Shown here piece after piece: positions 1 to 64,000 of a stretch of DNA of 64,000 nucleotides. Below the pieces are notes generated by a model. The model was not told where the DNA came from, did not search any database, and worked only from the letters and a program-made list of their open reading frames with translations. The DNA lies in NCBI GenBank assembly GCA_009392195.1, contig VFGY01000037.1:124001-188000 (forward strand), read 5' to 3'. Positions within the stretch are counted from its first letter, which is position 1, and each line of letters opens with the position of its first letter. The translations under genes and the position numbers were made by a program. This DNA comes from SAR202 cluster bacterium. Lineage in GTDB: Bacteria > Chloroflexota > Dehalococcoidia > Lucifugimonadales > OSU-TB39.

Positions 1-1159
1 TTTGAATAAAAGAAGCCTTATACATAAAACGGACACGCTTAGAGCTAAAAGGAATCAAATAAGCAAAGAATTGGCAGATCTGAAAAATAAACCTCCTGAA
101 ATAATCGAAGATATGCGTAATGTAGGAACCGAAATTAAGAATTTGGAACTTAAGGTCAAAGATATAGAATTAAATCTAAGCGAACTACTTTTGAATCTAC
201 CAAATCTACCCGAAGAATCAGTTTCTTATGGATTAGATGAGTCTGAAAACAAAGTGATTAAAACCATTGGAAACCCAAAACAATATGAATTTGAAACTAA
301 GCCTCATTGGGAATTAGGATCTAATTTAGGGATTATAGATTTCAAAGCTGGAGTTAATTTATCAGGTTCTAGATTCTATGTTTTGAAAGGGAAAGGAGCT
401 ACGCTACAAAGGGCCTTAATTCAATGGATGTTAAATCACCACATACGCGAAGCCGGCTACACTGAAGCATATCTACCTAATTTGGTAAAGAAAAACACCG
501 CTATCAACAGTGGCCAGCTACCAAAATTTTCTGACAACATGTATAGAGATGAAGAAGATGATTTGTGGTTAGTACCAACTGCGGAAGTTCCACTGACAAG
601 TCTTCACCAAGACGAGATAATCGACGCTAAGGACCTCCCGCTAAAATACATTGCACATACGCCATGTTTTAGAAGAGAGAAAGCCTCAGCCGGAAGAGAC
701 ACACGGGGCATAAAAAGAGTTCATCAATTTGAAAAAGTTGAAATGTATAAACTGTGTACCCCTGAAGAATCCGACAAAGAATTAAAGTCTTTACTTGAAA
801 ACGCTGAAAGCGTCTGTAAAGCACTGAATTTCCATTATCGAGTTGTTGAACTATGCACCGGTGATTTAGGGTTTGCTGCGCAAAAAACATATGATTTAGA
901 AGTCTGGTCTCCAGGTTCAAAAGAATGGCTGGAAGTAAGTTCTTGCTCTAATTGCGGTGATTTCCAAGCAAGAAGAACAAATATCAAGTTCAGAAATGAT
1001 CCCAAAGATAAAGCTATGTTTGTACATACTCTGAATGGATCTGGACTCGCTATACCGAGGGTGTTAATCGCCATTTTAGAACAGAATCAGCAACATGACG
1101 GTACCATAAATATACCAGAACCGTTGAGAGAGTATACTGGCTTCGATCAAATACCTTGA
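1..1159 (+). CDS. serS: Seryl-tRNA synthetase, 5'-truncated by window edge
   Basis: Charges tRNA-Ser with serine in the cytoplasm. The visible 385 residues begin inside the N-terminal coiled-coil arm (residues 1-65 are heptad-like and rich in Lys and Glu), so about 35 residues of the usual N-terminus lie outside the window; the first in-frame TTG at base 2 is not a credible start. The class II catalytic core follows: TAEVPL near residue 193, motif 2 (FRREKASAGRDTRG) at 223-236, and motif 3 (GSGLAIPRVLIAILE) near 348-362. It ends normally at TGA and converges on the PfkB gene. Confidence 0.97.
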   Translation, partial: LNKRSLIHKTDTLRAKRNQISKELADLKNKPPEIIEDMRNVGTEIKNLELKVKDIELNLSELLLNLPNLPEESVSYGLDESENKVIKTIGNPKQYEFETKPHWELGSNLGIIDFKAGVNLSGSRFYVLKGKGATLQRALIQWMLNHHIREAGYTEAYLPNLVKKNTAINSGQLPKFSDNMYRDEEDDLWLVPTAEVPLTSLHQDEIIDAKDLPLKYIAHTPCFRREKASAGRDTRGIKRVHQFEKVEMYKLCTPEESDKELKSLLENAESVCKALNFHYRVVELCTGDLGFAAQKTYDLEVWSPGSKEWLEVSSCSNCGDFQARRTNIKFRNDPKDKAMFVHTLNGSGLAIPRVLIAILEQNQQHDGTINIPEPLREYTGFDQIP

Positions 1160-1202
1160 ATAAGTTAATACGACTTATTTAAACGGTACCTTTCACCTCG
1201 TT

Positions 1203-2021
1203 TTATAAATTATTCAACATGGTGTCCATTAATCTTGCTGTTCTTCGCCCTTCAATCGACAAACCTGCAATATAATTAGCAAACGTTGCAGACTGAAAAA
1301 AGTCATAGGTTTGAAAATATTTCACCATATAGGCAGTAGCAAATATATCACCAGCCCCTACCGCATCTATTTCAACAGCTTTTATACCAGGCATATGGTG
1401 CCATTTACCATTTACATTCAAATTACAACCACCAGACCCAATAGTTACGATTAAAACTTCAACTTTGTCCTTCCAAACCTCTAAAACCCTCAAGTCATTA
1501 ATATCTTCATGCGAAATGATTGCAATATCTACATCTTGCAATATATGTTCAAAATCGATTATCTTTTTATGAACAAAACCTCCTTTATCAACTTCACGTA
1601 ACCAACCCTGTAGATTTGCAACTACAAAATTAGTTTTGAAAAGTGACATAACATTTAAATCTATTTCATCGATAACCGGTGCTATAAATACTAAGTCGGA
1701 GTTTAATGTGTTTGCGGGGATATCTTTTTGTGTAATGCGAGAAGCAATACTTTTTATCAATTGTACTCTTTTGCCTGAACTATCATAATTTACAAATGTA
1801 GTTGTAGAATTAGATTTAACCACACTCATAGTAAATTCATCACCTAAAATTGGTGTGAATGTTTTGGTATCATAACTCGTGACAATATAGGCTCTCTGCT
1901 TCAATATTCTCAATAGCTGTGTAGCGAAAAATATACTGCCACCCAAATGTACTCCATAAGAATCTTCATCAAGTGTCATATGGCCAATAAGCAATATCTC
2001 CGGGGATCTAGTTGTCTCCAT
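1203..2021 (-). CDS. PfkB-family carbohydrate/nucleoside kinase
   Basis: A ribokinase-fold kinase of 272 residues. The N-terminal substrate Gly-Gly (HLGGSIFFATQLLR, residues 26-38) and the C-terminal PfkB signature with the catalytic Asp and anion hole (DAVGAGDIFATAY, 219-231) are both present. The substrate cannot be named from sequence; the protein is shorter than fructose or adenosine kinases (about 300+). ATG start at 2019-2021. It lies 6 nt after khpB and is the last gene of the rpmH-to-khpB run, so it is probably co-transcribed. The family call is firm; the specificity is unknown. Confidence 0.9.
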   Translation of the reverse strand: METTRSPEILLIGHMTLDEDSYGVHLGGSIFFATQLLRILKQRAYIVTSYDTKTFTPILGDEFTMSVVKSNSTTTFVNYDSSGKRVQLIKSIASRITQKDIPANTLNSDLVFIAPVIDEIDLNVMSLFKTNFVVANLQGWLREVDKGGFVHKKIIDFEHILQDVDIAIISHEDINDLRVLEVWKDKVEVLIVTIGSGGCNLNVNGKWHHMPGIKAVEIDAVGAGDIFATAYMVKYFQTYDFFQSATFANYIAGLSIEGRRTARLMDTMLNNL

Positions 2022-2027
2022 AAATAT

Positions 2028-2666
2028 TTACTCAGAAGGGTTGATTGTTACCTTACGTGAATCGCCTCTTCCTGAGCTAACAGAAGATACTCTTTGATCA
2101 TCCGCTAATGTTACATGAATTATTCTACGCTCATTAGCAGGCATTGGTTCTAATGTAATAGAGTTACCGGTATCTACAACTTGTTCAGCAACCTTATATG
2201 CAAGATTTGCTAATGAATCGTACCTCCTACTTTTATATCCTGCAACATCTAAGTCTATTCGTACCTGATCTTCTAATTTATTGCTAGAAATCATTGTAGT
2301 TATGAATTGCAGCGATCGCATAGTTTGACCTTTTCTACCAATAAGTAAGCCGGCATCTTCACCATCAATTTCAAATGAAGGTCCACCAATCTCTTCATTA
2401 TGTACATTAATTAGGTTAACAAAAACTGAAACGTCCATTCGAGCAACCAGCTTTTGAAGTGTGTCAGTAGCTACTTTAACCAAATCTGTCGGTTTTTCAA
2501 CAACAGTTAATGTAACTTTTGCCGGCTCACTCCGAATTCCAAGAATACCAGTTTTACCTTTACTGACGACCTCTATTTCTACTTCTGTTCGATTTACGTC
2601 GAGTTCGTTTAGTCCTATTTCTATCGCTTCTTCTACTGTCTTCCCCGAGGTTTCTATCCTCCTCAT
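2028..2666 (-). CDS. khpB: KhpB/Jag-type RNA-binding protein (Jag_N + KH + R3H)
   Basis: RNA chaperone commonly encoded after yidC. From the ATG at 2664-2666 it has 212 residues: Jag_N domain (starts ETSGKTVEEAIEIGL), KH domain with the loop GRKGQ, then an R3H domain (ANERRIIHVTLADDQRV). A longer reading from 2705 adds only 13 non-family residues, so I chose the start next to the Jag_N domain. Even so, the first 107 nt lie inside the 3' end of yidC in another frame, so the two are translationally linked. It is followed 6 nt later by the PfkB kinase. KhpB and KhpA regulate cell-wall growth and cell division in Firmicutes; the role here is inferred. Confidence 0.93.
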   Translation of the reverse strand: MRRIETSGKTVEEAIEIGLNELDVNRTEVEIEVVSKGKTGILGIRSEPAKVTLTVVEKPTDLVKVATDTLQKLVARMDVSVFVNLINVHNEEIGGPSFEIDGEDAGLLIGRKGQTMRSLQFITTMISSNKLEDQVRIDLDVAGYKSRRYDSLANLAYKVAEQVVDTGNSITLEPMPANERRIIHVTLADDQRVSSVSSGRGDSRKVTINPSE

Positions 2667-3477
2667 TTGATATTTCCTCCTCATTGACAATAATGCTTTC
2701 ATCATTATCAGTAATTTGATTTTTTCTAATATTTAACAGTCTAAATAAAGGATCCCATCCAGTAATAAAGCCTTGTATCAATATACCAATCAAATTGGAC
2801 ATAATCCAATACAAAGCAAGACCATTCTCAAAATTTAAAGTAAAGAACCCAAACATTGCAGGCATCATCCAAAGCATTAATCTATTAGTTGATTCTTGCT
2901 GTGGAGTAGTCGCAACACTACTACTCATTTTTTGCATCATCCAAGTTGAAACTCCAACTAAAATTGGTAGAAGGTAAGGGTATGGTGAATTTCTGGAATA
3001 TTCACCTAAATCCATCCACAAAAACTCACTATTAATTGGTATCGCCGAGTGTACTTGTGGCAACCAAGAATAAAGTTTTTCAGACAATTCACTTAATCTT
3101 TCTGGAGTAGATATTAAAGTAGCTCTCAATGACCAAAACAAACCGAAAAATATTGGCATTTGCACTATCATTGGACCCAAACAACCCAATGGACTCATGC
3201 CTTTCTCGCGGTACATCTTCATGATTTCCTGTTGTTGTTTGGCTTTGTCTTCAGAGTATTTCGCCTGTATTATTTTCATCTTTGGAGCAAGATCAGACAT
3301 GGCTTTCATTTGTCTGCTCTGCTTCAAAGTCAGAGGAAATAAAATCAACCTGATTAAACACGTAAAAATAATTATGCTTATTCCAAAATTATTAAAAAAT
3401 ATCGAGTACAATAAAACCAAGCTATTTATCATCGGCTTGGTTATTACCGATTCCCAAATTATTCCTAATAATTCCAT
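2560..3477 (-). CDS. yidC: Membrane protein insertase YidC
   Basis: Inserts and folds inner-membrane proteins with or without Sec. 305 residues, short Gram-positive/Chloroflexota type without the large periplasmic domain. Five hydrophobic segments are visible, starting NSLVLLYSIFF; the hydrophilic cytoplasmic hairpin (KQSRQMKAMSDLAPKMK) follows TM1-2, and MSPLGCLGPMIVQMPIFFGLF is the typical conserved stretch. The tail (residues about 265-305) is acidic, then strongly basic (RRSDRNRTKRTRRKSNR), as expected for ribosome contact. That tail is encoded over the start of khpB. ATG start at 3475-3477. Confidence 0.96.
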   Translation of the reverse strand: MELLGIIWESVITKPMINSLVLLYSIFFNNFGISIIIFTCLIRLILFPLTLKQSRQMKAMSDLAPKMKIIQAKYSEDKAKQQQEIMKMYREKGMSPLGCLGPMIVQMPIFFGLFWSLRATLISTPERLSELSEKLYSWLPQVHSAIPINSEFLWMDLGEYSRNSPYPYLLPILVGVSTWMMQKMSSSVATTPQQESTNRLMLWMMPAMFGFFTLNFENGLALYWIMSNLIGILIQGFITGWDPLFRLLNIRKNQITDNDESIIVNEEEISNEEDRNLGEDSRRSDRNRTKRTRRKSNRSRNRGRQ

Positions 3478-3543
3478 CTTGATTCCCTAAAAAGTTTATA
3501 TTTAACTAATTGCTAAAATATTCCAATAATTATGGCAACAAAT

Positions 3544-4740
3544 TTAACAAGAACGGTCGAATTCCCTCGGAACAGGATCTTCCTTGTTTGTATAGTGCAC
3601 CCATTCCTCATTTAGATTTCCGTTTGAATTAACAATAATTCCTCTAATTGAATGGTCGTCTCCACTAATAAAAACCATCTTCCCATTTGATACTAAATTA
3701 GATTTAAGCTTTATATCTAATTTACATTGACGCATATTCTGACCATCTGATAGGTTTACTGTTCTCAACCTTCCGTCACTTGCAGAAAATACCAACTTAT
3801 CACTTAAAATTATCGGTGATCCAACAATAGAACTCTTAACGTCTATAGTCCATTTAAGGCTTAAGTCGAATTTGTTTAAAGCATAAATACTTCCATTTAA
3901 AGAGCCTACAAATATTGTTTCTCCGTCTGTAATCGCACCTCCCCAATACCATCCTCCTGCATCCGAAAATCTTGCTTTTTCTAACCCCGTCTCAGTATCA
4001 ACTCCATAAAAAACTCCGTCAAAAGACCCTACATATACTGTTTGATCTAATATTAAAGGCCTTGATACTATTGCAGCATTGGTTTTAAAAGGTTTGTCCC
4101 AAGCCAAAGTACCATTTATCGTATTTACTGCATATAAACTTTGATCTAATGAACCAAAATAAACTACCGAATCCTTTAAAGTAGGAGTGGTCCAAATTTT
4201 GTTAGATGTTGGAAATTCCCATGCTTTGGTAAATTGATCTAAATCATAGGCGTACAATTTACCATCTGAAGACGGCACCATTAAACTTTCTTCAATTAAC
4301 ACTGAACCACCAACAATAGGTTGGCCGGCACCAATCCTGATGTCTGTATCTAACTTAGAATTTTTTTGGCCATTAACATTTTCAAATCTTACGATGTACA
4401 GATTCCCATTGTAACTTGTGAAATATATTGAGCCACTAGTACAACCCTCACAGTCATTATTGACAAATGGATCACCATAAAATGCTATATTGCTACCATC
4501 ATCATTATCAAATTTATGAACCCATACCAATTCTCCGGTATTTAAATTCAAAGACCTGATATCTTTGTCCATCGTACCTATATACAGGCTTTCTCCAACT
4601 ATTACCCCCGCAGGCAATCCAATCGGTGCACTACTGCCCACACAAGATAAAGAAGTCGCGATAAAAAACACCGCAACTATTAATACCCAATAAATAGATA
4701 TTTGTTCTTTAACATATCGATAATCCATTTTTGTGTTCAA
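3544..4740 (-). CDS. PQQ-type beta-propeller protein, membrane-anchored or secreted
   Basis: 398 residues. An N-terminal hydrophobic segment (IYWVLIVAVFFIATS, residues 17-31) is followed by Cys33, but the lipobox (SLSC) is not canonical, so it may be a plain signal anchor. The rest is a series of repeats of the type LYAYDLDQFTKAWEF, LYAVNTINGTLAWD, IYALNKFDLSLKW and VYVGSFDG, characteristic of PQQ/BamB-like propellers that bind proteins rather than the PQQ cofactor. It sits between yidD and yidC, which suggests a role in envelope protein assembly, analogous to BamB; that role is inferred. TTG (4738-4740) or ATG four codons later may be the start. Confidence 0.85.
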   Translation of the reverse strand: MNTKMDYRYVKEQISIYWVLIVAVFFIATSLSCVGSSAPIGLPAGVIVGESLYIGTMDKDIRSLNLNTGELVWVHKFDNDDGSNIAFYGDPFVNNDCEGCTSGSIYFTSYNGNLYIVRFENVNGQKNSKLDTDIRIGAGQPIVGGSVLIEESLMVPSSDGKLYAYDLDQFTKAWEFPTSNKIWTTPTLKDSVVYFGSLDQSLYAVNTINGTLAWDKPFKTNAAIVSRPLILDQTVYVGSFDGVFYGVDTETGLEKARFSDAGGWYWGGAITDGETIFVGSLNGSIYALNKFDLSLKWTIDVKSSIVGSPIILSDKLVFSASDGRLRTVNLSDGQNMRQCKLDIKLKSNLVSNGKMVFISGDDHSIRGIIVNSNGNLNEEWVHYTNKEDPVPREFDRSC

Positions 4741-4768
4741 ATAATTTTTTCCATATTAAAATCTAGTT

Positions 4769-4978
4769 TTATGGCACTGGGTCTAAACCACTACTGCCAA
4801 ATGGATTACATCTAGCAAGTCTTTTGATTGTAAGCCAAATACCGATCAAGAAACCATATTTCTCAAAAGATTGAACTGCATATTCTGAACAAGTAGGAGT
4901 GTAACGGCAAAAACTAGGTAAATAAGGAGAAAGTAATCTTTGGTAGAGACGAATAAATCCCAATACAACTTTATTCAC
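4769..4978 (-). CDS. yidD: Membrane protein insertion efficiency factor YidD
   Basis: A 69-residue protein with the invariant core [23 protein letters not shown], then a second conserved patch [15 protein letters not shown] at the C-terminus. YidD assists the Sec/YidC insertion machinery at the inner face of the membrane. It lies 26 nt after rnpA, the usual place. Length and motifs are complete, so the call is firm. Confidence 0.97.
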
Positions 4979-5004
4979 TTTGTAATCCTTCTAGTAATTA
5001 GCCA

Positions 5005-5346
5005 TTAAATATTTTCTAAAATACCAGCTTTTCGCATCAAATTGAAAACGGAATGGCTCAATTCTTTATATGTCGCTATTGATACTTTCAACCTTGCTAC
5101 TATTAAAATATCAACACCATCTACAATATTTATCAAAGACAAAATCTCTCGTAATCGACGTTTAACCCTATTCCTATTAACTGCATTCCCAATTCTTTTC
5201 CCTACGGATAATCCAATTTGAGTCATTTTCAAATCATTTCGGTTAACAAAAATAACCAGAAATTGATTTTTAAACACTAAACCATTTTTACGAGTTGTAG
5301 CAAAATCTTGAGGTTTAGTAATTGAACTATAATGAATCGTATTCAC
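5005..5346 (-). CDS. rnpA: Ribonuclease P protein component
   Basis: Protein subunit of RNase P, which trims the 5' leader from pre-tRNAs. 113 residues, GTG start at 5344-5346, one base after the rpmH stop. Family features: KPQDFATTRKNG near residues 11-22, the RNR signature (KRIGNAVNRNRVKRRLRE, about 71-88) and VDILIVAR near the C-terminal third. The order rpmH-rnpA-yidD-yidC-khpB is the classic one, here interrupted by a beta-propeller gene. Confidence 0.95.
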   Translation of the reverse strand: MNTIHYSSITKPQDFATTRKNGLVFKNQFLVIFVNRNDLKMTQIGLSVGKRIGNAVNRNRVKRRLREILSLINIVDGVDILIVARLKVSIATYKELSHSVFNLMRKAGILENI

Positions 5347-5347
5347 A

Positions 5348-5485
5348 CTATACAGTTAACTTGTATCTGCCTCTGGAAATTCTTCTTTTAAGAACATTTC
5401 TGCCGTTCTTTGTCGCCATGCGAGACATGAAGCCGTGAACTCTCATTCTTCTTCGTTTTTTAGGTTGGTAAGTTCTCTTAGACAT
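5348..5485 (-). CDS. rpmH: 50S ribosomal protein L34
   Basis: A 45-residue basic protein. It starts [20 protein letters not shown] and ends GRYKLTV, matching L34 over its whole length. ATG at 5483-5485; stop TAG at 5348-5350, one base before the rnpA GTG. A good sigma70-type promoter lies about 20 nt upstream, so rpmH is the first gene of the rpmH-rnpA-yidD-yidC-khpB transcript. Confidence 0.97.
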
Positions 5486-5503
5486 AATTTAATCCAAACT
5501 TCA

Positions 5504-5532
5504 ATTATATATTCATCACGGGAAAAGTTCAA
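5504..5532 (-). promoter_or_regulatory. Sigma70-type promoter of rpmH operon
   Basis: On the minus strand, TTGAAC (5527-5532) and a perfect TATAAT (5504-5509) are separated by 17 nt, with transcription expected near 5497, about 12 nt before the rpmH ATG. It sits in the only gap (5486-5558) between rph and rpmH. Confidence 0.7.
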
Positions 5533-5558
5533 TTAACACAAATCACATGAAGATTTTT

Positions 5559-6275
5559 TTATATCATATTAGATATTGCTTCATTTTGCTTAGCAAAAAG
5601 TTGCTTTATTCCGATAGATGCGACGTTTAGCACTTTGTCCAATAATTCTTTGGAATAAGGAGTTTGTTCGGCTGTACCTTGTACTTCAATAAAATCACCG
5701 TTGTTATTCATAACGATATTGAAATCTGCATCAGCACTGGAATCTTCTTCATAACATAGATCTAACAGTACTTGTTGCTGGAGTATTCCAACACTGACTG
5801 CCGCCAGCTGATTAATAACTGGCATTTTGTCGATTTTGTTCTTTTTTACTAAATCAAGAATCGCTAGATACAAGGCAACGTAACTTCCAGTTATTGCGGC
5901 AGTCCTTGTTCCTCCATCAGCCTGAACAACATCGCAATCAATTAGTATTGATCTTTCTCCAATAGAATTTAGGTCTACAGAGGTTCTTAAGCATCTACCA
6001 ACTAACCTTTGAATCTCATGTGTTCGTCCTTTTTTACTATTCTCACGCCTAGTACGAGTTAGAGTAGCACGGGGCAACATGTTATATTCAGCAGTAATCC
6101 ATCCCTTGTTTTGATCCTTAAGAAAATTAGGTACTCCTTCTTCAACAGATGCAGAACATATCACATGTGTGTCTCCTGTTTTGATTAAAACAGACCCTTC
6201 TGCATAACTTTGAATTCCTAGTGTAATCTCTACTGCCCTTAACTCGTCTTGTGCTCTTTGATCATTTCTATTCAT
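5559..6275 (-). CDS. rph: Ribonuclease PH
   Basis: A phosphorolytic 3'-5' exoribonuclease that finishes tRNA 3' ends. 238 residues, full length for the family. It begins NRNDQRAQDELRAVEITLG, then has GDTHVICSASVEEGVP, WITAEYNMLPRAT, and the phosphate/RNA-binding Arg-rich part EIQRLVGRCLR with DCDVVQADGGTRTAAITG. Its start overlaps the tlpA-like gene stop by 8 nt, so translation of the two is probably coupled. It reads into the rpmH promoter region but has no visible terminator. Confidence 0.97.
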   Translation of the reverse strand: MNRNDQRAQDELRAVEITLGIQSYAEGSVLIKTGDTHVICSASVEEGVPNFLKDQNKGWITAEYNMLPRATLTRTRRENSKKGRTHEIQRLVGRCLRTSVDLNSIGERSILIDCDVVQADGGTRTAAITGSYVALYLAILDLVKKNKIDKMPVINQLAAVSVGILQQQVLLDLCYEEDSSADADFNIVMNNNGDFIEVQGTAEQTPYSKELLDKVLNVASIGIKQLFAKQNEAISNMI

Positions 6276-6858
6276 TATCTTGCTCTCTAATTACTTGATT
6301 TAAAATCCTATTCAATAATTTTTCCCCTATAGATTTTGTAAATCTTCTTTCTACTTTTCCATATTTATCCAATATAACTGTAGTTGGTAATTCTATGACA
6401 TCCAACTCAATCGACATCCTATTCTCTGGGTCAAGCCCTAAGTGATAAGTGACTCCAGTACTTTCCGCAAATTCTTTTGCATCGTTTACATCTAGATCTT
6501 GGGATATACCAATAAATACAATATCCTGATCTTTATATTCTTTCCACGCTTTTTCAAAATACGGCATCTCCCATCTACAAGGAGGACACCAAGAAGCCCA
6601 AAAATTCAATACTATTACTTTGCCTTTTAAATCAGCGAGTTTTATTTGTTCGCCTGTAAACAAATTTATTTCAATATTAGCAAATGTTAGCTCAGATGAA
6701 TCCTCCTGCTCAATTATACCTATTTTTGAGTCCTGATTATTATGATTTGAATTACACGCGCCAATGTAAGGAATCATTACTAATATCAGAATTATAATAA
6801 TTGATGTTTTGTATTTGTATACCACGTCTATAAGTATTTTAACCGGTTTAGAATCCAA
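6268..6858 (-). CDS. TlpA/ResA-type thioredoxin-fold protein
   Basis: 196 residues, exported thiol-disulfide reductase or related redoxin. A membrane segment (SIIIILILVMIPYIGAC, 19-35) ends in a plausible lipobox (IGAC, Cys35), so it may be a lipoprotein or signal anchor. The redoxin domain starts near residue 60; the active site NFWASWCPPCRWEMP has the CPPC pair at 91-94, and the cis-Pro region is VIELPTTVILDKYG. It probably keeps extracytoplasmic thiols reduced, for example for cytochrome c maturation, but no ccm/ccs gene is nearby. Overlaps rph by 8 nt. Confidence 0.9.
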   Translation of the reverse strand: MDSKPVKILIDVVYKYKTSIIIILILVMIPYIGACNSNHNNQDSKIGIIEQEDSSELTFANIEINLFTGEQIKLADLKGKVIVLNFWASWCPPCRWEMPYFEKAWKEYKDQDIVFIGISQDLDVNDAKEFAESTGVTYHLGLDPENRMSIELDVIELPTTVILDKYGKVERRFTKSIGEKLLNRILNQVIREQDNE

Positions 6859-6880
6859 AAGATTTATACTGAATTTCGGG

Positions 6881-7303
6881 TTATCCTCCGATAAATTCTA
6901 TAAGGATACCTTCAGGACCTTTAAGCACTAATATACCCTTTGGTTCAGTAGGAACGCCTCCAAGAAACTCATATCCTTCCGATTCCAATATTTTATATGT
7001 CTGACATATATCATCAACATATAGACTAATCCATCTTACCCCTTGATTTATACCTATATGATGATTCGCTTTGCTTATATCATCAGAATCAAATTGCAAA
7101 AGTTTAATCTTTGTGCTACCTATAACAAACCTTGTTTGGGTAAAGCCTAATGGCGATAATCCCAAATTATTTGCTGTAGACTCATCTACTTTGAATTCTG
7201 TTACTAAATCTAATCCCAATATTTTTTCAAAGAAATATCTTGTTTCATTAATATCTATACACGTTATTGCAATATCAATGTTTTCGTTTTTGAGATTAAC
7301 CAT
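6881..7303 (-). CDS. VOC (glyoxalase/bleomycin-resistance) family protein
   Basis: 140 residues with the two beta-alpha-beta-beta-beta modules of the vicinal oxygen chelate fold: ITCIDINETRYFFEKILGL at the N-terminus, and WISLYVDDICQTYKILESEGYEF with ending GPEGILIEFIGG. Glu near the C-terminus (LIEFIG) is a usual metal ligand. The reaction is unknown: family members include lyases, isomerases and dioxygenases. It lies between DUF35 and tlpA-like genes, 22-36 nt apart, in one operon. Confidence 0.85.
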   Translation of the reverse strand: MVNLKNENIDIAITCIDINETRYFFEKILGLDLVTEFKVDESTANNLGLSPLGFTQTRFVIGSTKIKLLQFDSDDISKANHHIGINQGVRWISLYVDDICQTYKILESEGYEFLGGVPTEPKGILVLKGPEGILIEFIGG

Positions 7304-7339
7304 AATATCCTCTATGTTTTCAATGATGAGTAAAAGTTA

Positions 7340-7717
7340 TTACAAAGGCTTGAAATAAATTTCGCTTTTACAACCAAATTCTATTTTCACACTCATTCCG
7401 ATGAATGGTTTTATTGCTTTATTGTATCCATCTAAATCAAGAACTGCCGGAATATTAACTCCTTCTTCAAGACATATAATACATGTCCAATATGGATTGT
7501 CTGCTCCAAACCCAGCTTTGGACATTGATGAAGGAACTACCGCAACCTTTGTGAAACCAACAATCACTCCTGTACCCTTAAATTCAATACTGCTTAAATT
7601 ATCGTTATTGCAAATGGCACACATTGGCCTAGGGGGTAAGAATTTAGTTTCACATTTTGAACAAAATGTGCCTACAATCCTATTATTTACCAACTCGTTT
7701 TTGTATGAAACAATCAA
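7340..7717 (-). CDS. DUF35/OB-fold zinc-ribbon protein (acyl-CoA associated)
   Basis: 125 residues. An N-terminal rubredoxin-like zinc ribbon (CSKC near 19-22, CAIC near 33-36) precedes an OB-fold (GTGVIVGFTKVAVVP onward) ending EIYFKPL. Such proteins usually pair with SCP2-type thiolases or HMG-CoA synthase and act as partner subunits in acyl-CoA chemistry. No thiolase is adjacent; the nearest is at 17.8 kb on the other strand. TTG start at 7715-7717 with AGG six bases upstream, and a good promoter just before it. Confidence 0.85.
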   Translation of the reverse strand: MIVSYKNELVNNRIVGTFCSKCETKFLPPRPMCAICNNDNLSSIEFKGTGVIVGFTKVAVVPSSMSKAGFGADNPYWTCIICLEEGVNIPAVLDLDGYNKAIKPFIGMSVKIEFGCKSEIYFKPL

Positions 7718-7748
7718 TTCCTACTCACTTACAAATATCTTAACTTTC

Positions 7749-7776
7749 AGTATATGAATTTTGACAAATATGTTAA
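7749..7776 (-). promoter_or_regulatory. Promoter of DUF35-VOC-tlpA-rph operon
   Basis: Minus strand TTAACA (7771-7776) and TATACT (7749-7754), 16 nt apart, each one base off consensus; the first gene starts about 30 nt downstream. A TTGACA on the plus strand (7761-7766) in the same divergent gap has no well-spaced -10. Confidence 0.55.
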
Positions 7777-7881
7777 AAATGAAATTAACATTATTATAAA
7801 TTATAATACTATTTTTAATTTAACCAAGTAGATATTGAGCATCGCGACATCACGATAGACGATTAAGGAGACATCATCAGC

Positions 7882-8550
7882 ATGCCAAAAACCACTCCCA
7901 AAAAAGCAGTTATTGTTTTAGGTGGAGAATTAATAATAGGATCTTGGATTAAAGATGTTTTTAAATCCTCCGATATTATAGTAGCCGCGGATAAAGGTAT
8001 TTCCCATTGCCTAACTTTAAATGTTACACCCAACATTTGTATTGGCGACTTTGATTCGGTCTCAAATAAAGATTTAAATACTGCCCGAAAACTTGGGTGG
8101 GAAATTAAAATGTTCCCTGAAGAAAAGGAGAAAACAGACGGACAATTGGCAATAGAGGAAGCTATAAATCTTGGCGCTGAAACAATTAATATAGTTGCGG
8201 GATTATACGGTAACTCTCGATATGACCACCGAATAGGCAACATATTACTGTTGACTTCAAAATTACTTGCAAGCAAAGATGTTCGTCTAATTGAAAAAAA
8301 TGTTGAAATCTCACTAGTAAATTCGAATGAAACCTGTATGTTGGATAATTGCAAAAATGCAACCCTTTCTTTAATTCCTCTATCAGATACCGTCAAAGGC
8401 ATTAAAACCGATGGCTTAAAATACAATTTGTTTTTCGAGAACTTAAATATAGGAGAAACCAGAGGAATTAGTAATATTGTATTAGATAATCATGCAGAGA
8501 TAACAGTTTCAAATGGCATGTTATTAATGATTATAGAAAAAGAGGTATAG
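7882..8550 (+). CDS. Thiamine pyrophosphokinase
   Basis: Transfers pyrophosphate from ATP to thiamine to give thiamine diphosphate, the cofactor needed by the neighbouring pyruvate dehydrogenase E1 and by IlvB in this window. 222 residues. Motifs: VIVLGGEL near the N-terminus, ADKG, GDFDS (about residues 54-58), EKTDGQLAIE and GLYGNSRYDHRIGN. ATG with AAGGAG at 7865-7870. It stands alone on the plus strand and converges on the E2 gene. Confidence 0.93.
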   Translation: MPKTTPKKAVIVLGGELIIGSWIKDVFKSSDIIVAADKGISHCLTLNVTPNICIGDFDSVSNKDLNTARKLGWEIKMFPEEKEKTDGQLAIEEAINLGAETINIVAGLYGNSRYDHRIGNILLLTSKLLASKDVRLIEKNVEISLVNSNETCMLDNCKNATLSLIPLSDTVKGIKTDGLKYNLFFENLNIGETRGISNIVLDNHAEITVSNGMLLMIIEKEV

Positions 8551-8569
8551 GCTGATATTAGTATGATTA

Positions 8570-9838
8570 TTACAGGATAAGTAGTAAAGGTGACTCTAAA
8601 ATCCTTTTCAATTCACCAATAAATTTTGCCCCTTCTGCTCCATCAACAACTCGATGATCAGAAGATAAGGTGACATTCATCGTCTGTTCAATCGCTATCT
8701 CGCCATTTTTTACTACTGGCCTTGGTTTTACAGACCCTACTGCCATCATAGCAGCTTGCGGAGGGAGAATTATTGCAACAAAATTATCAACGTCAAACAT
8801 TCCTAAGTTACTAATACTAAACGTTGCTCCTGTGTATTCATCTGGAGTCAATTTACCACTCTGAGACCTTTCTATCAGGTCCTTAGTTGATTGTGCTAAC
8901 TCAACAATTGATTTATTTTTACAGCCAGTAACTGCTGGGACAATTAATCCATCTTCAGTTGCAATAGCAATGCCTATATTTATTTCATCATTGAATTGTA
9001 TTCCTTCGTTGATGAAAGATGCATTAAATTTAGGAAATTTCTTCAGCGTCTCGATAGCGGCACGAACTACAAAATCATTTACACTAACTTTTACACCTTG
9101 ATCTTGCAAAGTCTCATTAATTTGAGACCTAACATTCATCAATTTTGTCATTTCAACTTCTACTGAAACATAGAAATGAGGAGCATTTGTTTTGCTTGCA
9201 ACGGTTACGCGAGCTATTTGGCTTCTCATTTTATTTAAGGGGATAAAACTTTGGTCTGTTATTTGAGAAGAATTAGTCTTAGTTTCCGTTTGAACAATAT
9301 CAGAGGATGTTGTTTGTACCGTTTTACTACGATCACCAACTTTTGATTCTGCTTTTATAACATCGTTTTTAGTAATTCGTCCCCCAGGACCCGTACCTAT
9401 GACTGATGCAAGGTCTATATTTTGTTCTGAGGCTATTTTCCGAGCTATAGGAGAAGCTTTTATCTCTCCTGTGGACGCAGTAGTAATTTCTCCAACTTTG
9501 ACGTCTTCATTAATATCGACCCTCACATCCGCAACGTCAATTTCATCTTTGTCATGCGATTTTTCTTCCATATCAGCCTGTACTTCCCCTATATCTTCAC
9601 CCTGCTCTCCAATAATTGCTATCGCCTCTCCAACTGGAACACTAGTCCCTTCGTCAACCAAAAGTTTCAATACTGTTCCCGCAGCAGTTGCTTCTATTTC
9701 CACAACCGCTTTATCAGTTTCTACTTCGGCGATTAGTTCTCCTAAGGTAACAGAATCATCTTCTGATTTAAGCCACCTAACCAAAGTACCTTCCTGCATA
9801 TCGTACCCCATTTGGGGCATTTTCAATGGAGTTGCCAG
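8570..9838 (-). CDS. pdhC: Dihydrolipoamide acetyltransferase (PDH E2)
   Basis: Core subunit of the pyruvate dehydrogenase complex that passes acetyl from lipoamide to CoA. One lipoyl domain (lipoyl Lys in EVETDKAVVEIEA), a Pro/Thr/Glu-type linker, the E1/E3-binding domain (SPIARKIASEQNIDL...GPGGRITKNDV), a second linker and the acyltransferase domain with DHRVVDGAEGAKF. The first common start is TTG at 9826, but a CTG at 9836-9838 lies six bases after GAGAGG and would give MATPLKMPQMG, the usual E2 N-terminus; I favour CTG. Last gene of lpd-pdhA-pdhB-pdhC. Confidence 0.93.
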   Translation of the reverse strand: MATPLKMPQMGYDMQEGTLVRWLKSEDDSVTLGELIAEVETDKAVVEIEATAAGTVLKLLVDEGTSVPVGEAIAIIGEQGEDIGEVQADMEEKSHDKDEIDVADVRVDINEDVKVGEITTASTGEIKASPIARKIASEQNIDLASVIGTGPGGRITKNDVIKAESKVGDRSKTVQTTSSDIVQTETKTNSSQITDQSFIPLNKMRSQIARVTVASKTNAPHFYVSVEVEMTKLMNVRSQINETLQDQGVKVSVNDFVVRAAIETLKKFPKFNASFINEGIQFNDEINIGIAIATEDGLIVPAVTGCKNKSIVELAQSTKDLIERSQSGKLTPDEYTGATFSISNLGMFDVDNFVAIILPPQAAMMAVGSVKPRPVVKNGEIAIEQTMNVTLSSDHRVVDGAEGAKFIGELKRILESPLLLIL

Positions 9839-9882
9839 AACTCACCTCTCTAAAAATATATAGCTAATATCTTATCAACATC

Positions 9883-10860
9883 TTATATTGCATACAATCT
9901 TCGAACTGCTTCAATTATCTTATCTGAATCTGGTATAGTTGCTGCTTCCAATGTTCCATTATATGGGGCAGGAACGTCCAAACCCGAAACCCTACCTACA
10001 GGACCATCTAAATAATCAAAGCATTCTTCCTGTACTTTACTTACTAATTCACCTGAAAATCCACCTGTTTGCCAACATTCTTCTACAATAATAACCCTGT
10101 TGGTTTTCTTAACGGATTCAAACACAGTATTTGTGTCTAAAGGCCTAAGAGTTCGAAGATCAATAACTTCTGCAGATACACCCATAGATTCAAATTTTTC
10201 TGCTGCTTCAAGACATTCATGAACCATTTTAGAATAAGCAACTAATGTAACATCGGTACCAGATTTTTTTACAGCCGCTTGGCCGAAAGGTATAGAATAA
10301 TATTCTTCTGGCACTTCACCATTTACCCCATAAAGTAATGCATGTTCAGCAAAAATAACCGGATCATTATCTTCTATGGATGTTCTTAGCAAGCCAAGTG
10401 CGTCATAGGGGTCAGAAGGAACAACCACTTTCAACCCAGGTACGGAAGCCAACCAGCCTTCAAAAGATTGAGAATGAGTAGCTGCCAGTTGAGCCCCTCC
10501 ACCCGTAACCGTCCTTATAACTAAAGGAACCGAGATTTGACCATTTGACATATAACGCAATTTAGCAGCATGGTTAACAACCTGGTCAATCGCCATCAAA
10601 AGAAAGTTGATGGTCATAATCTCCACTATTGGACGCAACCCTATCATTGCAGATCCAATACCGCATCCTACTATACCAGCTTCTGATATAGGCGTATCTT
10701 TTATTCGATCTTCACCATACTTTTCAAAAAAACCTCTAGTAACAGCATAGCTTCCTTGGTATTTACCAATATCCTCGCCCAACAAAACCACCCTGTCATC
10801 ATTATCCAAGGCTTCAGACAAACCAAGCGATAGAGCTTCTCGCAATCTCATTTCAGACAT
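9883..10860 (-). CDS. pdhB: Pyruvate dehydrogenase E1 subunit beta
   Basis: With the alpha subunit it decarboxylates pyruvate on thiamine diphosphate and acetylates E2. 325 residues, full length. Motifs: LREALSLGLSEAL, VVLLGEDIGKYQG (contacts ThDP through Glu), PISEAGIVGCGIGSAM, and the C-terminal transketolase domain ending with LDVPAPYNGTLEAA. ATG at 10858-10860, 17 nt after the alpha-subunit stop. A branched-chain 2-oxoacid or acetoin dehydrogenase is possible because these E1 families are close; pyruvate is the default reading. Confidence 0.93.
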   Translation of the reverse strand: MSEMRLREALSLGLSEALDNDDRVVLLGEDIGKYQGSYAVTRGFFEKYGEDRIKDTPISEAGIVGCGIGSAMIGLRPIVEIMTINFLLMAIDQVVNHAAKLRYMSNGQISVPLVIRTVTGGGAQLAATHSQSFEGWLASVPGLKVVVPSDPYDALGLLRTSIEDNDPVIFAEHALLYGVNGEVPEEYYSIPFGQAAVKKSGTDVTLVAYSKMVHECLEAAEKFESMGVSAEVIDLRTLRPLDTNTVFESVKKTNRVIIVEECWQTGGFSGELVSKVQEECFDYLDGPVGRVSGLDVPAPYNGTLEAATIPDSDKIIEAVRRLYAI

Positions 10861-10877
10861 TATTGCACCTAATCAAA

Positions 10878-11891
10878 TTAAATGTTTTCATAAATATTAT
10901 TGTATAGTTCCGTCATATCCGGTTCATCACTTCCATCAGCAAAAGCAATCGCATCATCAACGGATTCTTGAACTTCCTTATCTATTTTCTCTAAATCCGA
11001 TTCTTCAAAAATATTATATTGAATAGCTAGTTTCGCTAAATTATCGATTGGGTCTTTTGTTTGCCATTCAACAACTTCACTTGAATCCCTATATGCAGAT
11101 GGATCAGCCATTGAATGGCCCCTAAACCTATATGTTTTAGCTTCTAAAAATAATGGGCCTTCTCCTTTTCTTAGGTGTTCAAGTGCTTTATCTACATGAT
11201 GCCTTACATCTATTACATCCATTCCGTCAACCTGTAATGTTCCCATATTATAAGATTCTGCTATTTTATACATATCTGGACCTGCCGCATGCGTTCTAGA
11301 AACATGTGAGCCCATACCATATAGATTATTTTCCAAAACAAAAAGTACCGGGAGATTCCAGACTGCAGATAAATTCATAGCTTCATGAAATTCACCTTGG
11401 TTGACAGCTCCATCTCCAAAAAAACATAATACAGCACTATCTTTTTTTTGTTGTTTTATAGCAAAAGCTAAACCAACGGCTATTGGAAGGTGAGCACCAA
11501 CAATTGCATGTCCACCCATAAACCCTTTTGAAACATCAAACAAATGCATAGAGCCGCCTTTGCCTCCACTACACCCAGTCGCTTTACCCATTAATTCGGC
11601 CATAACTGCTCCGGCATCTAATCCTCGCGCCAATGCATGTCCATGATCTCTATAATGAGTAATTATATAATCATCATCTCGCAACGCAGAAATCGCACCA
11701 GTAGCGATAGCTTCTTCGCCTATGTATAGATGCAAAAATCCTTTGATTTTTTGTTCCATATATAATCTTCCGCATTGCTCTTCAAATTTTCTGATAAGCA
11801 ACATGTTTCTATAAAATGCAGGAATCTCTTCTTTGTACTCATTCAATACATCTACTGCATCGCCTTGCGGATCTTGGAATTTATCTAACAA
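10878..11891 (-). CDS. pdhA: Pyruvate dehydrogenase E1 subunit alpha
   Basis: 337 residues with the ThDP-binding motif GDGAVNQGEFHEAMNLSAVW followed by ENN, and the phosphorylation-loop region YRFRGHSMADP. It forms the alpha2beta2 E1 with the next gene. TTG start at 11889-11891 with AGGA six bases upstream; the nearby ATG (in ...GAAATGAATTG) is out of frame. Second gene in the operon, 37 nt after lpd. Confidence 0.94.
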   Translation of the reverse strand: MLDKFQDPQGDAVDVLNEYKEEIPAFYRNMLLIRKFEEQCGRLYMEQKIKGFLHLYIGEEAIATGAISALRDDDYIITHYRDHGHALARGLDAGAVMAELMGKATGCSGGKGGSMHLFDVSKGFMGGHAIVGAHLPIAVGLAFAIKQQKKDSAVLCFFGDGAVNQGEFHEAMNLSAVWNLPVLFVLENNLYGMGSHVSRTHAAGPDMYKIAESYNMGTLQVDGMDVIDVRHHVDKALEHLRKGEGPLFLEAKTYRFRGHSMADPSAYRDSSEVVEWQTKDPIDNLAKLAIQYNIFEESDLEKIDKEVQESVDDAIAFADGSDEPDMTELYNNIYENI

Positions 11892-11928
11892 TTCATTTCC
11901 TTTTGATTATTACAAATAGACTTAAAAC

Positions 11929-13311
11929 TTAAATATGAACAGCTCCACCCTCAGCATCTAAAGCGGCTTCTTTAATCACCTCTGATATCGTTGGGTGAGG
12001 GTGAGTTAGCCAACCCAATTCTTCTGTCGTACTTTCTAACATACGAGCCATACCAATTTCTCCAAGAAGTTCAGTAACTTCACTTCCTATCATATGCACT
12101 CCTAAAATATCTCCTATTTCTTTCTCAGCCACCACTTTTACCATGCCTTCTGTTTCCCCCATTGCAATAGCTTTGCCTGAAGCAGAAAGTGGAAATCTAC
12201 CAATCTTTAAATCGTATCCCTTTTCAAGAGCTTGATTTTCAGTCAATCCAAAACTAGCAACCTGTGGATGACAGTAAATTGCTCTCGGCATCAAATCATA
12301 ATCTATCCCAGACGGAGTAAGACCAGCAATGCTCTCCACCACGTAAACTCCTTGTGCTGATGCTACGTGAGCAAGCAACATTTTACCGGTAACATCTCCG
12401 ATCGCATACACCCCAGAAACATTCGTAGACATATTGGAATCAACATTTATATAACCTTTGTTTATATCTACCCCAATAGATTCCAATCCTAAGCCATCAA
12501 CATTCCCCATCATTCCTACTGCAACCAATACCCTACCGGCATTTATTATTTCAGTTTGTTCATTTGCTTTGACGGAAACAATAGCTTCACCGTTTTCAAC
12601 CTCCACACTTTCAAACCTTGTGCTAGTTTTGATTTTAATACCATGTTTTTCGAGAGATTTCTGCAAATAAGCACTTATTTCTTCATCTTCTGTAGGAACA
12701 AGTCTTGGTTCTAGTTCAACAATAGTAACCTGCGCTCCATATTGGGAGTAAACGTAACCAAACTCCACTCCAACAGCACCTCCGCCTATAATCACCACGT
12801 TATCAGGAACATCTCTAAATTCAAGCGCTTCTCTACTAGTAATTATCGTTTTATAGTCTATATCTAAACCCGGTATGTTTCTTGGACTGGCTCCAGTAGC
12901 AATAATTATATTTTTACCAATAAGTTTTTTATTGCTGTTTATCAAATTAACAATATTCGTACTCTCTAAGACTGCTTCGTCTTGAAAACAATCTACTTTA
13001 TTTTTTTTCAACAAAAACTCTACACCTTTTGTAAGCTTTCTAACCACTTTCCTGCTACGATCTATAGCTTTACCAAAATCATAATTAATCCCAGAAACTT
13101 CAATCCCAAACTCATCAGCTCTTCCTAGCAAATTAATAATTTCCGCATTTCGTATTAATGCCTTGGACGGAATACAGCCCCAATTAAGACAGACTCCGCC
13201 AATATCCGATTTTTCAACAATCGCTGTCTTCATCCCTAACTGCGCTGCCCGGATAGCCGCAACATAACCTCCAGGGCCACTACCTATAACAATAAGATCA
13301 TAATCGGTCAA
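11929..13311 (-). CDS. lpdA: Dihydrolipoamide dehydrogenase (E3)
   Basis: Reoxidises dihydrolipoamide with FAD and NAD. 460 residues. N-terminal FAD motif GSGPGGYVAAIRAAQLG, redox disulfide GGVCLNWGCIPSKAL, NAD-binding GGGAVGVEFGYVYSQYG, second FAD contact AIGDVTGKMLLAHVAS, and the C-terminal dimerisation domain with the catalytic HPHPTISE. TTG start at 13309-13311, with GAAGGAG seven bases upstream; an in-frame ATG two codons earlier is closed by TAA. First gene of the PDH operon. Confidence 0.96.
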   Translation of the reverse strand: MTDYDLIVIGSGPGGYVAAIRAAQLGMKTAIVEKSDIGGVCLNWGCIPSKALIRNAEIINLLGRADEFGIEVSGINYDFGKAIDRSRKVVRKLTKGVEFLLKKNKVDCFQDEAVLESTNIVNLINSNKKLIGKNIIIATGASPRNIPGLDIDYKTIITSREALEFRDVPDNVVIIGGGAVGVEFGYVYSQYGAQVTIVELEPRLVPTEDEEISAYLQKSLEKHGIKIKTSTRFESVEVENGEAIVSVKANEQTEIINAGRVLVAVGMMGNVDGLGLESIGVDINKGYINVDSNMSTNVSGVYAIGDVTGKMLLAHVASAQGVYVVESIAGLTPSGIDYDLMPRAIYCHPQVASFGLTENQALEKGYDLKIGRFPLSASGKAIAMGETEGMVKVVAEKEIGDILGVHMIGSEVTELLGEIGMARMLESTTEELGWLTHPHPTISEVIKEAALDAEGGAVHI

Positions 13312-13390
13312 TTACATACTCCTTCAACCAAACAACATATTTTTGGATACGTATTTATTTTATAATACTATCAACAATCAGTTATCTTTA

Positions 13391-13588
13391 TATAATACAA
13401 AACCGCAATACGAATTAGAAAGCATTGTAAACGCAAATGTTAGATGCTATCATACTTTGCGCAACTAATCCGACAGGAACGGTGAGCATTTTGTTTGCAA
13501 AATTATATTGCTTTTATATAAGTAATTCAAATTTTAATCTCATATATCACCCATTTAAACCTTCCTGTAATGGAAGGTTTTTGTTTTT
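13391..13588 (+). ncRNA. Putative structured leader of the pantothenate operon
   Basis: The 301-nt gap between lpd (-) and DUF2520 (+) holds no ORF but has a TATAAT (13391-13396), several short stem pairs (CGCAAA 13432-13437 with TTTGCG 13456-13461; ATGCT 13444-13448 with AGCAT 13485-13489; CCG/CGG around ACAGGAA at 13470-13482), and an intrinsic terminator just before the coding start. No plus-strand gene lies upstream, so the terminator must end a transcript that starts in this gap. A 'pan' motif RNA is known upstream of panB/panC operons, including in Chloroflexi; identity is inferred from location, not proven. Confidence 0.45.
13557..13588 (+). terminator. Intrinsic terminator ahead of pan operon
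   Basis: Perfect 9-bp stem AAACCTTCC / GGAAGGTTT (13557-13565 and 13572-13580), 6-nt loop, followed by TTGTTTTT. It is plus-oriented: the minus-strand reading has no T-tract. It lies about 25 nt before the DUF2520 start, the position of an attenuator. Confidence 0.75.
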
Positions 13589-13612
13589 AATTAAATAATT
13601 AACTATGGGGAA

Positions 13613-14515
13613 ATGAGAATGAGACTATCAAAGCAATCACATATAGGTTTTATTGGGGCCGGAAAAGTTGGAACTTCTTTAGCAATTGCATTGGACCAAG
13701 CTAATTACAATGTGACAGGAGCTTATAGCAAATCAATTAGTTCTGCTAATAATGTATCCGCAGCAATATCAAATTGCCAGACCTATCAGGATATACAAGC
13801 TCTCGCCTCTAACTGCGAAGTTTTATTCATTACCACTCCTGATGATAGCATCGAATCAACAGCTAATTCATTTGAGCCGAATCCACATAATTCCTTAGTA
13901 CATTGTTCAGGAGCAAAAACGATTAATGTTTTCAATTCTGCAATCTCCAAAAATATCCCTGTTGGTTCTTTTCACCCCATGCAAGCATTTTCATCAATTG
14001 AAAACGGAGTAAAGAGCATACCAGGAACTACTTTTGGGATTGAAGGAACAGGAGAAGTTCAAAGTTATCTGCATGAAGTTGCTAAAGAACTAGGCGGCGT
14101 ACCTGTTTTTATTCAATCAGAATATAAAGCATTATACCACCTATCAGGAGTTATATTAGGTAACTTATTAGCTAGCTTAGCTGCGATATCTGCTAACTTA
14201 TGGAGTCAAATGAATATAGATTCAGATACTGCCCTTCAGGCATTAACCCCTATGATCAGCCAAGTAGCAATTAATTTAAATACATCTGGAATCCCTAAAG
14301 GCATTGCCGGCCCGTATGTAAGAGGGGATATTGGAACTGTAAAATCTCACTTAAACGCATTACTTCAATACTCTCCAAACCTTCTGCCGTTATATTGCGA
14401 GCTAGCCTTGGCAGGACTACCATATGCGCAAATGAACGGCCTTAGCAATGAACACTATATTAACATCAAGAAATTGCTAGAATCCTATAAAGAATGTCCG
14501 GAAATTACAAACTAG
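13613..14515 (+). CDS. DUF2520 Rossmann-like oxidoreductase of pan operon
   Basis: 300 residues. The N-terminus carries a dinucleotide-binding motif (GFIGAGKVGTSLAIAL, about 12-27), a middle stretch LFITTPDDSIE, HCSGAKT and FHPMQAFSS, and a helical C-terminal domain (DUF2520) with HLSGVILGNLLASL. It resembles NAD(P)-dependent beta-hydroxyacid dehydrogenases. It is 32 nt before panB, so it may supply a reductase step of pantothenate synthesis, such as ketopantoate reduction; that is inference. Start ATG 13613 or the ATG two codons on, both after a GGGG stretch. Confidence 0.85.
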   Translation: MRMRLSKQSHIGFIGAGKVGTSLAIALDQANYNVTGAYSKSISSANNVSAAISNCQTYQDIQALASNCEVLFITTPDDSIESTANSFEPNPHNSLVHCSGAKTINVFNSAISKNIPVGSFHPMQAFSSIENGVKSIPGTTFGIEGTGEVQSYLHEVAKELGGVPVFIQSEYKALYHLSGVILGNLLASLAAISANLWSQMNIDSDTALQALTPMISQVAINLNTSGIPKGIAGPYVRGDIGTVKSHLNALLQYSPNLLPLYCELALAGLPYAQMNGLSNEHYINIKKLLESYKECPEITN

Positions 14516-14547
14516 AATAAATTTGGAAAATCCTAAGGAGTTCTTAC

Positions 14548-15384
14548 ATGAGACTCACTATAAACGAAATACAAGCTTTAAAAACCCAAAATATCCCTAT
14601 CCCCATGATAACTGCCTACGACTATACCACTGCTAAGATTGTGGAATCATCTGGAATTCCAATAATCCTTGTGGGGGATAGTTTAGGCCAGGTTGTTTTA
14701 GGGTACAATACAACGGTACCGGTGACCATCGAACAAATCATTCACCATGCTACAGCTGTAGTAAGAGGCACAAAAACCACGCATATTGTAGCTGATATGC
14801 CATTCATGAGTTTTCAATCTGATTTGAAATCAGCAGTCGCTAACGCAGGACAAATATTAAAGCAGTCAGGAGCTCAATCAGTAAAAATAGAGGGCGGCAG
14901 CCATATGGCCACAACGATTAAAACTCTAGTTGAAATTGGAATCCCAGTTATGGGTCATATTGGGTTAACTCCCCAATCTTTCAACCAACTTGGTGGATAC
15001 AAAATACAAGGTAAATCATTGGTCGAAGCACAACAACTGATTGAAGATGCAATTAGCGTGCAAGAATCTGGAGCATACGCTGTAGTATTAGAACTAATAC
15101 CATCTGAAATAGCTAAAGTTATTACAAATAAATTAAATATACCGACAATAGGAATAGGTTCAGGAGAATATTGTGACGGACAAGTACAAGTAATTAACGA
15201 TGTATTGGGTATGGATGCTAATTTCCAACCAAGACATTCAAAGCAATATGCTGATTTGTCATCGATAATTGGCGAAGCGATAAAGAATTATGTCAACGAT
15301 GTCCATGACGGGAAATTTCCAACTAAAGCTGAAAGCTTCACACTACCTAAAGACGTCTATGATGATTTAATTAATAGCATCTAG
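14548..15384 (+). CDS. panB: 3-methyl-2-oxobutanoate hydroxymethyltransferase
   Basis: First committed step of pantothenate synthesis: adds a hydroxymethyl group from methylene-THF to ketoisovalerate, giving ketopantoate. 278 residues, family length. Motifs: MITAYDYTTAKIVE, GDSLGQVVLGY, DMPFMSFQS, KIEGG, MGHIGLTPQS and GIGSG..CDGQVQV. ATG with AAGGAG seven bases upstream. Ketoisovalerate comes from the IlvB/IlvC route encoded near 58-62 kb, methylene-THF from FolD chemistry. Confidence 0.97.
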   Translation: MRLTINEIQALKTQNIPIPMITAYDYTTAKIVESSGIPIILVGDSLGQVVLGYNTTVPVTIEQIIHHATAVVRGTKTTHIVADMPFMSFQSDLKSAVANAGQILKQSGAQSVKIEGGSHMATTIKTLVEIGIPVMGHIGLTPQSFNQLGGYKIQGKSLVEAQQLIEDAISVQESGAYAVVLELIPSEIAKVITNKLNIPTIGIGSGEYCDGQVQVINDVLGMDANFQPRHSKQYADLSSIIGEAIKNYVNDVHDGKFPTKAESFTLPKDVYDDLINSI

Positions 15385-15401
15385 AATCAAACAACGAATC
15401 A

Positions 15402-16244
15402 ATGAAAATTATTACTACAATCAAAGAGTGTATAAGCTATCTTGAAACTTGTTCTCGGCCATTAGGTCTAGTACCTACGATGGGAGCAATACATAATGGA
15501 CACAAAGAATTAATCAAAGCAGCTTCCAAAAACAATTCCACTATAGTCACTAGCATATTTGTTAATCCACTTCAGTTCGGCCCCAATGAAGACCTAAATG
15601 ATTATCCAAGAAAAATTAAAGCAGATCTAACAAAACTACAAGGCCTTCCAATTGATCTAGTCTTTTTACCGTCTACAGAAGAAATGTATCCAGATAACTT
15701 CTCTACTTCGATAAATGTAGGCCCAATATCGAACTTATTGGAAGGAAAATCCAGACCAGGTCATTTCAACGGCGTTGCTACCGTAGTATGTAAACTACTA
15801 CTGATAACAACACCAAATAATGTATATTTCGGCGAAAAGGACGCACAACAATGTTTAGTCATTGATAAAATGGTTAAAGATTTAAATATAAAAACAAAAA
15901 TATCAAAGGTCCCAACAGTTCGAGAAAAAGATGGTTTGGCAATCAGCAGTCGCAATATATATCTTTCCAAATCCGAACGGTGTTCAGCTACAATTATATA
16001 CAAATCTCTTGTTCTTGCAGAAAACTTGTATTTACAAGGGGTAAATAAGCCAAAATTGATTAAAAATGCTATGTCTAAATTGATTAAGTCTGTACCGTTA
16101 GCCAAAGTAGATTATATCAGTATTGCCAATCCATCTAATCTTAAAGAATTAGGCGTCTTGGAAGATAATGCTCTTGTTTCAATAGCAGTTTTTGTAGGGA
16201 AAACTAGGCTTATTGATAATATCTACTTAAAAAGAATTCCTTAA
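15402..16244 (+). CDS. panC: Pantothenate synthetase
   Basis: Joins pantoate and beta-alanine using ATP. 280 residues. Motifs: PTMGAIHNGHKELI with the HIGH-like nucleotide site, FVNPLQFGPNEDLNDYPR, FNGVATVVCKLL, YFGEKDAQQ and the KMSKS-like ISSRNIYLS. 17 nt after panB. panD (aspartate decarboxylase) is not in the window. It ends two bases from the convergent PanE-like gene, so the two 3' ends nearly touch. Confidence 0.96.
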   Translation: MKIITTIKECISYLETCSRPLGLVPTMGAIHNGHKELIKAASKNNSTIVTSIFVNPLQFGPNEDLNDYPRKIKADLTKLQGLPIDLVFLPSTEEMYPDNFSTSINVGPISNLLEGKSRPGHFNGVATVVCKLLLITTPNNVYFGEKDAQQCLVIDKMVKDLNIKTKISKVPTVREKDGLAISSRNIYLSKSERCSATIIYKSLVLAENLYLQGVNKPKLIKNAMSKLIKSVPLAKVDYISIANPSNLKELGVLEDNALVSIAVFVGKTRLIDNIYLKRIP

Positions 16245-16246
16245 CG

Positions 16247-17272
16247 CTATATTTTTTTTATTAGCCCTAGGTTTGAAAGGGAAGGCTGTATAAATCCTTT
16301 TTCTATTTCTCTTGTCAATTCTACTATTGATTCATTCACAGGTGTAGGAATATTCAATTGCTTTCCTTTCTCAACTATATAACCGTTTAGATAATCAACT
16401 TCTGTAGACCTACCCTTTAAAAGATCCTGAGCAAGGGACGGTCTTCCTGTACCAATAGTTTTACCACCATCAATAATTAATCCTTCTACTTTTTCCTTAA
16501 TTTCATTATTTTTGAGAGCCTGAGGAAACAAATTAGCAGGGACCATACCAATTTTTTCTATCTGTACTCCTAAAGCGTTACCGACATTAACCAGTTCAGA
16601 TGCTATTTCAATTGATAATGAACGAATTTCAGGATTTTGGCGCAGTTCTGCCGATTTCAGTCCTGTTAGCCCAGCTATGGCGTTACTCATCGAGTTAGTC
16701 GCCAATTTTGCCCATCTTTCGCCCCACAAATTATTGGTTATCTTCGTTATACCACCTGCACTCATAATCTCCGCGAACTGGTCTAATCTTTTGGTTGCTA
16801 AGCCACTGGGCTCGCCTATGGTAAAAGCTGGTCTTTCAATTGAACTAGTTCTTTCAACATGACCAGCTGTATACATACCCGCACCCAACGTTAAAACACA
16901 GCCAACTACTTTCGGCCAACCTAACACACTTGCAATAACATCTTCATTAATACTGTTTTGAGCAGAAACTACAAATCCACATGGAGAAATATGGGGTTCA
17001 ATAAACTTACATGCCCATGCAGTGTCATAAGATTTAAGCGACAAAATGATAATATCGAATTCGGGGCGAATCCGCGATAGCTCTCCTAAGTGCAAAGCCT
17101 TAGGATTAACAACAAACTCTTCTTCAATAGATGTGATTTTCAAACCTTTTTCGTTGATACAGTCTACATTTTCTGGCCAAAGGTCAATTAATATTAATTC
17201 ATGCTTTGCTCTAGCAAGATAAGCCGAAATAACTCCTCCGATTGCTCCTACTCCCAACACACCTATTCTCAT
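16247..17272 (-). CDS. Ketopantoate reductase family (PanE/ApbA)
   Basis: About 341 residues from the ATG at 17270-17272 (MRIGVLGVGAIGG); four upstream codons are possible. Rossmann motif GVGAIGGVISAYLA, the LSLKSYDTAWA region, QNSINEDVIASVLG, and the ApbA_C helical domain with KLATNSMSNAIAGLTG (Lys and Asn of the active site) and GRSTEVDYLNGYIVEKGK. NADPH reduction of ketopantoate to pantoate is the family reaction; many members act on other 2-oxoacids. Convergent to panC rather than in the operon, so the pathway role is likely but not certain. Confidence 0.85.
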   Translation of the reverse strand: MRIGVLGVGAIGGVISAYLARAKHELILIDLWPENVDCINEKGLKITSIEEEFVVNPKALHLGELSRIRPEFDIIILSLKSYDTAWACKFIEPHISPCGFVVSAQNSINEDVIASVLGWPKVVGCVLTLGAGMYTAGHVERTSSIERPAFTIGEPSGLATKRLDQFAEIMSAGGITKITNNLWGERWAKLATNSMSNAIAGLTGLKSAELRQNPEIRSLSIEIASELVNVGNALGVQIEKIGMVPANLFPQALKNNEIKEKVEGLIIDGGKTIGTGRPSLAQDLLKGRSTEVDYLNGYIVEKGKQLNIPTPVNESIVELTREIEKGFIQPSLSNLGLIKKI

Positions 17273-17413
17273 TCTACACCTCATTAATGTTTATCAATAT
17301 TATTGTAGTTTGAACAAAGTTAATAAATGATTTTCTATTAAGTTAAATGGTTTTCTAAAATCATTGGATTCAACACTGGGAAAATAAAAAGGCTTTCAAT
17401 TCATAATTTCTGA

Positions 17414-17716
17414 TTATTTTTCACTCTGGCAATTGCATAATTCTGATAACAAATCAAAAGGATAAATCCCTGTATAATGACCATCGCTCCACAAAAACTG
17501 TATCGCGTATTTTCCAACATACATAAAATCTTCAGCAATTAAATCGTTTGGGACTGAGACTGGATCAAGTAACTTTTTATGACTCCATTCTTCAACACAT
17601 TCGGCACATTGACAATTCAATCTTAAATCACGTGCAATATTAGTGCATTTATGTCCGTTAGACCACTCTATTAAAACATCTGCTTGGTTAAATTGAATGT
17701 CTATCACTGTATCCAT
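17414..17716 (-). CDS. DUF971 (gamma-butyrobetaine hydroxylase-like N-terminal) protein
   Basis: 100 residues with the family pattern: IEWSNGHKC near residue 16, LRLNCQCAECVEEW with three Cys (about 33-40), and AIQFLWSDGHYTGIYPFDLL, which is the strongest hallmark. DUF971 domains occur alone, beside Mrp/ApbC-type Fe-S carriers, and at the N-terminus of gamma-butyrobetaine dioxygenases, where the Cys bind zinc. No Fe-S gene is adjacent here. Single gene, divergent from the thiolase. Confidence 0.88.
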   Translation of the reverse strand: MDTVIDIQFNQADVLIEWSNGHKCTNIARDLRLNCQCAECVEEWSHKKLLDPVSVPNDLIAEDFMYVGKYAIQFLWSDGHYTGIYPFDLLSELCNCQSEK

Positions 17717-17781
17717 TTAGATTTTACCACCTGATTATAAACCAAATTGATTGATATAATAAGAATACAAGGAAAAGTGCT

Positions 17782-19059
17782 ATGCATACAAGAAAACGTT
17801 CAAAATCTAGTGGCGTCGCTATAATCGGTGGTGCAGTTTCACAATTTGGCCAATTTGAATCTTTCAATTCTAGAGACCTAGTGTATGAAGCTTTTACAGA
17901 AACAATTAAATCAGTTGACAAAGGAATCGATCTAGCTGAAATCGATGAACTTTTTATAGGCAATTTCACCAACGATTCATTCGAAGGGCAAGCACATCTT
18001 GGACATCTGATTGCTGATTGGCTGGGTTTAACACCTATACCTGCATCAAGAATAGAAGGAGCATGCGCTAGCGGGGGACTCGCATTTAGACAAGCTGTTA
18101 ATTCAATAAAGGCCGGAACTTCGGAAATAGCCGTTGTTATTGGAGTAGAAAAAATGGCTAATACTGAACTTAGCTTGGTGCAAGATTACCTCTCAAAAGC
18201 AGCGGACGTAAGTATTGAGGTTGATCAGGGATCATTTACATTTCCCGCTTTTTACGCAGTCATGGCTAGTGCGTACATGGAAAAATATAAAATGACCCGA
18301 AAACACTTAATGAAGGTTGCAATCAAAAACCATGATAATGCGAGTGTAAACCCAAAAGCCCAAATTAATCTTTCAATCAGACAAATAATGGAAAAAAAGA
18401 AGTCTCGATTAAATCAAACTGGTAATAACAAAGTAAATTGGGATGACGAATTTCAATTTCTATCAGATTTAAATCAAAATCCTTTGGTTAGTTCGCCACT
18501 ACACCTGTTTGACTGCGCTCCAATAACTGACGGTGCTGCTTGCTTAATAATTACAAAAGAAGAAATTGCCTCTAGATTTACTGATTCCTACGTTAATATA
18601 CTTGCCACGGAGCAAGCAAGCGCGGGCCCACTGTATAGCTGGGGTAATGATATAACATCAATTCCTTCTAGTAGGGATGCAGCAATAAAAGCATTTAATT
18701 CTGCTAACATAACTCCTAGCGACATTGATTTAGCCGAAGTACATGATTGTTTTACGCCTGCTGAAATCATGGCAATAGAAGATATCGGGTTTTTCCCAAA
18801 AGGGCAAGGCGGCCACGCTACTTTAGCAGGTGAAACTGAAAAAACAGGCGATTTACCTGTGAATATATCTGGCGGGTTAAAAGCCAAAGGACATCCAGTA
18901 GGTGCAACTGGCGTTGCTCAGATTGTTGAATTATGGTCTCAACTTTCAAATAAAGCCGGAACGAGGCAACTATCTAAAGAACGTCTGAATCTTGGATTAG
19001 CGCATAATGTGGGCGGCACTGGCGGCACATGCGTGATAAGCATACTAGAATCAAATTGA
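17782..19059 (+). CDS. Thiolase-family acetyl-CoA acetyltransferase (SCP2-type)
   Basis: 425 residues, thiolase fold. The nucleophile Cys is in EGACASGGLAFRQA (about residue 94), and the other active-site loops are EVHDCFTPAE, GGLKAKGHPVGATG (His) and AHNVGGTGGTCV (second Cys). It belongs to the nonspecific-lipid-transfer/SCP2-thiolase branch, which usually partners with a DUF35 protein; a free-standing DUF35 gene is at 7.3-7.7 kb. Substrate unknown: acyl-CoA degradation or branched acyl synthesis. ATG 17782. Confidence 0.9.
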   Translation: MHTRKRSKSSGVAIIGGAVSQFGQFESFNSRDLVYEAFTETIKSVDKGIDLAEIDELFIGNFTNDSFEGQAHLGHLIADWLGLTPIPASRIEGACASGGLAFRQAVNSIKAGTSEIAVVIGVEKMANTELSLVQDYLSKAADVSIEVDQGSFTFPAFYAVMASAYMEKYKMTRKHLMKVAIKNHDNASVNPKAQINLSIRQIMEKKKSRLNQTGNNKVNWDDEFQFLSDLNQNPLVSSPLHLFDCAPITDGAACLIITKEEIASRFTDSYVNILATEQASAGPLYSWGNDITSIPSSRDAAIKAFNSANITPSDIDLAEVHDCFTPAEIMAIEDIGFFPKGQGGHATLAGETEKTGDLPVNISGGLKAKGHPVGATGVAQIVELWSQLSNKAGTRQLSKERLNLGLAHNVGGTGGTCVISILESN

Positions 19060-19093
19060 ATTTGCCAATCCATACATAGGTATAGCAATATAG

Positions 19094-20227
19094 TTAATTG
19101 ATTAATTTTTCTCTTAATTTGCTTATAACTACGTCTAATTCTTCTTCATCTAAGTTTAGCGGTTCAATGCCCACTTCATCCGGATTACCTAATTGCCATA
19201 AGAAAATCCTAGGATTTTCATCTTCCATACTTTGCAAGACTTGATCTCTATTTAATCCTGTCCACTCTTTTGTAAAGGTGATCACTACAGTGGGAACCAA
19301 ATAGTCAAATTCGTCATGTCTTATATCTACTTTCAATCCCGGTACTTCTACAAAAGCATCCAAGACTTTTTCACACATCTTCTGGTATTTTCGCATCTGT
19401 TCATTTTCGTCCTCACTCAAAAAAATCCTAAGTGCCTCTACAAGCCCAACGATTTCTTCTTTTGCGACTTTCATTCCTCTTCCAATAAACTGATGCGGTG
19501 ATGCATTTGCATAGGCAGCCTCAACAAGCTCTTTCTTACCCAAAAGTATTCCTGTTCCTTGTGGCCCCCTTACGCCTTTACCTCCACTGAATTGAACAAG
19601 ATCCGCCCCTTGTTCAATATGTTTGGTTAAATTTGACCGCGGAGGCAAAGTAGAAGCAGCATCCACAATAACAGGAACATTATGAGAATGCGCAATTTCA
19701 ATAACAGTTTCAAGTGGCAATGCTCTTCTTGATACAAAGTTACAGTGAAGATATGCTACCGCAGCTGTATTCTCATTAATTGCATTTTCCAACATCCAAG
19801 GATGTACCCTAAGTGCATCTCCTATATCAACCAATTGTGCACCAGCTGCACGATAAAGCTGATCATAAGCGAATCTGTGACTTTTATGTATTATTATTTC
19901 ATTTTTCATTCCGGTAGTATCAGGGAGTTTAGCCATCTTCGCTGGATCAGAACCTGCAATACAAGCCGCTGCTTGCAATATCAATCCGCCTCCTGAACCC
20001 GACGTAATCATGGCAGCTTCTGCACCAATCATATTAGCAATTGCTTTACCGGCTTCAATGTTAAGTTCGTCAATGTTAACCATTACACTAGATGCTTTAT
20101 TCATAACATCATAGATTTCTGGTCTTAACTTGCTACCACCGTACATAGTAGTTGCACCTGAAGCAGTTATAGCTGGTCTTACCCCAAGTGATTCGTATAC
20201 TTCAGCCGCTTCTTTATTTATTGCCAT
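19094..20227 (-). CDS. SelA-like PLP-dependent enzyme
   Basis: 377 residues, fold-type I PLP enzyme of the SelA/DgaE group. It has GVRPAITASGATTMYGGS, TSGSGGGLILQAAAC, PVIVDAASTLPPRS and the PLP-Lys motif FSGGKGVRGPQGTG. Relatives include D-glucosaminate-6-phosphate ammonia-lyase and seryl-selenocysteinyl-tRNA synthase; it lacks the selenocysteine-specific N-terminal domain, and no selB is present, so an ammonia-lyase or racemase role on a sugar or amino acid is more likely. Monocistronic; converges on the thiolase. Confidence 0.85.
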   Translation of the reverse strand: MAINKEAAEVYESLGVRPAITASGATTMYGGSKLRPEIYDVMNKASSVMVNIDELNIEAGKAIANMIGAEAAMITSGSGGGLILQAAACIAGSDPAKMAKLPDTTGMKNEIIIHKSHRFAYDQLYRAAGAQLVDIGDALRVHPWMLENAINENTAAVAYLHCNFVSRRALPLETVIEIAHSHNVPVIVDAASTLPPRSNLTKHIEQGADLVQFSGGKGVRGPQGTGILLGKKELVEAAYANASPHQFIGRGMKVAKEEIVGLVEALRIFLSEDENEQMRKYQKMCEKVLDAFVEVPGLKVDIRHDEFDYLVPTVVITFTKEWTGLNRDQVLQSMEDENPRIFLWQLGNPDEVGIEPLNLDEEELDVVISKLREKLIN

Positions 20228-20359
20228 AAAAACTCCAATCTGAATTAATATTGCATGAGATTATAACACCAACCCATCAATTCCAAACGCTGTTTTTACG
20301 TCACAACGATTATAATTTAAAAATTTTCTTGAATACTTTACACTAACACTTGCTAGTGT

Positions 20360-21430
20360 TTATATTATTAACATTGCATCACCAAAACTATAAAACCTGT
20401 AATTCATTTCGACAGCTTTTCTATAACTTTCCCTTATAAATTTTGTGCCACTATTGGCTTCACCAAATTGCTCCGCAAAAGCACTTACTAACATTAATAG
20501 AGTTGAACGTGGCAAATGAAAGTTTGTAATTAATCCGTCGACTACTTGAAACTTATATCCAGGGTATATAAAAAGACCTGTTTCTCCCTCTAAAAACCCA
20601 TTGCTTGGAGATTCTTGATCAAACTTTAATTCTCTGGACTTAGCTAAATGCTCCAATACTCTAACGGTCGTTGTTCCTATGCATATAACTCTTCTACCTT
20701 GATTCTTTGCATTTACAATCGCTTTTATTGTTGAATTATCAATTCGATATTTTTCGTGGTGCATCTTATGTTCATTTAATTGATTAACCCTAACTGGCTG
20801 AAAGGTGCCTGGACCAATATTAAGTGTTAAGTAAACCATCTCTATCTGTTTATCTCTAATTTCAACCATTAATTCGTCAGTGAAATGAAGTCCAGCAGTT
20901 GGTGCGGCTATACTCCCTAGTTTTCTTGAATAAACAGTTTGATATTTTTCTTCATCATCTAATGGGTTTTTGATGTAAGGAGGAAAAGGCATCGTTCCAT
21001 CTGATTGTAAGTCCAACTCTTTATCAAATTTAATGCACCTGTATTCACCTTCATATATTTGATTAACCACTCCTTTAATACGTCTTTTTTGACCAATTAA
21101 TTCTATTTCTGTACCTAGTTTAAATTTTTTTGCAGGCTTACAAATGATTTTCCATTCCAGAATGGAAATTTTCTCTACAAGTAAAACTTCTAATTTAGAT
21201 TCAGAAGCACCTGAAAAAAATCCATATAACCTGGCCTTCAATACACGTGTGTCGTTAAAAACTAGCAAGTCATCTTGAGTGAAATATTCTTTTACATCCC
21301 AAAATTTCTTGTGCTCAACTACCTGTGATATTCGATCTAAAACCATTAACCGTGAAGAGTGGCGTGGCTCAACTGGCGTATTTGCTATCAAATTTGAAGG
21401 TAGAAAGTAATCAAAGCAATCTATATTCAT
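20360..21430 (-). CDS. queA: S-adenosylmethionine:tRNA ribosyltransferase-isomerase
   Basis: Makes epoxyqueuosine in the anticodon wobble position of GUN tRNAs by adding the ribosyl of SAM to preQ1. 356 residues, full length. Diagnostic runs: DYFLPSNLIANTPVEPRHSSRLMV, FNDTRVLKARL, GSIAAPTAGLHFTDEL, NIGPGTFQPV and TNFHLPRSTLLMLVSAF. ATG at 21428-21430, 21 nt after folD, so the two form an operon. No other queuosine gene (tgt, queG) is in the window. Confidence 0.97.
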   Translation of the reverse strand: MNIDCFDYFLPSNLIANTPVEPRHSSRLMVLDRISQVVEHKKFWDVKEYFTQDDLLVFNDTRVLKARLYGFFSGASESKLEVLLVEKISILEWKIICKPAKKFKLGTEIELIGQKRRIKGVVNQIYEGEYRCIKFDKELDLQSDGTMPFPPYIKNPLDDEEKYQTVYSRKLGSIAAPTAGLHFTDELMVEIRDKQIEMVYLTLNIGPGTFQPVRVNQLNEHKMHHEKYRIDNSTIKAIVNAKNQGRRVICIGTTTVRVLEHLAKSRELKFDQESPSNGFLEGETGLFIYPGYKFQVVDGLITNFHLPRSTLLMLVSAFAEQFGEANSGTKFIRESYRKAVEMNYRFYSFGDAMLII

Positions 21431-21451
21431 TAATATATGTGCCTAACTAAG

Positions 21452-22345
21452 TTAATCAAAAACTAGATTTTTCCGTTTAGCGGACTCAAGTGTGTTTTTT
21501 AAAAGCATTGCTATTGTCATAGGACCAACTCCTCCGGGAACCGGAGTAATTGCAGATGCAATCTTCTTAACATTTTCGAAGTCCACATCTCCTACTAACC
21601 TATATCCTGATTTGCGAGTTGCATCCTGGATACGATTTGTACCTACATCAATTATGACAGCTCCTTTTTTCACCATATCTGCTTTAATGAAATTTTGTTG
21701 CCCTACAGCTACAATAAGGACATCTGCTTGCTTAGTGATGTTTCGAATATTTTCAGTCCTGCTATGACACATGGTAACAGTCGCATTTGCATTTTTGTTA
21801 CGCTGTATTAATAGTAAGCCTAGTGGTTTACCGACTATTTCACTTCTCCCACATATTACTACGTGTTTACCAACTACTTCTATACCACTTTCACTCAATA
21901 TATATTGGACTCCGGCTGGCGTAGCGGGAACAAACCTAGGCTGCCCTTTGACTAAAAGCCCTACATTATACGGATGAAGTCCATCAACATCCTTGTCTGG
22001 GTTAATTACATTAATTATTTTTTCTTGATCAATATGTGCTGGTAGGGGCAATTGCACCAATATTCCATCTATTTTGACATCTTCACTTAATTTACGAACA
22101 TACTCTTCCAATTCTTTTTGGGTTGTGGATTCAGGAAGATAATAGTCTAAGGCTTCCATTCCCACACTTGTTGCTGATTTTTTCTTATTTCTAACATAGA
22201 CTTTAGATGCTGGATCTTCTCCAACCAAAACCGCAGCTAGTCCCGGAACAAATCCAGAATTGGTTTTTTTTATTAAATTTATTTCTTCAGCCACAGATTT
22301 TGTCAATTTATCTGCAATAGCTTTACCATCAATTATAGTAGACAT
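21452..22345 (-). CDS. folD: Bifunctional methylene-THF dehydrogenase/cyclohydrolase
   Basis: Interconverts 5,10-methylene-, methenyl- and 10-formyl-THF, feeding PanB, ThyX and the MTHFR gene next door. 297 residues. Motifs: LVGEDPASKVYVRNKKKS (catalytic Lys in KVYVRNKKK), QLPLPAHID, DKDVDGLHPYNVG, VICGRSEIVGKPLGLLL and TPVPGGVGPMTIAML. ATG 22343-22345. Divergent from the MTHFR gene; the shared gap carries a 12-bp inverted repeat. Confidence 0.97.
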   Translation of the reverse strand: MSTIIDGKAIADKLTKSVAEEINLIKKTNSGFVPGLAAVLVGEDPASKVYVRNKKKSATSVGMEALDYYLPESTTQKELEEYVRKLSEDVKIDGILVQLPLPAHIDQEKIINVINPDKDVDGLHPYNVGLLVKGQPRFVPATPAGVQYILSESGIEVVGKHVVICGRSEIVGKPLGLLLIQRNKNANATVTMCHSRTENIRNITKQADVLIVAVGQQNFIKADMVKKGAVIIDVGTNRIQDATRKSGYRLVGDVDFENVKKIASAITPVPGGVGPMTIAMLLKNTLESAKRKNLVFD

Positions 22346-22399
22346 TATTTTTTCCTCAGCACAATATACATTACTAACCTATTAAACTACACTATACAA

Positions 22400-22433
22400 A
22401 TTAATATTCTTTATCTTGTATAAGAATATTAAT
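22400..22433. repeat. 12-bp inverted repeat in folD/MTHFR divergent promoter
   Basis: Perfect arms ATTAATATTCTT (22400-22411) and AAGAATATTAAT (22422-22433) with a 10-nt spacer. The right arm abuts a TATAAT (22433-22438) oriented toward the MTHFR gene, so a protein bound here could block that promoter. It could also be a chance AT-rich palindrome. Confidence 0.45.
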
Positions 22434-22491
22434 ATAATGTTCGAAATAAAGCGTTCATGGAAATCTATAAATTAATCGGAGAAATTAACCT

Positions 22492-23373
22492 TTGAGTAAA
22501 CTTTCAACCAAATTAAAATCCGGAAAATTCGCAGTAACATGTGAACTAAATCCTCCCAAAGGCACTGATTTAGAAAAACTATTCAAAAAAGCCGATATGT
22601 TAAAAGACCGAGTAGTAGCCATCAACATTACAGATTCGGCAGGTTCGAATATGACTATGGCACCTATTGCAGTATCACATTTTTTAAACCATAGAGGGAT
22701 TGAACCAATATTGCAAATCACAGGTAGGGATAGAAATAGGATAGCAATCCAGGCAGATTTGATTGCTGCTAGTGCTCTAGGAATAACCAATATTTTGACA
22801 ATGAGCGGTGACCCACCTCAACACGGGGATCATCCAGAAGCTAAACCTGTGTTTGACCTGAATTCAACACAAGTATTAGATGCAATGAAGTCTATGCAGG
22901 GAGGAAAAGATCTCGGGGAAAACGTTCTAGAAGGTAATCCCGAATTCTTTAGAGGCGCTGTAGTAAATCCTGGAGCCAAAGACCTTGAGAGTGAATTTGC
23001 CAAAATGGAAGAAAAGGTTTCAAGCGGAGCTCAATTCTTCCAAACACAGGCGATATTTGAACCTGATGCTTTGGAAGAATTTATGGTAACAGCAAAAAAG
23101 TTTGATGTTCCAATTCTTGCCGGAATAATTGTTCTTAAATCCACCAAAATGGCAAATTATTTGAACTCATACCTGCCAGGAATATCAATACCAGATAATA
23201 TTATTAAAAGTCTTGATTTAAACGATAGAGAAGCCATCAAAAAAGAAAGTGTTTCCATCACTTCAAATATCATAAAGGAAATTCAAGGAATGTGTGACGG
23301 GGTACATGTTATGGCTATCGGGTGGGAAAATACAATTCCTGATATCCTCGACCAGTCAAATATAAGAAATTAA
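22492..23373 (+). CDS. Methylenetetrahydrofolate reductase-like protein
   Basis: 293 residues, MTHFR TIM barrel. It starts KFAVTCELNPPKGTDLEKL (the catalytic Glu in CELNPP), then ITDSAGSNMTMAP, QITGRDRNRIAIQADL, LTMSGDPP, and SSGAQFFQTQAIFEP. It makes 5-methyl-THF from methylene-THF, the methyl donor that the corrinoid operon at 37-41 kb could use. TTG start at 22492-22494 with GGAG upstream (in ATCGGAGAAATTAACC). First of a run with acpS, nnr and ubiE/menG. Confidence 0.93.
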   Translation: MSKLSTKLKSGKFAVTCELNPPKGTDLEKLFKKADMLKDRVVAINITDSAGSNMTMAPIAVSHFLNHRGIEPILQITGRDRNRIAIQADLIAASALGITNILTMSGDPPQHGDHPEAKPVFDLNSTQVLDAMKSMQGGKDLGENVLEGNPEFFRGAVVNPGAKDLESEFAKMEEKVSSGAQFFQTQAIFEPDALEEFMVTAKKFDVPILAGIIVLKSTKMANYLNSYLPGISIPDNIIKSLDLNDREAIKKESVSITSNIIKEIQGMCDGVHVMAIGWENTIPDILDQSNIRN

Positions 23374-23399
23374 AGGCCCAGCGTATCACATAAGTTATT

Positions 23400-23771
23400 A
23401 TGCTAGTCACTGGCGTAGATGTAATTGAAATTGAACGTATAAGCAGAATACTAGACCAATATAAATCTAGGTTTTTGAACAAAATATATACACCTCGAGA
23501 ATTGATTTATTGCAACAATAGGGCTAACCAACTTTCTACTCGATTCGCAGCTAAAGAAGCTGTGATGAAAGCACTGGGGACAGGCACAACGGTCAATTGG
23601 AAAGATATAGAAGTAACTAGAAATCCTGGTGAGGCCCCTCAAATATTATTGCACGGAAAGGCAAAAATGCATGCTGCTAAAAATAACATAACGAACTTAA
23701 GCGTTTCACTGTCTCATTCAAGAGAATTTGCTATAGCTGTAGTAGTAGGGGAAATACATAAGCAAGCATGA
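23400..23771 (+). CDS. acpS: Holo-[acyl-carrier-protein] synthase
   Basis: Transfers phosphopantetheine from CoA to acyl carrier protein. 123 residues. GVDVIEIERISRIL holds the metal-binding Asp, and RFAAKEAVMKALGTG the second acidic residue; SLSHSREFAIAVVV closes the fold. Its stop overlaps the start of nnr by 4 nt (ATGA). The acpS-nnr pair is common in bacteria. CoA for it ultimately needs the pantothenate genes at 13-17 kb. Confidence 0.97.
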   Translation: MLVTGVDVIEIERISRILDQYKSRFLNKIYTPRELIYCNNRANQLSTRFAAKEAVMKALGTGTTVNWKDIEVTRNPGEAPQILLHGKAKMHAAKNNITNLSVSLSHSREFAIAVVVGEIHKQA

Positions 23772-25327
23772 AGATAGTAACTTCACAACAAATGATAAAA
23801 ATAGAAAATCAAGCTGCTACTCAGGGTATATCTCAGCAAGAATTGATGGAAAATGCAGGTTTATGTATAGCAAGAAAGATAAGATTACTTTTGGGAAATT
23901 TAGCTCCTAACCACATCCTTGCTTTAATCGGTTCTGGCAACAATGGAGGTGATGGGTTAATTGCAGCTAAATATCTTAAAATGTGGGGCGCAGAAGTCAC
24001 TGTTTATTTGTGCTCTACCAGAAAAATCTCCTATCCGAAACTAACTACTCTAGAAAATTTAGGAGTGCAAATCAAGCACTTCATTACTGATTCACAGCTA
24101 ACGGATTTAAAATTGACAATATCAAAATCCACAATCCTTCTCGATGGAATAATGGGGACGGGATTATCTAGGCCAATTGACGGTAAATTGGCAGCAATAT
24201 TTAAGTTATTTAAATCAACATATAACCAAAACGTTTACAGAATATCGATTGACGTTCCGTCAGGACTTAATCCTGATACAGGAAATGCAGATGATTTGAG
24301 TATCAAGTCTGATTTGACATTAACCCTTGGTTATCCTAAGCTCGGACTTTATTTAAATCAAGGTACAACGCTAACAGACCAAGTGGAGGTTTTAGATATC
24401 GGAATTCCAGATGACATCATTCCAAATTCCAAAATCAATTTGACAACTGGGTCTTGGGTTAAAAATGTCCTTCCCGATAGGCCGAAAAATGCCCACAAGG
24501 GTACGTTTGGCAAAACCTTAATCATTGGCGGGTCAAAATTCTATTCAGGTGCACCTTATCTATCAGCAATAGCCGCCGCAAGGTCTGGGGCTGGATTGGT
24601 GACTCTAGCAGTAACATCCGAGGTTCAAAAATCCATATCTTCATTAACTCCAATCCCAACATACTTGCCTTTATCAGATTTCTCTAACGACACTAATAGA
24701 AATCAAAATATCGAAACAGTTTTTAATAATATAACCAAATATAAGTCTGTTTTGATTGGCCCAGGGTTAGGAGCAGACTTTGATACGCAAATGTTTTTGC
24801 AGCAGATGTTAGATAAAAAACAATTGCTTCCACCCACAATATTAGATGCAGATGCAATTAATATTTTGAGTAAATCTACTGGGAAAACATGGTGGTCTAA
24901 TTTACCTAAGGAAACAATATTAACTCCACACTTAGCAGAATTTTCTAGATTAACTAATTTATCAATTAGCAAGATAAACTCAAACAAAATACCGCTCGCC
25001 TCTAAAATCGCAATTGAATCTCAAACTATTATTATCCTCAAAGGCCCAAACACCATCGTAGCTTTACCCACAGGATCAATTTTTGTAAGTCCATTTGCTA
25101 ATCCATCTTTAGCCACGGCTGGCACGGGAGATGTTTTGGCAGGGATAATTGCAGGATTTTTGGCTCAAGGGCTTTCAGTGCAATCAGCTTCAGTATTAGC
25201 TGTTTTTGTTCATGGCCAATCTGGAAAATATGTCAATTGCAAATTCGGGGATCAGGGATCATTAGCGAATGACCTACTAGAGTATATTCCCGAAACCATC
25301 AATTACATTCGTAACTACAATTGTTAA
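23768..25327 (+). CDS. nnr: Bifunctional NAD(P)H-hydrate epimerase / ADP-dependent dehydratase
   Basis: Repairs damaged NAD(P)HX. 519 residues. N-terminal epimerase (YjeF_N) with ALIGSGNNGGDGLIAAKYL and LDGIMGTGLSRPIDG; the C-terminal dehydratase (YjeF_C, ribokinase fold) has HKGTFGKTLIIGGSKFYSGA, LDADAINIL, LTPHLAEFSRL and the catalytic ATAGTGDVLAG. Length and both domains are as expected for the fused form. Coupled to acpS by a 4-nt overlap. Confidence 0.96.
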   Translation: MKIVTSQQMIKIENQAATQGISQQELMENAGLCIARKIRLLLGNLAPNHILALIGSGNNGGDGLIAAKYLKMWGAEVTVYLCSTRKISYPKLTTLENLGVQIKHFITDSQLTDLKLTISKSTILLDGIMGTGLSRPIDGKLAAIFKLFKSTYNQNVYRISIDVPSGLNPDTGNADDLSIKSDLTLTLGYPKLGLYLNQGTTLTDQVEVLDIGIPDDIIPNSKINLTTGSWVKNVLPDRPKNAHKGTFGKTLIIGGSKFYSGAPYLSAIAAARSGAGLVTLAVTSEVQKSISSLTPIPTYLPLSDFSNDTNRNQNIETVFNNITKYKSVLIGPGLGADFDTQMFLQQMLDKKQLLPPTILDADAINILSKSTGKTWWSNLPKETILTPHLAEFSRLTNLSISKINSNKIPLASKIAIESQTIIILKGPNTIVALPTGSIFVSPFANPSLATAGTGDVLAGIIAGFLAQGLSVQSASVLAVFVHGQSGKYVNCKFGDQGSLANDLLEYIPETINYIRNYNC

Positions 25328-25346
25328 TAATTATCGAGGGATTGAT

Positions 25347-26078
25347 TTGGCACAACTAAAAGGTAGTGATAGAAGTCGGTATGTCTCCAAAATGTTTGCA
25401 GCAATTGCAAAAAGATACGATCTGCTAAACACAATAATAAGCATGGGGCAACATTGGATATGGAGAAGGAAAACAATTTCTATAGGTACAACCGGTATTT
25501 CTGGCCGAGGGCTAGATATAGCCACAGGCACGGGAGATATGGCCATTCTTTTATCGAAAAATCCTCAGTTAACTTCAATAATTGGACTAGATTTTACTCC
25601 AGAAATGATTTCGATTGCCCACAAAAAATCAAAACGGGTTAACAATAAATTAACCTACCTAGTTGCTGATTCGCACAACTTACCTTTCCCTCCATCAACA
25701 TTTAATTTAGTAACCATCGCTTTTGGAATTAGAAATTTCATCGACATCAATAAAGCCCTGAACGAAATAAACCAAATTCTTTGCCAAGGAGGAAAAATTA
25801 CAATACTGGAAATTGTAAAAAACCCATCCGAATCCACTTTAACAAAATTATTTAGTTATTATTTCAAAAATATTGTTCCTATATTTGGTTTAATTTTTGC
25901 AGGTAACAAAAGCGCATACAAATATCTTCCTGAATCTGTCAGCAGTTTTATCACATCTGATCAGATTGAAAATTTGTTGCAACAATCAGGTTTCACTAAC
26001 ATAACAACTCAAAAAATGTCATTTGGTTCTGTGGCCATAATTTCAGGAGAAAAATCAACCCTTAGTGGCAAACCTTAA
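25347..26078 (+). CDS. ubiE: Demethylmenaquinone/ubiquinone C-methyltransferase
   Basis: SAM-dependent methylation of the quinone ring, needed for respiratory quinone. 243 residues. YVSKMFAAIAKRYDLLNTIISMGQHWIWRR is the typical opening (given here only as family landmark YDLLN...GQHW), then the SAM site LDIATGTGDMA, GLDFTPEMI, and FGIRNF with the quinone-family C-terminal PESVSSF. TTG start at 25347-25349. Which quinone is methylated (mena- or ubi-) cannot be told; other menaquinone genes are not in view. Confidence 0.93.
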   Translation: MAQLKGSDRSRYVSKMFAAIAKRYDLLNTIISMGQHWIWRRKTISIGTTGISGRGLDIATGTGDMAILLSKNPQLTSIIGLDFTPEMISIAHKKSKRVNNKLTYLVADSHNLPFPPSTFNLVTIAFGIRNFIDINKALNEINQILCQGGKITILEIVKNPSESTLTKLFSYYFKNIVPIFGLIFAGNKSAYKYLPESVSSFITSDQIENLLQQSGFTNITTQKMSFGSVAIISGEKSTLSGKP

Positions 26079-26098
26079 ATTTCCAACTAATAGCTAAA

Positions 26099-27187
26099 TT
26101 AAAATAGAGGGTCTATTTCTAAACTTGAAGCTGTTTTGTTAATAAAGTCCACAACCTCTTTGTGCAAAGGAATCCCATTGACCAATCTATCATTTTCATC
26201 CTCAAATTCTGGCAAACCAGGATACAAAACTTGTTCGAACCCAGGAGCAGGTTTAGAGTTAACCAATTTACTCAACATATCATCCATATTTGTCTTAAAT
26301 TCGCCTATATCAGTAAAAGCAGATATGTCATAAGCAGCAAAAAAATGCTTACTTACAGCTTCATGGCCTTCTAACATACTAGGAATACCACCAGACATGA
26401 GGGAACACATTATTTCAGCTACTAAAGACAATCCATACCCCTTGTGTGAACCTATTTCCCTAGTACCGCCAAGTGGTAATAATGGAGGAATATCAATATG
26501 ATCAGCTAATTTAGATTCTTCCATTACAGGAGAACCGTTTTGGTCAGCTACCCAGCCGGGCATTAATTTTTTACCACTTCTTTGAGCTAATCTAATCTTA
26601 TTCCCTGCAACCGAACATGTTGCTACATCAAACAAAAATGTTGGCTTGCTATTTGTAGGAGCGGCCACTGCAATCGGATTTGTTCCCAATAAAGGCTCGG
26701 ATGAAAAAGTTGGAACAACTCTCATACCCCCGGTGGTCATACACATCCCTAGCATATCTTGCTTGGCAGCAATCAAAGCATGGTGACCAATAGCCCCAGA
26801 GTGACCAGCGTTTCTCATAGTCACAATACCAACACCTACTTTCTTCGCTTTTTCGATAGCGATATTCATTGCCTTTGGACCTAAAATTACAGCTAATCCA
26901 GTATCAGCATCTACAGTAGCAGTTGATGGTGACTCCTTTACAATTTTCCAATCAGCTCTTGGTTTAATTATTTGACTCTCATAATAACTAATATATTCTT
27001 TCAACATATTAGAAACTCCATGACTTTCTACACCCCTCAAATCAGAGTCTACTAATACTTCAGATGCAATAGTTGCATCCTCAGTAGTCTCACCCATTTT
27101 TTGGAATATTTGTTTAACAGTTTCTCTCAAATCAACATGGTTTACCCGAACTTGGTCTTTAATTGGTACTTTAAAACGTTCTAACAT
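26099..27187 (-). CDS. Malate/L-lactate/ureidoglycolate dehydrogenase family (Ldh2)
   Basis: 362 residues from the ATG at 27185-27187 with GGAG seven bases upstream; a 29-residue upstream extension is not family-like, so I rejected it. NAD(P)-dependent Ldh2-type dehydrogenase with ESHGVSNML, RNAGHSGAIGHHA (active-site His), PLLGTNPIAVAAPT and EIGSHKGYGLSLVAEIM. Members oxidise malate, 2,3-diketogulonate, ureidoglycolate or sulfolactate, so the substrate is open. Converges on ubiE with a 20-nt gap. Confidence 0.9.
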   Translation of the reverse strand: MLERFKVPIKDQVRVNHVDLRETVKQIFQKMGETTEDATIASEVLVDSDLRGVESHGVSNMLKEYISYYESQIIKPRADWKIVKESPSTATVDADTGLAVILGPKAMNIAIEKAKKVGVGIVTMRNAGHSGAIGHHALIAAKQDMLGMCMTTGGMRVVPTFSSEPLLGTNPIAVAAPTNSKPTFLFDVATCSVAGNKIRLAQRSGKKLMPGWVADQNGSPVMEESKLADHIDIPPLLPLGGTREIGSHKGYGLSLVAEIMCSLMSGGIPSMLEGHEAVSKHFFAAYDISAFTDIGEFKTNMDDMLSKLVNSKPAPGFEQVLYPGLPEFEDENDRLVNGIPLHKEVVDFINKTASSLEIDPLF

Positions 27188-27421
27188 GAGCTTTCTCCTG
27201 CAATGAATTTTTGAATTATAGATTTGTATTAAATATAACTCTAGTTCATATACCTTAAATTTATTAATATACAAAGCTCAGATATACTTAAATTTTTCTT
27301 TATTGAAATTTAGTATACAGAAGCCTAGGCTAAACCGTTGGCTTGTGATAACTTATTACCTAATAGGACATGCATAAGCGGTCCAAAATCTCTCTCAACT
27401 ACAGTAGTGTGGAGAAGCGAA

Positions 27422-28129
27422 ATGAAGAAATATATGTTGTTTATTAAGATCTTTTTGCCTGTTATAGCGATAACATTAGCTATATTAGGAAGTAACTCTC
27501 AGACCTATGCAGCGACTACAGCGCTAGATGCTACTCTTGCATCTCTAAAAACTGAGGTTTCACAGGCTCTTGCTCAAGCAAATCTTGCAAAGTCAGCTAC
27601 GACTCTAGCAGAGAAGCAGAGCTATGCTAAAGCAGCTGCAGCGAAAATCACCGGGGCAGGTGGTGTACTTGCACTTGCTTCTGCTGCGAGCGTCCAATCT
27701 CAAGGCGCGCTTGACTCAGCAACGGCTAGTGAAGATGCCGATGCAATTGCATATACGACCACTATCAACAATGCTATTGCAAACGTTTCGTCTTGGTCTG
27801 CTATTTCAAATACTGCCGCTGGAAGCGTTTCTAATGCTGGCTCAACTAGCTTAGCCGATATATATATCGGACCAGGCGGGGATACTTTAATTTCTGGATT
27901 AGAAGCATCTTTGAATGGCTGGGGTAGTCATCCTGGTATAAGCCAAGCTGAATCAGCTAGTGCGAGTCTATCAGGTGTTGATACTACCGTATCTATACCA
28001 GCTGCAACGCTACCTTCTACAGGTGGACAACCTTTAGATATGGCAATAATGCTTCTAGCATTATTCGGCCTAATCTTTATCGGAACTGGAACTACAATAG
28101 CATACGCTTATTCAAAATCTAAAGCTTGA
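27422..28129 (+). CDS. Secreted Ala/Ser-rich protein with LPXTG-like sorting signal
   Basis: 235 residues from the ATG at 27422 with GGAG seven bases upstream (28 further upstream codons are probably not translated). A signal peptide (MKKYMLFIKIFLPVIAITLA..., likely cut near SQTYA) leads into a low-complexity Ala/Ser/Thr-rich body. The end is LPSTGG (about residue 197), a hydrophobic stretch of about 24 residues, and a short basic tail SKSKA: the exact layout of a sortase cell-wall signal. Its base use is Ala-rich and less AT-biased than its neighbours. No sortase is in the window. Function unknown. Confidence 0.8.
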   Translation: MKKYMLFIKIFLPVIAITLAILGSNSQTYAATTALDATLASLKTEVSQALAQANLAKSATTLAEKQSYAKAAAAKITGAGGVLALASAASVQSQGALDSATASEDADAIAYTTTINNAIANVSSWSAISNTAAGSVSNAGSTSLADIYIGPGGDTLISGLEASLNGWGSHPGISQAESASASLSGVDTTVSIPAATLPSTGGQPLDMAIMLLALFGLIFIGTGTTIAYAYSKSKA

Positions 28130-28135
28130 TATACC

Positions 28136-28177
28136 TAACAAACCTGCCACTTATAGTTTCAGGTGGCAGGTTTGTTA
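28136..28177 (+). terminator. Strong hairpin after the LPXTG-like gene
   Basis: Perfect 15-bp stem TAACAAACCTGCCAC / GTGGCAGGTTTGTTA with a 12-nt loop, 6 nt after the stop. There is no long T-tract outside it, so it may be a terminator, an mRNA-stabilising stem, or both. Confidence 0.6.
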
Positions 28178-28186
28178 ATAAAACAT

Positions 28187-28381
28187 ATGGGTTTCAAAAG
28201 AATAAGTTCTGAAGTTTCCAAATCAAACCTCACTAACGCTGTTATTATTGATTATAACCTCAAAGACAAAAAACGATCTCCGGTTATTAAATGTGATATT
28301 TGCGGATTACAATTCACTGATGTGCATTGTAAACTTAAATGTACTAAATGTGGCTACATGCGAGACTGTAGCGACCCATAA
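28187..28381 (+). CDS. Small zinc-ribbon protein
   Basis: 64 residues from the ATG at 28187. The N-terminal half is basic and unremarkable, then CDIC (C-x2-C) and CTKC (C-x2-C) plus two more Cys, ending CGYMRDCSDP, form a zinc ribbon. The earlier GTG reading at 28163 lies in the hairpin stem and is unlikely. I do not recognise a function; such small ribbons often bind nucleic acid or a partner protein. It lies 18 nt before the LprG-like gene. Confidence 0.55.
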   Translation: MGFKRISSEVSKSNLTNAVIIDYNLKDKKRSPVIKCDICGLQFTDVHCKLKCTKCGYMRDCSDP

Positions 28382-28398
28382 CAACAAGCAGCCACTCT

Positions 28399-29178
28399 TT
28401 GCAAATGCGTGATAAAAACCTACTTAGATTTATGTTAGGTCTTTATTCCTCTATGATTAAATCTAAACATTGCTTCCAATTTGGCTATTTGATATTGATT
28501 TTAGCTACTATATCAATATTTCATTCAAATTGCTTACATCATCCAGAAAATGAAAAGGTATTCACATCTGATGAAATACTGAGTGCATCTGAAGTTTTAT
28601 CTGAATCTGTCATTCTAATGGAGAACTTGAATTCATTTCATTTTAAATCTACTGGATCAATTTCAGCATCAGAAACTCTGTTATTAACACAAATTCAAGG
28701 CGAAATCCTCAAACCTGATTACATGAACCTTCAAATAAACGGTTCTTATTCTTCAGGACTAGTATTTAAAACAAGATTAATCTCAAATAATAAGGAAGGG
28801 TTTATTTTAAATCCTTTGAACAAAAAGTGGGAGGCTGTTTCTGACAATTTTAATCCCACAGGTTTTTTCACTCCGCATCAAGGAATTTCGAAAATCATGA
28901 GCGAGTTATATGACGTTAGGCTTTCACATGAAAATAGCCCAGATGATTATTATATTTTGCACGGGAACCTGAATTCCGACTCATTGCTTTATCTATTGGG
29001 AGACATTCCAACACAATCTCAAATCAAAGTTTCATTATCGATAAGCAAGGGCAATAAATTGCTATACAGTGCGAAACTAAACGGAAGATTTACAGAATCA
29101 AAATCTAACACAGATTTGTTTATCGAAATAAATAAACATAACCAACCAGTAAAAATAGAAATGCCAGTAACTGAATGA
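28399..29178 (+). CDS. LppX/LprAFG-family lipoprotein-like protein
   Basis: Up to 259 residues; the start is uncertain (TTG 28399, or ATG 28453 next to the hydrophobic segment). A signal-like stretch FGYLILILATISIF ends in HSNC; the Cys may be lipidated but the lipobox is poor. The body (LMENLNSFHFKSTGSI..., GEILKPDYMNLQI..., TRLISNNKEGFILNPLNKKWE) follows the LprG/LppX pattern: amphipathic beta sheet that encloses a lipid. Its stop overlaps the MFS gene by 4 nt, as in mycobacterial lprG-p55. Inferred role: carrying lipid or glycolipid out of the membrane. Confidence 0.72.
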   Translation: MQMRDKNLLRFMLGLYSSMIKSKHCFQFGYLILILATISIFHSNCLHHPENEKVFTSDEILSASEVLSESVILMENLNSFHFKSTGSISASETLLLTQIQGEILKPDYMNLQINGSYSSGLVFKTRLISNNKEGFILNPLNKKWEAVSDNFNPTGFFTPHQGISKIMSELYDVRLSHENSPDDYYILHGNLNSDSLLYLLGDIPTQSQIKVSLSISKGNKLLYSAKLNGRFTESKSNTDLFIEINKHNQPVKIEMPVTE

Positions 29179-30626
29179 TTACTAGATTATTCTTTACACA
29201 TACACTTTTTTCAAAAATATCCCCATTTGGCAGATTATTTCCTGTATGCCTAGCTGTTTTTATAGCCGCTGACGACCAAACCGTTATAGCAACCATCTTT
29301 CCTTCAATAATGAGAGATTTACATATAAATATTTCAGACATAGACAAAGCTGCTTGGACTATAACCGGGTATTTGCTTGGATATATATGCATGATGCCTG
29401 TGGCAGGAAAATTATCTGATATATTTGGCCATAAACGCTTACTTATTATCTTATTAATTGTTTTTGCAATTGGTTCTATGTTGGTTGGATTGAGCAGCAA
29501 TCTCTCATTTCTTATAGCAAGCAGAATCTTTCAGGCAATAGCCGCTGGAGCTACTATTCCACTCGCAATTAGTATCGCGAATATTTCGCTGCCCAAAAAA
29601 CATCATCTTATTGCTTACGGAATCATCGGTGCCTCCGCCGAAATTGGAGCTATCGCAGGTCCTCTGTGGGGTGGAATAATAATAAATATTCTGGATTGGA
29701 GATGGGTTTTTTGGCTAAACATACCGTTGACACTAATCATAATCCCCGTAATATATCGAAGCGTTAAAACTGATAACAAAAAAAATCAACATGTTGACTC
29801 CTATGGTGTACTTTTCCTAACACTAGCATTAATATTTTTAACGTTATTTATTTCTAGATTACAGAATTTGAATTTAACGACCATAGCGTGCTGCATAATA
29901 ACAATATCGACTGCTGTCCTATTAATATTCAGGCAAATCACATCAAGTCACCCTATAATTCCACACACTCTTTTTACTAGAGAATTCATCCTAGCGCATA
30001 TGATTCAATTCCTAGCTGGAGTCGCTTTAATAATAGGGATGGTAACTATACCCCTTATGGGAAATACAATTTTTGAGTTATCACCTCTTGATTCAGGGTT
30101 GTGGCTTTTAAGAATGACTGTTGGAGTTGCCTTCGGGGCATTAGCAGGAAGCATTTCCGGCAAATTATATAGTAATCGGACAATAATTATTGCAGGATTA
30201 CTGTTGTCTGCAACGGCATATTGGTTCCTAAGCAACTGGAATACAAATATATCTGAGCCACTATTGACGGTTAATCTATTTTTGGCTGGAAGTGGTCTTG
30301 GCCTACTTATTGGTCCAATAACTCAAACTGCAACCTATAATGCTGGCGACAATAATCAAGGGATCTCGGCATCATTAATTAACACCACTAAATTTCTAGG
30401 CATGACATTAGGAATATCTTCGATTTCAGTATGGGGAGCTTATCGATTCCAAAAATTAAATGCCGATTTTACTTTGTCTTTTTTAACTACCGATAACTCA
30501 TCTGTAAATCAATTGCTAATTAACGGTATGACCGTTTTGACAGAATTTTTCTTAATAGCGATGGCTGTTTGTTTAGTTGCAACACTATTTGCATTTCTTC
30601 TAGATAAAAACCAAGTTTCATATTAG
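29175..30626 (+). CDS. MFS transporter, DHA2/EmrB-QacA (P55-like) family
   Basis: 483 residues, about 14 hydrophobic segments. TM1 ends FIAADDQTVIATIFPSI with the acidic residues typical of DHA2 exporters; motif A is GKLSDIFGHKRLLI between TM2 and TM3; motif C is in GASAEIGAIAGPLWGG. Translationally coupled (ATGA) to the LprG-like gene, which matches the mycobacterial LprG-P55 pair that moves triacylglycerol. Drug efflux is the alternative. Converges with thyX (1 nt). Confidence 0.87.
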   Translation: MITRLFFTHTLFSKISPFGRLFPVCLAVFIAADDQTVIATIFPSIMRDLHINISDIDKAAWTITGYLLGYICMMPVAGKLSDIFGHKRLLIILLIVFAIGSMLVGLSSNLSFLIASRIFQAIAAGATIPLAISIANISLPKKHHLIAYGIIGASAEIGAIAGPLWGGIIINILDWRWVFWLNIPLTLIIIPVIYRSVKTDNKKNQHVDSYGVLFLTLALIFLTLFISRLQNLNLTTIACCIITISTAVLLIFRQITSSHPIIPHTLFTREFILAHMIQFLAGVALIIGMVTIPLMGNTIFELSPLDSGLWLLRMTVGVAFGALAGSISGKLYSNRTIIIAGLLLSATAYWFLSNWNTNISEPLLTVNLFLAGSGLGLLIGPITQTATYNAGDNNQGISASLINTTKFLGMTLGISSISVWGAYRFQKLNADFTLSFLTTDNSSVNQLLINGMTVLTEFFLIAMAVCLVATLFAFLLDKNQVSY

Positions 30627-30627
30627 G

Positions 30628-31416
30628 TTAAACCTTTCTATTAGTCGTAGTGTACCATGGCAAGCCATCAACGATTTCTTTGTTATAATCAGCAAATATA
30701 TTTCCCCATTTGGATATCGCAATTTCAGCTACTTTTGCAAAAACTAATCTTATTTCTTCCTCTGCACCGGGGTGGGTACGCATTTCAATAACATGTCTTA
30801 TGGTACGCATATTTGCTGACCAACCAATATTCGTAGCAACTCCCATCGGAGCCAATCTTCGAAAAGCAGATGTTGCTTCTTTCTTAACTGTAAAATTTTT
30901 ATCTTCTTGATCTAACTCAAACATATCTGCAAGTTCATTTTGCAGTTTACTTAACTCTTCCATCTTAGACATATATATCTTCATCGCTTCGTTATCTTCT
31001 TTTATTACCGTAGGAGCATACCAATTAATATCAGTAAGTCTAGCGTAGCGCAAACTTTCTTGAGACATTGCAGAACCTACTCTATGCCTTACCAATTCAT
31101 GAGTGAAAACTCTGCTGACATCTGCAAAAAAGAAATTTGCTGTCACATGCTCAAATATCGAACCGTCACCTTTTTGTAGGGTATTTTCTATATAGTCGCT
31201 GTTAGTTTTACGTACTCTAGTAACATTCGGATTCAACGTTGTTCCAAACGAACGGTAACAACTCCTTCCATAAATTTCTGTGAGTAATTCCGCTGATGAT
31301 TCTGCATCTGAACTCCAATCAGGAACTCCCAAGTGCTCTAATAACTGATTAATACCCTCTTGATTAGCTTGAGTTTCTCCTAGCAAAAAAACCTTTGGTT
31401 CAACTACTACACCCAT
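30628..31416 (-). CDS. thyX: Flavin-dependent thymidylate synthase
   Basis: Makes dTMP from dUMP using methylene-THF and FAD/NADPH. 262 residues. The signature region is RHRVGSAMSQESLRY (110-124): RHR, then eight rather than the usual seven residues before the next Ser, as in some ThyX subgroups. Other landmarks are FEHVTANFFFADVSRVFTHELVR and the C-terminal RHVIEMRTHPGAEEEIR. No thyA or folA is in the window. Divergent from the SDR gene. Confidence 0.93.
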   Translation of the reverse strand: MGVVVEPKVFLLGETQANQEGINQLLEHLGVPDWSSDAESSAELLTEIYGRSCYRSFGTTLNPNVTRVRKTNSDYIENTLQKGDGSIFEHVTANFFFADVSRVFTHELVRHRVGSAMSQESLRYARLTDINWYAPTVIKEDNEAMKIYMSKMEELSKLQNELADMFELDQEDKNFTVKKEATSAFRRLAPMGVATNIGWSANMRTIRHVIEMRTHPGAEEEIRLVFAKVAEIAISKWGNIFADYNKEIVDGLPWYTTTNRKV

Positions 31417-31518
31417 AAATAGTTACCCCTCTATATGCACATTTTATAAATCAAAACTAACCTTGCATGCAAAATACACAATTAGTTGAGACAAATTATA
31501 CACATGATTTGCAGAACG

Positions 31519-31545
31519 TTGACAGTATCACAAACAGGATATAGT
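31519..31545 (+). promoter_or_regulatory. Possible promoter of the SDR gene
   Basis: Perfect TTGACA (31519-31524) and TATAGT (31540-31545), but only 15 nt apart, so strength is doubtful. It is in the thyX/SDR divergent gap, about 55 nt before the SDR start. Confidence 0.35.
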
Positions 31546-31599
31546 CTCAAAAAGCATATTCATTGAATTTATATAAAATCAAAAGTGTAGGAGTCAAAA

Positions 31600-32376
31600 A
31601 TGGATCTAGGTATACGAGGAAAAGTAGCGTTTATAACAGGCGGCAGTAGAGGTTTGGGGAAAGCAGCTGCAATATCACTTGCCAAAGAAGGTGCTATTAT
31701 TGGCATTTGTGGCAGGGATGGAAATACTGTTGCAGATACCGTTGCACAACTAAAAGGTTTAGGAGCGGCAGCAACGGGTTTTGTGGGGGATATTTCAGAT
31801 TTATCCCAACTTAGCAATTTGCATTCCAAAATTACTGGAGAGCTAGGTGCAATAGAAATATTAGTCAATAATGTTGGGGGATCAAAAGCAAAAGGTGATT
31901 TCACTGAAACATCGCTTGAGGGACTGCAAGAAACATTTGACTTAAATCTTTTTGGCTCGTTCGAATTGATGAAACTCGTAACGCCAAATATGATATCCCA
32001 AAAATGGGGCAGGGTAATTAATATAGCTTCTATTTGGGGAAGAGAATACGGCGGAAATATTTCTTATATGTCTGCTAAAGCTGCTTTAATCGCAGCTACA
32101 AAACATGCGGCTGTATCACTAGTTAAACATGGCATCCTTATTAACAGTGTAGCTCCCGGGTCAGTTTCCCACCCTCAAGGCAGCTGGGAAAAATTCCAAA
32201 ATGAGAACACAAAAGAAACCGTTGATGATTTTATAGAAAATAATTTGCCTATGGGGAACTTCGGATGGGCTGAACCGGTTGGAGATTTAGTTGCATTTTT
32301 ATCTTCTGACCGTATAGGATTTATGGCAGGTTCTTGTGTTGTAATTGACGGTGGCCAAAGTTATTCGATGTTATGA
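31600..32376 (+). CDS. Short-chain dehydrogenase/reductase
   Basis: 258 residues, classical SDR. Cofactor motif TGGSRGLGKAAA, NNVGG after strand 4, and the Ser-Tyr-Lys catalytic triad in INIASIWGREYGGNISYMSAK; C-terminal VAPGSV. GRD at the end of strand 2 leans toward NADP. Substrate unknown (3-oxoacyl carriers and sugar alcohols are common). It is 36 nt ahead of the glycoside-hydrolase-like gene, suggesting a shared transcript and perhaps a carbohydrate substrate. ATG with GTAGGAG upstream. Confidence 0.9.
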   Translation: MDLGIRGKVAFITGGSRGLGKAAAISLAKEGAIIGICGRDGNTVADTVAQLKGLGAAATGFVGDISDLSQLSNLHSKITGELGAIEILVNNVGGSKAKGDFTETSLEGLQETFDLNLFGSFELMKLVTPNMISQKWGRVINIASIWGREYGGNISYMSAKAALIAATKHAAVSLVKHGILINSVAPGSVSHPQGSWEKFQNENTKETVDDFIENNLPMGNFGWAEPVGDLVAFLSSDRIGFMAGSCVVIDGGQSYSML

Positions 32377-32412
32377 TGAGTCAATTTAGTTAAACTCACT
32401 AAGGAAAGTTAT

Positions 32413-33882
32413 TTGAAACAACAGCGTACAATCTATTTTAATGATGCTCGACATTACTATCTATTCGTATTCGAACCTCCAATGACTATTGAAGACGCCA
32501 CCAGACCAATAGATGAGTGTTCAGGTACTTCTGTAGATACATTTATTTATGGAGTAGCTAGAGCAGATGGTCTTTTTTACGATTCAAAAGTAGGAATGCA
32601 GTTCAAGCACGGTGAACACGGACCAAATTCACCAGGGTTTAAACAGGCGGCTTATTGGCGCTTATGGAACAACCTACAAAGCTTGATGGATAAAGGCATA
32701 GATCCATTATCAGTCCTTATAGATAAAGCCCATGCACAAAACATGGAATTTTTTGCGAGTTTACGGCTAGGTTCTTATGGAGGAATAAAACCTGAATTTC
32801 TGTTAGAAAATGGAGGCGGAGGATTTTTGCACGAGGAAGTCAGAAGCCACCAATCAAAAGTATTAAAAGAACTTGCTGATGATTACGAGACTGATGGTTT
32901 GGAACTTGATTTTGCAGCCCCACCCGGCGGAGACAGTTACCTATTACCTGAAAATCATAGATATAAAGATAAAGGCATTATAACCGATTGGGTTTCAGAG
33001 ATATCATCGATGGTTAAACACCGTAATAAACCAAAGATTTTGGGTGCTAGAATCTATCCAACCGAAAAATTAAATTTATCTGCCGGAATCGATGTAAAAA
33101 AAATGATATCTGAAGGTCTATTAGATTATGTCACTCCAATGATATACGCATACAATGTATTAGATTCTAATATGCCAATAGAATGGTTAATTGATTTAAC
33201 CAAAAATTCTAGTACATCAGTTTATCCAATGCTCCAACCAAGATATCACGATAATGAAAATGAACTCTATCAATTGGAATATGCAACCCCCGAGATGATG
33301 TATGGTGCTGCATCCAATTTTTATGATAAAGGTGCTGATGGTGTTTATACCCACTCTCTACAATGGCCATTATCTGCAGTAGAAACCAACATACTCTCAA
33401 ATATTGGAAATAAATCGGTGCTGAAGGAAAAAAATAAACATTATTTTATCAATAGATCGACTGACATTCTCTCAACAGTTGATTACCAAACAAACCTTCC
33501 GATTACTATACCAATTGAAAAAGCCGGCATATCTCATCCTATAGAGTTTTATATTGCTGATGACATTGAAAATTTAGTTGACAGAATAACTCATATCGTC
33601 TTAAAAGTACGTATACATGACCTAGTCTCCTCAGATCATATAAATTTCAATTTAAACGGGAAATCCATAATAAACGAAACCTGCAAAAGAAGTTACGGAG
33701 ATGTTAAACCATATAACTTGATGTGGCTTGAATTCACTCTAGAAAAAGTTCGTCCTTGTAAGGGAAAGAATATTCTTGAGTTTATTTTAGTGGAAAGAGC
33801 GAAAGACCTTATAAGTCCTCTCCGCATTGAAGATGCGGAAATAATTATCGAATATGGTTCATACCCAACAACTTCAGGTTAA
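32413..33882 (+). CDS. Glycoside-hydrolase-like TIM-barrel protein, uncharacterised family
   Basis: 489 residues, no signal peptide. Residues 1-340 look like a TIM barrel: strand-like runs ending in FEPPM (20-24), YDSKVG (56-61), FFASLRLG, TDGLELDF (160-167, with acidic residues where GH families have catalytic acids) and YVTPMIYAYN. The C-terminal 130 residues look like a beta-sandwich. A paralogue with FEPPM/YEPPM, YDSKVG/YDTKVG and KGIDPL/RGIDPL starts at 63531. TTG start at 32413, AAGGAAAG just upstream. Enzyme activity is inferred, not shown. Confidence 0.7.
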   Translation: MKQQRTIYFNDARHYYLFVFEPPMTIEDATRPIDECSGTSVDTFIYGVARADGLFYDSKVGMQFKHGEHGPNSPGFKQAAYWRLWNNLQSLMDKGIDPLSVLIDKAHAQNMEFFASLRLGSYGGIKPEFLLENGGGGFLHEEVRSHQSKVLKELADDYETDGLELDFAAPPGGDSYLLPENHRYKDKGIITDWVSEISSMVKHRNKPKILGARIYPTEKLNLSAGIDVKKMISEGLLDYVTPMIYAYNVLDSNMPIEWLIDLTKNSSTSVYPMLQPRYHDNENELYQLEYATPEMMYGAASNFYDKGADGVYTHSLQWPLSAVETNILSNIGNKSVLKEKNKHYFINRSTDILSTVDYQTNLPITIPIEKAGISHPIEFYIADDIENLVDRITHIVLKVRIHDLVSSDHINFNLNGKSIINETCKRSYGDVKPYNLMWLEFTLEKVRPCKGKNILEFILVERAKDLISPLRIEDAEIIIEYGSYPTTSG

Positions 33883-33888
33883 TTTTTA

Positions 33889-34890
33889 TTACTTAATCTT
33901 GGCTCTCAAATTATCTGCTTCCAACAATCCAATATTAACTATATTTTCGGGTATTTTGCCAACCAAAACGTTCCCAACCTGACCCGCCGCTCGTTGTTCT
34001 AGTTCAAGTACAGCTTCCTGCGAAAAAAATGCGGTGTGAGGTGTCACTATAACGTTTTGATTTTTGATTAACCTATGATTTGTATCAGGTTTTATATCAA
34101 CCAAAACATCTACTCCTGCTCCAGCAATAGTTTGCGAGTTTAATGCTTCATGTAAAGCATCTTCATCAATTAACCCTCCTCGAGCACAGTTAATAAGAAA
34201 TGCATCATTTCTCATCATTTTGAATTGTTCATTGCCAAACATATTTTCAGTAGCAGGTATAAGTGGAGAATGTAAAGTAACAAAATGCGACTCAGCCAAT
34301 AAATCGTCTAGTTCAACTTTTTTAACGCCAAATTGCTTCATAAAATCAGATTCAATCATTGGGTCAAAAGATAAAACATCTAATCCAAAGGATTGTGCTT
34401 TTTCAGCTACCATCCGGCCTATCCTGCCAAAACCGACAATTCCTAATGTTTTACCCCTTAACCTCATTATGCGCATACCTAACCCAGCATTACCCCAACC
34501 TGATAATTTAGTATCATTATTATGCAAAACTATTTTCCTATTCCATGCCAATAATAAGCCAATTACGTGGTCAGACACTTCATCTACACAATAGTCCGGC
34601 ACATATGTAACAAGTATGCCCTGCCTAGTTGCCTCTTGCACATCAATGTTATCAACACCGACTCCAAATCTACCTATTACCTTACAATTTTTAGCTGACT
34701 TAACAACATTATCTGTAACCTTGGCAAAACAAGTTAAAATCCCGTCAACTTCCTTGGCCAAATCTATTAAAGTATCCTCATTTCCATCAGGAGCAACTAT
34801 AAGATCAATGCCATGTTGGGCCAACACTTTCTTTTCTGGTTCCGTCGAAGGCCATACATAATCTGTTATCAGTACTTTTTTTGTTGGCAT
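33889..34890 (-). CDS. D-2-hydroxyacid dehydrogenase family protein
   Basis: About 333 residues from the ATG at 34888-34890 (GAGG seven bases upstream; a GTG two codons earlier is adjacent to GAGG, too close). Domains: substrate-binding IVAPDGNEDTL... and NAD-binding GIVGFGRIGRMVAEKAQ. Catalytic Arg is in CARGGLIDE and His in TPHTAFFSQEA. The expected Glu (as in the DVFxxEP loop of SerA) is replaced: the loop reads VDVLVDIKPDT. Last gene of the corrinoid operon; it may reduce or oxidise a product of demethylation. Confidence 0.85.
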   Translation of the reverse strand: MPTKKVLITDYVWPSTEPEKKVLAQHGIDLIVAPDGNEDTLIDLAKEVDGILTCFAKVTDNVVKSAKNCKVIGRFGVGVDNIDVQEATRQGILVTYVPDYCVDEVSDHVIGLLLAWNRKIVLHNNDTKLSGWGNAGLGMRIMRLRGKTLGIVGFGRIGRMVAEKAQSFGLDVLSFDPMIESDFMKQFGVKKVELDDLLAESHFVTLHSPLIPATENMFGNEQFKMMRNDAFLINCARGGLIDEDALHEALNSQTIAGAGVDVLVDIKPDTNHRLIKNQNVIVTPHTAFFSQEAVLELEQRAAGQVGNVLVGKIPENIVNIGLLEADNLRAKIK

Positions 34891-34918
34891 ATTCACACCT
34901 CATTATTAATTATCATAC

Positions 34919-36532
34919 CTACATAATCATCGGGTTAAATTGACACCCATCTACAAATAACTCAAAAAAATCTTCCGTTGTTTCAAGTTCAATGTGTTCT
35001 ATATTGTTACATATTTCTTCTATTTGCGATCTTAATCGACCTGAAACCAGCATCTGACTAGCTCCTTGAAGAGCTGTATTGCCAACCCTATGGATATTTT
35101 CAAGTCTTACATTCGCAATAAACCCAATTTCAATAGCATTTTTGATATCTAAATAATTCCCAAATCCACCCGCGATGTACATGTTTGAAACATCTTCAGG
35201 GATTATTCCATATTCTCTAAGAACTATCTTTTGACCACAATAATTTGCAGCTTTTGCCTGTGCTAATGCACTGATATCGCTTCGTGACAAAGCAAGATCA
35301 TATTCGGGTGCAATAATAAATTCATCCAGTCCTTTTTCCAACACTCCCAAGTAATTCATTTTACCCGCGTTTTTGAGTTCAGCCAAAAGATCTATCAATC
35401 CTGAACCGCAAATACCTGTCGGATTTACTCCTGATATAGTTTTATATTTGAGGATATCCCTTTCAAACTGAACGTGCTCTATTGCACCATCATAAGCAGG
35501 CATACCATATTTAATTTCTCCCCCCTCAAAAGCCGGGCCAGCAGGACAAGAAGCAGCAATCATTCTATCTTTGTTTCCCACAACAACTTCTGTATTTGTC
35601 CCAACATCAACTAACATAGATATCTGTTCATTGTTACCCATTCCAACGGCAAGCAAATCAGCTGCTACATCTGACCCAACATGGCAACCTATCAAAGGTC
35701 CTCCATATACATTCGCATCAGGAAACACTCGCAAACCAATTTGTTTAGCTTTAGTATTTAATGCCGTAGTTTTAACTTTGTTTTGATTAAATTCAATCTC
35801 AATTTTTGATTTGTAAGGCTTTTCTCCTATACTAGCTACGTCTAGCCCAAAAAATAGATCTCTCATGGTAGCATTACCAACTACTACTACTTCATAAATA
35901 CACCTTCTGTGAAATTTCAACTGCCTGCTCATTAATCCTATTTCAAAATTTATAGCTGAAATCATTACTTTTTGTAATTCACCTTGATATTCAGATGTAT
36001 CATACGAAATCCTATTCATCACGTCACTCCCACCAAATTTTTGAGGGTTTTCAAAAGACGTGATGTATTTAACTTCTCCAGTTTCTAAATCCAGTAGATT
36101 CATTACAACTGTAGTAGTTCCAATATCTATAGCCAACCCATACATAACACCCTTGAATTTATCTATTAATTTGCCTTCATAATATACTTTTCCATCATAC
36201 ATTTTAGTCAAAGCATCAAGTTCTAGCCGTTTTTGGGAAGACTCAACCAATATTTTAGGTTGCCTGCGAAGTACATTAAATTGTACTTCGGCATCAATAT
36301 CATCTATATATGCCTGACACGCCAACCGAAATCCTTGCGTTAGAAAAGATTCGGCTGAAGTAGGTGTATTCAAAGAAGAAATGCCTCTTTTCACCTCTAC
36401 TATACATTCATGACATTTTCCATTACGCCCACATGAGGTAGGTACGCGAACATTCAATATATCAGCGTATTCAAATAATGTTTTATTCGAAACAGATTCT
36501 AATTTTTGGTCGCCATAATTTACAGGAGACAT
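34919..36532 (-). CDS. RACo-type reactivator of corrinoid protein (2Fe-2S + ASKHA)
   Basis: 537 residues. A plant-type ferredoxin domain has Cys at 34, 40, 43 and 72 (PTSCGRNGKCHECIVEV...LAC), then a linker and an actin-like ATPase domain starting GLAIDIGTTTVVMNLLD, with VDVGTNTEVV, CPAGPAFEGGEI, GICGSGLIDLLAE and IAGGFGNYL. Such proteins use ATP and a low-potential electron to reduce Co(II) back to Co(I) in methyl-transfer corrinoid proteins. Its place after the corrinoid gene supports that role. ATG 36530-36532. Confidence 0.92.
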   Translation of the reverse strand: MSPVNYGDQKLESVSNKTLFEYADILNVRVPTSCGRNGKCHECIVEVKRGISSLNTPTSAESFLTQGFRLACQAYIDDIDAEVQFNVLRRQPKILVESSQKRLELDALTKMYDGKVYYEGKLIDKFKGVMYGLAIDIGTTTVVMNLLDLETGEVKYITSFENPQKFGGSDVMNRISYDTSEYQGELQKVMISAINFEIGLMSRQLKFHRRCIYEVVVVGNATMRDLFFGLDVASIGEKPYKSKIEIEFNQNKVKTTALNTKAKQIGLRVFPDANVYGGPLIGCHVGSDVAADLLAVGMGNNEQISMLVDVGTNTEVVVGNKDRMIAASCPAGPAFEGGEIKYGMPAYDGAIEHVQFERDILKYKTISGVNPTGICGSGLIDLLAELKNAGKMNYLGVLEKGLDEFIIAPEYDLALSRSDISALAQAKAANYCGQKIVLREYGIIPEDVSNMYIAGGFGNYLDIKNAIEIGFIANVRLENIHRVGNTALQGASQMLVSGRLRSQIEEICNNIEHIELETTEDFFELFVDGCQFNPMIM

Positions 36533-36639
36533 ATCATTATAATTCCTGATAAGTTTTGAAAATTAAATCAAATAATCCATAAACTTAAAATTGGATAAAC
36601 TATCTAAACAATTCATTAATACTAACTTGTATTAATTTA

Positions 36640-36885
36640 TTAAACTTCCCAAGCATTACGATAATCTAACTTATCACTTCCTATACAAGGGAAGGGAGAC
36701 CCATCATTGATAGAACGGTCCTGATTCCTACAACCAAACTTTGCGGTACAATTATCCTTGGCATCTTTGTATGGGCATCGCCATTTCGAAACTTCTGTTG
36801 CATTTGTAGCTATATTTTCATATATGGCTTCGAGTTTTTTTATGCTTTCAAAATACCTGTTTTTGTTTACGCTATTAGAACTCAA
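36640..36885 (-). CDS. Small four-Cys protein of the corrinoid operon
   Basis: 81 residues, soluble, with Cys37, Cys46, Cys52 and Cys67 (WRCPYKDAKDNCTAKFGC ... PFPCIGSD), a spacing that could bind Zn or an Fe-S cluster. N-terminal half is a predicted helix (FESIKKLEAIYENIATNATEV). TTG start at 36883-36885. It lies 23 nt after the corrinoid protein and about 107 nt before the reactivator, so it belongs to the same transcript. I do not recognise a named family. Confidence 0.7.
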   Translation of the reverse strand: MSSNSVNKNRYFESIKKLEAIYENIATNATEVSKWRCPYKDAKDNCTAKFGCRNQDRSINDGSPFPCIGSDKLDYRNAWEV

Positions 36886-36908
36886 GGTTTATTCCCAATC
36901 AGTTAAAG

Positions 36909-37646
36909 TTATTCTTGTAAAGCTAATGTTTTCGCAATCTCCACACAATCAATTGCATCTTTACCATAACCATCAGCTCCCATATCGTCAGCAAAATCTT
37001 GAGTAACTGGTGCACCACCTACCATAATCTTCACTTCCTCCCTCATGCCTTCATCTTCAAAAGCTTGTATGACTCTTCCCATATTAGGCATAGTGGTTGT
37101 AAGCAAAGCCGACATACCTAACACGTGAGCTTCATGTTCCTGAACAGCATCTATGAAATCTTCTGGCTTAGTGTCAACTCCTAAATCGTGTACTATAAAT
37201 CCGGCCCCTCTCATCATCATGATGCATAAGTTTTTCCCGATATCATGCAAATCACCTTTTACAGTGCCCATAATCACCGTACCTACAGGCGGTATATCTG
37301 ATTCTGAAAGAATCGGTTCTATATGCGCCATACCAGCTTTCATAGCTCTTGCAGAAATAAGAACTTCAGGAACAAAAATAATATTATCCCTGAACTTTAT
37401 TCCTACAATAGCCATCCCCGCAATTAAACCATCATCCATGACAGTATTAGCAGTAAATCCTGCGTCTAGTGCTTTAGAAGTAAGTTGATCTACTTCCTTA
37501 TCATTCCCTGTTATCAACGCATAAGCTATTTCCTGCATCAAAGGCTCTGTTTGTTCATACATTTCTTGAATGTGTTTTAATTCGGAAGGATTGGCAATAT
37601 GCTTCATCTCTTGCAACACACCTTCATTTACTATCGGCATCTTCAA
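36909..37646 (-). CDS. Corrinoid-binding methyltransferase protein (MtaC/MtbC/MtgC-like)
   Basis: 245 residues. The N-terminal four-helix cap domain contains the cobalamin-capping FVPEVLISARAM; the Rossmann-like domain carries the base-off/His-on motif DxHxxG (D132, H134, G137 in VKGDLHDIGKNL) plus SALLTTTM and VGGAPV. It carries a methyl group on cobalt between donor and acceptor enzymes. Downstream of the pterin methyltransferase, upstream of the reactivator. The donor cannot be named from this protein. Confidence 0.95.
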   Translation of the reverse strand: MKMPIVNEGVLQEMKHIANPSELKHIQEMYEQTEPLMQEIAYALITGNDKEVDQLTSKALDAGFTANTVMDDGLIAGMAIVGIKFRDNIIFVPEVLISARAMKAGMAHIEPILSESDIPPVGTVIMGTVKGDLHDIGKNLCIMMMRGAGFIVHDLGVDTKPEDFIDAVQEHEAHVLGMSALLTTTMPNMGRVIQAFEDEGMREEVKIMVGGAPVTQDFADDMGADGYGKDAIDCVEIAKTLALQE

Positions 37647-37718
37647 ACTCCAAATGTAAATCTAAATTTTTAAAATACCATTATACTGAACTCTTAGTAA
37701 ATAGTAACGCAAATAGGC

Positions 37719-38741
37719 TTATTGAAGCCTTCCATCTCTATAGGCCTGTAGATAATTGACACAAAATTCATCCTTTCCGGTCAACATATCTATAGCCAGA
37801 CTAACTTTTTCGGAATGTGTATCAATGTTATACACTTCTTCCAACTTTATTTGTATTGGATCTATTAATCCTGAATCAATCCCTGCATCAATACCTAAGT
37901 GTATAAAAGCCTGATTAATCAATTTCCTCATAGGCATTCCAAATGAAACATTGCTAAGACCCATTCCAATATGCAATTGGCTTCCATATTCTTTCCGTAA
38001 TTGTCTTACCGCATTGAAATAATGATTCCCATATTGAGAATTTACTGAGATTGGAAATACAATTGCATCTAAATAAATTTCTTCTAGGGAAAATCCAATC
38101 CGAACCAATTCATCCAATATTTTTTTTGCGTTTTCTACGCGGTCATCTTCATCTTCGGGCATACCTGTTTCACTAGTTGCCATTGCAATAACATTTGCTT
38201 TATATTCTAACGCCATCTCAAATACTTCAGGGCGTTCAAATGCTACTGAGTTTATTAAAGGCGGAACACTGTTTCTTTTATATGCTTTCAACCCTGATTC
38301 TATAATATCGGAATTAGATGAATCTATACTGATGGGCACAGAGGAAACATGTTGAGCAATCTCCATCGTACGAGCCATACAATTTTTCTGTATTTCTAGA
38401 TCATAATGCACTTCATCCACATTAATATCAATATAATTCGCCCCTGCTTTAATTTGCCTGTAAACAGCGTTTTGAATATATTGTTCTCCTTCCAATCTTG
38501 CATCGTCATCATTACTTATCAAATTAGTCATTGCTATAAGAAAATGTTTAACTTGCCCTTGCTGGTAAGGTTGGGTTTCTTTAAACCATTCCGGGACTTT
38601 CATAAATTTTTGTTCACCAGAGTCATCCTTGTAGCTTACAGCTTCAAATCCTTCGTCAGTTTTAACCACTCTTTTACCACTTGAACGAAACACTCTAGTA
38701 GCATGAATATTCTCGCCTACAATTATAAATTTGTCCGACAT
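37719..38741 (-). CDS. Pterin-binding methyltransferase (MtrH/MtvA-like)
   Basis: 340 residues. The fold is the TIM barrel of methyl-THF:corrinoid methyltransferases and of MetH's second module: opening IIVGENIHATRVF, NYIDINVDEVHYD, VPISIDSSNSDIIESGLKA, INSVAF, and LHIGMGLSNVSFGMP, where Asn/Asp line the pterin pocket. It would transfer a methyl between the corrinoid protein and THF in either direction. 45 nt after the UroD-like gene. ATG 38739-38741. Confidence 0.92.
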   Translation of the reverse strand: MSDKFIIVGENIHATRVFRSSGKRVVKTDEGFEAVSYKDDSGEQKFMKVPEWFKETQPYQQGQVKHFLIAMTNLISNDDDARLEGEQYIQNAVYRQIKAGANYIDINVDEVHYDLEIQKNCMARTMEIAQHVSSVPISIDSSNSDIIESGLKAYKRNSVPPLINSVAFERPEVFEMALEYKANVIAMATSETGMPEDEDDRVENAKKILDELVRIGFSLEEIYLDAIVFPISVNSQYGNHYFNAVRQLRKEYGSQLHIGMGLSNVSFGMPMRKLINQAFIHLGIDAGIDSGLIDPIQIKLEEVYNIDTHSEKVSLAIDMLTGKDEFCVNYLQAYRDGRLQ

Positions 38742-38786
38742 ATTTCTAATGTTTCTCCATTTATTTTTTGGAAGGTTGAATTATTT

Positions 38787-39827
38787 CTAGATTGATAAAT
38801 TTTCATCAGTCCAATCTTGTACCGCTTTTGGTATTTCAAGTAAATTTTCCAACTTGGTGGCTAATGGGATGGCGCATTCAGGAGCAATTAATGGAATCCC
38901 GGCATCCAAACATTTATAAACCTCCTCTCTAACCTCCTGAGGCCCTTTACTATACAAAGTAACTGGGTTATTAACATTCCCTACAAGCTGTATCCTGCCA
39001 TCTACTATCTCCATCGCTTTTGCCGGATCATTTCTAGAGTCAAAATGAAAAGCTGCCATTTTATTTTGTGCTATATAATCCATCCTGTCTAAAGTATAAC
39101 CACAAATATGCAATATAAGTGGCACTTTTAAATCCTCGACTGCTTCCTGATGTATATCTAGCAAAAACTTTCTATAATATTCGCCACTTACCAAATCTCC
39201 GGTTGCATGATCTGGGTATGTTAACACATCAGCTCCTGCATCTATTTGAGCCTGTCCAAATAAAACCGATATCTCTTTCAATTTATTTAAACATTTAATA
39301 GTTAGATCAGGATCATCAATTGACATAAGCAAAAATGTTTCTACCCCGAACACATGATACGCAAGAGTCCATGGCCCCATGGTTTTTCCAATGATGGCAA
39401 CCTCATTTCCAAATTCTTGCTTAAGTATTTTTATGGACTCTATAATTGCCAAATTATCTTGATGTTGCAAAAAATTATCTGGAACATGAATATCTTCAAC
39501 CGATTTCCAAATAGGATTACTCATCCTTACAGTAGGCCAATTGTCTTTCTGTTCCCATTGCATTTCACAACCCAACGCTGAAGATTCCTGGATAATCGTA
39601 AAATATGGTGCTATAGAATCAAACCCTAATTCCGTATATCCTGTAGCAGCTAACCTTGCATTAAGTTCAGGATCTCGACATGCATCTGGGAAAGGTGCAT
39701 CTACTAAATCCATAAGTTCAACTGTTGCTACATTCGTCGGATTCGAGATAGGCGTGCGGTCTACAGGCAATCCATTCAAAGCATTCATAACTCTTTCTCT
39801 AGGTGTCATTTTTTTAGTTGCAACCAT
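38787..39827 (-). CDS. UroD-family corrinoid methyltransferase (MtaA/VdmB-like)
   Basis: 346 residues, uroporphyrinogen-decarboxylase fold, but with the zinc site of the methyltransferase branch: H240 and C242 in LILHICGYTLD and C318 in IAPECAIP (H-x-C...C). This separates it from true UroD in haem synthesis. In other organisms relatives methylate coenzyme M or take methyl from methoxy aromatics. It may be the substrate-specific enzyme of the cluster (methyl donor unknown). No MttB-type trimethylamine or betaine methyltransferase is present. Confidence 0.88.
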   Translation of the reverse strand: MVATKKMTPRERVMNALNGLPVDRTPISNPTNVATVELMDLVDAPFPDACRDPELNARLAATGYTELGFDSIAPYFTIIQESSALGCEMQWEQKDNWPTVRMSNPIWKSVEDIHVPDNFLQHQDNLAIIESIKILKQEFGNEVAIIGKTMGPWTLAYHVFGVETFLLMSIDDPDLTIKCLNKLKEISVLFGQAQIDAGADVLTYPDHATGDLVSGEYYRKFLLDIHQEAVEDLKVPLILHICGYTLDRMDYIAQNKMAAFHFDSRNDPAKAMEIVDGRIQLVGNVNNPVTLYSKGPQEVREEVYKCLDAGIPLIAPECAIPLATKLENLLEIPKAVQDWTDENLSI

Positions 39828-39869
39828 TGATGTCCTCCTGAATTTCCTAAAATAATTGGCGTGAGATTT

Positions 39870-40544
39870 TTATTCTTGGGTTGAAAACCCAAGAGTGCTT
39901 GTGGTCATTTGGCCTCGCATAGAGTCCGCATCTAACATGTCCTGAGTCCCTGTTATATTTCGAGCGTAAGGGAGAATAATACGAACTAATTCATCCCTTT
40001 GATATCCTCCTTTAAACATCACTTTAGTATTATCTATTTTTTCCATATCTCCATATCTAATAAACCCTTGAACTGTTGCTCGTTTCCGCAATTCTGGGTT
40101 TTTAAATTCCCCTTCAGTGGTTACTTCATAAATTCTTTTATCATTTTCGTCATAAGAATTGATAATCAATGTCAGAGGAGATCGAAGATCTTTAATGGTA
40201 ATCGGGCCGTCTGGATGCCTATAATTAGAAGGTTTTTCTACAGCTAGCTTAATTAAAAATTTGACTGGCCTATCATACAGTTCATCATTGGGAAATTTAA
40301 CTTGGTTATTTGTATCTGACACAGGCACCATCCCACCCAAATTAACTAATTGATCTCTTATCTCACTTATTCTATTAGAAACGCCAGGCACCTTACTAAA
40401 TGTCCAAACAGTGTAAACATTATTTTTTTCATACAAACCCACACTGATATCCTTAAAATGAGGATCAATCGATATTAGCTCTGAGCATTTTCCAATCCTA
40501 TCTAAGATATCTTTCACATTTTCTTTATTATCTATTTGATTCAT
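39870..40544 (-). CDS. Unknown protein of the corrinoid operon
   Basis: 224 residues, no signal peptide or membrane segment. Predicted alpha-plus-beta: an N-terminal mixed part with HFKDISVGLYEKNNVYTVWTFSK, a central beta-rich part (DRPVKFLIKLAVEKP, SPLTLIINSYDENDK, IYEVTTEG), and a C-terminal stretch RDELVRIILPYARNITGTQDMLDADSMRG. No motif I can name. It sits between the homocysteine- and UroD-type methyltransferases (20 and 42 nt), so it is most likely a partner subunit. Start ATG 40542-40544. Confidence 0.75.
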   Translation of the reverse strand: MNQIDNKENVKDILDRIGKCSELISIDPHFKDISVGLYEKNNVYTVWTFSKVPGVSNRISEIRDQLVNLGGMVPVSDTNNQVKFPNDELYDRPVKFLIKLAVEKPSNYRHPDGPITIKDLRSPLTLIINSYDENDKRIYEVTTEGEFKNPELRKRATVQGFIRYGDMEKIDNTKVMFKGGYQRDELVRIILPYARNITGTQDMLDADSMRGQMTTSTLGFSTQE

Positions 40545-40564
40545 TTTATTGCCTTTTTCTTGAT

Positions 40565-41464
40565 TTATATTTTACCCCTCGGATAACTTGAGACAACAGA
40601 GTTTATAGCAGAAATATGACTAGGTGTTGTACCACAACATCCTCCAATTATATTTATTTTTGCATCAATCAATTCTTTAAACTTTTCAGACATGATTTCG
40701 GGAGTTTCAGGATAAACTATCCTCCCTTTTATGATTTTAGGAAATCCTGCATTGCTGTGTATAACCAAGGGCCCATCATCAACATTTCTCATTATTTTTG
40801 CTATTTTAACCATATTGTCTATCCCATTTCCACAATTTGCCCCAACTGCATCTGCTCCTTTTCTTCGAATTTCCCGAACTGCCACTTCGGGAGTCACTCC
40901 CATCATCGTGAAAAACCCCCTAGGTCCTAAATCAAATGTCATCGTAGCCATCACAACTAAATTCGTGTTGAGTTTTGCAGCTTCTACAGCTAAAATAGCT
41001 TCTTCTAAAGATGTCATAGTTTCTATGATTATTGCATCAGCTCCACCTTTCTCTAAAGCTTTAACCTGTTCTTTAAACCCTGCAAACATTTCCTTTTCAC
41101 TTATAGAACCGAGAGGTTGCAAAAATTCGCCTGTAGGCCCAACAGAACCTAAAACAAATTTATCACTTGGGCAAGCGCTCTTAGCATGTTCTGCTGCTTT
41201 TATGTTAATCCTCTCCAATTCGTTCCTTAATCCATATTTAGACAACATGAAAGGGTTGCCGCCAAATGAATTTGTTAAAACTAAATCCGCACCATTAATA
41301 AAATAGTCGGTTGCCATTTTAACAATAAGTTCAGGATTGGTTAAATTCAGGTGCTCTGGACACCCTCCTGGCTCCAACCCATTACTTTGCAAATAGGTGC
41401 CTGTAGCGCCATCAGATACAAGAGTTTCGCCACTTTCAATTCTTTTTAACAAATTCATTCCCAA
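40565..41464 (-). CDS. Homocysteine S-methyltransferase family protein
   Basis: 299 residues, homologous to the N-terminal module of MetH, BHMT and MmuM. Zinc/homocysteine site: C211 in VGANCGNG, and C276-C277 in IIGGCCGTTP; the opening LVSDGATGTYLQSNGLEPGG and TNSFGGNPFML are typical. With the separate corrinoid and pterin modules it could form methionine, or it could be a donor-side S-methyltransferase. 7 nt after the small upstream gene. MNLL two codons in is an alternative start. Confidence 0.92.
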   Translation of the reverse strand: MGMNLLKRIESGETLVSDGATGTYLQSNGLEPGGCPEHLNLTNPELIVKMATDYFINGADLVLTNSFGGNPFMLSKYGLRNELERINIKAAEHAKSACPSDKFVLGSVGPTGEFLQPLGSISEKEMFAGFKEQVKALEKGGADAIIIETMTSLEEAILAVEAAKLNTNLVVMATMTFDLGPRGFFTMMGVTPEVAVREIRRKGADAVGANCGNGIDNMVKIAKIMRNVDDGPLVIHSNAGFPKIIKGRIVYPETPEIMSEKFKELIDAKINIIGGCCGTTPSHISAINSVVSSYPRGKI

Positions 41465-41471
41465 GTTTTGC

Positions 41472-41831
41472 CTAATATTCTATCCAGTGGTCTATAGAAC
41501 CAGGTGTGGGTTTTCTGTTGCCTTGTTTCTGTAAATCTCTGATTTTAGACACAAAATCTCTAGGGAATTTATTGTTGAACAGGTTAACCTTATCTTGTAA
41601 CACACTATTTATTTCCCCTTGTGCTAAAGAGCTTTCACCCCACAAGAAACCATTTAAATAATCATCCGTCCCATAACTATTTTCAAACATCGCTATAGCG
41701 TCCACCCCTTCTTGGAATCTATCCTCTAGTTGGCATGATTTTTTATTTCCATCAGATTCAACTTCTACCTGTAACGGTATTTCTTTCCAATACAAAATCC
41801 GAACATTAACTTTTTCTAGTTTGTTTTTCAT
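41472..41831 (-). CDS. Small protein, 'virulence factor' (PF13769-like) family
   Basis: 119 residues. ILYWKEIPLQVEVES near the N-terminus, then CQLEDRFQEGVDAIAMF, matches my memory of the short 'Virulence_fact' family (pattern YW.dIPaqV...lp.RF..aiD..Am), often next to corrinoid methyltransferase genes. The C-terminal end FVSKIRDLQKQG is helical. It is the first gene of the operon, 7 nt before the homocysteine methyltransferase. The family match is by eye; function unknown. Confidence 0.6.
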   Translation of the reverse strand: MKNKLEKVNVRILYWKEIPLQVEVESDGNKKSCQLEDRFQEGVDAIAMFENSYGTDDYLNGFLWGESSLAQGEINSVLQDKVNLFNNKFPRDFVSKIRDLQKQGNRKPTPGSIDHWIEY

Positions 41832-41947
41832 TTTCTTTTCAAGTTCGTTTAGTGCAGAGATTATTGAAGCCTTGTGCGATTTGAAAAATAATCCTGACGC
41901 TTAACTATTAGCATACAGTTAAAGATATTATACTATTTTTATATTCG

Positions 41948-41976
41948 TTGACCGTGATAAAAACCAATGTTAGACT
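41948..41976 (+). promoter_or_regulatory. Probable promoter of the amidase gene
   Basis: TTGACC (41948-41953) and TAGACT (41971-41976), 17 nt apart, in the divergent gap (41832-42013), ending about 38 nt before the amidase ATG. The opposite strand has a TATAAT-like element (in AAAATAGTATAATATC) for the corrinoid operon, but no convincing -35. Confidence 0.45.
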
Positions 41977-42013
41977 CGATTTTATTAGATTGATTAATTT
42001 AGCAAGGTGAAAA

Positions 42014-43447
42014 ATGAACTCTAAAGAACTAGCCTTTAAACCTGCTTCAGAACTTCGTGATTTACTGTTAAACAAAGAAGTTTCGCCAGTTGAAATAACG
42101 CGCATTTACCTTGATCGGATAGATGCCTTGGATCAACATTTAAATTCTTTTATAACTACTACTCCAGAAAAAGCTATGGAAGATGCTCAGGCAGCTGAAA
42201 AAGCCATAATGGATAAAGAAATCCTAGGCCCACTCCATGGCATTCCAATATCGATAAAAGACCTTGAATCTACACGAGGAATAAAAACAACGATGGGGTC
42301 TTTAATTTTCAAGGAAAAGGTTCCCGAATTCGATTCGATTGTGGTTGAAAGAATACGCAAATCCGGTGCAATTATTTTAGGTAAAACAAACACACCAGAA
42401 TTCGGGCTTTTGGGATCAACAGAAAATAGATTGGGCGGCTCAACCTGGGAAAATCATTGTAGAAATCCATGGAACAATGAAATGACATCTGGAGGTTCTA
42501 GCGGCGGAGCTGCTTCAGCGATATCAGCCGGTTTATGTGCCTTAGCCACAGGCAGTGATGGTGGAGGCTCAATAAGGATACCTGCCAGTTTTTGTGGTGT
42601 TTACGGTATAAAACCTACCTTAGGAACAATCCCACGTTACCCAGGCTTTCCTACTCCTCCTCTTGCAAACCAAACCAGTCAAGCTGGGCCAATAACAAGA
42701 ACAGTAAAAGATTCTATGATGCTTTTAAGCGTTATTGCTGGACATGACGAAAGAGATCCCATATCTCTTAATAAATCTCCCAATGAAATAGTTGATTTAA
42801 ATGAAGCCAATTTTGATAAATTAAGAATTGGGTGGATTGACCATTTTGGTTTTGGACAGATAGATGAAGAAGTTGTTTCAATCTGTAAAAAAACGGTTGA
42901 TTCTATACAACAAAATGGAAATGTTGATTCAGTGGGAATTGACATAGGTGAACCATTTGAAGCATTTTGGACATTATTCAGCACAAACGTCTTTGCTTCA
43001 TATCAAAAATTATATAAAAACAACGAATCTCAATTAGCTTGGTATACACAAAAATGCCTTGAATATGGATCTAAGGTAACAGGAGTTGACTATGCTCGTG
43101 CCGTTGGCGAAATTGACATTATCAAAGCAAAATTTGCTTCGGCCTTTGAAAACTTCGACTTGATATTTACTCCTACTACTTCGGTTCCAGCATTTCCCGT
43201 TGGCAAACCTCCAACCAAAATAAACGGTCATGAAACAAACGAATTCTGGGGAGCATTTCCTAATACATTCCCAATAAATATGATAGGAAATCCAGCAGCG
43301 AGCATACCATGCGGTTTCACTAAAAATAAATTGCCAGTAGGATTACACATAATTGGCAAACCCAATTGCGAAGCTACTGTTCTGGCAGCATCTCTAAAAC
43401 TTGAATCCAATAATCCATGGATTCAAGAAACACCTCCGATTTCATAA
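42014..43447 (+). CDS. Amidase (amidase-signature family)
   Basis: 477 residues. Catalytic Lys-cis-Ser-Ser triad: K82 (PISIKDLES), S162 (SGGSSGG) and S186 (DGGGSIRIP), spaced as in fatty-acid amide hydrolase. Substrate unknown; GatA is less likely, since no gatB or gatC is adjacent and the C-terminal GatA landmarks (GEGGIPCG-like) are absent. ATG 42014 with AAGGTG upstream. Confidence 0.92.
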   Translation: MNSKELAFKPASELRDLLLNKEVSPVEITRIYLDRIDALDQHLNSFITTTPEKAMEDAQAAEKAIMDKEILGPLHGIPISIKDLESTRGIKTTMGSLIFKEKVPEFDSIVVERIRKSGAIILGKTNTPEFGLLGSTENRLGGSTWENHCRNPWNNEMTSGGSSGGAASAISAGLCALATGSDGGGSIRIPASFCGVYGIKPTLGTIPRYPGFPTPPLANQTSQAGPITRTVKDSMMLLSVIAGHDERDPISLNKSPNEIVDLNEANFDKLRIGWIDHFGFGQIDEEVVSICKKTVDSIQQNGNVDSVGIDIGEPFEAFWTLFSTNVFASYQKLYKNNESQLAWYTQKCLEYGSKVTGVDYARAVGEIDIIKAKFASAFENFDLIFTPTTSVPAFPVGKPPTKINGHETNEFWGAFPNTFPINMIGNPAASIPCGFTKNKLPVGLHIIGKPNCEATVLAASLKLESNNPWIQETPPIS

Positions 43448-43466
43448 ACCTACTTATTTAAAAAAC

Positions 43467-44252
43467 TCACATTAACTGCATAAATGAATAAACGTGAGTT
43501 AAATGATTGTGGGCAACTATAACAATTATCGCGGACAAAGATAAAACTGCTCCGAAAGGTATTGATACCGAACGTATATTCTTATCAATTACCATCTTGA
43601 TTATGCTAACTAAAGCACCAATCATAACTGATAAATAAATCACGCTTAAAGCATCAGGAAACCCAAAAAACAGTCCAATAATTAACATTAATTTAATGTC
43701 TCCACCTCCTATAAAACCTGGATATGAATAATATATCCCCACTCCAAAAACCGTCAGGACAACAAACATAAAACTTGTATTAATAATCGAACCCGTATAA
43801 CCAGAAAAGCCGATAAGATTCCTTTCATAATCCATCAGATTCCAAAATGGAATTAGAAATATCAAAATCAAAATTAAAGCAAATATAATCTTGTTTGGCA
43901 ATTTTCTGCTATTTAAATCGATTAAAGCCAGTGACAAAAAATTTGCTATCCAAAATAACTTGAATATCAAATCAAACGTCAAACTGCCTTGATAAAAAAG
44001 CGCTATGGCAGACCCTACAAAGAGTAATTCAAGCAATAAATTGTTCAGGCTAGTTACCCTTTTATTTTCTCTCTCTTTTTTTAACGATAAAAGAGTGCCA
44101 ATTATTGGCACCAAATATAACTTTGAGGATTTAAATACAATCCTGACGCAGGAACTTATCTTGTTTGTAAAAATGCTTGGGCAAGATAAAACTAGAAGAT
44201 TAAATTTGAATACAGTACAACTCACCAAAATAACTGCAAGGCCTAATACCAT
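43467..44252 (-). CDS. Type-A24 prepilin peptidase-like membrane protein
   Basis: About 261 residues from the ATG at 44250-44252 (GGAG six bases upstream; the TTG four codons earlier is less likely). Aspartic protease residues: Asp in LIDLNSRKLPNKI and the GxGD-type motif GGGDIKLM, with about seven hydrophobic segments. The N-terminal cytoplasmic domain that in PilD carries two CxxC zinc pairs and the N-methylase is shortened and retains only one obvious Cys in that region. No pilin genes are nearby. Leader-peptide cleavage is inferred. Confidence 0.82.
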   Translation of the reverse strand: MVLGLAVILVSCTVFKFNLLVLSCPSIFTNKISSCVRIVFKSSKLYLVPIIGTLLSLKKERENKRVTSLNNLLLELLFVGSAIALFYQGSLTFDLIFKLFWIANFLSLALIDLNSRKLPNKIIFALILILIFLIPFWNLMDYERNLIGFSGYTGSIINTSFMFVVLTVFGVGIYYSYPGFIGGGDIKLMLIIGLFFGFPDALSVIYLSVMIGALVSIIKMVIDKNIRSVSIPFGAVLSLSAIIVIVAHNHLTHVYSFMQLM

Positions 44253-44422
44253 TAATTGCTCCAATTAATTTTTGAACTACCTTTGCTTAAGACATATGAC
44301 TCTAATACCCTCTACAAACAAATAAAATACTTAATAACGAGAACGATTTTCTGCTTGCGTTTTAAGGCATAAAGTGGATTACTATTGGATATTATAACCT
44401 ATTAAAAATTAGCGTATTAAAC

Positions 44423-45526
44423 ATGGCAAAACATTTATCAAGAACGATTCCTTCATTGCTATTGATGATTATTATGGCAACAATTTTATTGACTGGTTGT
44501 GAATCTTCTGAATCACCATTGGTTTTTTCTTCTTATCGTAACGGCAATTTAGATATCTATTCTATAAACACGGACACATTAGAGGAAGTGAATTTGACCA
44601 ATAGCCGATACGATGAATCTAAACCAATTGTTGCAAAAAACGGAAATGAAATCGTTTTTATAACAAAAGATGTAAATAGATACTCGATTGAAACCATGCC
44701 TATATCTGGAGGGCCTAGAAATCAACTAACTAATAATTCTAACGACATTCCTCTATTCAACAATATCGAATGGTCACCAAACTCTGATAGATTATCATTT
44801 ATTCAATCGAGTACATCTACTGCAATCCAATCTGGACTGTATATCGTTGAAACCAATGACAGTAACCCTATGAGGTTAACATCGCTAAAAGTTCACACCG
44901 GCGGCAACTGGTCTAAAGACGGCTCAAGAGTAGCGTTCACAGTTGAAGATGAATATCAACAGGGAACGTATGTTAGAAACCCCAATGGAGTAAATGAATA
45001 CAGGCTAACCACAACTATCGACTCCAATCCAATGTGGTCACCTGTTACGAACAAAATTGCTTACGTTTCTGAAACTAATTCGAAATCGGATATTTACTTA
45101 ATGAACGACGATGGTTCAAACATAAAAAGGTTAACAAACGATGAGTACATCAAAGGCGATATATCATGGTCACCAGACGGGAGATATATTCTATTCGTGT
45201 CAAGACACAACTGTTGGGATCCTATTAACCTTTTAAGCAATTGCTCTAGTGCAACGAGAGAAAAAGAATCAGGAGAGAAATTGGACCCTGATATTTACGA
45301 CCCCGAAATATATATCGTTGATACTCGCCAAGATAATCCAGAACCTAAACAATTGACTCATAATTCAGTCTTGGATGAAGCTCCAGTATGGTCGCCAGAT
45401 GGTTCAAAAATAGCTTTTGTTTCCTACCTAGACGGTGACGCAGAAATATTTACCATGTCAAGTACTGGAGACAACCAGCAAAGACTTACTAACAATACAT
45501 ACGAAGACATTGATCCTTCTTGGTAA
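44423..45526 (+). CDS. TolB-like WD40/PD40 beta-propeller lipoprotein
   Basis: 367 residues. Lipoprotein signal: hydrophobic SLLLMIIMATILLTGC with a canonical LTGC lipobox, Cys26. The rest holds PD40-type repeats: WSPNSDRLSFI, WSKDGSRVAFT, WSPVTNKIAYV, WSPDGRYILFV and WSPDGSKIAFV, each followed by a D-IYLMN/EIFTM step. It is probably exported and protein-binding. A TolA/TolQ/Pal set is not in the window, so it is not called TolB. ATG 44423. Confidence 0.86.
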   Translation: MAKHLSRTIPSLLLMIIMATILLTGCESSESPLVFSSYRNGNLDIYSINTDTLEEVNLTNSRYDESKPIVAKNGNEIVFITKDVNRYSIETMPISGGPRNQLTNNSNDIPLFNNIEWSPNSDRLSFIQSSTSTAIQSGLYIVETNDSNPMRLTSLKVHTGGNWSKDGSRVAFTVEDEYQQGTYVRNPNGVNEYRLTTTIDSNPMWSPVTNKIAYVSETNSKSDIYLMNDDGSNIKRLTNDEYIKGDISWSPDGRYILFVSRHNCWDPINLLSNCSSATREKESGEKLDPDIYDPEIYIVDTRQDNPEPKQLTHNSVLDEAPVWSPDGSKIAFVSYLDGDAEIFTMSSTGDNQQRLTNNTYEDIDPSW

Positions 45527-45579
45527 TATCACCTAAATTATTTATACTGATATCTATCATCTAAAGAGAAAGGTATAAA

Positions 45580-46722
45580 ATTAATAATCGCATTTACAAA
45601 AGAATAATTGTCAAAATAGGGACGACACTTCTAACTGATAAAAATAACAATCTCAATACTGACGTTATAAATCTTCTTGCCAAACAAATTGGGTCATTAA
45701 GATCCGATGGCTTACAAATCATATTGGTATCTTCAGGTGCAGTAGCAGCCGGAAGACAAGTTTTAAAAAAACAAGAAGAAAAAAACCCCATAGCAATCAG
45801 ACAAGTTTTGGCTGCAACCGGCCAAATCCAACTAATGAATCAATATACGGCTATATTTAACCAATACGATATACCAATTGCCCAAGCTTTGCTTACACGC
45901 AAAGATGTATCAGACAGACTAAGCTATTTGAACATAAGGAATACTTTAATCAATTTATTAGAAATGGATATATTGCCTATTATCAATGAAAATGACGTGG
46001 TTGCTATAGAAGAAATTGAAAATCATGACTTCGGTGATAATGATAATCTTTCAGCACTGGTATCAAACCTGATAGATGCAGATTTGTTAATCATATTAGG
46101 AAAGACAAAAGGAGTATTTACTTCCGACCCAAATATAGATCCAAAAGCTAAGTTTTTAATGAACATAGACTTAACCGACTCAAATACGAATTTAAACGCA
46201 AGCGGTCCATCTGACACAAAGGGCAGAGGAGGAATGGCTACAAAACTACAGGCTGCCAAACTCGCTACCTCTTCAGGAACGAACGTAATAATCTGTAACG
46301 GTTTGGAACCCAATATACTACTCCGACTTGCAAAAGGGGAACAGATAGGATCACTGATTTCTGCTACTAATTCTAAGCTTGAAAGTAGAAAAAGGTGGAT
46401 GATAAGTAATTTAACAGATACTGGATTTATACAAATTGACAACGGTGCAAAAAAAGCACTCCTCAATGGTAATACAAGTCTATTGCCAGCAGGAATAATT
46501 AATATTCAAGGCTCTTTTGATAGAGGAGATATAGTATCCATATATGACAATGAATCCAAACTGATTGCAGCAGGAATATCCAATTATAATGCTTTGGAAT
46601 CAAACAGGATTCAGGGCAAACATTCAACGGAAATACTTACATTATTAGGACATCATTATGGAGACGAAGTCATCCATAGGAACAATATGGTAATTATTAA
46701 TGATAAAGATGTATTTTCGTGA
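45580..46722 (+). CDS. proB: Glutamate 5-kinase
   Basis: First step of proline synthesis; phosphorylates glutamate. 380 residues if it starts at ATT 45580-45582, six nt after AAAGG: the frame is open from a stop at 45562 and contains no ATG, GTG or TTG before 45724. Starting at 45724 would remove the conserved ATP/glutamate N-terminus (KRIIVKIGTTLLTD). Then VSSGAVAAGR, DNDNLSALV, LGKTKGVF, GRGGMATK, and a C-terminal PUA domain (ISNLTDTGFIQID... GISNYNALES). 57 nt before proA. A one-base error turning ATG to ATT is the main alternative. Confidence 0.9.
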   Translation: MNNRIYKRIIVKIGTTLLTDKNNNLNTDVINLLAKQIGSLRSDGLQIILVSSGAVAAGRQVLKKQEEKNPIAIRQVLAATGQIQLMNQYTAIFNQYDIPIAQALLTRKDVSDRLSYLNIRNTLINLLEMDILPIINENDVVAIEEIENHDFGDNDNLSALVSNLIDADLLIILGKTKGVFTSDPNIDPKAKFLMNIDLTDSNTNLNASGPSDTKGRGGMATKLQAAKLATSSGTNVIICNGLEPNILLRLAKGEQIGSLISATNSKLESRKRWMISNLTDTGFIQIDNGAKKALLNGNTSLLPAGIINIQGSFDRGDIVSIYDNESKLIAAGISNYNALESNRIQGKHSTEILTLLGHHYGDEVIHRNNMVIINDKDVFS

Positions 46723-46779
46723 ATTCCGCCTAGACAACCTCGATAAATATAATTGGCTCACAAAGCCTAGGAACAAAAG

Positions 46780-48045
46780 ATGAATGAACTTACTAAAAAA
46801 GCCGTACAATCGCAAGAAGCTTTTAAGTCTTTGTCAATTTCGGACCACCAAAACCGAAATTCAGCATTAGAAGATTTGGCTAACTCTCTCAACGATAACA
46901 AAAACCAAATACTGAGAGAAAACAACCTCGATTACTCAGAAGGTAAACTGCGAAATAACAGCTCCGCTACATTAGAAAGGTTACTGCTTACCAAAAAATC
47001 CATAGATGCTATTATTGATGGCATTTCAAATATCATTAACTTGCCAGATCCTATTGGAATTATTTTTGATGAAAATGATTTGCAAAACGGTCTTAAAGTA
47101 TACAAAAAAACAGTACCTTTAGGTGTAATCGGCGTTATCTATGAAAGTAGACCAAACGTCACAATTGATATAACCGCACTATGCATCAAATCAGGGAACT
47201 GCGCAATTTTGAGGGGCGGCAAAGAAGCTATACGTACAAATGTTTATTTGACCCGTTTAATACGGGACTCTCTAAAAAATAATGCTCTGCCCCAAAATGC
47301 CATAGCCTTGATTGAAAATACTGATCGTGCATTAGTCCCAAAAATGCTTTCACTCAAACAATACATAGATTTGATAATACCTCGCGGCAGCGCAGAATTG
47401 GTTAAATTAGTTGGTGAAAAAGCTGAAATGCCGGCTGTTACAGGAGGAATAGGAATATCTCATATTTATATTGATTCAGATGCAAACATTGAAAAGGCGG
47501 TTGCAATTAGCTGCAATGCAAAAATTTCTAATCCTTATGTATGTAATGCTTTAGACACCATTCTTGTTAACGAAACTGTAGCTGATGAATTCTTACCAAA
47601 AATAGTAGAAGAACTTTCTGTTCATAACGTTGAAATAAAATGTGACAACCGAGCATTAAAAATAATTGGAGATCAAAAGGCAAATATTTCTCATGCTTCA
47701 AACGACGACTGGGGCAAAGAGTTTTTATCCCTAACTGTATCAATAAAAACGGTTAGAAATGTTGAAGAAGCTATATCGCATATTCAACATTTTACATTCC
47801 GAGCCGGACATACTGATAGTATTATTACAGAGGACAACAACACAGCACAACTTTTCTTGAATCAGGTTGATTCGAGTGTAGTTATGGTAAATGCAAGTAC
47901 GCGTTTTAACGACGGTGGGCAACTAGGTATGGGTGCTGAAGTTGCCATAAGCACAAGTAAGTTTCATGCAAGAGGTCCAATGGGTCTTGAATCTTTAACT
48001 TCTTACAAATGGATAGTCGAAGGAAACGGGCATATTAGACCCTGA
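46780..48045 (+). CDS. proA: Gamma-glutamyl phosphate reductase
   Basis: Second step of proline synthesis, NADPH-dependent reduction of glutamyl phosphate. 421 residues. PLGVIGVIYESRPNVTID opening of the cofactor domain, LRGGKEAIRTN, the catalytic Cys in AKISNPYVCNALDTILV, and NASTRFNDGGQLGMGAEVAISTSK near the C-terminus. Follows proB on the same strand; proC is not in the window. Ends 32 nt from the convergent DUF362 gene. Confidence 0.97.
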   Translation: MNELTKKAVQSQEAFKSLSISDHQNRNSALEDLANSLNDNKNQILRENNLDYSEGKLRNNSSATLERLLLTKKSIDAIIDGISNIINLPDPIGIIFDENDLQNGLKVYKKTVPLGVIGVIYESRPNVTIDITALCIKSGNCAILRGGKEAIRTNVYLTRLIRDSLKNNALPQNAIALIENTDRALVPKMLSLKQYIDLIIPRGSAELVKLVGEKAEMPAVTGGIGISHIYIDSDANIEKAVAISCNAKISNPYVCNALDTILVNETVADEFLPKIVEELSVHNVEIKCDNRALKIIGDQKANISHASNDDWGKEFLSLTVSIKTVRNVEEAISHIQHFTFRAGHTDSIITEDNNTAQLFLNQVDSSVVMVNASTRFNDGGQLGMGAEVAISTSKFHARGPMGLESLTSYKWIVEGNGHIRP

Positions 48046-48077
48046 TAGAATAACTAAAAACAATTCACTGCAGTATT

Positions 48078-49154
48078 TTAATATTGATCAAACAGTTTCC
48101 CCCACTGTGTTTTCATTGCAGCCTTAACCCTTCTACTTCCAATAAACCTAAGCCAATATTGATTATGATACAAATTCGAAGCCCAATATGCCCAAAGTAC
48201 TATCGGGGTCCTTAACAAAAATTTTTCAAATTTTTTTAGAGGCCCCCAATAAATGAGCTTTTGACCCCAGCTGGCAAATGTGTCTTGGCTCGATTTAAAA
48301 TGCCAATTAGTTTCAACTATATCTTCACCTAATATTTCTATTTCTCTAATATCACCACAACCCAAACCTTGATTATGTGCTAGATTGATAAATTTTATGG
48401 ACATCGGATCAAAACCCATGATTTTTGCCATTACTGCATCAACTGCTACTTGATCGGACCCAGAAATAATGAGGTTTTTTTCATGCCAATTCATGGCCCT
48501 GGGACCAGGGCCATCACCCGCCAAAGAAGAATCAATCATTGCAAAAACACCTGTGTGGATTTCTTTTTGAATGGCTAGCAAATCTACTAGAGTTTCGTGA
48601 ATAACTGAATGCGTCCAATGCCTTCTATGATTTAACAAACCCCCAAAAGCATTTTTCATCGCCCCTGTAATAGTAGTAAATACGTGTGTTTTGGCTGTAG
48701 GTAAATGTAAAATATTTTTACCAATCAATACTTCAGGGATATATATCCCTTCGGGAAATATTTTGTCCAAAGCCAGTAATTTATTTTTGGGTTTATAGAT
48801 AATCCACTTTGTTGAAGGAAAATCCAGGAAAATATTTGGCACTTTACATTTATCTTCAACATTAACATGCTTATTATTTCGCGCACCTTCTACGGGATCA
48901 ACAACTACAGTTCCATTATGAACCGACAATAAATCATTGAATCCATGGCCTCTTAAAGACTTAATTGCCCCCTCTAATTGCCATGGAGTAGTTGAACAGG
49001 CAGGATAGTAGTGTTGCCATGAAATGTTAACTTTTAACAAAGTCTGTTGATTCGAATCAAAACATTGGCTTATGCCTGCTACATCTAAACTGCGATCAGC
49101 ATCATTAATAAAAGTCTGTGCGCTTGTATTGATAACTGATACTTTAGCTTTCAT
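48078..49154 (-). CDS. DUF362 domain protein
   Basis: 358 residues. LLKVNISWQHYYPACSTTPWQLEGAIKSL, LHLPTAKTHVFTTITGAMKNAFGGL and AVDAVMAKIMGFDP are the usual DUF362 landmarks. Many family members carry a ferredoxin domain; this one has no CxxCxxC cluster. The C-terminal part is basic and aromatic (KLIYWGPLKKFEKFLL, IVLWAYWASNLYHNQYW), perhaps membrane-associated. Function unknown. ATG 49152-49154. Confidence 0.85.
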   Translation of the reverse strand: MKAKVSVINTSAQTFINDADRSLDVAGISQCFDSNQQTLLKVNISWQHYYPACSTTPWQLEGAIKSLRGHGFNDLLSVHNGTVVVDPVEGARNNKHVNVEDKCKVPNIFLDFPSTKWIIYKPKNKLLALDKIFPEGIYIPEVLIGKNILHLPTAKTHVFTTITGAMKNAFGGLLNHRRHWTHSVIHETLVDLLAIQKEIHTGVFAMIDSSLAGDGPGPRAMNWHEKNLIISGSDQVAVDAVMAKIMGFDPMSIKFINLAHNQGLGCGDIREIEILGEDIVETNWHFKSSQDTFASWGQKLIYWGPLKKFEKFLLRTPIVLWAYWASNLYHNQYWLRFIGSRRVKAAMKTQWGKLFDQY

Positions 49155-49188
49155 TGAACATTTTTACATCATCCAATTTTAAAAGTCT

Positions 49189-50823
49189 TCAGTCCAAAAA
49201 ATCCTTTAGTTTTTTGGACCGATTCGGGTGCCTTAGCTTCCTTAACGCCTTGGCTTCTATCTGCCTGATTCGCTCACGAGTAACACCAAAATCATGACCG
49301 ACTTCTTCCAAAGTTCTATTTCTTCCATCTTCCAACCCAAATCTTAACTGAAGAACTCGAGCTTCTCTTTCACTCAATGTTTCAAGAACATCTTCGACTT
49401 GTTCTTTTAATAACTGATAAGATGCTGCATCCGGCGGAGCTAACGCATTTTTATCTTCAATAAAATCGCCAAGATGAGAATCTTCTTCTTCACCAATAGG
49501 GGTTTCTAAAGAAACTGGTTCCTGAGATATTTTTACAATTTCTCTGACTTTATCAGGAGCAACTTCCATTCCCGAACCGACCTCTTCACTGGTAGGTTCT
49601 CTTCCATACTCTTGAATCAACCTTCTACTAACACGCAATAATTTATTTATAGTTTCAACCATATGTACAGGTATTCTTATTGTCCGTGCCTGATCAGCAA
49701 TCGCTCTAGTGATAGCTTGACGTATCCACCATGTTGCGTAGGTGCTAAATTTATACCCTTTCCTGTAGTCAAATTTCTCTACAGCTCTTATCAGGCCAAT
49801 ATTGCCTTCTTGAATCAAGTCCAGCAAAGACATTCCTCTACCTATATATTTCTTCGCAACACTAACCACTAACCTTAAATTTGCTTCAGCCAAATGACTT
49901 TGGGCCAATTCACCTTGACTTTCCACTTCTGAATAATATTTTTCAAACAGTAAATCAAACTGCTTTAATTCTTCTATGAATTGCCCTGATTGAGTCAATT
50001 TACCTAGTTCTTCAATACCCAGATTTTTGCCATACTCTATTAAATCAATAGGAGGTGAAGGAGGTTGAGTTTCACTATTATCCAATTTAGCACAATTGCC
50101 CAACAATCTGGTATATAACGAAAATTCCCCTAATTTTGTTCTTGCTTCTTCCTCAGTTACTTTCATCTTTTTTTGAGTTATTTCTATTAGCTCTAGCGAA
50201 ATTTCATTGTCAATCAATTTTCTTAAGTCAGGATCAGATATGTAATCAATCAATGATTTATGTGTTTTATCATTGTTTTTGCTTTTCTTGGATTTACCCG
50301 TATTTTTCGATTTTTGGTAAAATTCTTCTATAATCTCAGCGATTTTTGAGGATTCAGAAATTTTCGATAAAATTAATAAAACAAAATCACTAAATAAAAC
50401 TTTACCTATTCCAGATTCAACTGCTTTAGACTTAATATCTTCAATATACTTTCCAGCTTCCATAGCTCTTGCCAACATGCGTTCTTCTGATGCTTTAAGC
50501 AGGTTAACCCTGCCTATTTCTCTCAAATACATTCTTACTGGGTCATCTGTTAGTTCTGAGGTAACTTCAAGAGTTTGGCTCCAATCTTTGGCAAGTTCAA
50601 GTTCTTCTTCTGAAGGTTCAGTGATTTCTGAATCGTCTCCATCAAAATTTTCAGATTCTGCTGAATCCTCACCAATATCTGTTTCATCTATATATTCGTA
50701 ACTGCTAGATATTTTTTGTCCCTCTTCAAATTCGTCACTTTGATTCGCCATACCTAGTCGTGAAGCATTCTCTATCTCAGGACCAAGTATGTTTTTAACA
50801 CTATCACCAGAGTTGTCGCGCAT
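49189..50823 (-). CDS. rpoD: RNA polymerase primary sigma factor
   Basis: 544 residues. Region 1.2 [13 protein letters not shown]; a long non-conserved acidic/charged stretch; regions 2.1-2.4 with [29 protein letters not shown] and [16 protein letters not shown] (core and -10 binding); region 3; region 4 with the -35 helix-turn-helix [19 protein letters not shown]. The -10-like and -35-like promoters given elsewhere here agree with this sigma. ATG with AGGA seven bases upstream; 14 nt after dnaG. Confidence 0.98.
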
Positions 50824-50837
50824 ATTAGTTTCCTTTT

Positions 50838-52643
50838 TTATTTAATATTGTAGGAGTTGTTTCTTTCATCTATTTGTTTAATCCGTTCATTCAATTTAAT
50901 TACAGAATCTTCTATTTCCCTTGAAGGAATATCTTCGCTAGATGAAAGAATGTCTCGTTGCAAATGTTGTAGATGCCTATATTCTAATCGGTCAGATAAT
51001 TGCAATAAAGCCTCTTTATTCAAACCGGAGGCAGGGATATTTCCTTGAATACTCAACAGATATTTATAATGACCTTCTAATTGAACAGACATGATATCAC
51101 CCAATTTATCGGTTTCATTTAAATCACGCCAAAGGGAGTATATCTCTCTATTCTCTGTGCGCCTAAAATAGTCTGAATTAATCATATCAGAATTAGTCTT
51201 CTCTTGCATTTTTAACAATACAGACATAGTATAATCCTCTAGCCAATTTTCCTTAAGAGTGACATCAGAATATAACGGTTTATCTTTATTTTGGTTAGCA
51301 AGTTTTTTCAAAGCTGGTCTTTTTCTTGCAGAACCTGCCATTGATTTTGCTAAAGCCGATTCAACTGTTTCTCTTTTGACGCCTAGCTTGCCAGACAATA
51401 AATCAATGTAGTGATCTTGTTCAAAGGGATTAACCATATGCGTAATAAGTGGAGCAATTTCGCCTACTACTTGCCCTTTTCCAGATGAGGAATTTATATC
51501 GTATTTTTCAATAATACTATCGATAACAAACTGAACGAAAGGTACTGGATTAGCAATGGTTTTTTTCCATTCAGATAAATTGTTTCTTATCTGAGTATCT
51601 GGATCTTTACCACTTGGCATCAATACAACGGATAAATTAACTTCAGATTTTTGCCCCAGTTGTCTTTCAAAAACACGATAGGTGTTCCTCAAACTTCTTA
51701 GTACAGCTTCTCTACCAGCACTATCAGAATCCATAGCTAGAATAAAATTGTTAGTACGAGATTTTAAACTACTTACTTGATTAGCAGTTAATGCCGTTCC
51801 CATTGATGCAACCACATTTTTGAATCCAAATTGATGTGCAGTTATAACGTCCAAATAGCCCTCGACAACCACAACAGAATCATTATCTCTAATTCCTTTA
51901 GATGCAACAGAAAGTCCAAATAAAACAGATTTTTTGTCAAAAACCGGAGTAGTTGGTGTATTGATATATTTTGGATTACTATCATCTAAAACTCTAGCTC
52001 CAAATCCAATCACCTTACCAGTGGAATTCTTTATTGGTATCATCAAGCGACCATAAAAGAAGTCTCTGATTTGGTTATTATCTCTTTTGATTGCTAATCC
52101 CGACTGGATTATTTCAGGTTCTTTGAACCCAAGAGAAGTTAATTTATCAACAAGAGCGCTATTCCCATAAGGGCTGAAACCGAATTCAAAAATCTCCGAT
52201 GCTTCATCATTAAGACCACGCTTATCAATATATTCTTTAGCTTTATTTCCTTCGGGTAATTCAAGTTGTGTTTTAAAAAATATACATGCTTCCAAGTTAA
52301 TATCATAAAGCCTAGAATTTTTATCTGAACTAATGTTGTTCAATTGGACGCCGGCTCTTTGAGCCAACATCTTCAAAGCCTCAGCAAAATTTATTTTCTC
52401 GATTTTGATAACCAGTTCAATTACATCCCCTCCAACACCACATGCTCCAAAGCAATGCCAAGTCTGGCGTTCTGGATTAACAATAAATGACGGGGTTTTT
52501 TCCGTGTGAAATGGGCATAGAGCTTTATGATTACTACCTGCTTTAGTAAGTTTTAAATAATCAGATGCAATGTCGATGATATCTAATTTTTGTTTTATTA
52601 AATCAATCGATTCCAAATTTCGTCCTTTAAATTTGACAGACAA
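50838..52643 (-). CDS. dnaG: DNA primase
   Basis: Synthesises RNA primers for replication. 601 residues. N-terminal zinc domain C43-x2-H46 ... C64-x3-C68 (CPFH ... [11 protein letters not shown]); one more residue than the common C-x2-C in the second pair. Toprim domain [11 protein letters not shown] and [10 protein letters not shown], then a C-terminal helicase-binding region. Order dgt - small genes - dnaG - rpoD. ATG 52641-52643. Confidence 0.97.
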
Positions 52644-52659
52644 TCAAAGTAGGTTGAAT

Positions 52660-53013
52660 TTAAAACTCTGTTTCAGTGACAACACTGTTGATTTTCATCA
52701 TTTTAGATAAAACACCCATTGAACTTAGTGCATGAGAATAAAGGTGCTCAATATTTGTCAACATTTCAACCATACAGGTTTCATCTTCACCATTTTCAGA
52801 TGCACAAAATGCTTGAATCTGACTTTCAACCATCTTAGAAGACGCCCAAATGTGAGAAAGGTCAGAAGCTAAATTAACGGACTCACTCGCATTTATACTG
52901 GTTTTTGGCCCACTTTCCAATTTTACCAATATACTATGAGCCAAAGCCGACGACTGCTCTGCATAACCATCAATTGATTGTTCTTGGCCTTTTGTTTCGC
53001 TATTATTGTGCAC
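52660..53013 (-). CDS. Hypothetical protein between dgt and dnaG
   Basis: 117 residues, acidic, soluble and helical (SALAHSILVKLES, NLASDLSHIWASSKMVESQIQAF, MVEMLTNIEHLYSHALSSMGVLSKMM); one Cys pair (CASENGEDETC). No motif I recognise. It is part of the dgt-to-rpoD run, 42 nt after the 79-residue gene and 16 nt before dnaG. Two unnamed small genes at this position suggest a partner of primase, sigma or dGTPase; this is inference. Confidence 0.65.
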   Translation of the reverse strand: MHNNSETKGQEQSIDGYAEQSSALAHSILVKLESGPKTSINASESVNLASDLSHIWASSKMVESQIQAFCASENGEDETCMVEMLTNIEHLYSHALSSMGVLSKMMKINSVVTETEF

Positions 53014-53055
53014 AGCCCCTCCTTAAAAATATATGGTGTTGTTGCATCTTTAATC

Positions 53056-53295
53056 CTATATAGACGCAAAATGTTTCAAATAATCCATCCACTGTTCCCT
53101 AATCAACTCAAGAGCTTCTGTTCTTTCAGAATCTTCCATTGCTGAAATTTCACGAAAAATTTCCTTCCATATCTGACTCGCTTCACCGTTCCAGTTGTCA
53201 AAATGTCGTCCGTCGATGTCACTTTGAATACTTTTGACATGAAATTCTATCATCGAAATTTTCGCTTTAATTTGTTTTAAATTAATGCTGCTCAA
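53056..53295 (-). CDS. Hypothetical protein overlapping dgt
   Basis: 79 residues, helical and charged (LKQIKAKISMIEFHVKSIQSDIDG, WNGEASQIWKEIFREISAMED, EALELIREQWMDYLKHFASI). Its ATG (53293-53295) overlaps the dgt stop by 4 nt, so its translation depends on dgt. No recognised family. Confidence 0.65.
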   Translation of the reverse strand: MSSINLKQIKAKISMIEFHVKSIQSDIDGRHFDNWNGEASQIWKEIFREISAMEDSERTEALELIREQWMDYLKHFASI

Positions 53296-54353
53296 ATGTT
53301 TATGCCTCTACCTTTCTCGATGCCATGCGTTAGTTGCGGATTTATGCTTTCAGCTAATTTTACAGCATAATAATCTGTCATACCCGATATAAAATCGACT
53401 ATAGTCATATTATTTTCGGATACTGCCGAAGGGTTTTTTTGAAAATATTCATATAAAGCTCTGACAATCCTCCGAGCAGCATTCCCTTGTTCACTTATAT
53501 CCTCGGGCTCATAAACCTTTTCAAACATAAAATCCCTAAGATCATTCATGGCTTTTTTGACTGGTTTACTCATTTGTATCTGTGTCTTAGATAAATCAAC
53601 GTTGTTTCTAAAGCCAGATATATTTTCGTTAGTCAACACCAAGTCATTTACTAGCGTATTTATTCTCTTGGCATGAGTATCACCAAGCACCTCAATAATG
53701 TCTTTAGGGATTTCGTCAGGGGACAAAACACCTGCCCTGAAGGCATCGCCCAAATCATGATTAAGGTATGCCACAGCATCTGAAATGCGAACAATCTGTC
53801 CTTCTAGGGTTATGTCAGGTATGATTTTTTCCGATAAAAAATCCCCTTTAGGCTTAGAATGATTAACTATTCCATTTCTCACTTCCCAAGTTAAATTCAA
53901 TCCATTACCCTGTTTTTCAACCAAATCAACTGTCCTTAGGCTTTGCGCAGCATGCCTGAACCCATTTGGAAGTAAATCATTTAATTCAGCTTCTCCTACA
54001 TGTCCAAAAGGAGTATGCCCTAAGTCATGAGCTAGCGATATCGCTTCACTTAGATCTTCATTCAAGTTTAAAGCCCTAGTCAACGTCCTAGCTATTTGTG
54101 AAACCTCTAATGTATGAGTTAATCTTGTAACATAATGGTCACCAGTAGGAGCAATAAATACCTGCGTCTTATGCTTGAGCCTCCTAAATGCCTTTGAATG
54201 AATAATCCTATCTCTATCTCTTTGAAATTCAGTTCTAATCGGATCTAATTCCTCATGTTGTTTACGTCCAACAGTATCAAAAGATTTAGTAGCATGGGGT
54301 GATAACAATTTCTCTTTTTCTTCTATGTATTTCCTAACATCCATAACAAACAA
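53292..54353 (-). CDS. dgt: dGTP triphosphohydrolase-like protein
   Basis: 353 residues, HD-domain dNTPase. RDRDRIIHSKAFRRLKHKTQVF, TRLTHTLEVSQIARTL (His of HD), AHDLGHTPFGHVGE (HD pair), DAVAYLNHDLGDAFRAG are all typical. dGTP or other dNTP hydrolysis to nucleoside and triphosphate controls pool size. TTG 54351-54353 or ATG three codons later. First gene of the dgt-dnaG-rpoD run; divergent from the HIBADH gene. Confidence 0.92.
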   Translation of the reverse strand: MFVMDVRKYIEEKEKLLSPHATKSFDTVGRKQHEELDPIRTEFQRDRDRIIHSKAFRRLKHKTQVFIAPTGDHYVTRLTHTLEVSQIARTLTRALNLNEDLSEAISLAHDLGHTPFGHVGEAELNDLLPNGFRHAAQSLRTVDLVEKQGNGLNLTWEVRNGIVNHSKPKGDFLSEKIIPDITLEGQIVRISDAVAYLNHDLGDAFRAGVLSPDEIPKDIIEVLGDTHAKRINTLVNDLVLTNENISGFRNNVDLSKTQIQMSKPVKKAMNDLRDFMFEKVYEPEDISEQGNAARRIVRALYEYFQKNPSAVSENNMTIVDFISGMTDYYAVKLAESINPQLTHGIEKGRGINI

Positions 54354-54549
54354 TGCGCCTTTTTAAATATCGATATAAACAAAAATTAATGTTAAATGTT
54401 TATGATATAAATATATCGTTTCGAAATAATACCACAGGTAGCTATCGTTATATATCGTGAGATTTCAACATGTTTGAAATTTTTGGACATTATCTTTGCA
54501 GCATCAAGGCCAACTGTTTTGAATAATAAGATTTTGGTTTAATATCGAC

Positions 54550-54578
54550 TTGACGAATAAGACTACCTTAACAATAAT
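54550..54578 (+). promoter_or_regulatory. Sigma70-type promoter of HIBADH-NHL pair
   Basis: TTGACG (54550-54555), 17 nt, AATAAT (54573-54578); one mismatch in each box. The start codon is about 54 nt downstream. The rest of the 278-nt gap (54354-54631) holds AT-rich sequence with a 9-mer ATATATCGT at 54411 and 54450, and a palindrome ATATCGATAT at 54367-54376; I see no gene there. Confidence 0.65.
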
Positions 54579-54631
54579 CCTACTATTAAAATCTTTGTTT
54601 TTTTACTTAATCATTCAGCAAGGAGAAGCAT

Positions 54632-55525
54632 ATGACTACAAGTCAAATCGGGTTTGTTGGTTTGGGAATAATGGGCAAGCCAATGGCTAAAAATCTTATC
54701 GATTCTGGATACTCATTAACAGTTTTTGACATAAACCAAAAAGCTGTTGATGAACTTGTGACATATGGATGCATCAAAGCAAATTCAGGAAAAGAAGTAT
54801 CTGAATCAAGTAAATACATAATCACTATGGTTCCTGATTCAGCAGACTCAGAGAAGGCGATATTAGGAGATAATGGAGTACTTGAAGGAACGTCTAAAGA
54901 TAAAACAATAATCGACATGAGCTCAATCGCTCCGGGAATGTCTCAAAAAATCGCAAAGATGTGCGAGGCAAATAACGTCAATTTCTTAGATGCTCCGGTT
55001 AGTGGTGGTGAACCAAAAGCTATCGATGGTAGCTTGGCGATAATGGTAGGTGGCAAAGAAAATATATTTACACGATGTAAACCTATATTTGAAGTTTTGG
55101 GCAGTAGCGTAGTGCTATGCGGAGACTACGGTGCAGGAAACACTACCAAACTAGCAAATCAAATAATAGTTGCAGCGAATATCGAAGCTGTTTCAGAAGC
55201 CCTTGTTTTAGCAAAAAAAGCGGGGCTAGATCCCAATACGGTATTCAACGCAATAAAAGGTGGCCTTGCTGGAAGTACTGTACTGGACGCAAAAGCACCT
55301 ATGATGATAGCCGGCGATTTCAACCCCGGTTTTAGAATAAAATTACACCAAAAAGATTTACATAATGCCTTGCTAACCGGTAAAGATTTAGGAGTTCCTC
55401 TACCGGTCACTAGTTTGATACAACAAATGATTGGTTCTTTGATGAATAAGGGGAAAGGAGAACTTGACCATTCTGCTATAGCAAATTTTCTAGAAGATTT
55501 AGCCCAAATCAACATAAAAGAGTAA
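54632..55525 (+). CDS. 3-hydroxyisobutyrate/tartronate-semialdehyde dehydrogenase family
   Basis: 297 residues. GFVGLGIMGKPMAKNLI is the NAD(P) site, DAPVSGGEPKA the substrate loop, and the catalytic Lys is in GNTTKLANQII (K...N). The family interconverts beta-hydroxyacids and semialdehydes; GarR-type (tartronate semialdehyde) or HIBADH-type cannot be separated by eye. Strong RBS AAGGAG. Followed 18 nt later by an NHL propeller, with a convergent aldehyde dehydrogenase, perhaps a small oxidation module. Confidence 0.9.
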   Translation: MTTSQIGFVGLGIMGKPMAKNLIDSGYSLTVFDINQKAVDELVTYGCIKANSGKEVSESSKYIITMVPDSADSEKAILGDNGVLEGTSKDKTIIDMSSIAPGMSQKIAKMCEANNVNFLDAPVSGGEPKAIDGSLAIMVGGKENIFTRCKPIFEVLGSSVVLCGDYGAGNTTKLANQIIVAANIEAVSEALVLAKKAGLDPNTVFNAIKGGLAGSTVLDAKAPMMIAGDFNPGFRIKLHQKDLHNALLTGKDLGVPLPVTSLIQQMIGSLMNKGKGELDHSAIANFLEDLAQINIKE

Positions 55526-55543
55526 TCTGATGAAGGAGATGTC

Positions 55544-56506
55544 ATGGGAGAAAACATAATCGTTGGTTCAGGCGAATTTAGGTATAAAATAAACGAGAAT
55601 TGGGAAAATTTACCCAATGGTTTTAGCTGGAAAGAAACCGCAGGGGTGATAGCTGATAATAATGATGACATTTATGTGTTTAATAGAGGCGTCCACCCAA
55701 TAATTATTTTCGATCGCTTAGGCAATTTCAAATCTTCTTGGGGAGAAAACATTTTCACGAGACCACACGGTTTAACTTTGGCACCAGACAACACCATTTT
55801 CTGCGCCGATGATGGAGACCATACAATTCGCAAATGTACTCTTGAAGGAAAAGTATTAATGACACTTGGTAACCCTGGCAACGCATCGCAATATCAAAGC
55901 GGACATCCTTTTCATCGACCCACAGATATTGCCTTCGACCCCTTTACTCACGAAATATATGTGTCAGATGGATATGGGAATTCAAAAGTGCATAAGTACA
56001 GCCCAGATGGAAAATTGCTATTTTCTTGGGGAGAACCTGGAACGGACCCCGGGCAATTCAATATTGTACATAATATAGCAACTGATAAAGAAGGTTATGT
56101 ATATGTCGCAGATAGAGAAAATCACAGGATACAAATATTTGATAAAAACGGCAAATATCAAACTCAATGGAATAATTTACATCGGCCATGCGCACTATAT
56201 ATAAGTAAAGAACAACTCGTTTATATAGGAGAACTTGGCAGTGGATTATCTGTTAATCGCAATATGCCGAATATCGGACCAAGGATTACTATATTGAATA
56301 CAAAAGGAGTTAAATTAGCTACATTAGGGTCTCTAGGCTTTGGATTACAACCAGGGCAATTTATTGCTCCCCATGGCATATCGATAGATTCAAAAAATGA
56401 TTTGTATTTATCTGAAGTTTCTTGGACTAATTTAAAGTCTCTGGGTTGCGAGGAAGAAAATGTCCGCAGTTTTCAAAAGCTTGAAATTCTTAAAAGTAAT
56501 TTATAA
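55544..56506 (+). CDS. NHL-repeat beta-propeller protein
   Basis: 320 residues, no signal peptide seen. Repeats: IYVFNRGVHPIIIFDRLGNF, DNTIFCADDGDHTIRKCTLEGK, THEIYVSDGYGNSKVHKYSPDGK, GYVYVADRENHRIQIFDKNGK and NDLYLSEVSW; about six blades, each with a D/E-G...I-F pattern. Relatives include peptidyl-glycine lyase-like and 6-bladed hydrolases with a metal centre. Located directly after the HIBADH gene with AAGGAG. Activity unknown. Confidence 0.85.
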   Translation: MGENIIVGSGEFRYKINENWENLPNGFSWKETAGVIADNNDDIYVFNRGVHPIIIFDRLGNFKSSWGENIFTRPHGLTLAPDNTIFCADDGDHTIRKCTLEGKVLMTLGNPGNASQYQSGHPFHRPTDIAFDPFTHEIYVSDGYGNSKVHKYSPDGKLLFSWGEPGTDPGQFNIVHNIATDKEGYVYVADRENHRIQIFDKNGKYQTQWNNLHRPCALYISKEQLVYIGELGSGLSVNRNMPNIGPRITILNTKGVKLATLGSLGFGLQPGQFIAPHGISIDSKNDLYLSEVSWTNLKSLGCEEENVRSFQKLEILKSNL

Positions 56507-56517
56507 AACTTTAAGTT

Positions 56518-57972
56518 CTAATGACTGATATAAACACTAACTATTTCAGTGAAAAATTCTATCGCTTCTAATCCCTGTTCGCGATTACCAATTCCAGATG
56601 ATTTTATTCCCCCAAATGGCATATGTACTTCCCCACCCAGAGTTGGTGAATTAACATGGATTATTCCGGTTTCTATTTGTTCAATATAAGTAAAAGCCTT
56701 ATGGATATTTTCCGTATAAATGGAAGACGAAAGTCCAAATTCACTATCATTAGAAATAGCAATAGCCTGGTCTATATCTTGGCATTTAAATATCGTTAAC
56801 ACTGGTCCAAAGATTTCTTCTTTTGCTATCCTCATATTTGTTTCCACATCTTTAAATATAGTAGGTTCAAAAAAATATCCATCCTCATAACCTTTGTCCA
56901 CAATCTTCTTTCCGCCAGTTAAAAGGGTTGCACCTTCATTTATACCTATATCTACATATTCTTGAATTTGGTTGAGTTGCTGCCTACTTGCCAGGCAACT
57001 CATGTCTGATTCTCTATTTAATCCAGGTCCTACAGAAATCTTCCTGGTTTCTGACACTAGTCCTTTTACAAAGTCATCAAAAACGTTTTGGTGAATTATT
57101 GCTCTACTTGTAGCAGTACACCTCTGTCCTGAAGAACCAAATGCTCCTTGCAAAATAGATTCTTGAGCCTTCTCAAGATTACCGTCATCCATTACAATAA
57201 CGGCATTTTTACCTCCCATTTCACATTGCACCTTAGACAGTGATTTAGAAGCCATATTGTAAATTTCTGTACCCACTTCAGTAGAACCCGTAAAGGATAT
57301 GCCTTTTACAATCTCATTTTCTACAAAAGAACTACCTATCTCTGAACTAGAACCGGTTACTACATTTAAAACACCTTTTGGCAATCCTGCTTGTTCAAAA
57401 ATTTCGACTAACTTTATCGCAGTAATTGGAGTAGAGAAAGCAGGTTTAAATAGCACAGTATTTCCACATACCAAGGCAGGAGCAATTTTCCAAGCAGGTA
57501 TAGCTAGAGGAAAATTCCATGGAGTTATTACAGAAACTACTCCTAAAGGTTTCCTATATGTATAATCCAAAGTGCCTTGCGATTCTGAAGGAGCTGTATA
57601 TCCGTGCATCCTTCTTCCTTCTCCTGCCATAAATTCAATTACTGCCAATGACCTCTTTACCTCTGCCTCCGAATCACCTATACATTTACCTTCCTCTAGC
57701 GTGATGCTCTCTGCTAGCTCATCAAACCTATTTTGTATTATACGGTGCGCTTTGAATAAAATATCTGCTCTTTGAGGTGCAGGCGTCTCACTCCATGTTT
57801 TTGAAGATTGGCGAGCAGCTTCAATCGCTTCGGCTACATCCAAATCACTTGAATATTGCACGCTACCTATTTTTTCTTTAGTATTTGCAGGATTATAGAT
57901 AGCATATGATTTTTTCGATTTACAGGTTTTCCATTCACCGTTTACATAGTTCTTATATAAAATGTTAGTCAT
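56518..57972 (-). CDS. Aldehyde dehydrogenase (succinate/ketoglutarate semialdehyde type)
   Basis: 484 residues. VTPWNFPLAIPAWKIAPAL (active-site Asn), FTGSTEVGTEIY (cofactor), ECMGGK as CEMGGKNAVIV (general base Glu), and the catalytic Cys in GSSGQRCTATSRA; EEIFGPVLTIF closes. Looks closest to the semialdehyde branch that includes 2-oxoglutarate semialdehyde and succinate semialdehyde enzymes. Convergent to the HIBADH-NHL pair. ATG 57970-57972. Confidence 0.9.
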   Translation of the reverse strand: MTNILYKNYVNGEWKTCKSKKSYAIYNPANTKEKIGSVQYSSDLDVAEAIEAARQSSKTWSETPAPQRADILFKAHRIIQNRFDELAESITLEEGKCIGDSEAEVKRSLAVIEFMAGEGRRMHGYTAPSESQGTLDYTYRKPLGVVSVITPWNFPLAIPAWKIAPALVCGNTVLFKPAFSTPITAIKLVEIFEQAGLPKGVLNVVTGSSSEIGSSFVENEIVKGISFTGSTEVGTEIYNMASKSLSKVQCEMGGKNAVIVMDDGNLEKAQESILQGAFGSSGQRCTATSRAIIHQNVFDDFVKGLVSETRKISVGPGLNRESDMSCLASRQQLNQIQEYVDIGINEGATLLTGGKKIVDKGYEDGYFFEPTIFKDVETNMRIAKEEIFGPVLTIFKCQDIDQAIAISNDSEFGLSSSIYTENIHKAFTYIEQIETGIIHVNSPTLGGEVHMPFGGIKSSGIGNREQGLEAIEFFTEIVSVYISH

Positions 57973-58134
57973 TTGGTTACCACTTTAATTTTTTGTTTCA
58001 AATAAGATGCAATAATACAAAAATTATTTCCAACAAGCTACAATAATTGCATCTGAAAATCCGATTCAAAAATGGTTTATATATTGACGTTACAAGTGCA
58101 TAAACCCTAAAGAGCAGTATATATGTAGAGATTG

Positions 58135-58158
58135 ACTAGCATGTAATTCCATGCTAGT
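58135..58158. repeat. 9-bp inverted repeat before the T-box
   Basis: Perfect arms ACTAGCATG and CATGCTAGT with a 6-nt loop (TAATTC). It lies before the T-box stem I, so it may be an operator, a terminator-like stem of the ALDH side, or an extra 5' stem of the leader. Confidence 0.5.
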
Positions 58159-58165
58159 GTTAATT

Positions 58166-58420
58166 TATATGTGAAGAAATACAGGCTGAGAAGGGGAGTA
58201 GTAAAGGATACAATTTACAGAGAGTTGGAACTAGTGAAACCCAGCATTATCCTTGAACTCGCCCCAGAGCTCCCTATTTGAACCAGATAAATCAAGTAAA
58301 GTAGGGCGGTTAGGCCCCGTAATAAGGCCAAGACAAGAGGTCGCTTAAAAATAGCGGCAATTTGGGTGGTACCGCGAGATTAACATGATCCCGTCCCGAA
58401 AGGACGGGTTTATTTTTTTT
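58166..58420 (+). promoter_or_regulatory. T-box riboswitch leader, leucine specifier, for ilvB operon
   Basis: Stem I: GGGG (58193-58196) with CCCC (58262-58265), AAGGATA with TATCCTT, the E-loop AGTAGTA opposite GAA-CTC-G. The specifier is CTC (58258-58260), a Leu codon. The distal AG-bulge AGAGAG is at 58218-58224. The T-box GGGTGGTACCGCG is at 58364-58376 with UGGU, whose last base fits the A discriminator of tRNA-Leu. The terminator (below) competes. Uncharged tRNA-Leu would let transcription into ilvB-ilvN-ilvC-leuA. About 80 nt before ilvB; the rest of 57973-58165 has no gene. Confidence 0.9.
58390..58420 (+). terminator. T-box terminator hairpin
   Basis: Stem CCCGTCC / GGACGGG (58390-58396, 58402-58408), loop CGAAA, then TTTATTTTTTTT. 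It forms when the T-box antiterminator is not stabilised by uncharged tRNA. Confidence 0.9.
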
Positions 58421-58466
58421 AAGAGGATATACAAATATAATGATTTATGAAGGAGACCGATAGTTC

Positions 58467-60173
58467 ATGAAACTTACAGGTGCTCAACTAGTTTGCGAAA
58501 GTTTAATGAAAGAGGGAGTTGATACCATATTCGGCTTGCCTGGCGGAGCTATATTGCCTCTTTACCAAACATTGCCTGAATATACTCAATTGAAGCATAT
58601 CTTGGTTCGCCACGAACAAGGAGCTGCTCATGCAGCAGATGGCTATGCAAGAGTAACAGGCAAAGCTGGTGTTGCATGGGCCACATCGGGTCCGGGAGCC
58701 ACTAACTTAATAACAGGTATTGCAACTGCACAAATGGATTCAGTACCCATGGTTGTTATTACCGGACAAGTATCTCGTGCCTCGATAGGTAGCGATGCCT
58801 TTCAGGAAACAGATACAACAGGAATTTCGTTACCAGTAACCAAACATAACTACTTGGTAATGGACGCAGCAGATATTCCAATGATAATAAAAGAAGCCTT
58901 TCATATTGCTACTACAGGACGACCCAGTCCAGTTCTTGTAGACATACCCAAAGATGTTTTTACAGAAGAAGTAGAATATCCCGATGGGCTTATATATCCA
59001 GAATCTCTTAACTTGCCCGGGTATAAACCTTCAGTTGCTGGAAATATTGGTCAAATCAAAAAAGCCGCTAAGCTAATAAATAAATCGGCTAAGCCCGTAA
59101 TTTTAGCCGGTCACGGGATTATTTTTTCTGGCGCATATAATGAACTTAAAACCCTTGCCGAAAAAGCCCAAATCCCGGTTATCACAACTCTTCTTGGAAT
59201 AAGTTCCTTCCCTGAGGACCATGTTTTAAGTGTTGGCATGCCTGGCATGCATGGAGTTGCTTACGCTAGCTTGGCCATAGAAAAAGCCGATCTTCTGATA
59301 GCTTTAGGCATGCGATTTGACGACAGAATCACCGGAAAACCAAGCGAGTTTGCCAAAGCATCTCGAAAAATACATGTCGATATAGACCCTTCTGAAATCG
59401 GGAAAAATGTTCCGGTTGACGTACCGATTGTTGGTGACATTAAAAACGTCTTAGAAAAACTTAACCAATATGTTGAATCAAATACCCATGTTGAATGGAT
59501 ACAAAATATTGAACAACTAAAATCAGACCACCCTTCACTAGAAATAAGGGAAACAGACAAATTACTGCCTCAATATATAATTCGAGAATTATCTGAAGCA
59601 ACTAAAGGTAAGGCAATAATGGTAACTGGGGTTGGCCAGCATCAAATGTGGGCAGCCCAACATTATACGTATACTGAACCTAGAAGTTGGATTACTTCTG
59701 GGGGCTCTGGGGCAATGGGCTACGAAGTTCCAGGAGCTATGGGGGCGCAAGTAGGAAACCCTGATAGAGTTGTATGGTCCATAGCGGGAGACGGCGGATT
59801 CCAGATGACCATGTCTGAACTCGCTACATTGGTGGAAAATAAAATCCCTGTTAAATTTGCTATTATTAACAACAACGTTTTAGGCATGGTTAGGCAGTGG
59901 CAAGAATTCTTTTACGATAAATCATACGTCGCTACTACTTATACCAACAATCCTGATTTCGTCAAACTCGCAGAAGCTTTTGGAATGCTTGGAATAAGAG
60001 TAACTTCCAAAAATCAGGTTAGGTCTTCCATAGAGAAAGCAATGGAACATGATGGTCCTGCCTTAATCGACTTCGTGGTTGAAGAAGAGGAAAATGTATA
60101 TCCAATGATTCCAGCTGGCCAAACTATTGAAAATCTCATAGAGGAACCAGCCAATGAGGAAATCAAAACATGA
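58467..60173 (+). CDS. ilvB: Acetolactate synthase large subunit
   Basis: 568 residues. Condenses two pyruvates, or pyruvate with 2-oxobutyrate, on thiamine diphosphate. GLPGGAILPLYQ at the N-terminus, RHEQGAAHAADGYARVTGK (catalytic Glu), a FAD-binding middle domain, and the ThDP motif GDGGFQMTMSELATLVENKIPVK ... NNNVLGMVRQWQ. ATG with AAGGAG about 11 nt upstream. Overlaps ilvN by 4 nt and is controlled by the leucine T-box. Confidence 0.98.
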   Translation: MKLTGAQLVCESLMKEGVDTIFGLPGGAILPLYQTLPEYTQLKHILVRHEQGAAHAADGYARVTGKAGVAWATSGPGATNLITGIATAQMDSVPMVVITGQVSRASIGSDAFQETDTTGISLPVTKHNYLVMDAADIPMIIKEAFHIATTGRPSPVLVDIPKDVFTEEVEYPDGLIYPESLNLPGYKPSVAGNIGQIKKAAKLINKSAKPVILAGHGIIFSGAYNELKTLAEKAQIPVITTLLGISSFPEDHVLSVGMPGMHGVAYASLAIEKADLLIALGMRFDDRITGKPSEFAKASRKIHVDIDPSEIGKNVPVDVPIVGDIKNVLEKLNQYVESNTHVEWIQNIEQLKSDHPSLEIRETDKLLPQYIIRELSEATKGKAIMVTGVGQHQMWAAQHYTYTEPRSWITSGGSGAMGYEVPGAMGAQVGNPDRVVWSIAGDGGFQMTMSELATLVENKIPVKFAIINNNVLGMVRQWQEFFYDKSYVATTYTNNPDFVKLAEAFGMLGIRVTSKNQVRSSIEKAMEHDGPALIDFVVEEEENVYPMIPAGQTIENLIEEPANEEIKT

Positions 60174-60736
60174 GTATTAACCAAAATAATCGACATACAA
60201 TAACCGCCTTAGTACAAGACAAGCCCGGGGTGCTCAACAGACTCTCCAGCATGTTTAGAAGGCGTGGATTCAACATATCCAGCTTAGCTGTCGGTAAAAG
60301 CGAAGACGAGTCATTGTCAAGGATGACCTTCGTGGTTGATGGAAACGATAAAGTGGTAGAGCAAGTTACTAAACACTTAAATAAATTGATCGATGTTATT
60401 AAAGTAAGTGATATTTCTCAAGAAAATATCGTTTCCCGAGAATTGGCTTTAATTCGGGTCAAAACTGATAGTGGAAATCGAAGTGAAGTGATGCAAATAG
60501 CTTCGACTTTCAGAACTAATATTGTAGATATATCGCTAGACTCTTTAATTATTGAAGTAAGCGGCAATGAAGATAAAATCAACTCATTGCACGAAGTTCT
60601 TAAAGGGTTTGGTGTAATTGAAATTATGCGTACCGGAACCATTGCTCTGAATCGAGGGGTTCAGCCCACCAGACCAGTAGTTTCACACAATATAAAATAC
60701 AAACACGAAAACTGGGAAGAAGCCTCATCAGTATAA
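60170..60736 (+). CDS. ilvN: Acetolactate synthase small (regulatory) subunit
   Basis: 188 residues. Two ACT-like halves: TALVQDKPGVLNRLSSMFRRRGFNISSLAVG (the valine-binding ACT domain) and a C-terminal domain (ELALIRVKTDSGNRSEVMQIASTFR... EIMRTGTIALNRG). Binds valine for feedback inhibition and stimulates IlvB. Overlaps the ilvB stop by 4 nt. Confidence 0.96.
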   Translation: MSINQNNRHTITALVQDKPGVLNRLSSMFRRRGFNISSLAVGKSEDESLSRMTFVVDGNDKVVEQVTKHLNKLIDVIKVSDISQENIVSRELALIRVKTDSGNRSEVMQIASTFRTNIVDISLDSLIIEVSGNEDKINSLHEVLKGFGVIEIMRTGTIALNRGVQPTRPVVSHNIKYKHENWEEASSV

Positions 60737-60782
60737 ATTAAATAAATATCTTAATTTAGATATAACACAGGAGTTAACATAA

Positions 60783-61781
60783 ATGGCTGAAATGTATTAT
60801 GAAGAAGATGCTGATTTATCTCTTATAAAGGATAAAACCATTGGTATCATTGGCTATGGTAGCCAAGGACATGCACATGCCCTCAACCTTAAAGATTCTG
60901 GCTTAAACGTTCAAATTGGACTCTATGAAGGAAGCAAAAGTTGGGCTGTCGCAGAAAAAGATGGTTTTACAGTTAAAACCGCATCTGAAGTTGCAAAAGA
61001 TTCTGACATAATAATGCTACTTCTTCATGACCATTCAATGGCATCGGTTTATAAAGAATCAATTGAACCTAATTTATCATCAGGAAACACTTTAATGTTT
61101 GCCCATGGCTTCAATATACACTACAAAACCATTACACCTCCTAAAAACATTGATGTTTCCATGATTGCACCAAAGGCTCCAGGTCATAGAGTTCGTGAGG
61201 TGTTTGTGAAGGGAGGAGGAGTTCCTGGACTAATTGCCGTGCATAATGATGCTTCAGGGAAAGCCCACTCAACGGGACTAGCATACTCCAGAGGAATAGG
61301 ATGTACAAGGGCAGGAGTATTAGACACAACTTTCAAAGAAGAAACGGAAACTGATTTATTTGGCGAACAAGCCGTTTTATGCGGGGGAGTCACACAATTA
61401 GTAAAAGCAGCTTTTGAAACACTAGTAGAAGCTGGGTACCAACCAGAATCAGCCTATTTTGAATGCCTCCACGAATTAAAACTCATTGTAGACCTACTAT
61501 ATCAAGGTGGAATGGAATATATGAGATATTCTGTAAGTGATACTGCTGAATACGGAGATTATTCAAGAGGTCCAGTAGTAGTTGATGATCACGTCAAACA
61601 AAACATGAAGAAAGTCCTCAGCGACATCCAAGATGGGTCTTTTGCAAAAGAATGGATAAGTGAAAATGATGAAGGACGACATAAATTTAACCAACTAAGG
61701 AAAGAGAACACTACTCACCCAATAGAAGCAATAGGGAAAGAACTTAGAGAAATGATGCCTTTCTTAAAAGAATCCGATTAG
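60783..61781 (+). CDS. ilvC: Ketol-acid reductoisomerase, class I
   Basis: Isomerises and reduces acetolactate to dihydroxyisovalerate. 332 residues, class [14 protein letters not shown] is the nucleotide motif; [28 protein letters not shown] (metal-binding Asp/Glu) and [12 protein letters not shown] follow. The cofactor loop is GLYEGSKSW (46-54), where many NADPH enzymes have an Arg in place of Tyr48/Glu49. 46 nt after ilvN. Confidence 0.97.
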
Positions 61782-61846
61782 TCTGTATACCTTCTCTCTC
61801 ACTCAGATTTCGACTGATTTCAAGCCGGTAATCGAAGGAGTTACAA

Positions 61847-63370
61847 ATGACAAACGAAAAAGTGCTAATATTTGACACTACTCTAAGAGATGGAGAGCAG
61901 TCAGCTGGTATAGGCCTAACGGTTGAAGAAAAGCTGGTTGTTGCTAAACAATTGGAGAGACTAGGAGTCGATATTATCGAGGCGGGGTTTGCTGCAAGCA
62001 GCCCTGGCGATCATGAAGCAATAACAACAATAGCTCGTGAAGTAAAAACTCCAATTATTGCGTCTTTGGCAAGATGTGTCGAAAATGATATAGACCTAGC
62101 TTGGGAAGCTCTTAAAAAAGCTGCTAGGCCGAGAATACATACGTTCATTTCTAGCTCAGACGTTCATTTAATGGACATACTGAACAAAGACCCCGAACAA
62201 GTACTGACAATGGCTGTAAAATCCGTAGAAAAAGCCAAAAAGCATTGTGACGATGTAGAATTTTCCCCCATGGACGCAACTAGGACAGATCTTGAATATT
62301 TATATAGATTGATAGAGGCGACTATTGAAGCTGGCGCTACAACAATAAATGTTCCTGACACTGTAGGATATACTATCCCGTCTGAATTCCGGAAAAGAAT
62401 CGAATTAATTAAAGACAATGTTCCCAACATTGATAAGGCAGTATTAAGCGTTCATTGTCATAATGACTTGGGCAATGCAGCTGCTAATAGTATTGCAGCT
62501 GTTGAGGCTGGAGCACGGCAGGTAGAAGGATGTATAAATGGCCTTGGAGAACGTGCCGGTAATGCATCCCTTGAAGAAGTAATCATGACGATCCATACTA
62601 GAGAGGATATTTTCGGTTTAACTACTAACGTAGACACAACCGAAATTTATCCCACTAGTCGCCTGGTAAGCGACATAACTGGATTTATAGTACAACCCAA
62701 TAAAGCCATAGTAGGAGCAAACGCCTTTAGGCATGCATCTGGCATACACCAAGATGGAATAATTAAACAAAGAACTACATTTGAAATTATGGACCCTCAG
62801 GTAGTAGGCTGGTCCAGTAACTCTCTTGTTTTGGGCAAATTAAGCGGTAGGGCAGGTTTAAAATCTAGATTGGAACAACTAGGATATAGCCCTGATGATA
62901 CTGAGTTGAATCAAATATTTGACGCTTTCAAAGAATTGGCTGATGCAAAACGAGAAATTACAGATGCGGATCTTATTTCATTGATGTCAAGCCACCGGAG
63001 ACATGTCGACATCAAAGAATCTTATAAACTAGATCATGTCCAAGTAACTTGTGGCGACCAACAAATTCCAACTGCTACAGTAACTATCTTGTTTCCGGAT
63101 GATAAGCTAGTAACTGATGCGTCAACGGGAACAGGGCCTGTTGATGCTGTTTACAAAGCCATCAACAGGATAATAGAAATCCCAAATTCTCTAACAGAAT
63201 TTAGAGTTGATTCAGTTACAGAAGGGATCGACGCTCTTGGGGACGTTACTATTCGAATAAAAAATGATGATGGAACCTTCGTTGGAAGAGGCTCAGATAC
63301 AGATATCATTGTTGCGAGTGCTAAAGCATATATGAACGCTCTAAATCGCGCATGTGTGGCTTCCCAATAA
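61847..63370 (+). CDS. leuA: 2-isopropylmalate synthase
   Basis: 507 residues. Makes isopropylmalate from ketoisovalerate and acetyl-CoA, first step of leucine synthesis. Catalytic domain: DTTLRDGEQSAGIGL (metal site), HCHNDLGNAAANSIAAVEAGA (His-x-His), ASGIHQDGIIK in the linker. The C-terminal LeuA allosteric domain is present, so leucine feedback is likely as well as T-box control. Ketoisovalerate also serves PanB. 65 nt after ilvC; leuB/leuCD and ilvD are not in view. Confidence 0.97.
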   Translation: MTNEKVLIFDTTLRDGEQSAGIGLTVEEKLVVAKQLERLGVDIIEAGFAASSPGDHEAITTIAREVKTPIIASLARCVENDIDLAWEALKKAARPRIHTFISSSDVHLMDILNKDPEQVLTMAVKSVEKAKKHCDDVEFSPMDATRTDLEYLYRLIEATIEAGATTINVPDTVGYTIPSEFRKRIELIKDNVPNIDKAVLSVHCHNDLGNAAANSIAAVEAGARQVEGCINGLGERAGNASLEEVIMTIHTREDIFGLTTNVDTTEIYPTSRLVSDITGFIVQPNKAIVGANAFRHASGIHQDGIIKQRTTFEIMDPQVVGWSSNSLVLGKLSGRAGLKSRLEQLGYSPDDTELNQIFDAFKELADAKREITDADLISLMSSHRRHVDIKESYKLDHVQVTCGDQQIPTATVTILFPDDKLVTDASTGTGPVDAVYKAINRIIEIPNSLTEFRVDSVTEGIDALGDVTIRIKNDDGTFVGRGSDTDIIVASAKAYMNALNRACVASQ

Positions 63371-63530
63371 CAAAATATATGCTCTGTAAAGTTCATGTTT
63401 ATTGGATGCCTGCCATCATCTGTTATATTTTGTGACAAAATTCAAAAAAGCTAGTATTTTATTTTCTTGATATTTATACTTTAATTTAATTGATTAGAAA
63501 TTAATTTATCTACTCTAAAAGGAGTATGCT

Positions 63531-64000
63531 ATGAGTCTCCAAAATGAAATAATGTTTGAAACAGATGGCAGGCATTCAAGTGTCTATTTGTACGAACCCC
63601 CAATGGGTGAAAGACAATACGTTGAGTGCATAGACGAACTAGTAGACCTCGGAATCGACACAATTAGCTATGTGGTAGGGGATTGCGCAGTCCTTTTATA
63701 CGATACTAAAGTCGGAGAATTATGGGGGCATAATGTAGATTTAGCGAATCATACAGTATGGCTAAGAGCAGCTCAAAATGTAAAATCCATGATTGAAAGG
63801 GGAATAGATCCTTTAAAATTAGTATGCGATCATTCTCATAAAAGAGGATTTAAGTTTATACCCCACCTCCTATTGAACATGGTACATACTCCTCATGGGC
63901 GTGTTACAGATTGTCGTGTTGCCGACTTCACAACTGACCATCCGGAATGGCAAGTTGGCCAAGAACCAGATTTTCCTGAATCCAAAAATGACCAACCAAG
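63531..64000 (+). CDS. Glycoside-hydrolase-like paralogue, 3' end outside window
   Basis: 156 visible residues from ATG 63531 (AAAAGGAG at 63517-63524), open to the window end. SVYLYEPPMGE, SYVVGDCAVLLYDTKVGELWGH, MIERGIDPLKL, HSHKRGFKFIPHLLLN match the N-terminus of the protein at 32413 (FVFEPPM, YDSKVG, MDKGIDPLSV). Same uncharacterised TIM-barrel family. The 160-nt gap before it holds AT-rich sequence and 10-bp arms ACAAAATATA (63370) / TATATTTTGT (63424), probably chance. Confidence 0.75.
   Translation, partial: MSLQNEIMFETDGRHSSVYLYEPPMGERQYVECIDELVDLGIDTISYVVGDCAVLLYDTKVGELWGHNVDLANHTVWLRAAQNVKSMIERGIDPLKLVCDHSHKRGFKFIPHLLLNMVHTPHGRVTDCRVADFTTDHPEWQVGQEPDFPESKNDQP

What the first reader, a model, noticed from the sequence alone, without database searches (positions are those of the whole stretch)
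33889..41831. Nine-gene corrinoid methyl-transfer operon of unknown substrate
One minus-strand run (gaps of 7-107 nt) encodes a PF13769-like small protein, a homocysteine methyltransferase, an unknown 224-residue protein, a UroD-type methyltransferase with the H-x-C...C zinc site, an MtrH-type pterin methyltransferase, a corrinoid protein with DxHxxG, a four-Cys small protein, a RACo-type ATPase and a 2-hydroxyacid dehydrogenase. All parts needed to take a methyl from a donor, carry it on cobalt, pass it to THF or homocysteine and reactivate the cobalt are present, but no MttB, MtaB or betaine methyltransferase shows what the donor is. In an apparently respiring organism that also has PDH and quinone methylase, a set normally linked with anaerobes is worth attention.
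Basis: partly seen in the sequence, partly recalled or inferred. Interest (0 to 1): 0.78.

Follow-up and report, generated by a model that had tools for sequence, protein, structure and literature searches.

The report
Split methionine synthase with unknown methyl partner
A marine bacterium most likely of the SAR202 group, which seems to lack the usual methionine-making enzymes, carries a conserved gene set that looks like a vitamin-B12 methionine synthase split into separate proteins, joined by an extra methyl-transfer enzyme whose target compound is still unknown.

Summary
The nine-gene operon is real and conserved. The same gene order recurs in 20 loci from related genomes and about 80 named loci, nearly all SAR202/Dehalococcoidia. 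The own genome has no full-length MetH and no MetE-grade hit, so MtrH + corrinoid protein + homocysteine methyltransferase + RACo read as a split cobalamin methionine synthase, as shown genetically in Phaeobacter and Ruegeria. Comparative test: of 77 operon-bearing genomes, 51 of the 52 with the MtrH gene lack MetH/MetE, and 22 of the 25 without MtrH have MetH/MetE; the swap occurred about four times on the tree, always the same way. The rest of the operon persists either way, so that core must move methyl groups between an unknown compound and, probably, homocysteine. The UroD-type enzyme is not HemE. It keeps a His-Cys-Cys zinc site in all 86 homologues read and forms its own clade beside MtaA, Mlp and CmuA, so a methyl-sulfur, methyl-selenium or methyl-halide compound is likeliest. 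No MttB occurs in 59 genomes. The "virulence factor" PF13769 is fused to RACo or to the corrinoid protein elsewhere, so it belongs to corrinoid handling. New variant of a known kind.

The parts
41472..41831 (-). PF13769 ('virulence factor') small protein; probable accessory of corrinoid protein/reactivase
   Evidence: PF13769 45.7 bits; same domain fused to RACo in Terrarubrum (760 aa) and, below Pfam's cut-off, at the C-terminus of the corrinoid protein in Gemmatirosa; separate gene in the S. meliloti cluster
40565..41464 (-). Homocysteine methyltransferase (HMT, MtgE-like), zinc Cys 211/276/277
   Evidence: PF02574 224 bits; best PDB relative is T. maritima MetH homocysteine module; all three Cys invariant in 80 homologues
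39870..40544 (-). 224-aa protein of a family without Pfam, NCBIfam, PHROGs or PDB match; co-occurs with the UroD-type enzyme; invariant C-terminal RGQMTT-TLGF tail
   Evidence: AlphaFold2 pLDDT 87.6, no PDB fold match at E<=0.001
38787..39827 (-). UroD-superfamily methyltransferase of the MtaA/CmuA branch with His240-Cys242-Cys318 zinc site; substrate unknown
   Evidence: NCBIfam PRK06252 260 bits (cut-off 244), TIGR01463 251 (235), hemE 77 (303); closest PDB MtaA 4ay7; zinc ligands conserved in 86 homologues; own clade away from HemE
37719..38741 (-). MtrH/MtgD-type methyl-THF:corrinoid methyltransferase; present only where MetH/MetE are missing (one exception)
   Evidence: PF00809; PDB 4o0q and AcsE relatives; distribution
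36909..37646 (-). Corrinoid (B12) protein of MtgC type, DxHxxG motif
   Evidence: PF02607+PF02310; best NCBIfam model MtgC; 49-57% identity to MtgC-type plasmid proteins of Sinorhizobium, Paracoccus, Gemmatirosa
36640..36885 (-). 81-aa four-cysteine protein, mostly between corrinoid and RACo genes; probable metal or Fe-S site, partner unknown
   Evidence: Cys 37, 46, 52, 67 invariant in 70 homologues (one ambiguous letter); low-confidence model, one helix then disordered Cys part
34919..36532 (-). RACo/RamA-type ATP-dependent reductive activase with [2Fe-2S] domain
   Evidence: PF00111, PF17651, PF14574; PDB 3zyy RACo 265 bits
33889..34896 (-). 2-hydroxyacid dehydrogenase, phosphoglycerate-dehydrogenase-like; usual last gene, role unknown
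   Evidence: PF02826/PF00389; best NCBIfam PGDH 269 bits, below its cut-off; conserved at operon end in many loci
22492..23373 (+). MetF-like methylene-THF reductase, source of methyl-THF (outside operon, divergent from folD)
   Evidence: PF02219 147 bits; MetF + MTHFR C-terminal genes lie inside the operon in several SAR202 genomes and in L073
21452..22345 (-). FolD, methylene-THF dehydrogenase/cyclohydrolase
   Evidence: PF00763/PF02882

Best explanation
The operon encodes a multi-subunit cobalamin methyl-transfer complex that serves this bacterium as its methionine synthase. MtrH moves the methyl group of 5-methyl-THF (made by the MetF encoded about 10 kb away) to Co(I) on the corrinoid protein, and the PF02574 protein passes it to zinc-bound homocysteine, giving methionine. 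RACo, with PF13769 and probably the four-Cys protein, reduces cob(II)alamin that has slipped out of the cycle, replacing the SAM-dependent activation domain of MetH. The UroD-type zinc enzyme, with the 224-aa protein, shares the same corrinoid carrier and exchanges methyl groups with a second, unidentified compound, most likely a methyl-sulfur or methyl-selenium compound or a methyl halide. Where MetH or MetE is present the MtrH gene is absent and only this donor-to-homocysteine branch remains. Shown by sequence: the parts, motifs, conservation and MtrH/MetH replacement. Inferred: every reaction, the direction of the UroD step, its substrate, and the roles of the 224-aa, four-Cys, PF13769 and dehydrogenase proteins.
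For: No full-length MetH and no PF01717 hit of MetE/core-MetE grade in the own genome. Genomes with the 224-aa gene mostly lack MetH/MetE (21 of 27) while those without mostly have one (27 of 32), Fisher p 1.7e-6, not corrected for kinship. Among 77 operon-bearing genomes: MtrH present 52 (alternative synthase in 1), MtrH absent 25 (alternative in 22); Fisher 5e-15, not corrected for kinship. On a four-protein tree the switch happened about 4 times and all 4 independent pairs go the predicted way. HMT is closest to MetH's homocysteine module and keeps all zinc Cys. MetF genes inside or beside the operon in several relatives. Homologous sets are genetically shown to make methionine in aerobes (PMC5764234, PMC12478193). 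The S. meliloti cluster has PF13769, HMT, MtgC, MtgD, MetF and RACo together. UroD orthologue found in the 27 224-aa-positive genomes and one more, with invariant His-Cys-Cys.
Against: No experiment. The four-pair sign test alone is only p = 0.125, so the very small Fisher value partly reflects shared ancestry. One genome (G102) has both MtrH and MetE; three have neither. Most genomes are draft MAGs, and the window's own assembly is rated 9.2% contaminated. The UroD step could run in either direction; His-Cys-Cys also occurs in the halomethane enzyme CmuA, so S/Se specificity is not proven. No B12 or SAM riboswitch was found upstream.
Confidence: 0.75

Rival explanations
1. It is mainly a catabolic demethylase: the UroD-type enzyme takes methyl groups from an environmental donor (methylated sulfur or selenium compound, methyl halide), and MtrH passes them to THF for oxidation; homocysteine methylation is a side branch.
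For: UroD and corrinoid proteins are the most conserved parts (66-82% and 67-88%) and stay when MetH is present; Cmu- and Mtg-type systems work in this direction (PMC12478193, PMC13222342); pSymB and CmuA clusters carry MetF.
Against: MtrH, which catabolism to THF would need, is absent exactly when MetH/MetE is present; an HMT is kept in almost every locus where the region is covered; thioether methyl to THF is energetically uphill (general knowledge).
Confidence: 0.2
2. The UroD-type enzyme works in the other direction: it methylates a thiol, sulfide, selenide or metal ion with methyl-cobalt made from methyl-THF or methionine, for detoxification or synthesis.
For: MtaA-type relatives methylate thiols; the thioether exchange is near equilibrium (general knowledge); a related Mlp methylates selenide in vitro (PMC10418091).
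Against: In genomes with MetH and no MtrH the methyl would have to come from methionine through an HMT of MetH type, which is unusual; no resistance or biosynthesis genes recur next to the operon.
Confidence: 0.15
3. O-demethylase (Odm/Mto type) operon for methoxylated aromatics.
For: Same parts list UroD + corrinoid + MtrH + RACo as MtoABCD (title paper PMC8630106; part assignment from general knowledge).
Against: UroD falls in the MtaA/CmuA subfamily with invariant His-Cys-Cys, whereas O-demethylases replace one or both Cys or lack zinc (PMC10418091, PMC13222342); an HMT is part of the conserved operon.
Confidence: 0.04
4. The UroD protein is a haem-synthesis UroD by chance next to one-carbon genes.
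For: It is the only PF01208 protein in the genome.
Against: hemE model 77 bits against a cut-off of 303, MtaA-type models above cut-off; tree separates it from HemE at 100/100; zinc site absent in HemE.
Confidence: 0.01

Closest known systems
Three-part methionine synthase of Phaeobacter inhibens with RamA-like reactivase (PMC5764234)
   Same: Homocysteine (PF02574), pterin (PF00809) and corrinoid (PF02607/PF02310) modules as separate proteins, DUF4445/RACo-type reactivation, no classical MetH
   Different: Genes scattered there, one operon here; P. inhibens uses DUF1638, here none of the operon genes is DUF1638; here a UroD-type enzyme, a 224-aa protein and a four-Cys protein are added
MtgBCDE, dual methionine synthase / glycine betaine demethylase of Ruegeria and S. 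meliloti (PMC12478193)
   Same: Corrinoid protein 49% identical to the S. meliloti protein, MtgD 34%, HMT 38%, RACo, PF13769, MetF neighbours; one corrinoid serving two reactions
   Different: No MttB-family MtgB in the genome; the extra methyltransferase is of the UroD superfamily instead
Type 1 mlp gene clusters (PMC10418091)
   Same: UroD-superfamily enzyme with His-Cys-Cys zinc site, corrinoid protein, RACo-type activase, some without THF methylase
   Different: Those have at least two different Mlps and occur in obligate anaerobes; here mostly one UroD, plus HMT; sequence identity to likely Mlps of Acetoanaerobium only 23-26%
Chloromethane dehalogenase CmuAB (locus L133)
   Same: UroD-type methyltransferase of TIGR01463 with His-Cys-Cys, corrinoid domain, MetF in the cluster
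   Different: CmuA is a fusion; window protein is 24% identical and scores 251 against CmuA's 508 on TIGR01463
Gemmatirosa kalamazoonensis plasmid 1 cluster (locus L134)
   Same: UroD-superfamily gene, corrinoid protein fused to a PF13769-like domain, RACo (45%), HMT (40%), no MtrH found: same donor-to-homocysteine layout
   Different: UroD there lacks the His-Cys-Cys site; no 224-aa or four-Cys protein hit; has an unrelated 403-aa protein

Membership tests
Split cobalamin-dependent methionine synthase (P. inhibens type) | Separate homocysteine, pterin and corrinoid proteins with intact motifs | tested here: met
Split cobalamin-dependent methionine synthase (P. inhibens type) | No classical MetH or MetE in the genome | tested here: met
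   No long PF02574 frame, no PF01717 hit of MetE grade in G000; weaker PF01717 paralogues exist (best 1.7e-34)
Split cobalamin-dependent methionine synthase (P. inhibens type) | RamA/RACo-type reactivase | tested here: met
Split cobalamin-dependent methionine synthase (P. inhibens type) | DUF1638 partner | tested here: inconclusive
   No operon protein matches DUF1638 in Pfam; rest of genome not searched
Split cobalamin-dependent methionine synthase (P. inhibens type) | Makes methionine in vivo | not testable with these tools
   Needs genetics or biochemistry
MtgBCDE glycine betaine/methionine system | MttB-family MtgB (PF06253) | tested here: not met
   0 of 59 genomes
MtgBCDE glycine betaine/methionine system | MtgC-type corrinoid protein | tested here: inconclusive
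   Best NCBIfam model is MtgC at 208 bits, but below its strict cut-off of 370; 49% identity to the S. meliloti protein
Type 1 mlp gene cluster | At least Mlp2 and Mlp3 with corrinoid protein and Ram/RACE protein | tested here: not met
   Usually one UroD per operon; own clade
Odm/Mto O-demethylase | UroD of the O-demethylase branch, without His-Cys-Cys | tested here: not met
   O-demethylase sequences themselves were not at hand for the tree
CmuA chloromethane dehalogenase | UroD and corrinoid domain in one protein, CmuA-level score | tested here: not met
   Separate genes; 251 against 508 bits
HemE | hemE model score and grouping with HemE | tested here: not met

The most novel reading that the evidence does not exclude
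A distinct route to methionine in the dark ocean: a UroD-type His-Cys-Cys zinc enzyme with a new partner family (224 aa) strips methyl groups from a marine methyl-sulfur, methyl-selenium or methyl-halide compound and hands them through a shared corrinoid protein directly to homocysteine. By gaining or losing the MtrH module, the same complex becomes or stops being the cell's folate-dependent methionine synthase.
Probability: 0.35. Interest if true: 0.8.

Novelty: new variant of a known kind. Interest (0 to 1): 0.6.

Why it matters
SAR202 is an abundant, uncultured group of the deep ocean. If right, this explains how many of them make methionine without MetH or MetE and ties them to vitamin B12. 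It also exposes an unknown methyl compound that they trade with homocysteine. It gives PF13769 ('virulence factor') a likely role in corrinoid handling, and names two uncharacterised families (224-aa and four-Cys) as parts of a corrinoid methyltransferase. The MtrH/MetH replacement makes the function directly testable.

Tried and rejected
Haem UroD: rejected. MttB/betaine donor: none in 59 genomes. Substrate clue from genes inserted into the operon in relatives: mostly DUF433-like/PD-(D/E)XK-like accessory genes (named from sequence reading) and MetF/MTHFR-C genes, so no clue beyond folate. Riboswitch upstream: none; the weak alpha_tmRNA hit is far below its cut-off and inside the PF13769 gene. 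Fold of the 224-aa protein: good model but no significant PDB match, weak Arp2/3- and PUR-like hits only. Four-Cys model too poor to use. UroD tree: most deep branches are long and open, so its nearest characterised relative is not settled. Literature: no paper in the library holds 'SAR202' with 'uroporphyrinogen decarboxylase', and none names PF13769.
Full report
OBSERVATION. Pfam and NCBIfam give: PF13769; PF02574 homocysteine methyltransferase (HMT); a 224-aa protein without any match; a UroD-superfamily protein above the cut-offs of the methylcobalamin:CoM methyltransferase (PRK06252) and MtaA/CmuA (TIGR01463) models and far below hemE; a PF00809 pterin protein (MtrH); a corrinoid protein best matched by MtgC; an 81-aa protein without match; a RACo-type activase with [2Fe-2S] domain; a PGDH-like 2-hydroxyacid dehydrogenase. 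The closest solved structures are MtaA 4ay7, the T. maritima MetH homocysteine module, methyl-THF:corrinoid methyltransferases, the corrinoid protein 1y80, and RACo 3zyy.

WHERE IT IS FOUND. Named relatives are nearly all SAR202/Dehalococcoidia MAGs; outside them the 224-aa gene occurs in two complete Entotheonella chromosomes, an Acidobacteriota MAG and a few other bins that may be misassigned. The order PF13769-HMT-224aa-UroD-(MtrH)-B12-4Cys-RACo-HADH is kept in 20 loci of the same order and in most of 80 named loci, sometimes broken by insertions or contig ends. UroD (66-82%) and the corrinoid protein (67-88%) are the most conserved parts. The UroD orthologue occurs in the 27 genomes (own plus 26 relatives) with the 224-aa gene, plus one genome, G030, where the 224-aa gene was not found.

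WHY METHIONINE SYNTHASE. The own genome has no full-length MetH and only weak PF01717 paralogues. In the order, 21 of 27 genomes with the operon lack MetH and MetE/core-MetE, while 27 of 32 without it have one. Within operon-bearing genomes the MtrH gene behaves as a switch. In the first set, all six with MetH or core-MetE lack MtrH anywhere and all 21 others have it, three of them away from the operon. In a second set of 50 genomes, 31 have MtrH and no MetH (one, G102, has a MetE), 16 have MetH (one of these, G080, a partial frame at a contig end) and no MtrH of this type, and 3 have neither. Three of the 16 (G061, G062 and G073) carry another PF00809 gene of a different score class. Combined Fisher p is 5e-15, but this ignores kinship. 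On a tree of four operon proteins the state changed about four times; all four independent pairs go the predicted way, which alone gives only p = 0.125. HMT zinc Cys and the corrinoid DxHxxG are invariant in MetH-bearing genomes too, so the remaining module is not decaying. MetF lies in the window at 22492-23373 next to folD, and MetF/MTHFR-C genes lie inside or beside the operon in several relatives.

KNOWN PARALLELS. Price et al. showed a three-part methionine synthase plus RamA-like reactivase in P. inhibens (PMC5764234). Mausz et al. showed that the same corrinoid and pterin proteins also serve glycine betaine demethylation in Ruegeria (PMC12478193). A S. meliloti pSymB cluster holds HMT, MttB, MtgC, DUF1638, PF13769, MTHFR-C, MetF, MtgD and RACo. 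Our operon has the same frame, with MttB and DUF1638 replaced by UroD, the 224-aa and the four-Cys proteins. PF13769 is fused to RACo in Terrarubrum and, at a score just below Pfam's cut-off, to the corrinoid protein in Gemmatirosa, which ties this 'virulence factor' domain to corrinoid handling. Gemmatirosa also has UroD + corrinoid + RACo + HMT without MtrH, a second example of the donor-to-homocysteine layout, with a UroD that lacks the zinc Cys.

THE UROD STEP. His240, Cys242 and Cys318 are conserved in all 86 homologues (one ambiguous letter). Kountz and Balskus argue that His-Cys-Cys marks S- or Se-methyltransferases, O-demethylases having lost one or both Cys (PMC10418091). CmuA has the same triad, so methyl halides stay possible. 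The SAR202 proteins form their own clade, separated from HemE at 100/100; their nearest characterised relative is unresolved because the branches are long. The substrate and direction are therefore inferred only.

THE UNKNOWN PROTEINS. The 224-aa family gives a confident AlphaFold2 model (pLDDT 87.6, pTM 0.82) with no significant PDB fold match; its invariant C-terminal tail is disordered in the monomer and may bind a partner (inference). The four-Cys protein has invariant Cys 37/46/52/67 and sits next to the corrinoid or RACo gene in most loci; a metal or Fe-S site is a guess. The dehydrogenase role is unknown.

VERDICT. A real, conserved operon; best read as a split B12 methionine synthase with an extra, unidentified methyl partner. 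New variant of a known kind; interest 0.6.

Noticed in passing
window 58179-58401 (+): T-box leader (121.7 bits) directly upstream of an acetolactate synthase large-subunit-like ORF (58467-60173), with a ketol-acid reductoisomerase-like ORF further on; annotation of the two ORFs by eye.
   Followed up: partly
L131:9257-11539 and L134:9016-9987: PF13769 ('Virulence factor') fused to a RACo-type activase in Terrarubrum flagellatum and (22.9 bits, below the Pfam cut-off of 25) to a corrinoid protein in Gemmatirosa kalamazoonensis, suggesting that the Pfam name is misleading.
   Followed up: yes
G000 (whole own genome): No PF01208 protein other than the operon's, so no HemE was found in a genome rated 97.9% complete; how haem is obtained was not examined.
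   Followed up: partly
L042, L046, L033, L098, L106, L101, L117: Two tandem UroD copies in the operon (some of these loci are the same contig), suggesting a second substrate in these lineages; zinc site kept in the four copies (L053, L101) checked.
   Followed up: partly
window 42014-43447 (+): An amidase gene divergent from the operon, found at the same place in a subset of relatives.
   Followed up: no
L002 (G000:C23:67720-67926): A second B12-binding cap domain in a 304-aa frame of the own genome, possibly a CarH-like regulator; not identified.
   Followed up: no
L134:11851-13062: 403-aa Gemmatirosa protein with several Cys between RACo and HMT genes, no Pfam match; possible further corrinoid partner.
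   Followed up: no

Follow-up and report, generated by a model that had tools for sequence, protein, structure and literature searches.

A putative multi-protein cobalamin-dependent methionine synthase encoded by one operon in a SAR202 bacterium

Operon and gene products

The window (the whole stretch of DNA analysed, 64,000 nucleotides) belongs to a SAR202-type Chloroflexota draft genome (67 contigs; 97.9% complete, 9.2% contamination) and carries a minus-strand operon at 41831–33889 encoding, in this order, Vir, HMT, U224, a MtaA-like enzyme, MtgD, MtgC, RACo and a 2-hydroxyacid dehydrogenase (Table 1). The homocysteine, pterin and B12 modules, read as separate genes in the preliminary description, were found as open reading frames exactly at the positions given there, and their domains and motifs were confirmed, as was the MTHFR gene named in the same place as a possible methyl donor. 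The catalytic motifs are intact in the separate proteins, as in a split MetH or MtgCDE system: DxHxxG in the MtgC-like corrinoid protein; the zinc cysteines GANC and GGCCG in HMT; GLSNVSFG in MtgD, whose best NCBIfam match is the methyl-tetrahydrofolate:corrinoid/iron-sulfur protein methyltransferase. The CX5CX2C motif of RACo is likewise intact.

The span 36909–41464 of the preliminary description holds two genes left unnamed there (MtaA-like and U224), and the operon outreaches it by the PF13769 gene on one side and by the dehydrogenase gene on the other. Searches at the gathering threshold detected neither a SAM nor a cobalamin riboswitch close to the operon, in the window or in seven relatives; this is a point against the methionine-synthase reading, and a riboswitch as proof of methionine regulation was dropped.

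Table 1: Genes of the operon and the MTHFR gene of the window.
Gene product	Position	Strand	Assignment
Vir, 119 aa	41472..41831	-	PF13769 'virulence factor' domain, Pfam E 8.6e-12; operon gene 1
HMT, MtgE-like homocysteine S-methyltransferase, 299 aa	40565..41464	-	PF02574, E 4.5e-66
U224, 224 aa, two homologous halves	39870..40544	-	undescribed family
MtaA/CmuA-subfamily zinc methyltransferase, 346 aa, URO-D fold	38787..39827	-	NCBIfam; HxC...C motif
MtgD/MtrH-like methyl-tetrahydrofolate:corrinoid methyltransferase, 340 aa	37719..38741	-	Pterin_bind PF00809
MtgC-like corrinoid methyl carrier, 245 aa	36909..37646	-	PF02607 cap + PF02310 B12-binding domain
RACo/RamA-like ATP-dependent corrinoid reductive activator, 537 aa	34919..36532	-	Fer2 + Raco_middle + RACo_C_ter
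2-Hydroxyacid (phosphoglycerate-type) dehydrogenase	33889..34896	-	PF02826/PF00389; last gene of the operon
MTHFR	22492..23373	+	PF02219; unlinked to the operon here

Methionine synthases elsewhere in the genome

Searches of the genome were run one protein family at a time. Matches to fused MetH (TIGR02082) each covered a single module and scored no more than 163 bits against a cut-off of 1010.85, and beyond about position 922 of the model, its last third (PF02965-type reactivation), the genome gave no match; with RACo in the operon, this is in line with the earlier suggestion that a RACo-type ATPase replaces SAM-dependent reactivation. A search for a full metH or metE had been proposed as the check, and it yielded no full MetH, no full MetE, no separate MetE N-terminal partner or recognisable split MetE, and also no second methyl-carrying corrinoid protein. 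MesD/MesX: no MesX match was obtained in the genome, the control being likewise silent. DUF1638 (PF07796) gave 0 genome matches with a positive control, so that this component of the Rhodobacterales-type B12 reactivation set is missing; MtgB (PF06253, MTTB family) gave 0 genome matches with a positive M. acetivorans control, and an MtgBCD glycine betaine demethylase was rejected on that ground. The homocysteine route is present (MetY above cut-off, with a MetA-like neighbour), and MTHFR is encoded too. An unassembled metH in the draft is possible for this genome taken alone.

Three PF01717 proteins of core-MetE size (contigs 24, 40 and 60) and one HMT paralogue were also found and could methylate homocysteine by another route. 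If one of the three PF01717 proteins made the methionine, the operon would have a different task; they retain the zinc ligands HxC...E...C, and one of them, on contig 24, has matches among archaeal MetE-catalytic models. Against this, all three fall below the NCBIfam cut-offs and belong to a weak class (about 80–140 bits) that also occurs in MetH genomes, whereas proteins of the MetE and split-MetE classes elsewhere in the order score 250–512 bits; the MetE N-terminal partner is lacking, and MesX gave no match, with the silent control mentioned above; and Phaeobacter inhibens, which owns such a core-MetE-like homologue, is still auxotrophic once mtgCDE is mutated (PMC12478193). We consider this explanation very unlikely.

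Distribution of MtgD, MetH and MetE in the order

Among 197 genomes of the order, MtgD was found in 86, MetH in 74 and both in 0; MtgD together with either MetH or the MetE class occurred in 1 of the 197 (a MetE-class case). The exclusion of MtgD against MetH/MetE gave a Fisher p of 4e-42 with genomes counted as independent and uncorrected for kinship; at the level of families (15 vs 14, none shared) p was 1.4e-4. The MetE and split-MetE classes were assigned by hand on the basis of bit score, frame length and adjacency, and the split-MetE class takes in G012 (a partial contig match) and G003 (no listed neighbour). This pattern across 197 genomes indicates that the MtgD system takes the position of the methionine synthase.

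Conservation of the locus

Comparison of the loci of the order gave the recurrent arrangement Vir-HMT-U224-MtaA-(MtgD)-MtgC-(MTHFR)-RACo-PGDH, and the same order was found in tens of genomes, far beyond chance. In the 42 loci of more than 20 kb, HMT was present in 42, Vir in 41, the MtaA-like gene in 40 and the 2-hydroxyacid dehydrogenase in 29; U224 occurs in 103 of the 197 genomes. MTHFR sits between MtgC and RACo in six relatives (loci L063, L072, L132, L135, L140 and L151), and where MtgD is encoded apart from the operon, its neighbours are mostly MTHFR and MTHFR_C, as on pSymB of S. meliloti. Large genomes have inserts between the U224 and MtaA genes (DUF4268, DUF433 and MOSC proteins), which were considered as a substrate clue and were uninformative.

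MtaA and U224 are more constant members of the operon than MtgD, so that methionine synthesis is perhaps not its only or original role. The core Vir-HMT-U224-MtaA-MtgC-RACo is kept in relatives that lack MtgD and have MetH or MetE, and U224 operons of this kind are retained in 19 MetH-bearing genomes. These facts would also suit a solely catabolic demethylation, in which MtaA moves an S-methyl (or other) methyl group to MtgC and MtgD passes it to THF for oxidation, HMT being a side branch and methionine being imported or made elsewhere; Ruegeria MtgD works in both directions (PMC12478193), and MTHFR could run oxidatively. Such a role is, however, hard to reconcile with a genome that has neither another methionine synthase nor a member of the MtgB family; the operon has no recurring transporter or enzyme that is specific for a substrate, and perfect exclusion of MtgD and MetH is unexpected for a purely catabolic gene. 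We therefore hold it to be quite improbable. Methionine synthesis, which the preliminary description had set as a rival to a catabolic role, is thus favoured on comparative grounds, and a catabolic or second methyl input may exist beside it.

U224, the MtaA-like enzyme and Vir

U224: no Pfam or NCBIfam family and no PDB relative by sequence was found. The AF2 model has a pLDDT of 90, and the halves of this internally duplicated protein are homologous (hhalign probability 93.5, E 2e-7). A disguised DUF1638 was ruled out (hhalign probability 0.1), and kinship with Vir, prompted by a similar predicted topology, had no sequence support; comparison of the folds of U224 and Vir with the PDB gave no hit with an E value of 0.001 or lower.

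MtaA-like enzyme: the protein passes the NCBIfam cut-offs of PRK06252 and TIGR01463 (scores and cut-offs 250.8 vs 235.4 and 260.1 vs 244) and is 62–81% identical over 23 loci; in the PDB it matches the methylcobalamin:CoM methyltransferase 4ay7 best, and its HICG and late Cys align with the HICG and Cys of that enzyme. MtgD-less operons of MetH genomes retain MtaA, MtgC and HMT, and the keeping of MtaA and U224 there suggests a second, thiol-linked role.

Vir: in Terrarubrum flagellatum PF13769 and RACo are fused in one 760-aa protein that adjoins mtgC, and in S. meliloti a PF13769 gene adjoins metF2-mtgD-RACo; from these associations we infer that Vir is a partner in corrinoid activation.

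Proposed function

We propose that the operon encodes the methionine synthase of the organism, a cobalamin-dependent enzyme of the MtgC-D-E type made up of several proteins (probability about 0.8, judged from sequence comparison). MTHFR, the likely source of methyl groups, would make 5-methyl-THF; MtgD would transfer the methyl group to Co(I) on MtgC, and HMT from methyl-Co(III) to zinc-bound homocysteine with formation of methionine. RACo, probably together with Vir, would reduce accidentally oxidised Co(II) to Co(I), standing in for the SAM-dependent reactivation domain of MetH. U224 may be an accessory subunit, perhaps in the slot of the alphaproteobacterial DUF1638 protein.

The MtaA-like enzyme, taking the place held in Ruegeria by MtgB (glycine betaine), might provide a second methyl exchange of MtgC with a thiol or thioether. 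MtgC would then be a dual hub, loaded by MtaA from a methylated thiol and unloaded by HMT or MtgD. This extends the methionine-synthase reading rather than opposing it, and the confidences overlap; we give it an even chance. The corrinoid hub of R. pomeroyi MtgB-C-D-E, which serves both methionine synthesis and methyl input, is a direct analogy (PMC12478193); the Zn-thiolate motif of thiol methyltransferases in MtaA and the make-up of the MtgD-less operons agree with it, but MtaA might, alternatively, serve the acceptor side of the transfer.

More tentatively, the core without MtgD may be a folate-independent methionine synthase or recycling system, in which MtaA would take the methyl group from a methylated thiol or a sulfur compound of that kind, MtgC would carry it and HMT would transfer it to homocysteine; U224 would be a new and indispensable subunit. 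Later acquisition of MtgD would have given a folate-fed synthase and permitted many SAR202 lineages to lose MetH.

SAR202 bacteria are among the most abundant bacterial groups in the dark ocean, and no account of their methionine synthesis was found in the literature searched. If the proposal is true, 86 of the 197 genomes sampled in the order (about 44%) use a B12-dependent enzyme overlooked by standard annotation, which misses it because no part of the operon reaches the metH cut-off; auxotrophy calls and estimates of B12 demand for these bacteria could consequently be wrong. The operon is also a testable handle on the function of accessory proteins like DUF1638, on the reason why corrinoid activation is accompanied by PF13769 'virulence factor' proteins and on whether marine bacteria route methylated sulfur compounds directly into methionine.

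Comparison with known systems

A split MetH with a RamA-like activator has already been proven in Phaeobacter and Ruegeria, and the principle is known: P. inhibens has a three-part MetH and a RamA-like protein, methionine rescuing the mutants (PMC5764234), and mtgC and mtgD mutants of R. pomeroyi are methionine auxotrophs (PMC12478193). The SAR202 operon shares with the P. inhibens system (PMC5764234) separate PF02574, PF00809 and PF02607/PF02310 proteins, a ferredoxin-RACo (DUF4445) activator in place of a PF02965 reactivation domain, and the lack of another functional methionine synthase; unlike the scattered P. inhibens genes, which work with DUF1638, it is one operon with the additional MtaA-like and U224 proteins. 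With MtgBCDE of R. pomeroyi and Sinorhizobium meliloti (PMC12478193) it has in common the MtgC hub with MtgD and MtgE, and MTHFR, Vir, MTHFR_C and RACo as neighbours; MetH is mostly missing where those Mtg genes occur, whereas exclusion is complete in the SAR202 sample. The differences are the MtaA-like zinc enzyme in place of MtgB and the host, a member of the Chloroflexota.

Type 1 mlp clusters of anaerobes combine a MtaA-type methyltransferase, a corrinoid protein and a RACE activator, and the proposed methyl-sulfur role with a methionine link is a shared theme; they contain two or three Mlps and no folate methyltransferase and are confined to anaerobic hosts (PMC10418091). The operon of the window, in contrast, has one URO-D/MtaA gene (not the at least Mlp2 and Mlp3 of Type 1) together with HMT, MtgD, U224 and Vir.

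Fused MetH (TIGR02082) has the same three chemical modules, but here they are separate proteins nearer to Mtg, and RACo replaces the SAM-dependent reactivation. Identities and scores were: HMT, 38% (177 bits) with S. meliloti Bmt against 28% (97 bits) with SAR202 MetH; MtgC, 49% to S. meliloti and Paracoccus MtgC (197–199 bits against Mtg proteins) vs 30% to SAR202 MetH (92 bits); MtgD, 137 bits against the S. meliloti Mtg set vs 83 bits against SAR202 MetH; RACo, 33% to the S. meliloti ASKHA protein; MTHFR, 37% to the MTHFR of the S. meliloti mtg cluster. The resemblance to alphaproteobacterial Mtg argues for parallel assembly and not for a broken-up MetH; of the 'exploded' methionine synthase of the preliminary description, the function is thus upheld by the exclusion pattern and the origin from MetH is not. 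In SAR202 a conserved set of separate proteins appears to do the job of fused MetH; new here are the conserved methanogen-type (MtaA-like) thiol methyltransferase, a zinc enzyme, and the undescribed family U224, both absent from the known split versions, while MtgB and DUF1638 are lacking.

Operon and its genes

ORF and domain searches of the window recovered every gene of the preliminary description at the position and with the domains ascribed to it there; the operon occupies 41831 down to 33889 on the minus strand. The motifs that catalysis requires were all located: DLHDIG in MtgC, GANC and GGCCG in HMT, GLSNVSFG in MtgD, CGRNGKCHEC in RACo, and HICG with APEC in the MtaA-like protein. A T-box leader (RF00230, 121.7 bits) lies at 58179-58401, upstream of a 568-aa ORF (58467-60173).

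Genes of the operon and the MTHFR gene in the window
Gene	Position	Strand	Family, domains	Length
Vir ("virulence factor" domain protein)	first in operon	minus	PF13769	119 aa
HMT (homocysteine methyltransferase)	second in operon	minus	PF02574	299 aa
U224	39870-40544, third in operon	minus	no family	224 aa
MtaA-like URO-D protein	fourth in operon	minus		346 aa
MtgD (MtrH-like, pterin-binding)	fifth in operon	minus	PF00809	340 aa
MtgC (corrinoid protein)	sixth in operon	minus	PF02607+PF02310	245 aa
RACo (activator ATPase)	seventh in operon	minus	Fer2, Raco_middle, RACo_C_ter	537 aa
PGDH (2-hydroxyacid dehydrogenase)	last in operon	minus		335 aa
MTHFR	22492-23373, ~10.5 kb past last operon gene	opposite to operon		

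U224: Comparison of its halves showed them to be homologous; the fold was predicted confidently (pLDDT 90), and a search of the PDB to E 0.001 gave no match to it. The family (also L018-L046) is conserved and internally duplicated, has no Pfam, NCBIfam or PDB relative, and is encoded beside homocysteine methyltransferase in Entotheonella and throughout SAR202; named relatives are overwhelmingly Chloroflexota/SAR202/Dehalococcoidia records, many oceanic, the remainder being Candidatus Entotheonella and single bins labelled Acidobacteria and SAR324.

Conservation: The comparison covered 80 named loci and 40 regions taken from relatives, and apart from minor insertions the order Vir-HMT-U224-MtaA-(MtgD)-MtgC-(MTHFR)-RACo-PGDH came back repeatedly; counts in loci >20 kb: HMT 42/42, Vir 41/42, MtaA 40/42, MtgC 37/42, RACo 33/42, PGDH 29/42, MtgD 18/42, MTHFR 7/42. 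Several loci (L063, L072, L132, L135, L140, L151) have MTHFR inside the operon, where it separates MtgC from RACo. MtgD outside the MtaA-MtgC interval mostly adjoins MTHFR and an MTHFR_C-type protein, the same arrangement as on S. meliloti pSymB and a Paracoccus plasmid.

Other methionine synthases in the genome

The source genome (2.05 Mb, 67 contigs, 97.9% complete, 9.2% contamination) was searched with family models for a full MetH or MetE, a check proposed in the preliminary description; neither was found. The metH model gave single-module pieces only, the three best being the operon's own genes; the others were an HMT paralogue on contig 39 and two B12-binding proteins, one short and one with a helix-turn-helix (contig 23). 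The contig 23 protein (L003:1222-2103, 293 aa; B12-binding region, C-terminal helix-turn-helix-like region) may be a B12-dependent sensor of light or cobalamin. Three PF01717 proteins (339-365 aa) fell under every NCBIfam cut-off, and the MetE N-terminal model matched only two of these. Family searches of the genome gave no MtgB (PF06253, glycine betaine component) and no DUF1638 (PF07796); MesX gave zero matches in a search whose control was likewise silent. The cell can probably make homocysteine, since contig 40 encodes MetY (TIGR01326, 655 bits, cut-off 495) followed by a MetA-like acyltransferase.

MtgD, MetH and MetE across the order

In 197 scored genomes (39 families; draft and metagenome-assembled genomes included), MetH was present in 74, MtgD in 86 and both in 0; full or split MetE, classes assigned by score, was found in 29 (1 also with MtgD, 2 with MetH), and 11 had none of these types. 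Fisher p for MtgD against MetH-or-MetE was 4e-42 with kinship ignored; at family level (MtgD 15, MetH 14, shared 0) p was 1.4e-4. An overlooked MtgD in MetH genomes is unlikely, because the query picks up only the MetH pterin domain there (~25-33% identity). As MtgD replaces MetH so cleanly, it is best read, on this distribution, as part of a methionine synthase. Of the 86 MtgD genomes, 81 carry the operon marker U224; so do 19 MetH genomes, whose operon lacks MtgD.

Elsewhere in the order, genomes have either a full MetE (~500 bits) or two core-size MetE-like genes side by side, which look like split MetE; the order therefore uses four or more types of methionine synthase, with almost a single type in each genome. 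Several MetH genomes of one family (f39) encode a MetH that ends with the B12 domain, while an adjacent gene of its own encodes the reactivation domain (model positions 910-1181).

Origin and proposed mechanism

The preliminary description raised the possibility of an "exploded" MetH. Scores against S. meliloti Mtg proteins (HMT 177, MtgC 197, MtgD 137 bits) exceed those against one SAR202 MetH (97, 92 and 83 bits); by this comparison the modules are not a broken-up MetH and are of parallel origin, as likewise argued for Roseobacter MtgC (PMC12478193).

From family chemistry and Phaeobacter and Ruegeria genetics, MTHFR would make methyl-THF, MtgD would load Co(I)-MtgC, HMT would move the methyl from MtgC to zinc-bound homocysteine, and RACo would re-reduce Co(II). 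Vir would probably act in this last step, because one Terrarubrum flagellatum protein (L198:11257-13539), beside MtgC and DUF1638, joins N-terminal PF13769 to C-terminal RACo; rather than a virulence factor, PF13769 is probably a partner in corrinoid activation. Family models and alignment placed the MtaA-like protein in the MtaA/CmuA subfamily of methanogens; its zinc ligands are conserved, and it should thus exchange methyl between MtgC and a thiol, either as donor or as acceptor.

Comparison with known systems

The case for the operon as a methionine synthase is a purely comparative one. No account of the system turned up in the main texts of open papers that were searched for SAR202 together with methionine, or together with cobalamin plus methyltransferase. 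For P. inhibens, genetics has proven a MetH made of three proteins and served by a RamA-like activator (PMC5764234), and in R. pomeroyi a hub of this kind takes part in glycine betaine demethylation as well (PMC12478193). The SAR202 operon belongs to this kind; it differs in lacking MtgB and DUF1638 and in having the MtaA-like protein and U224 instead.
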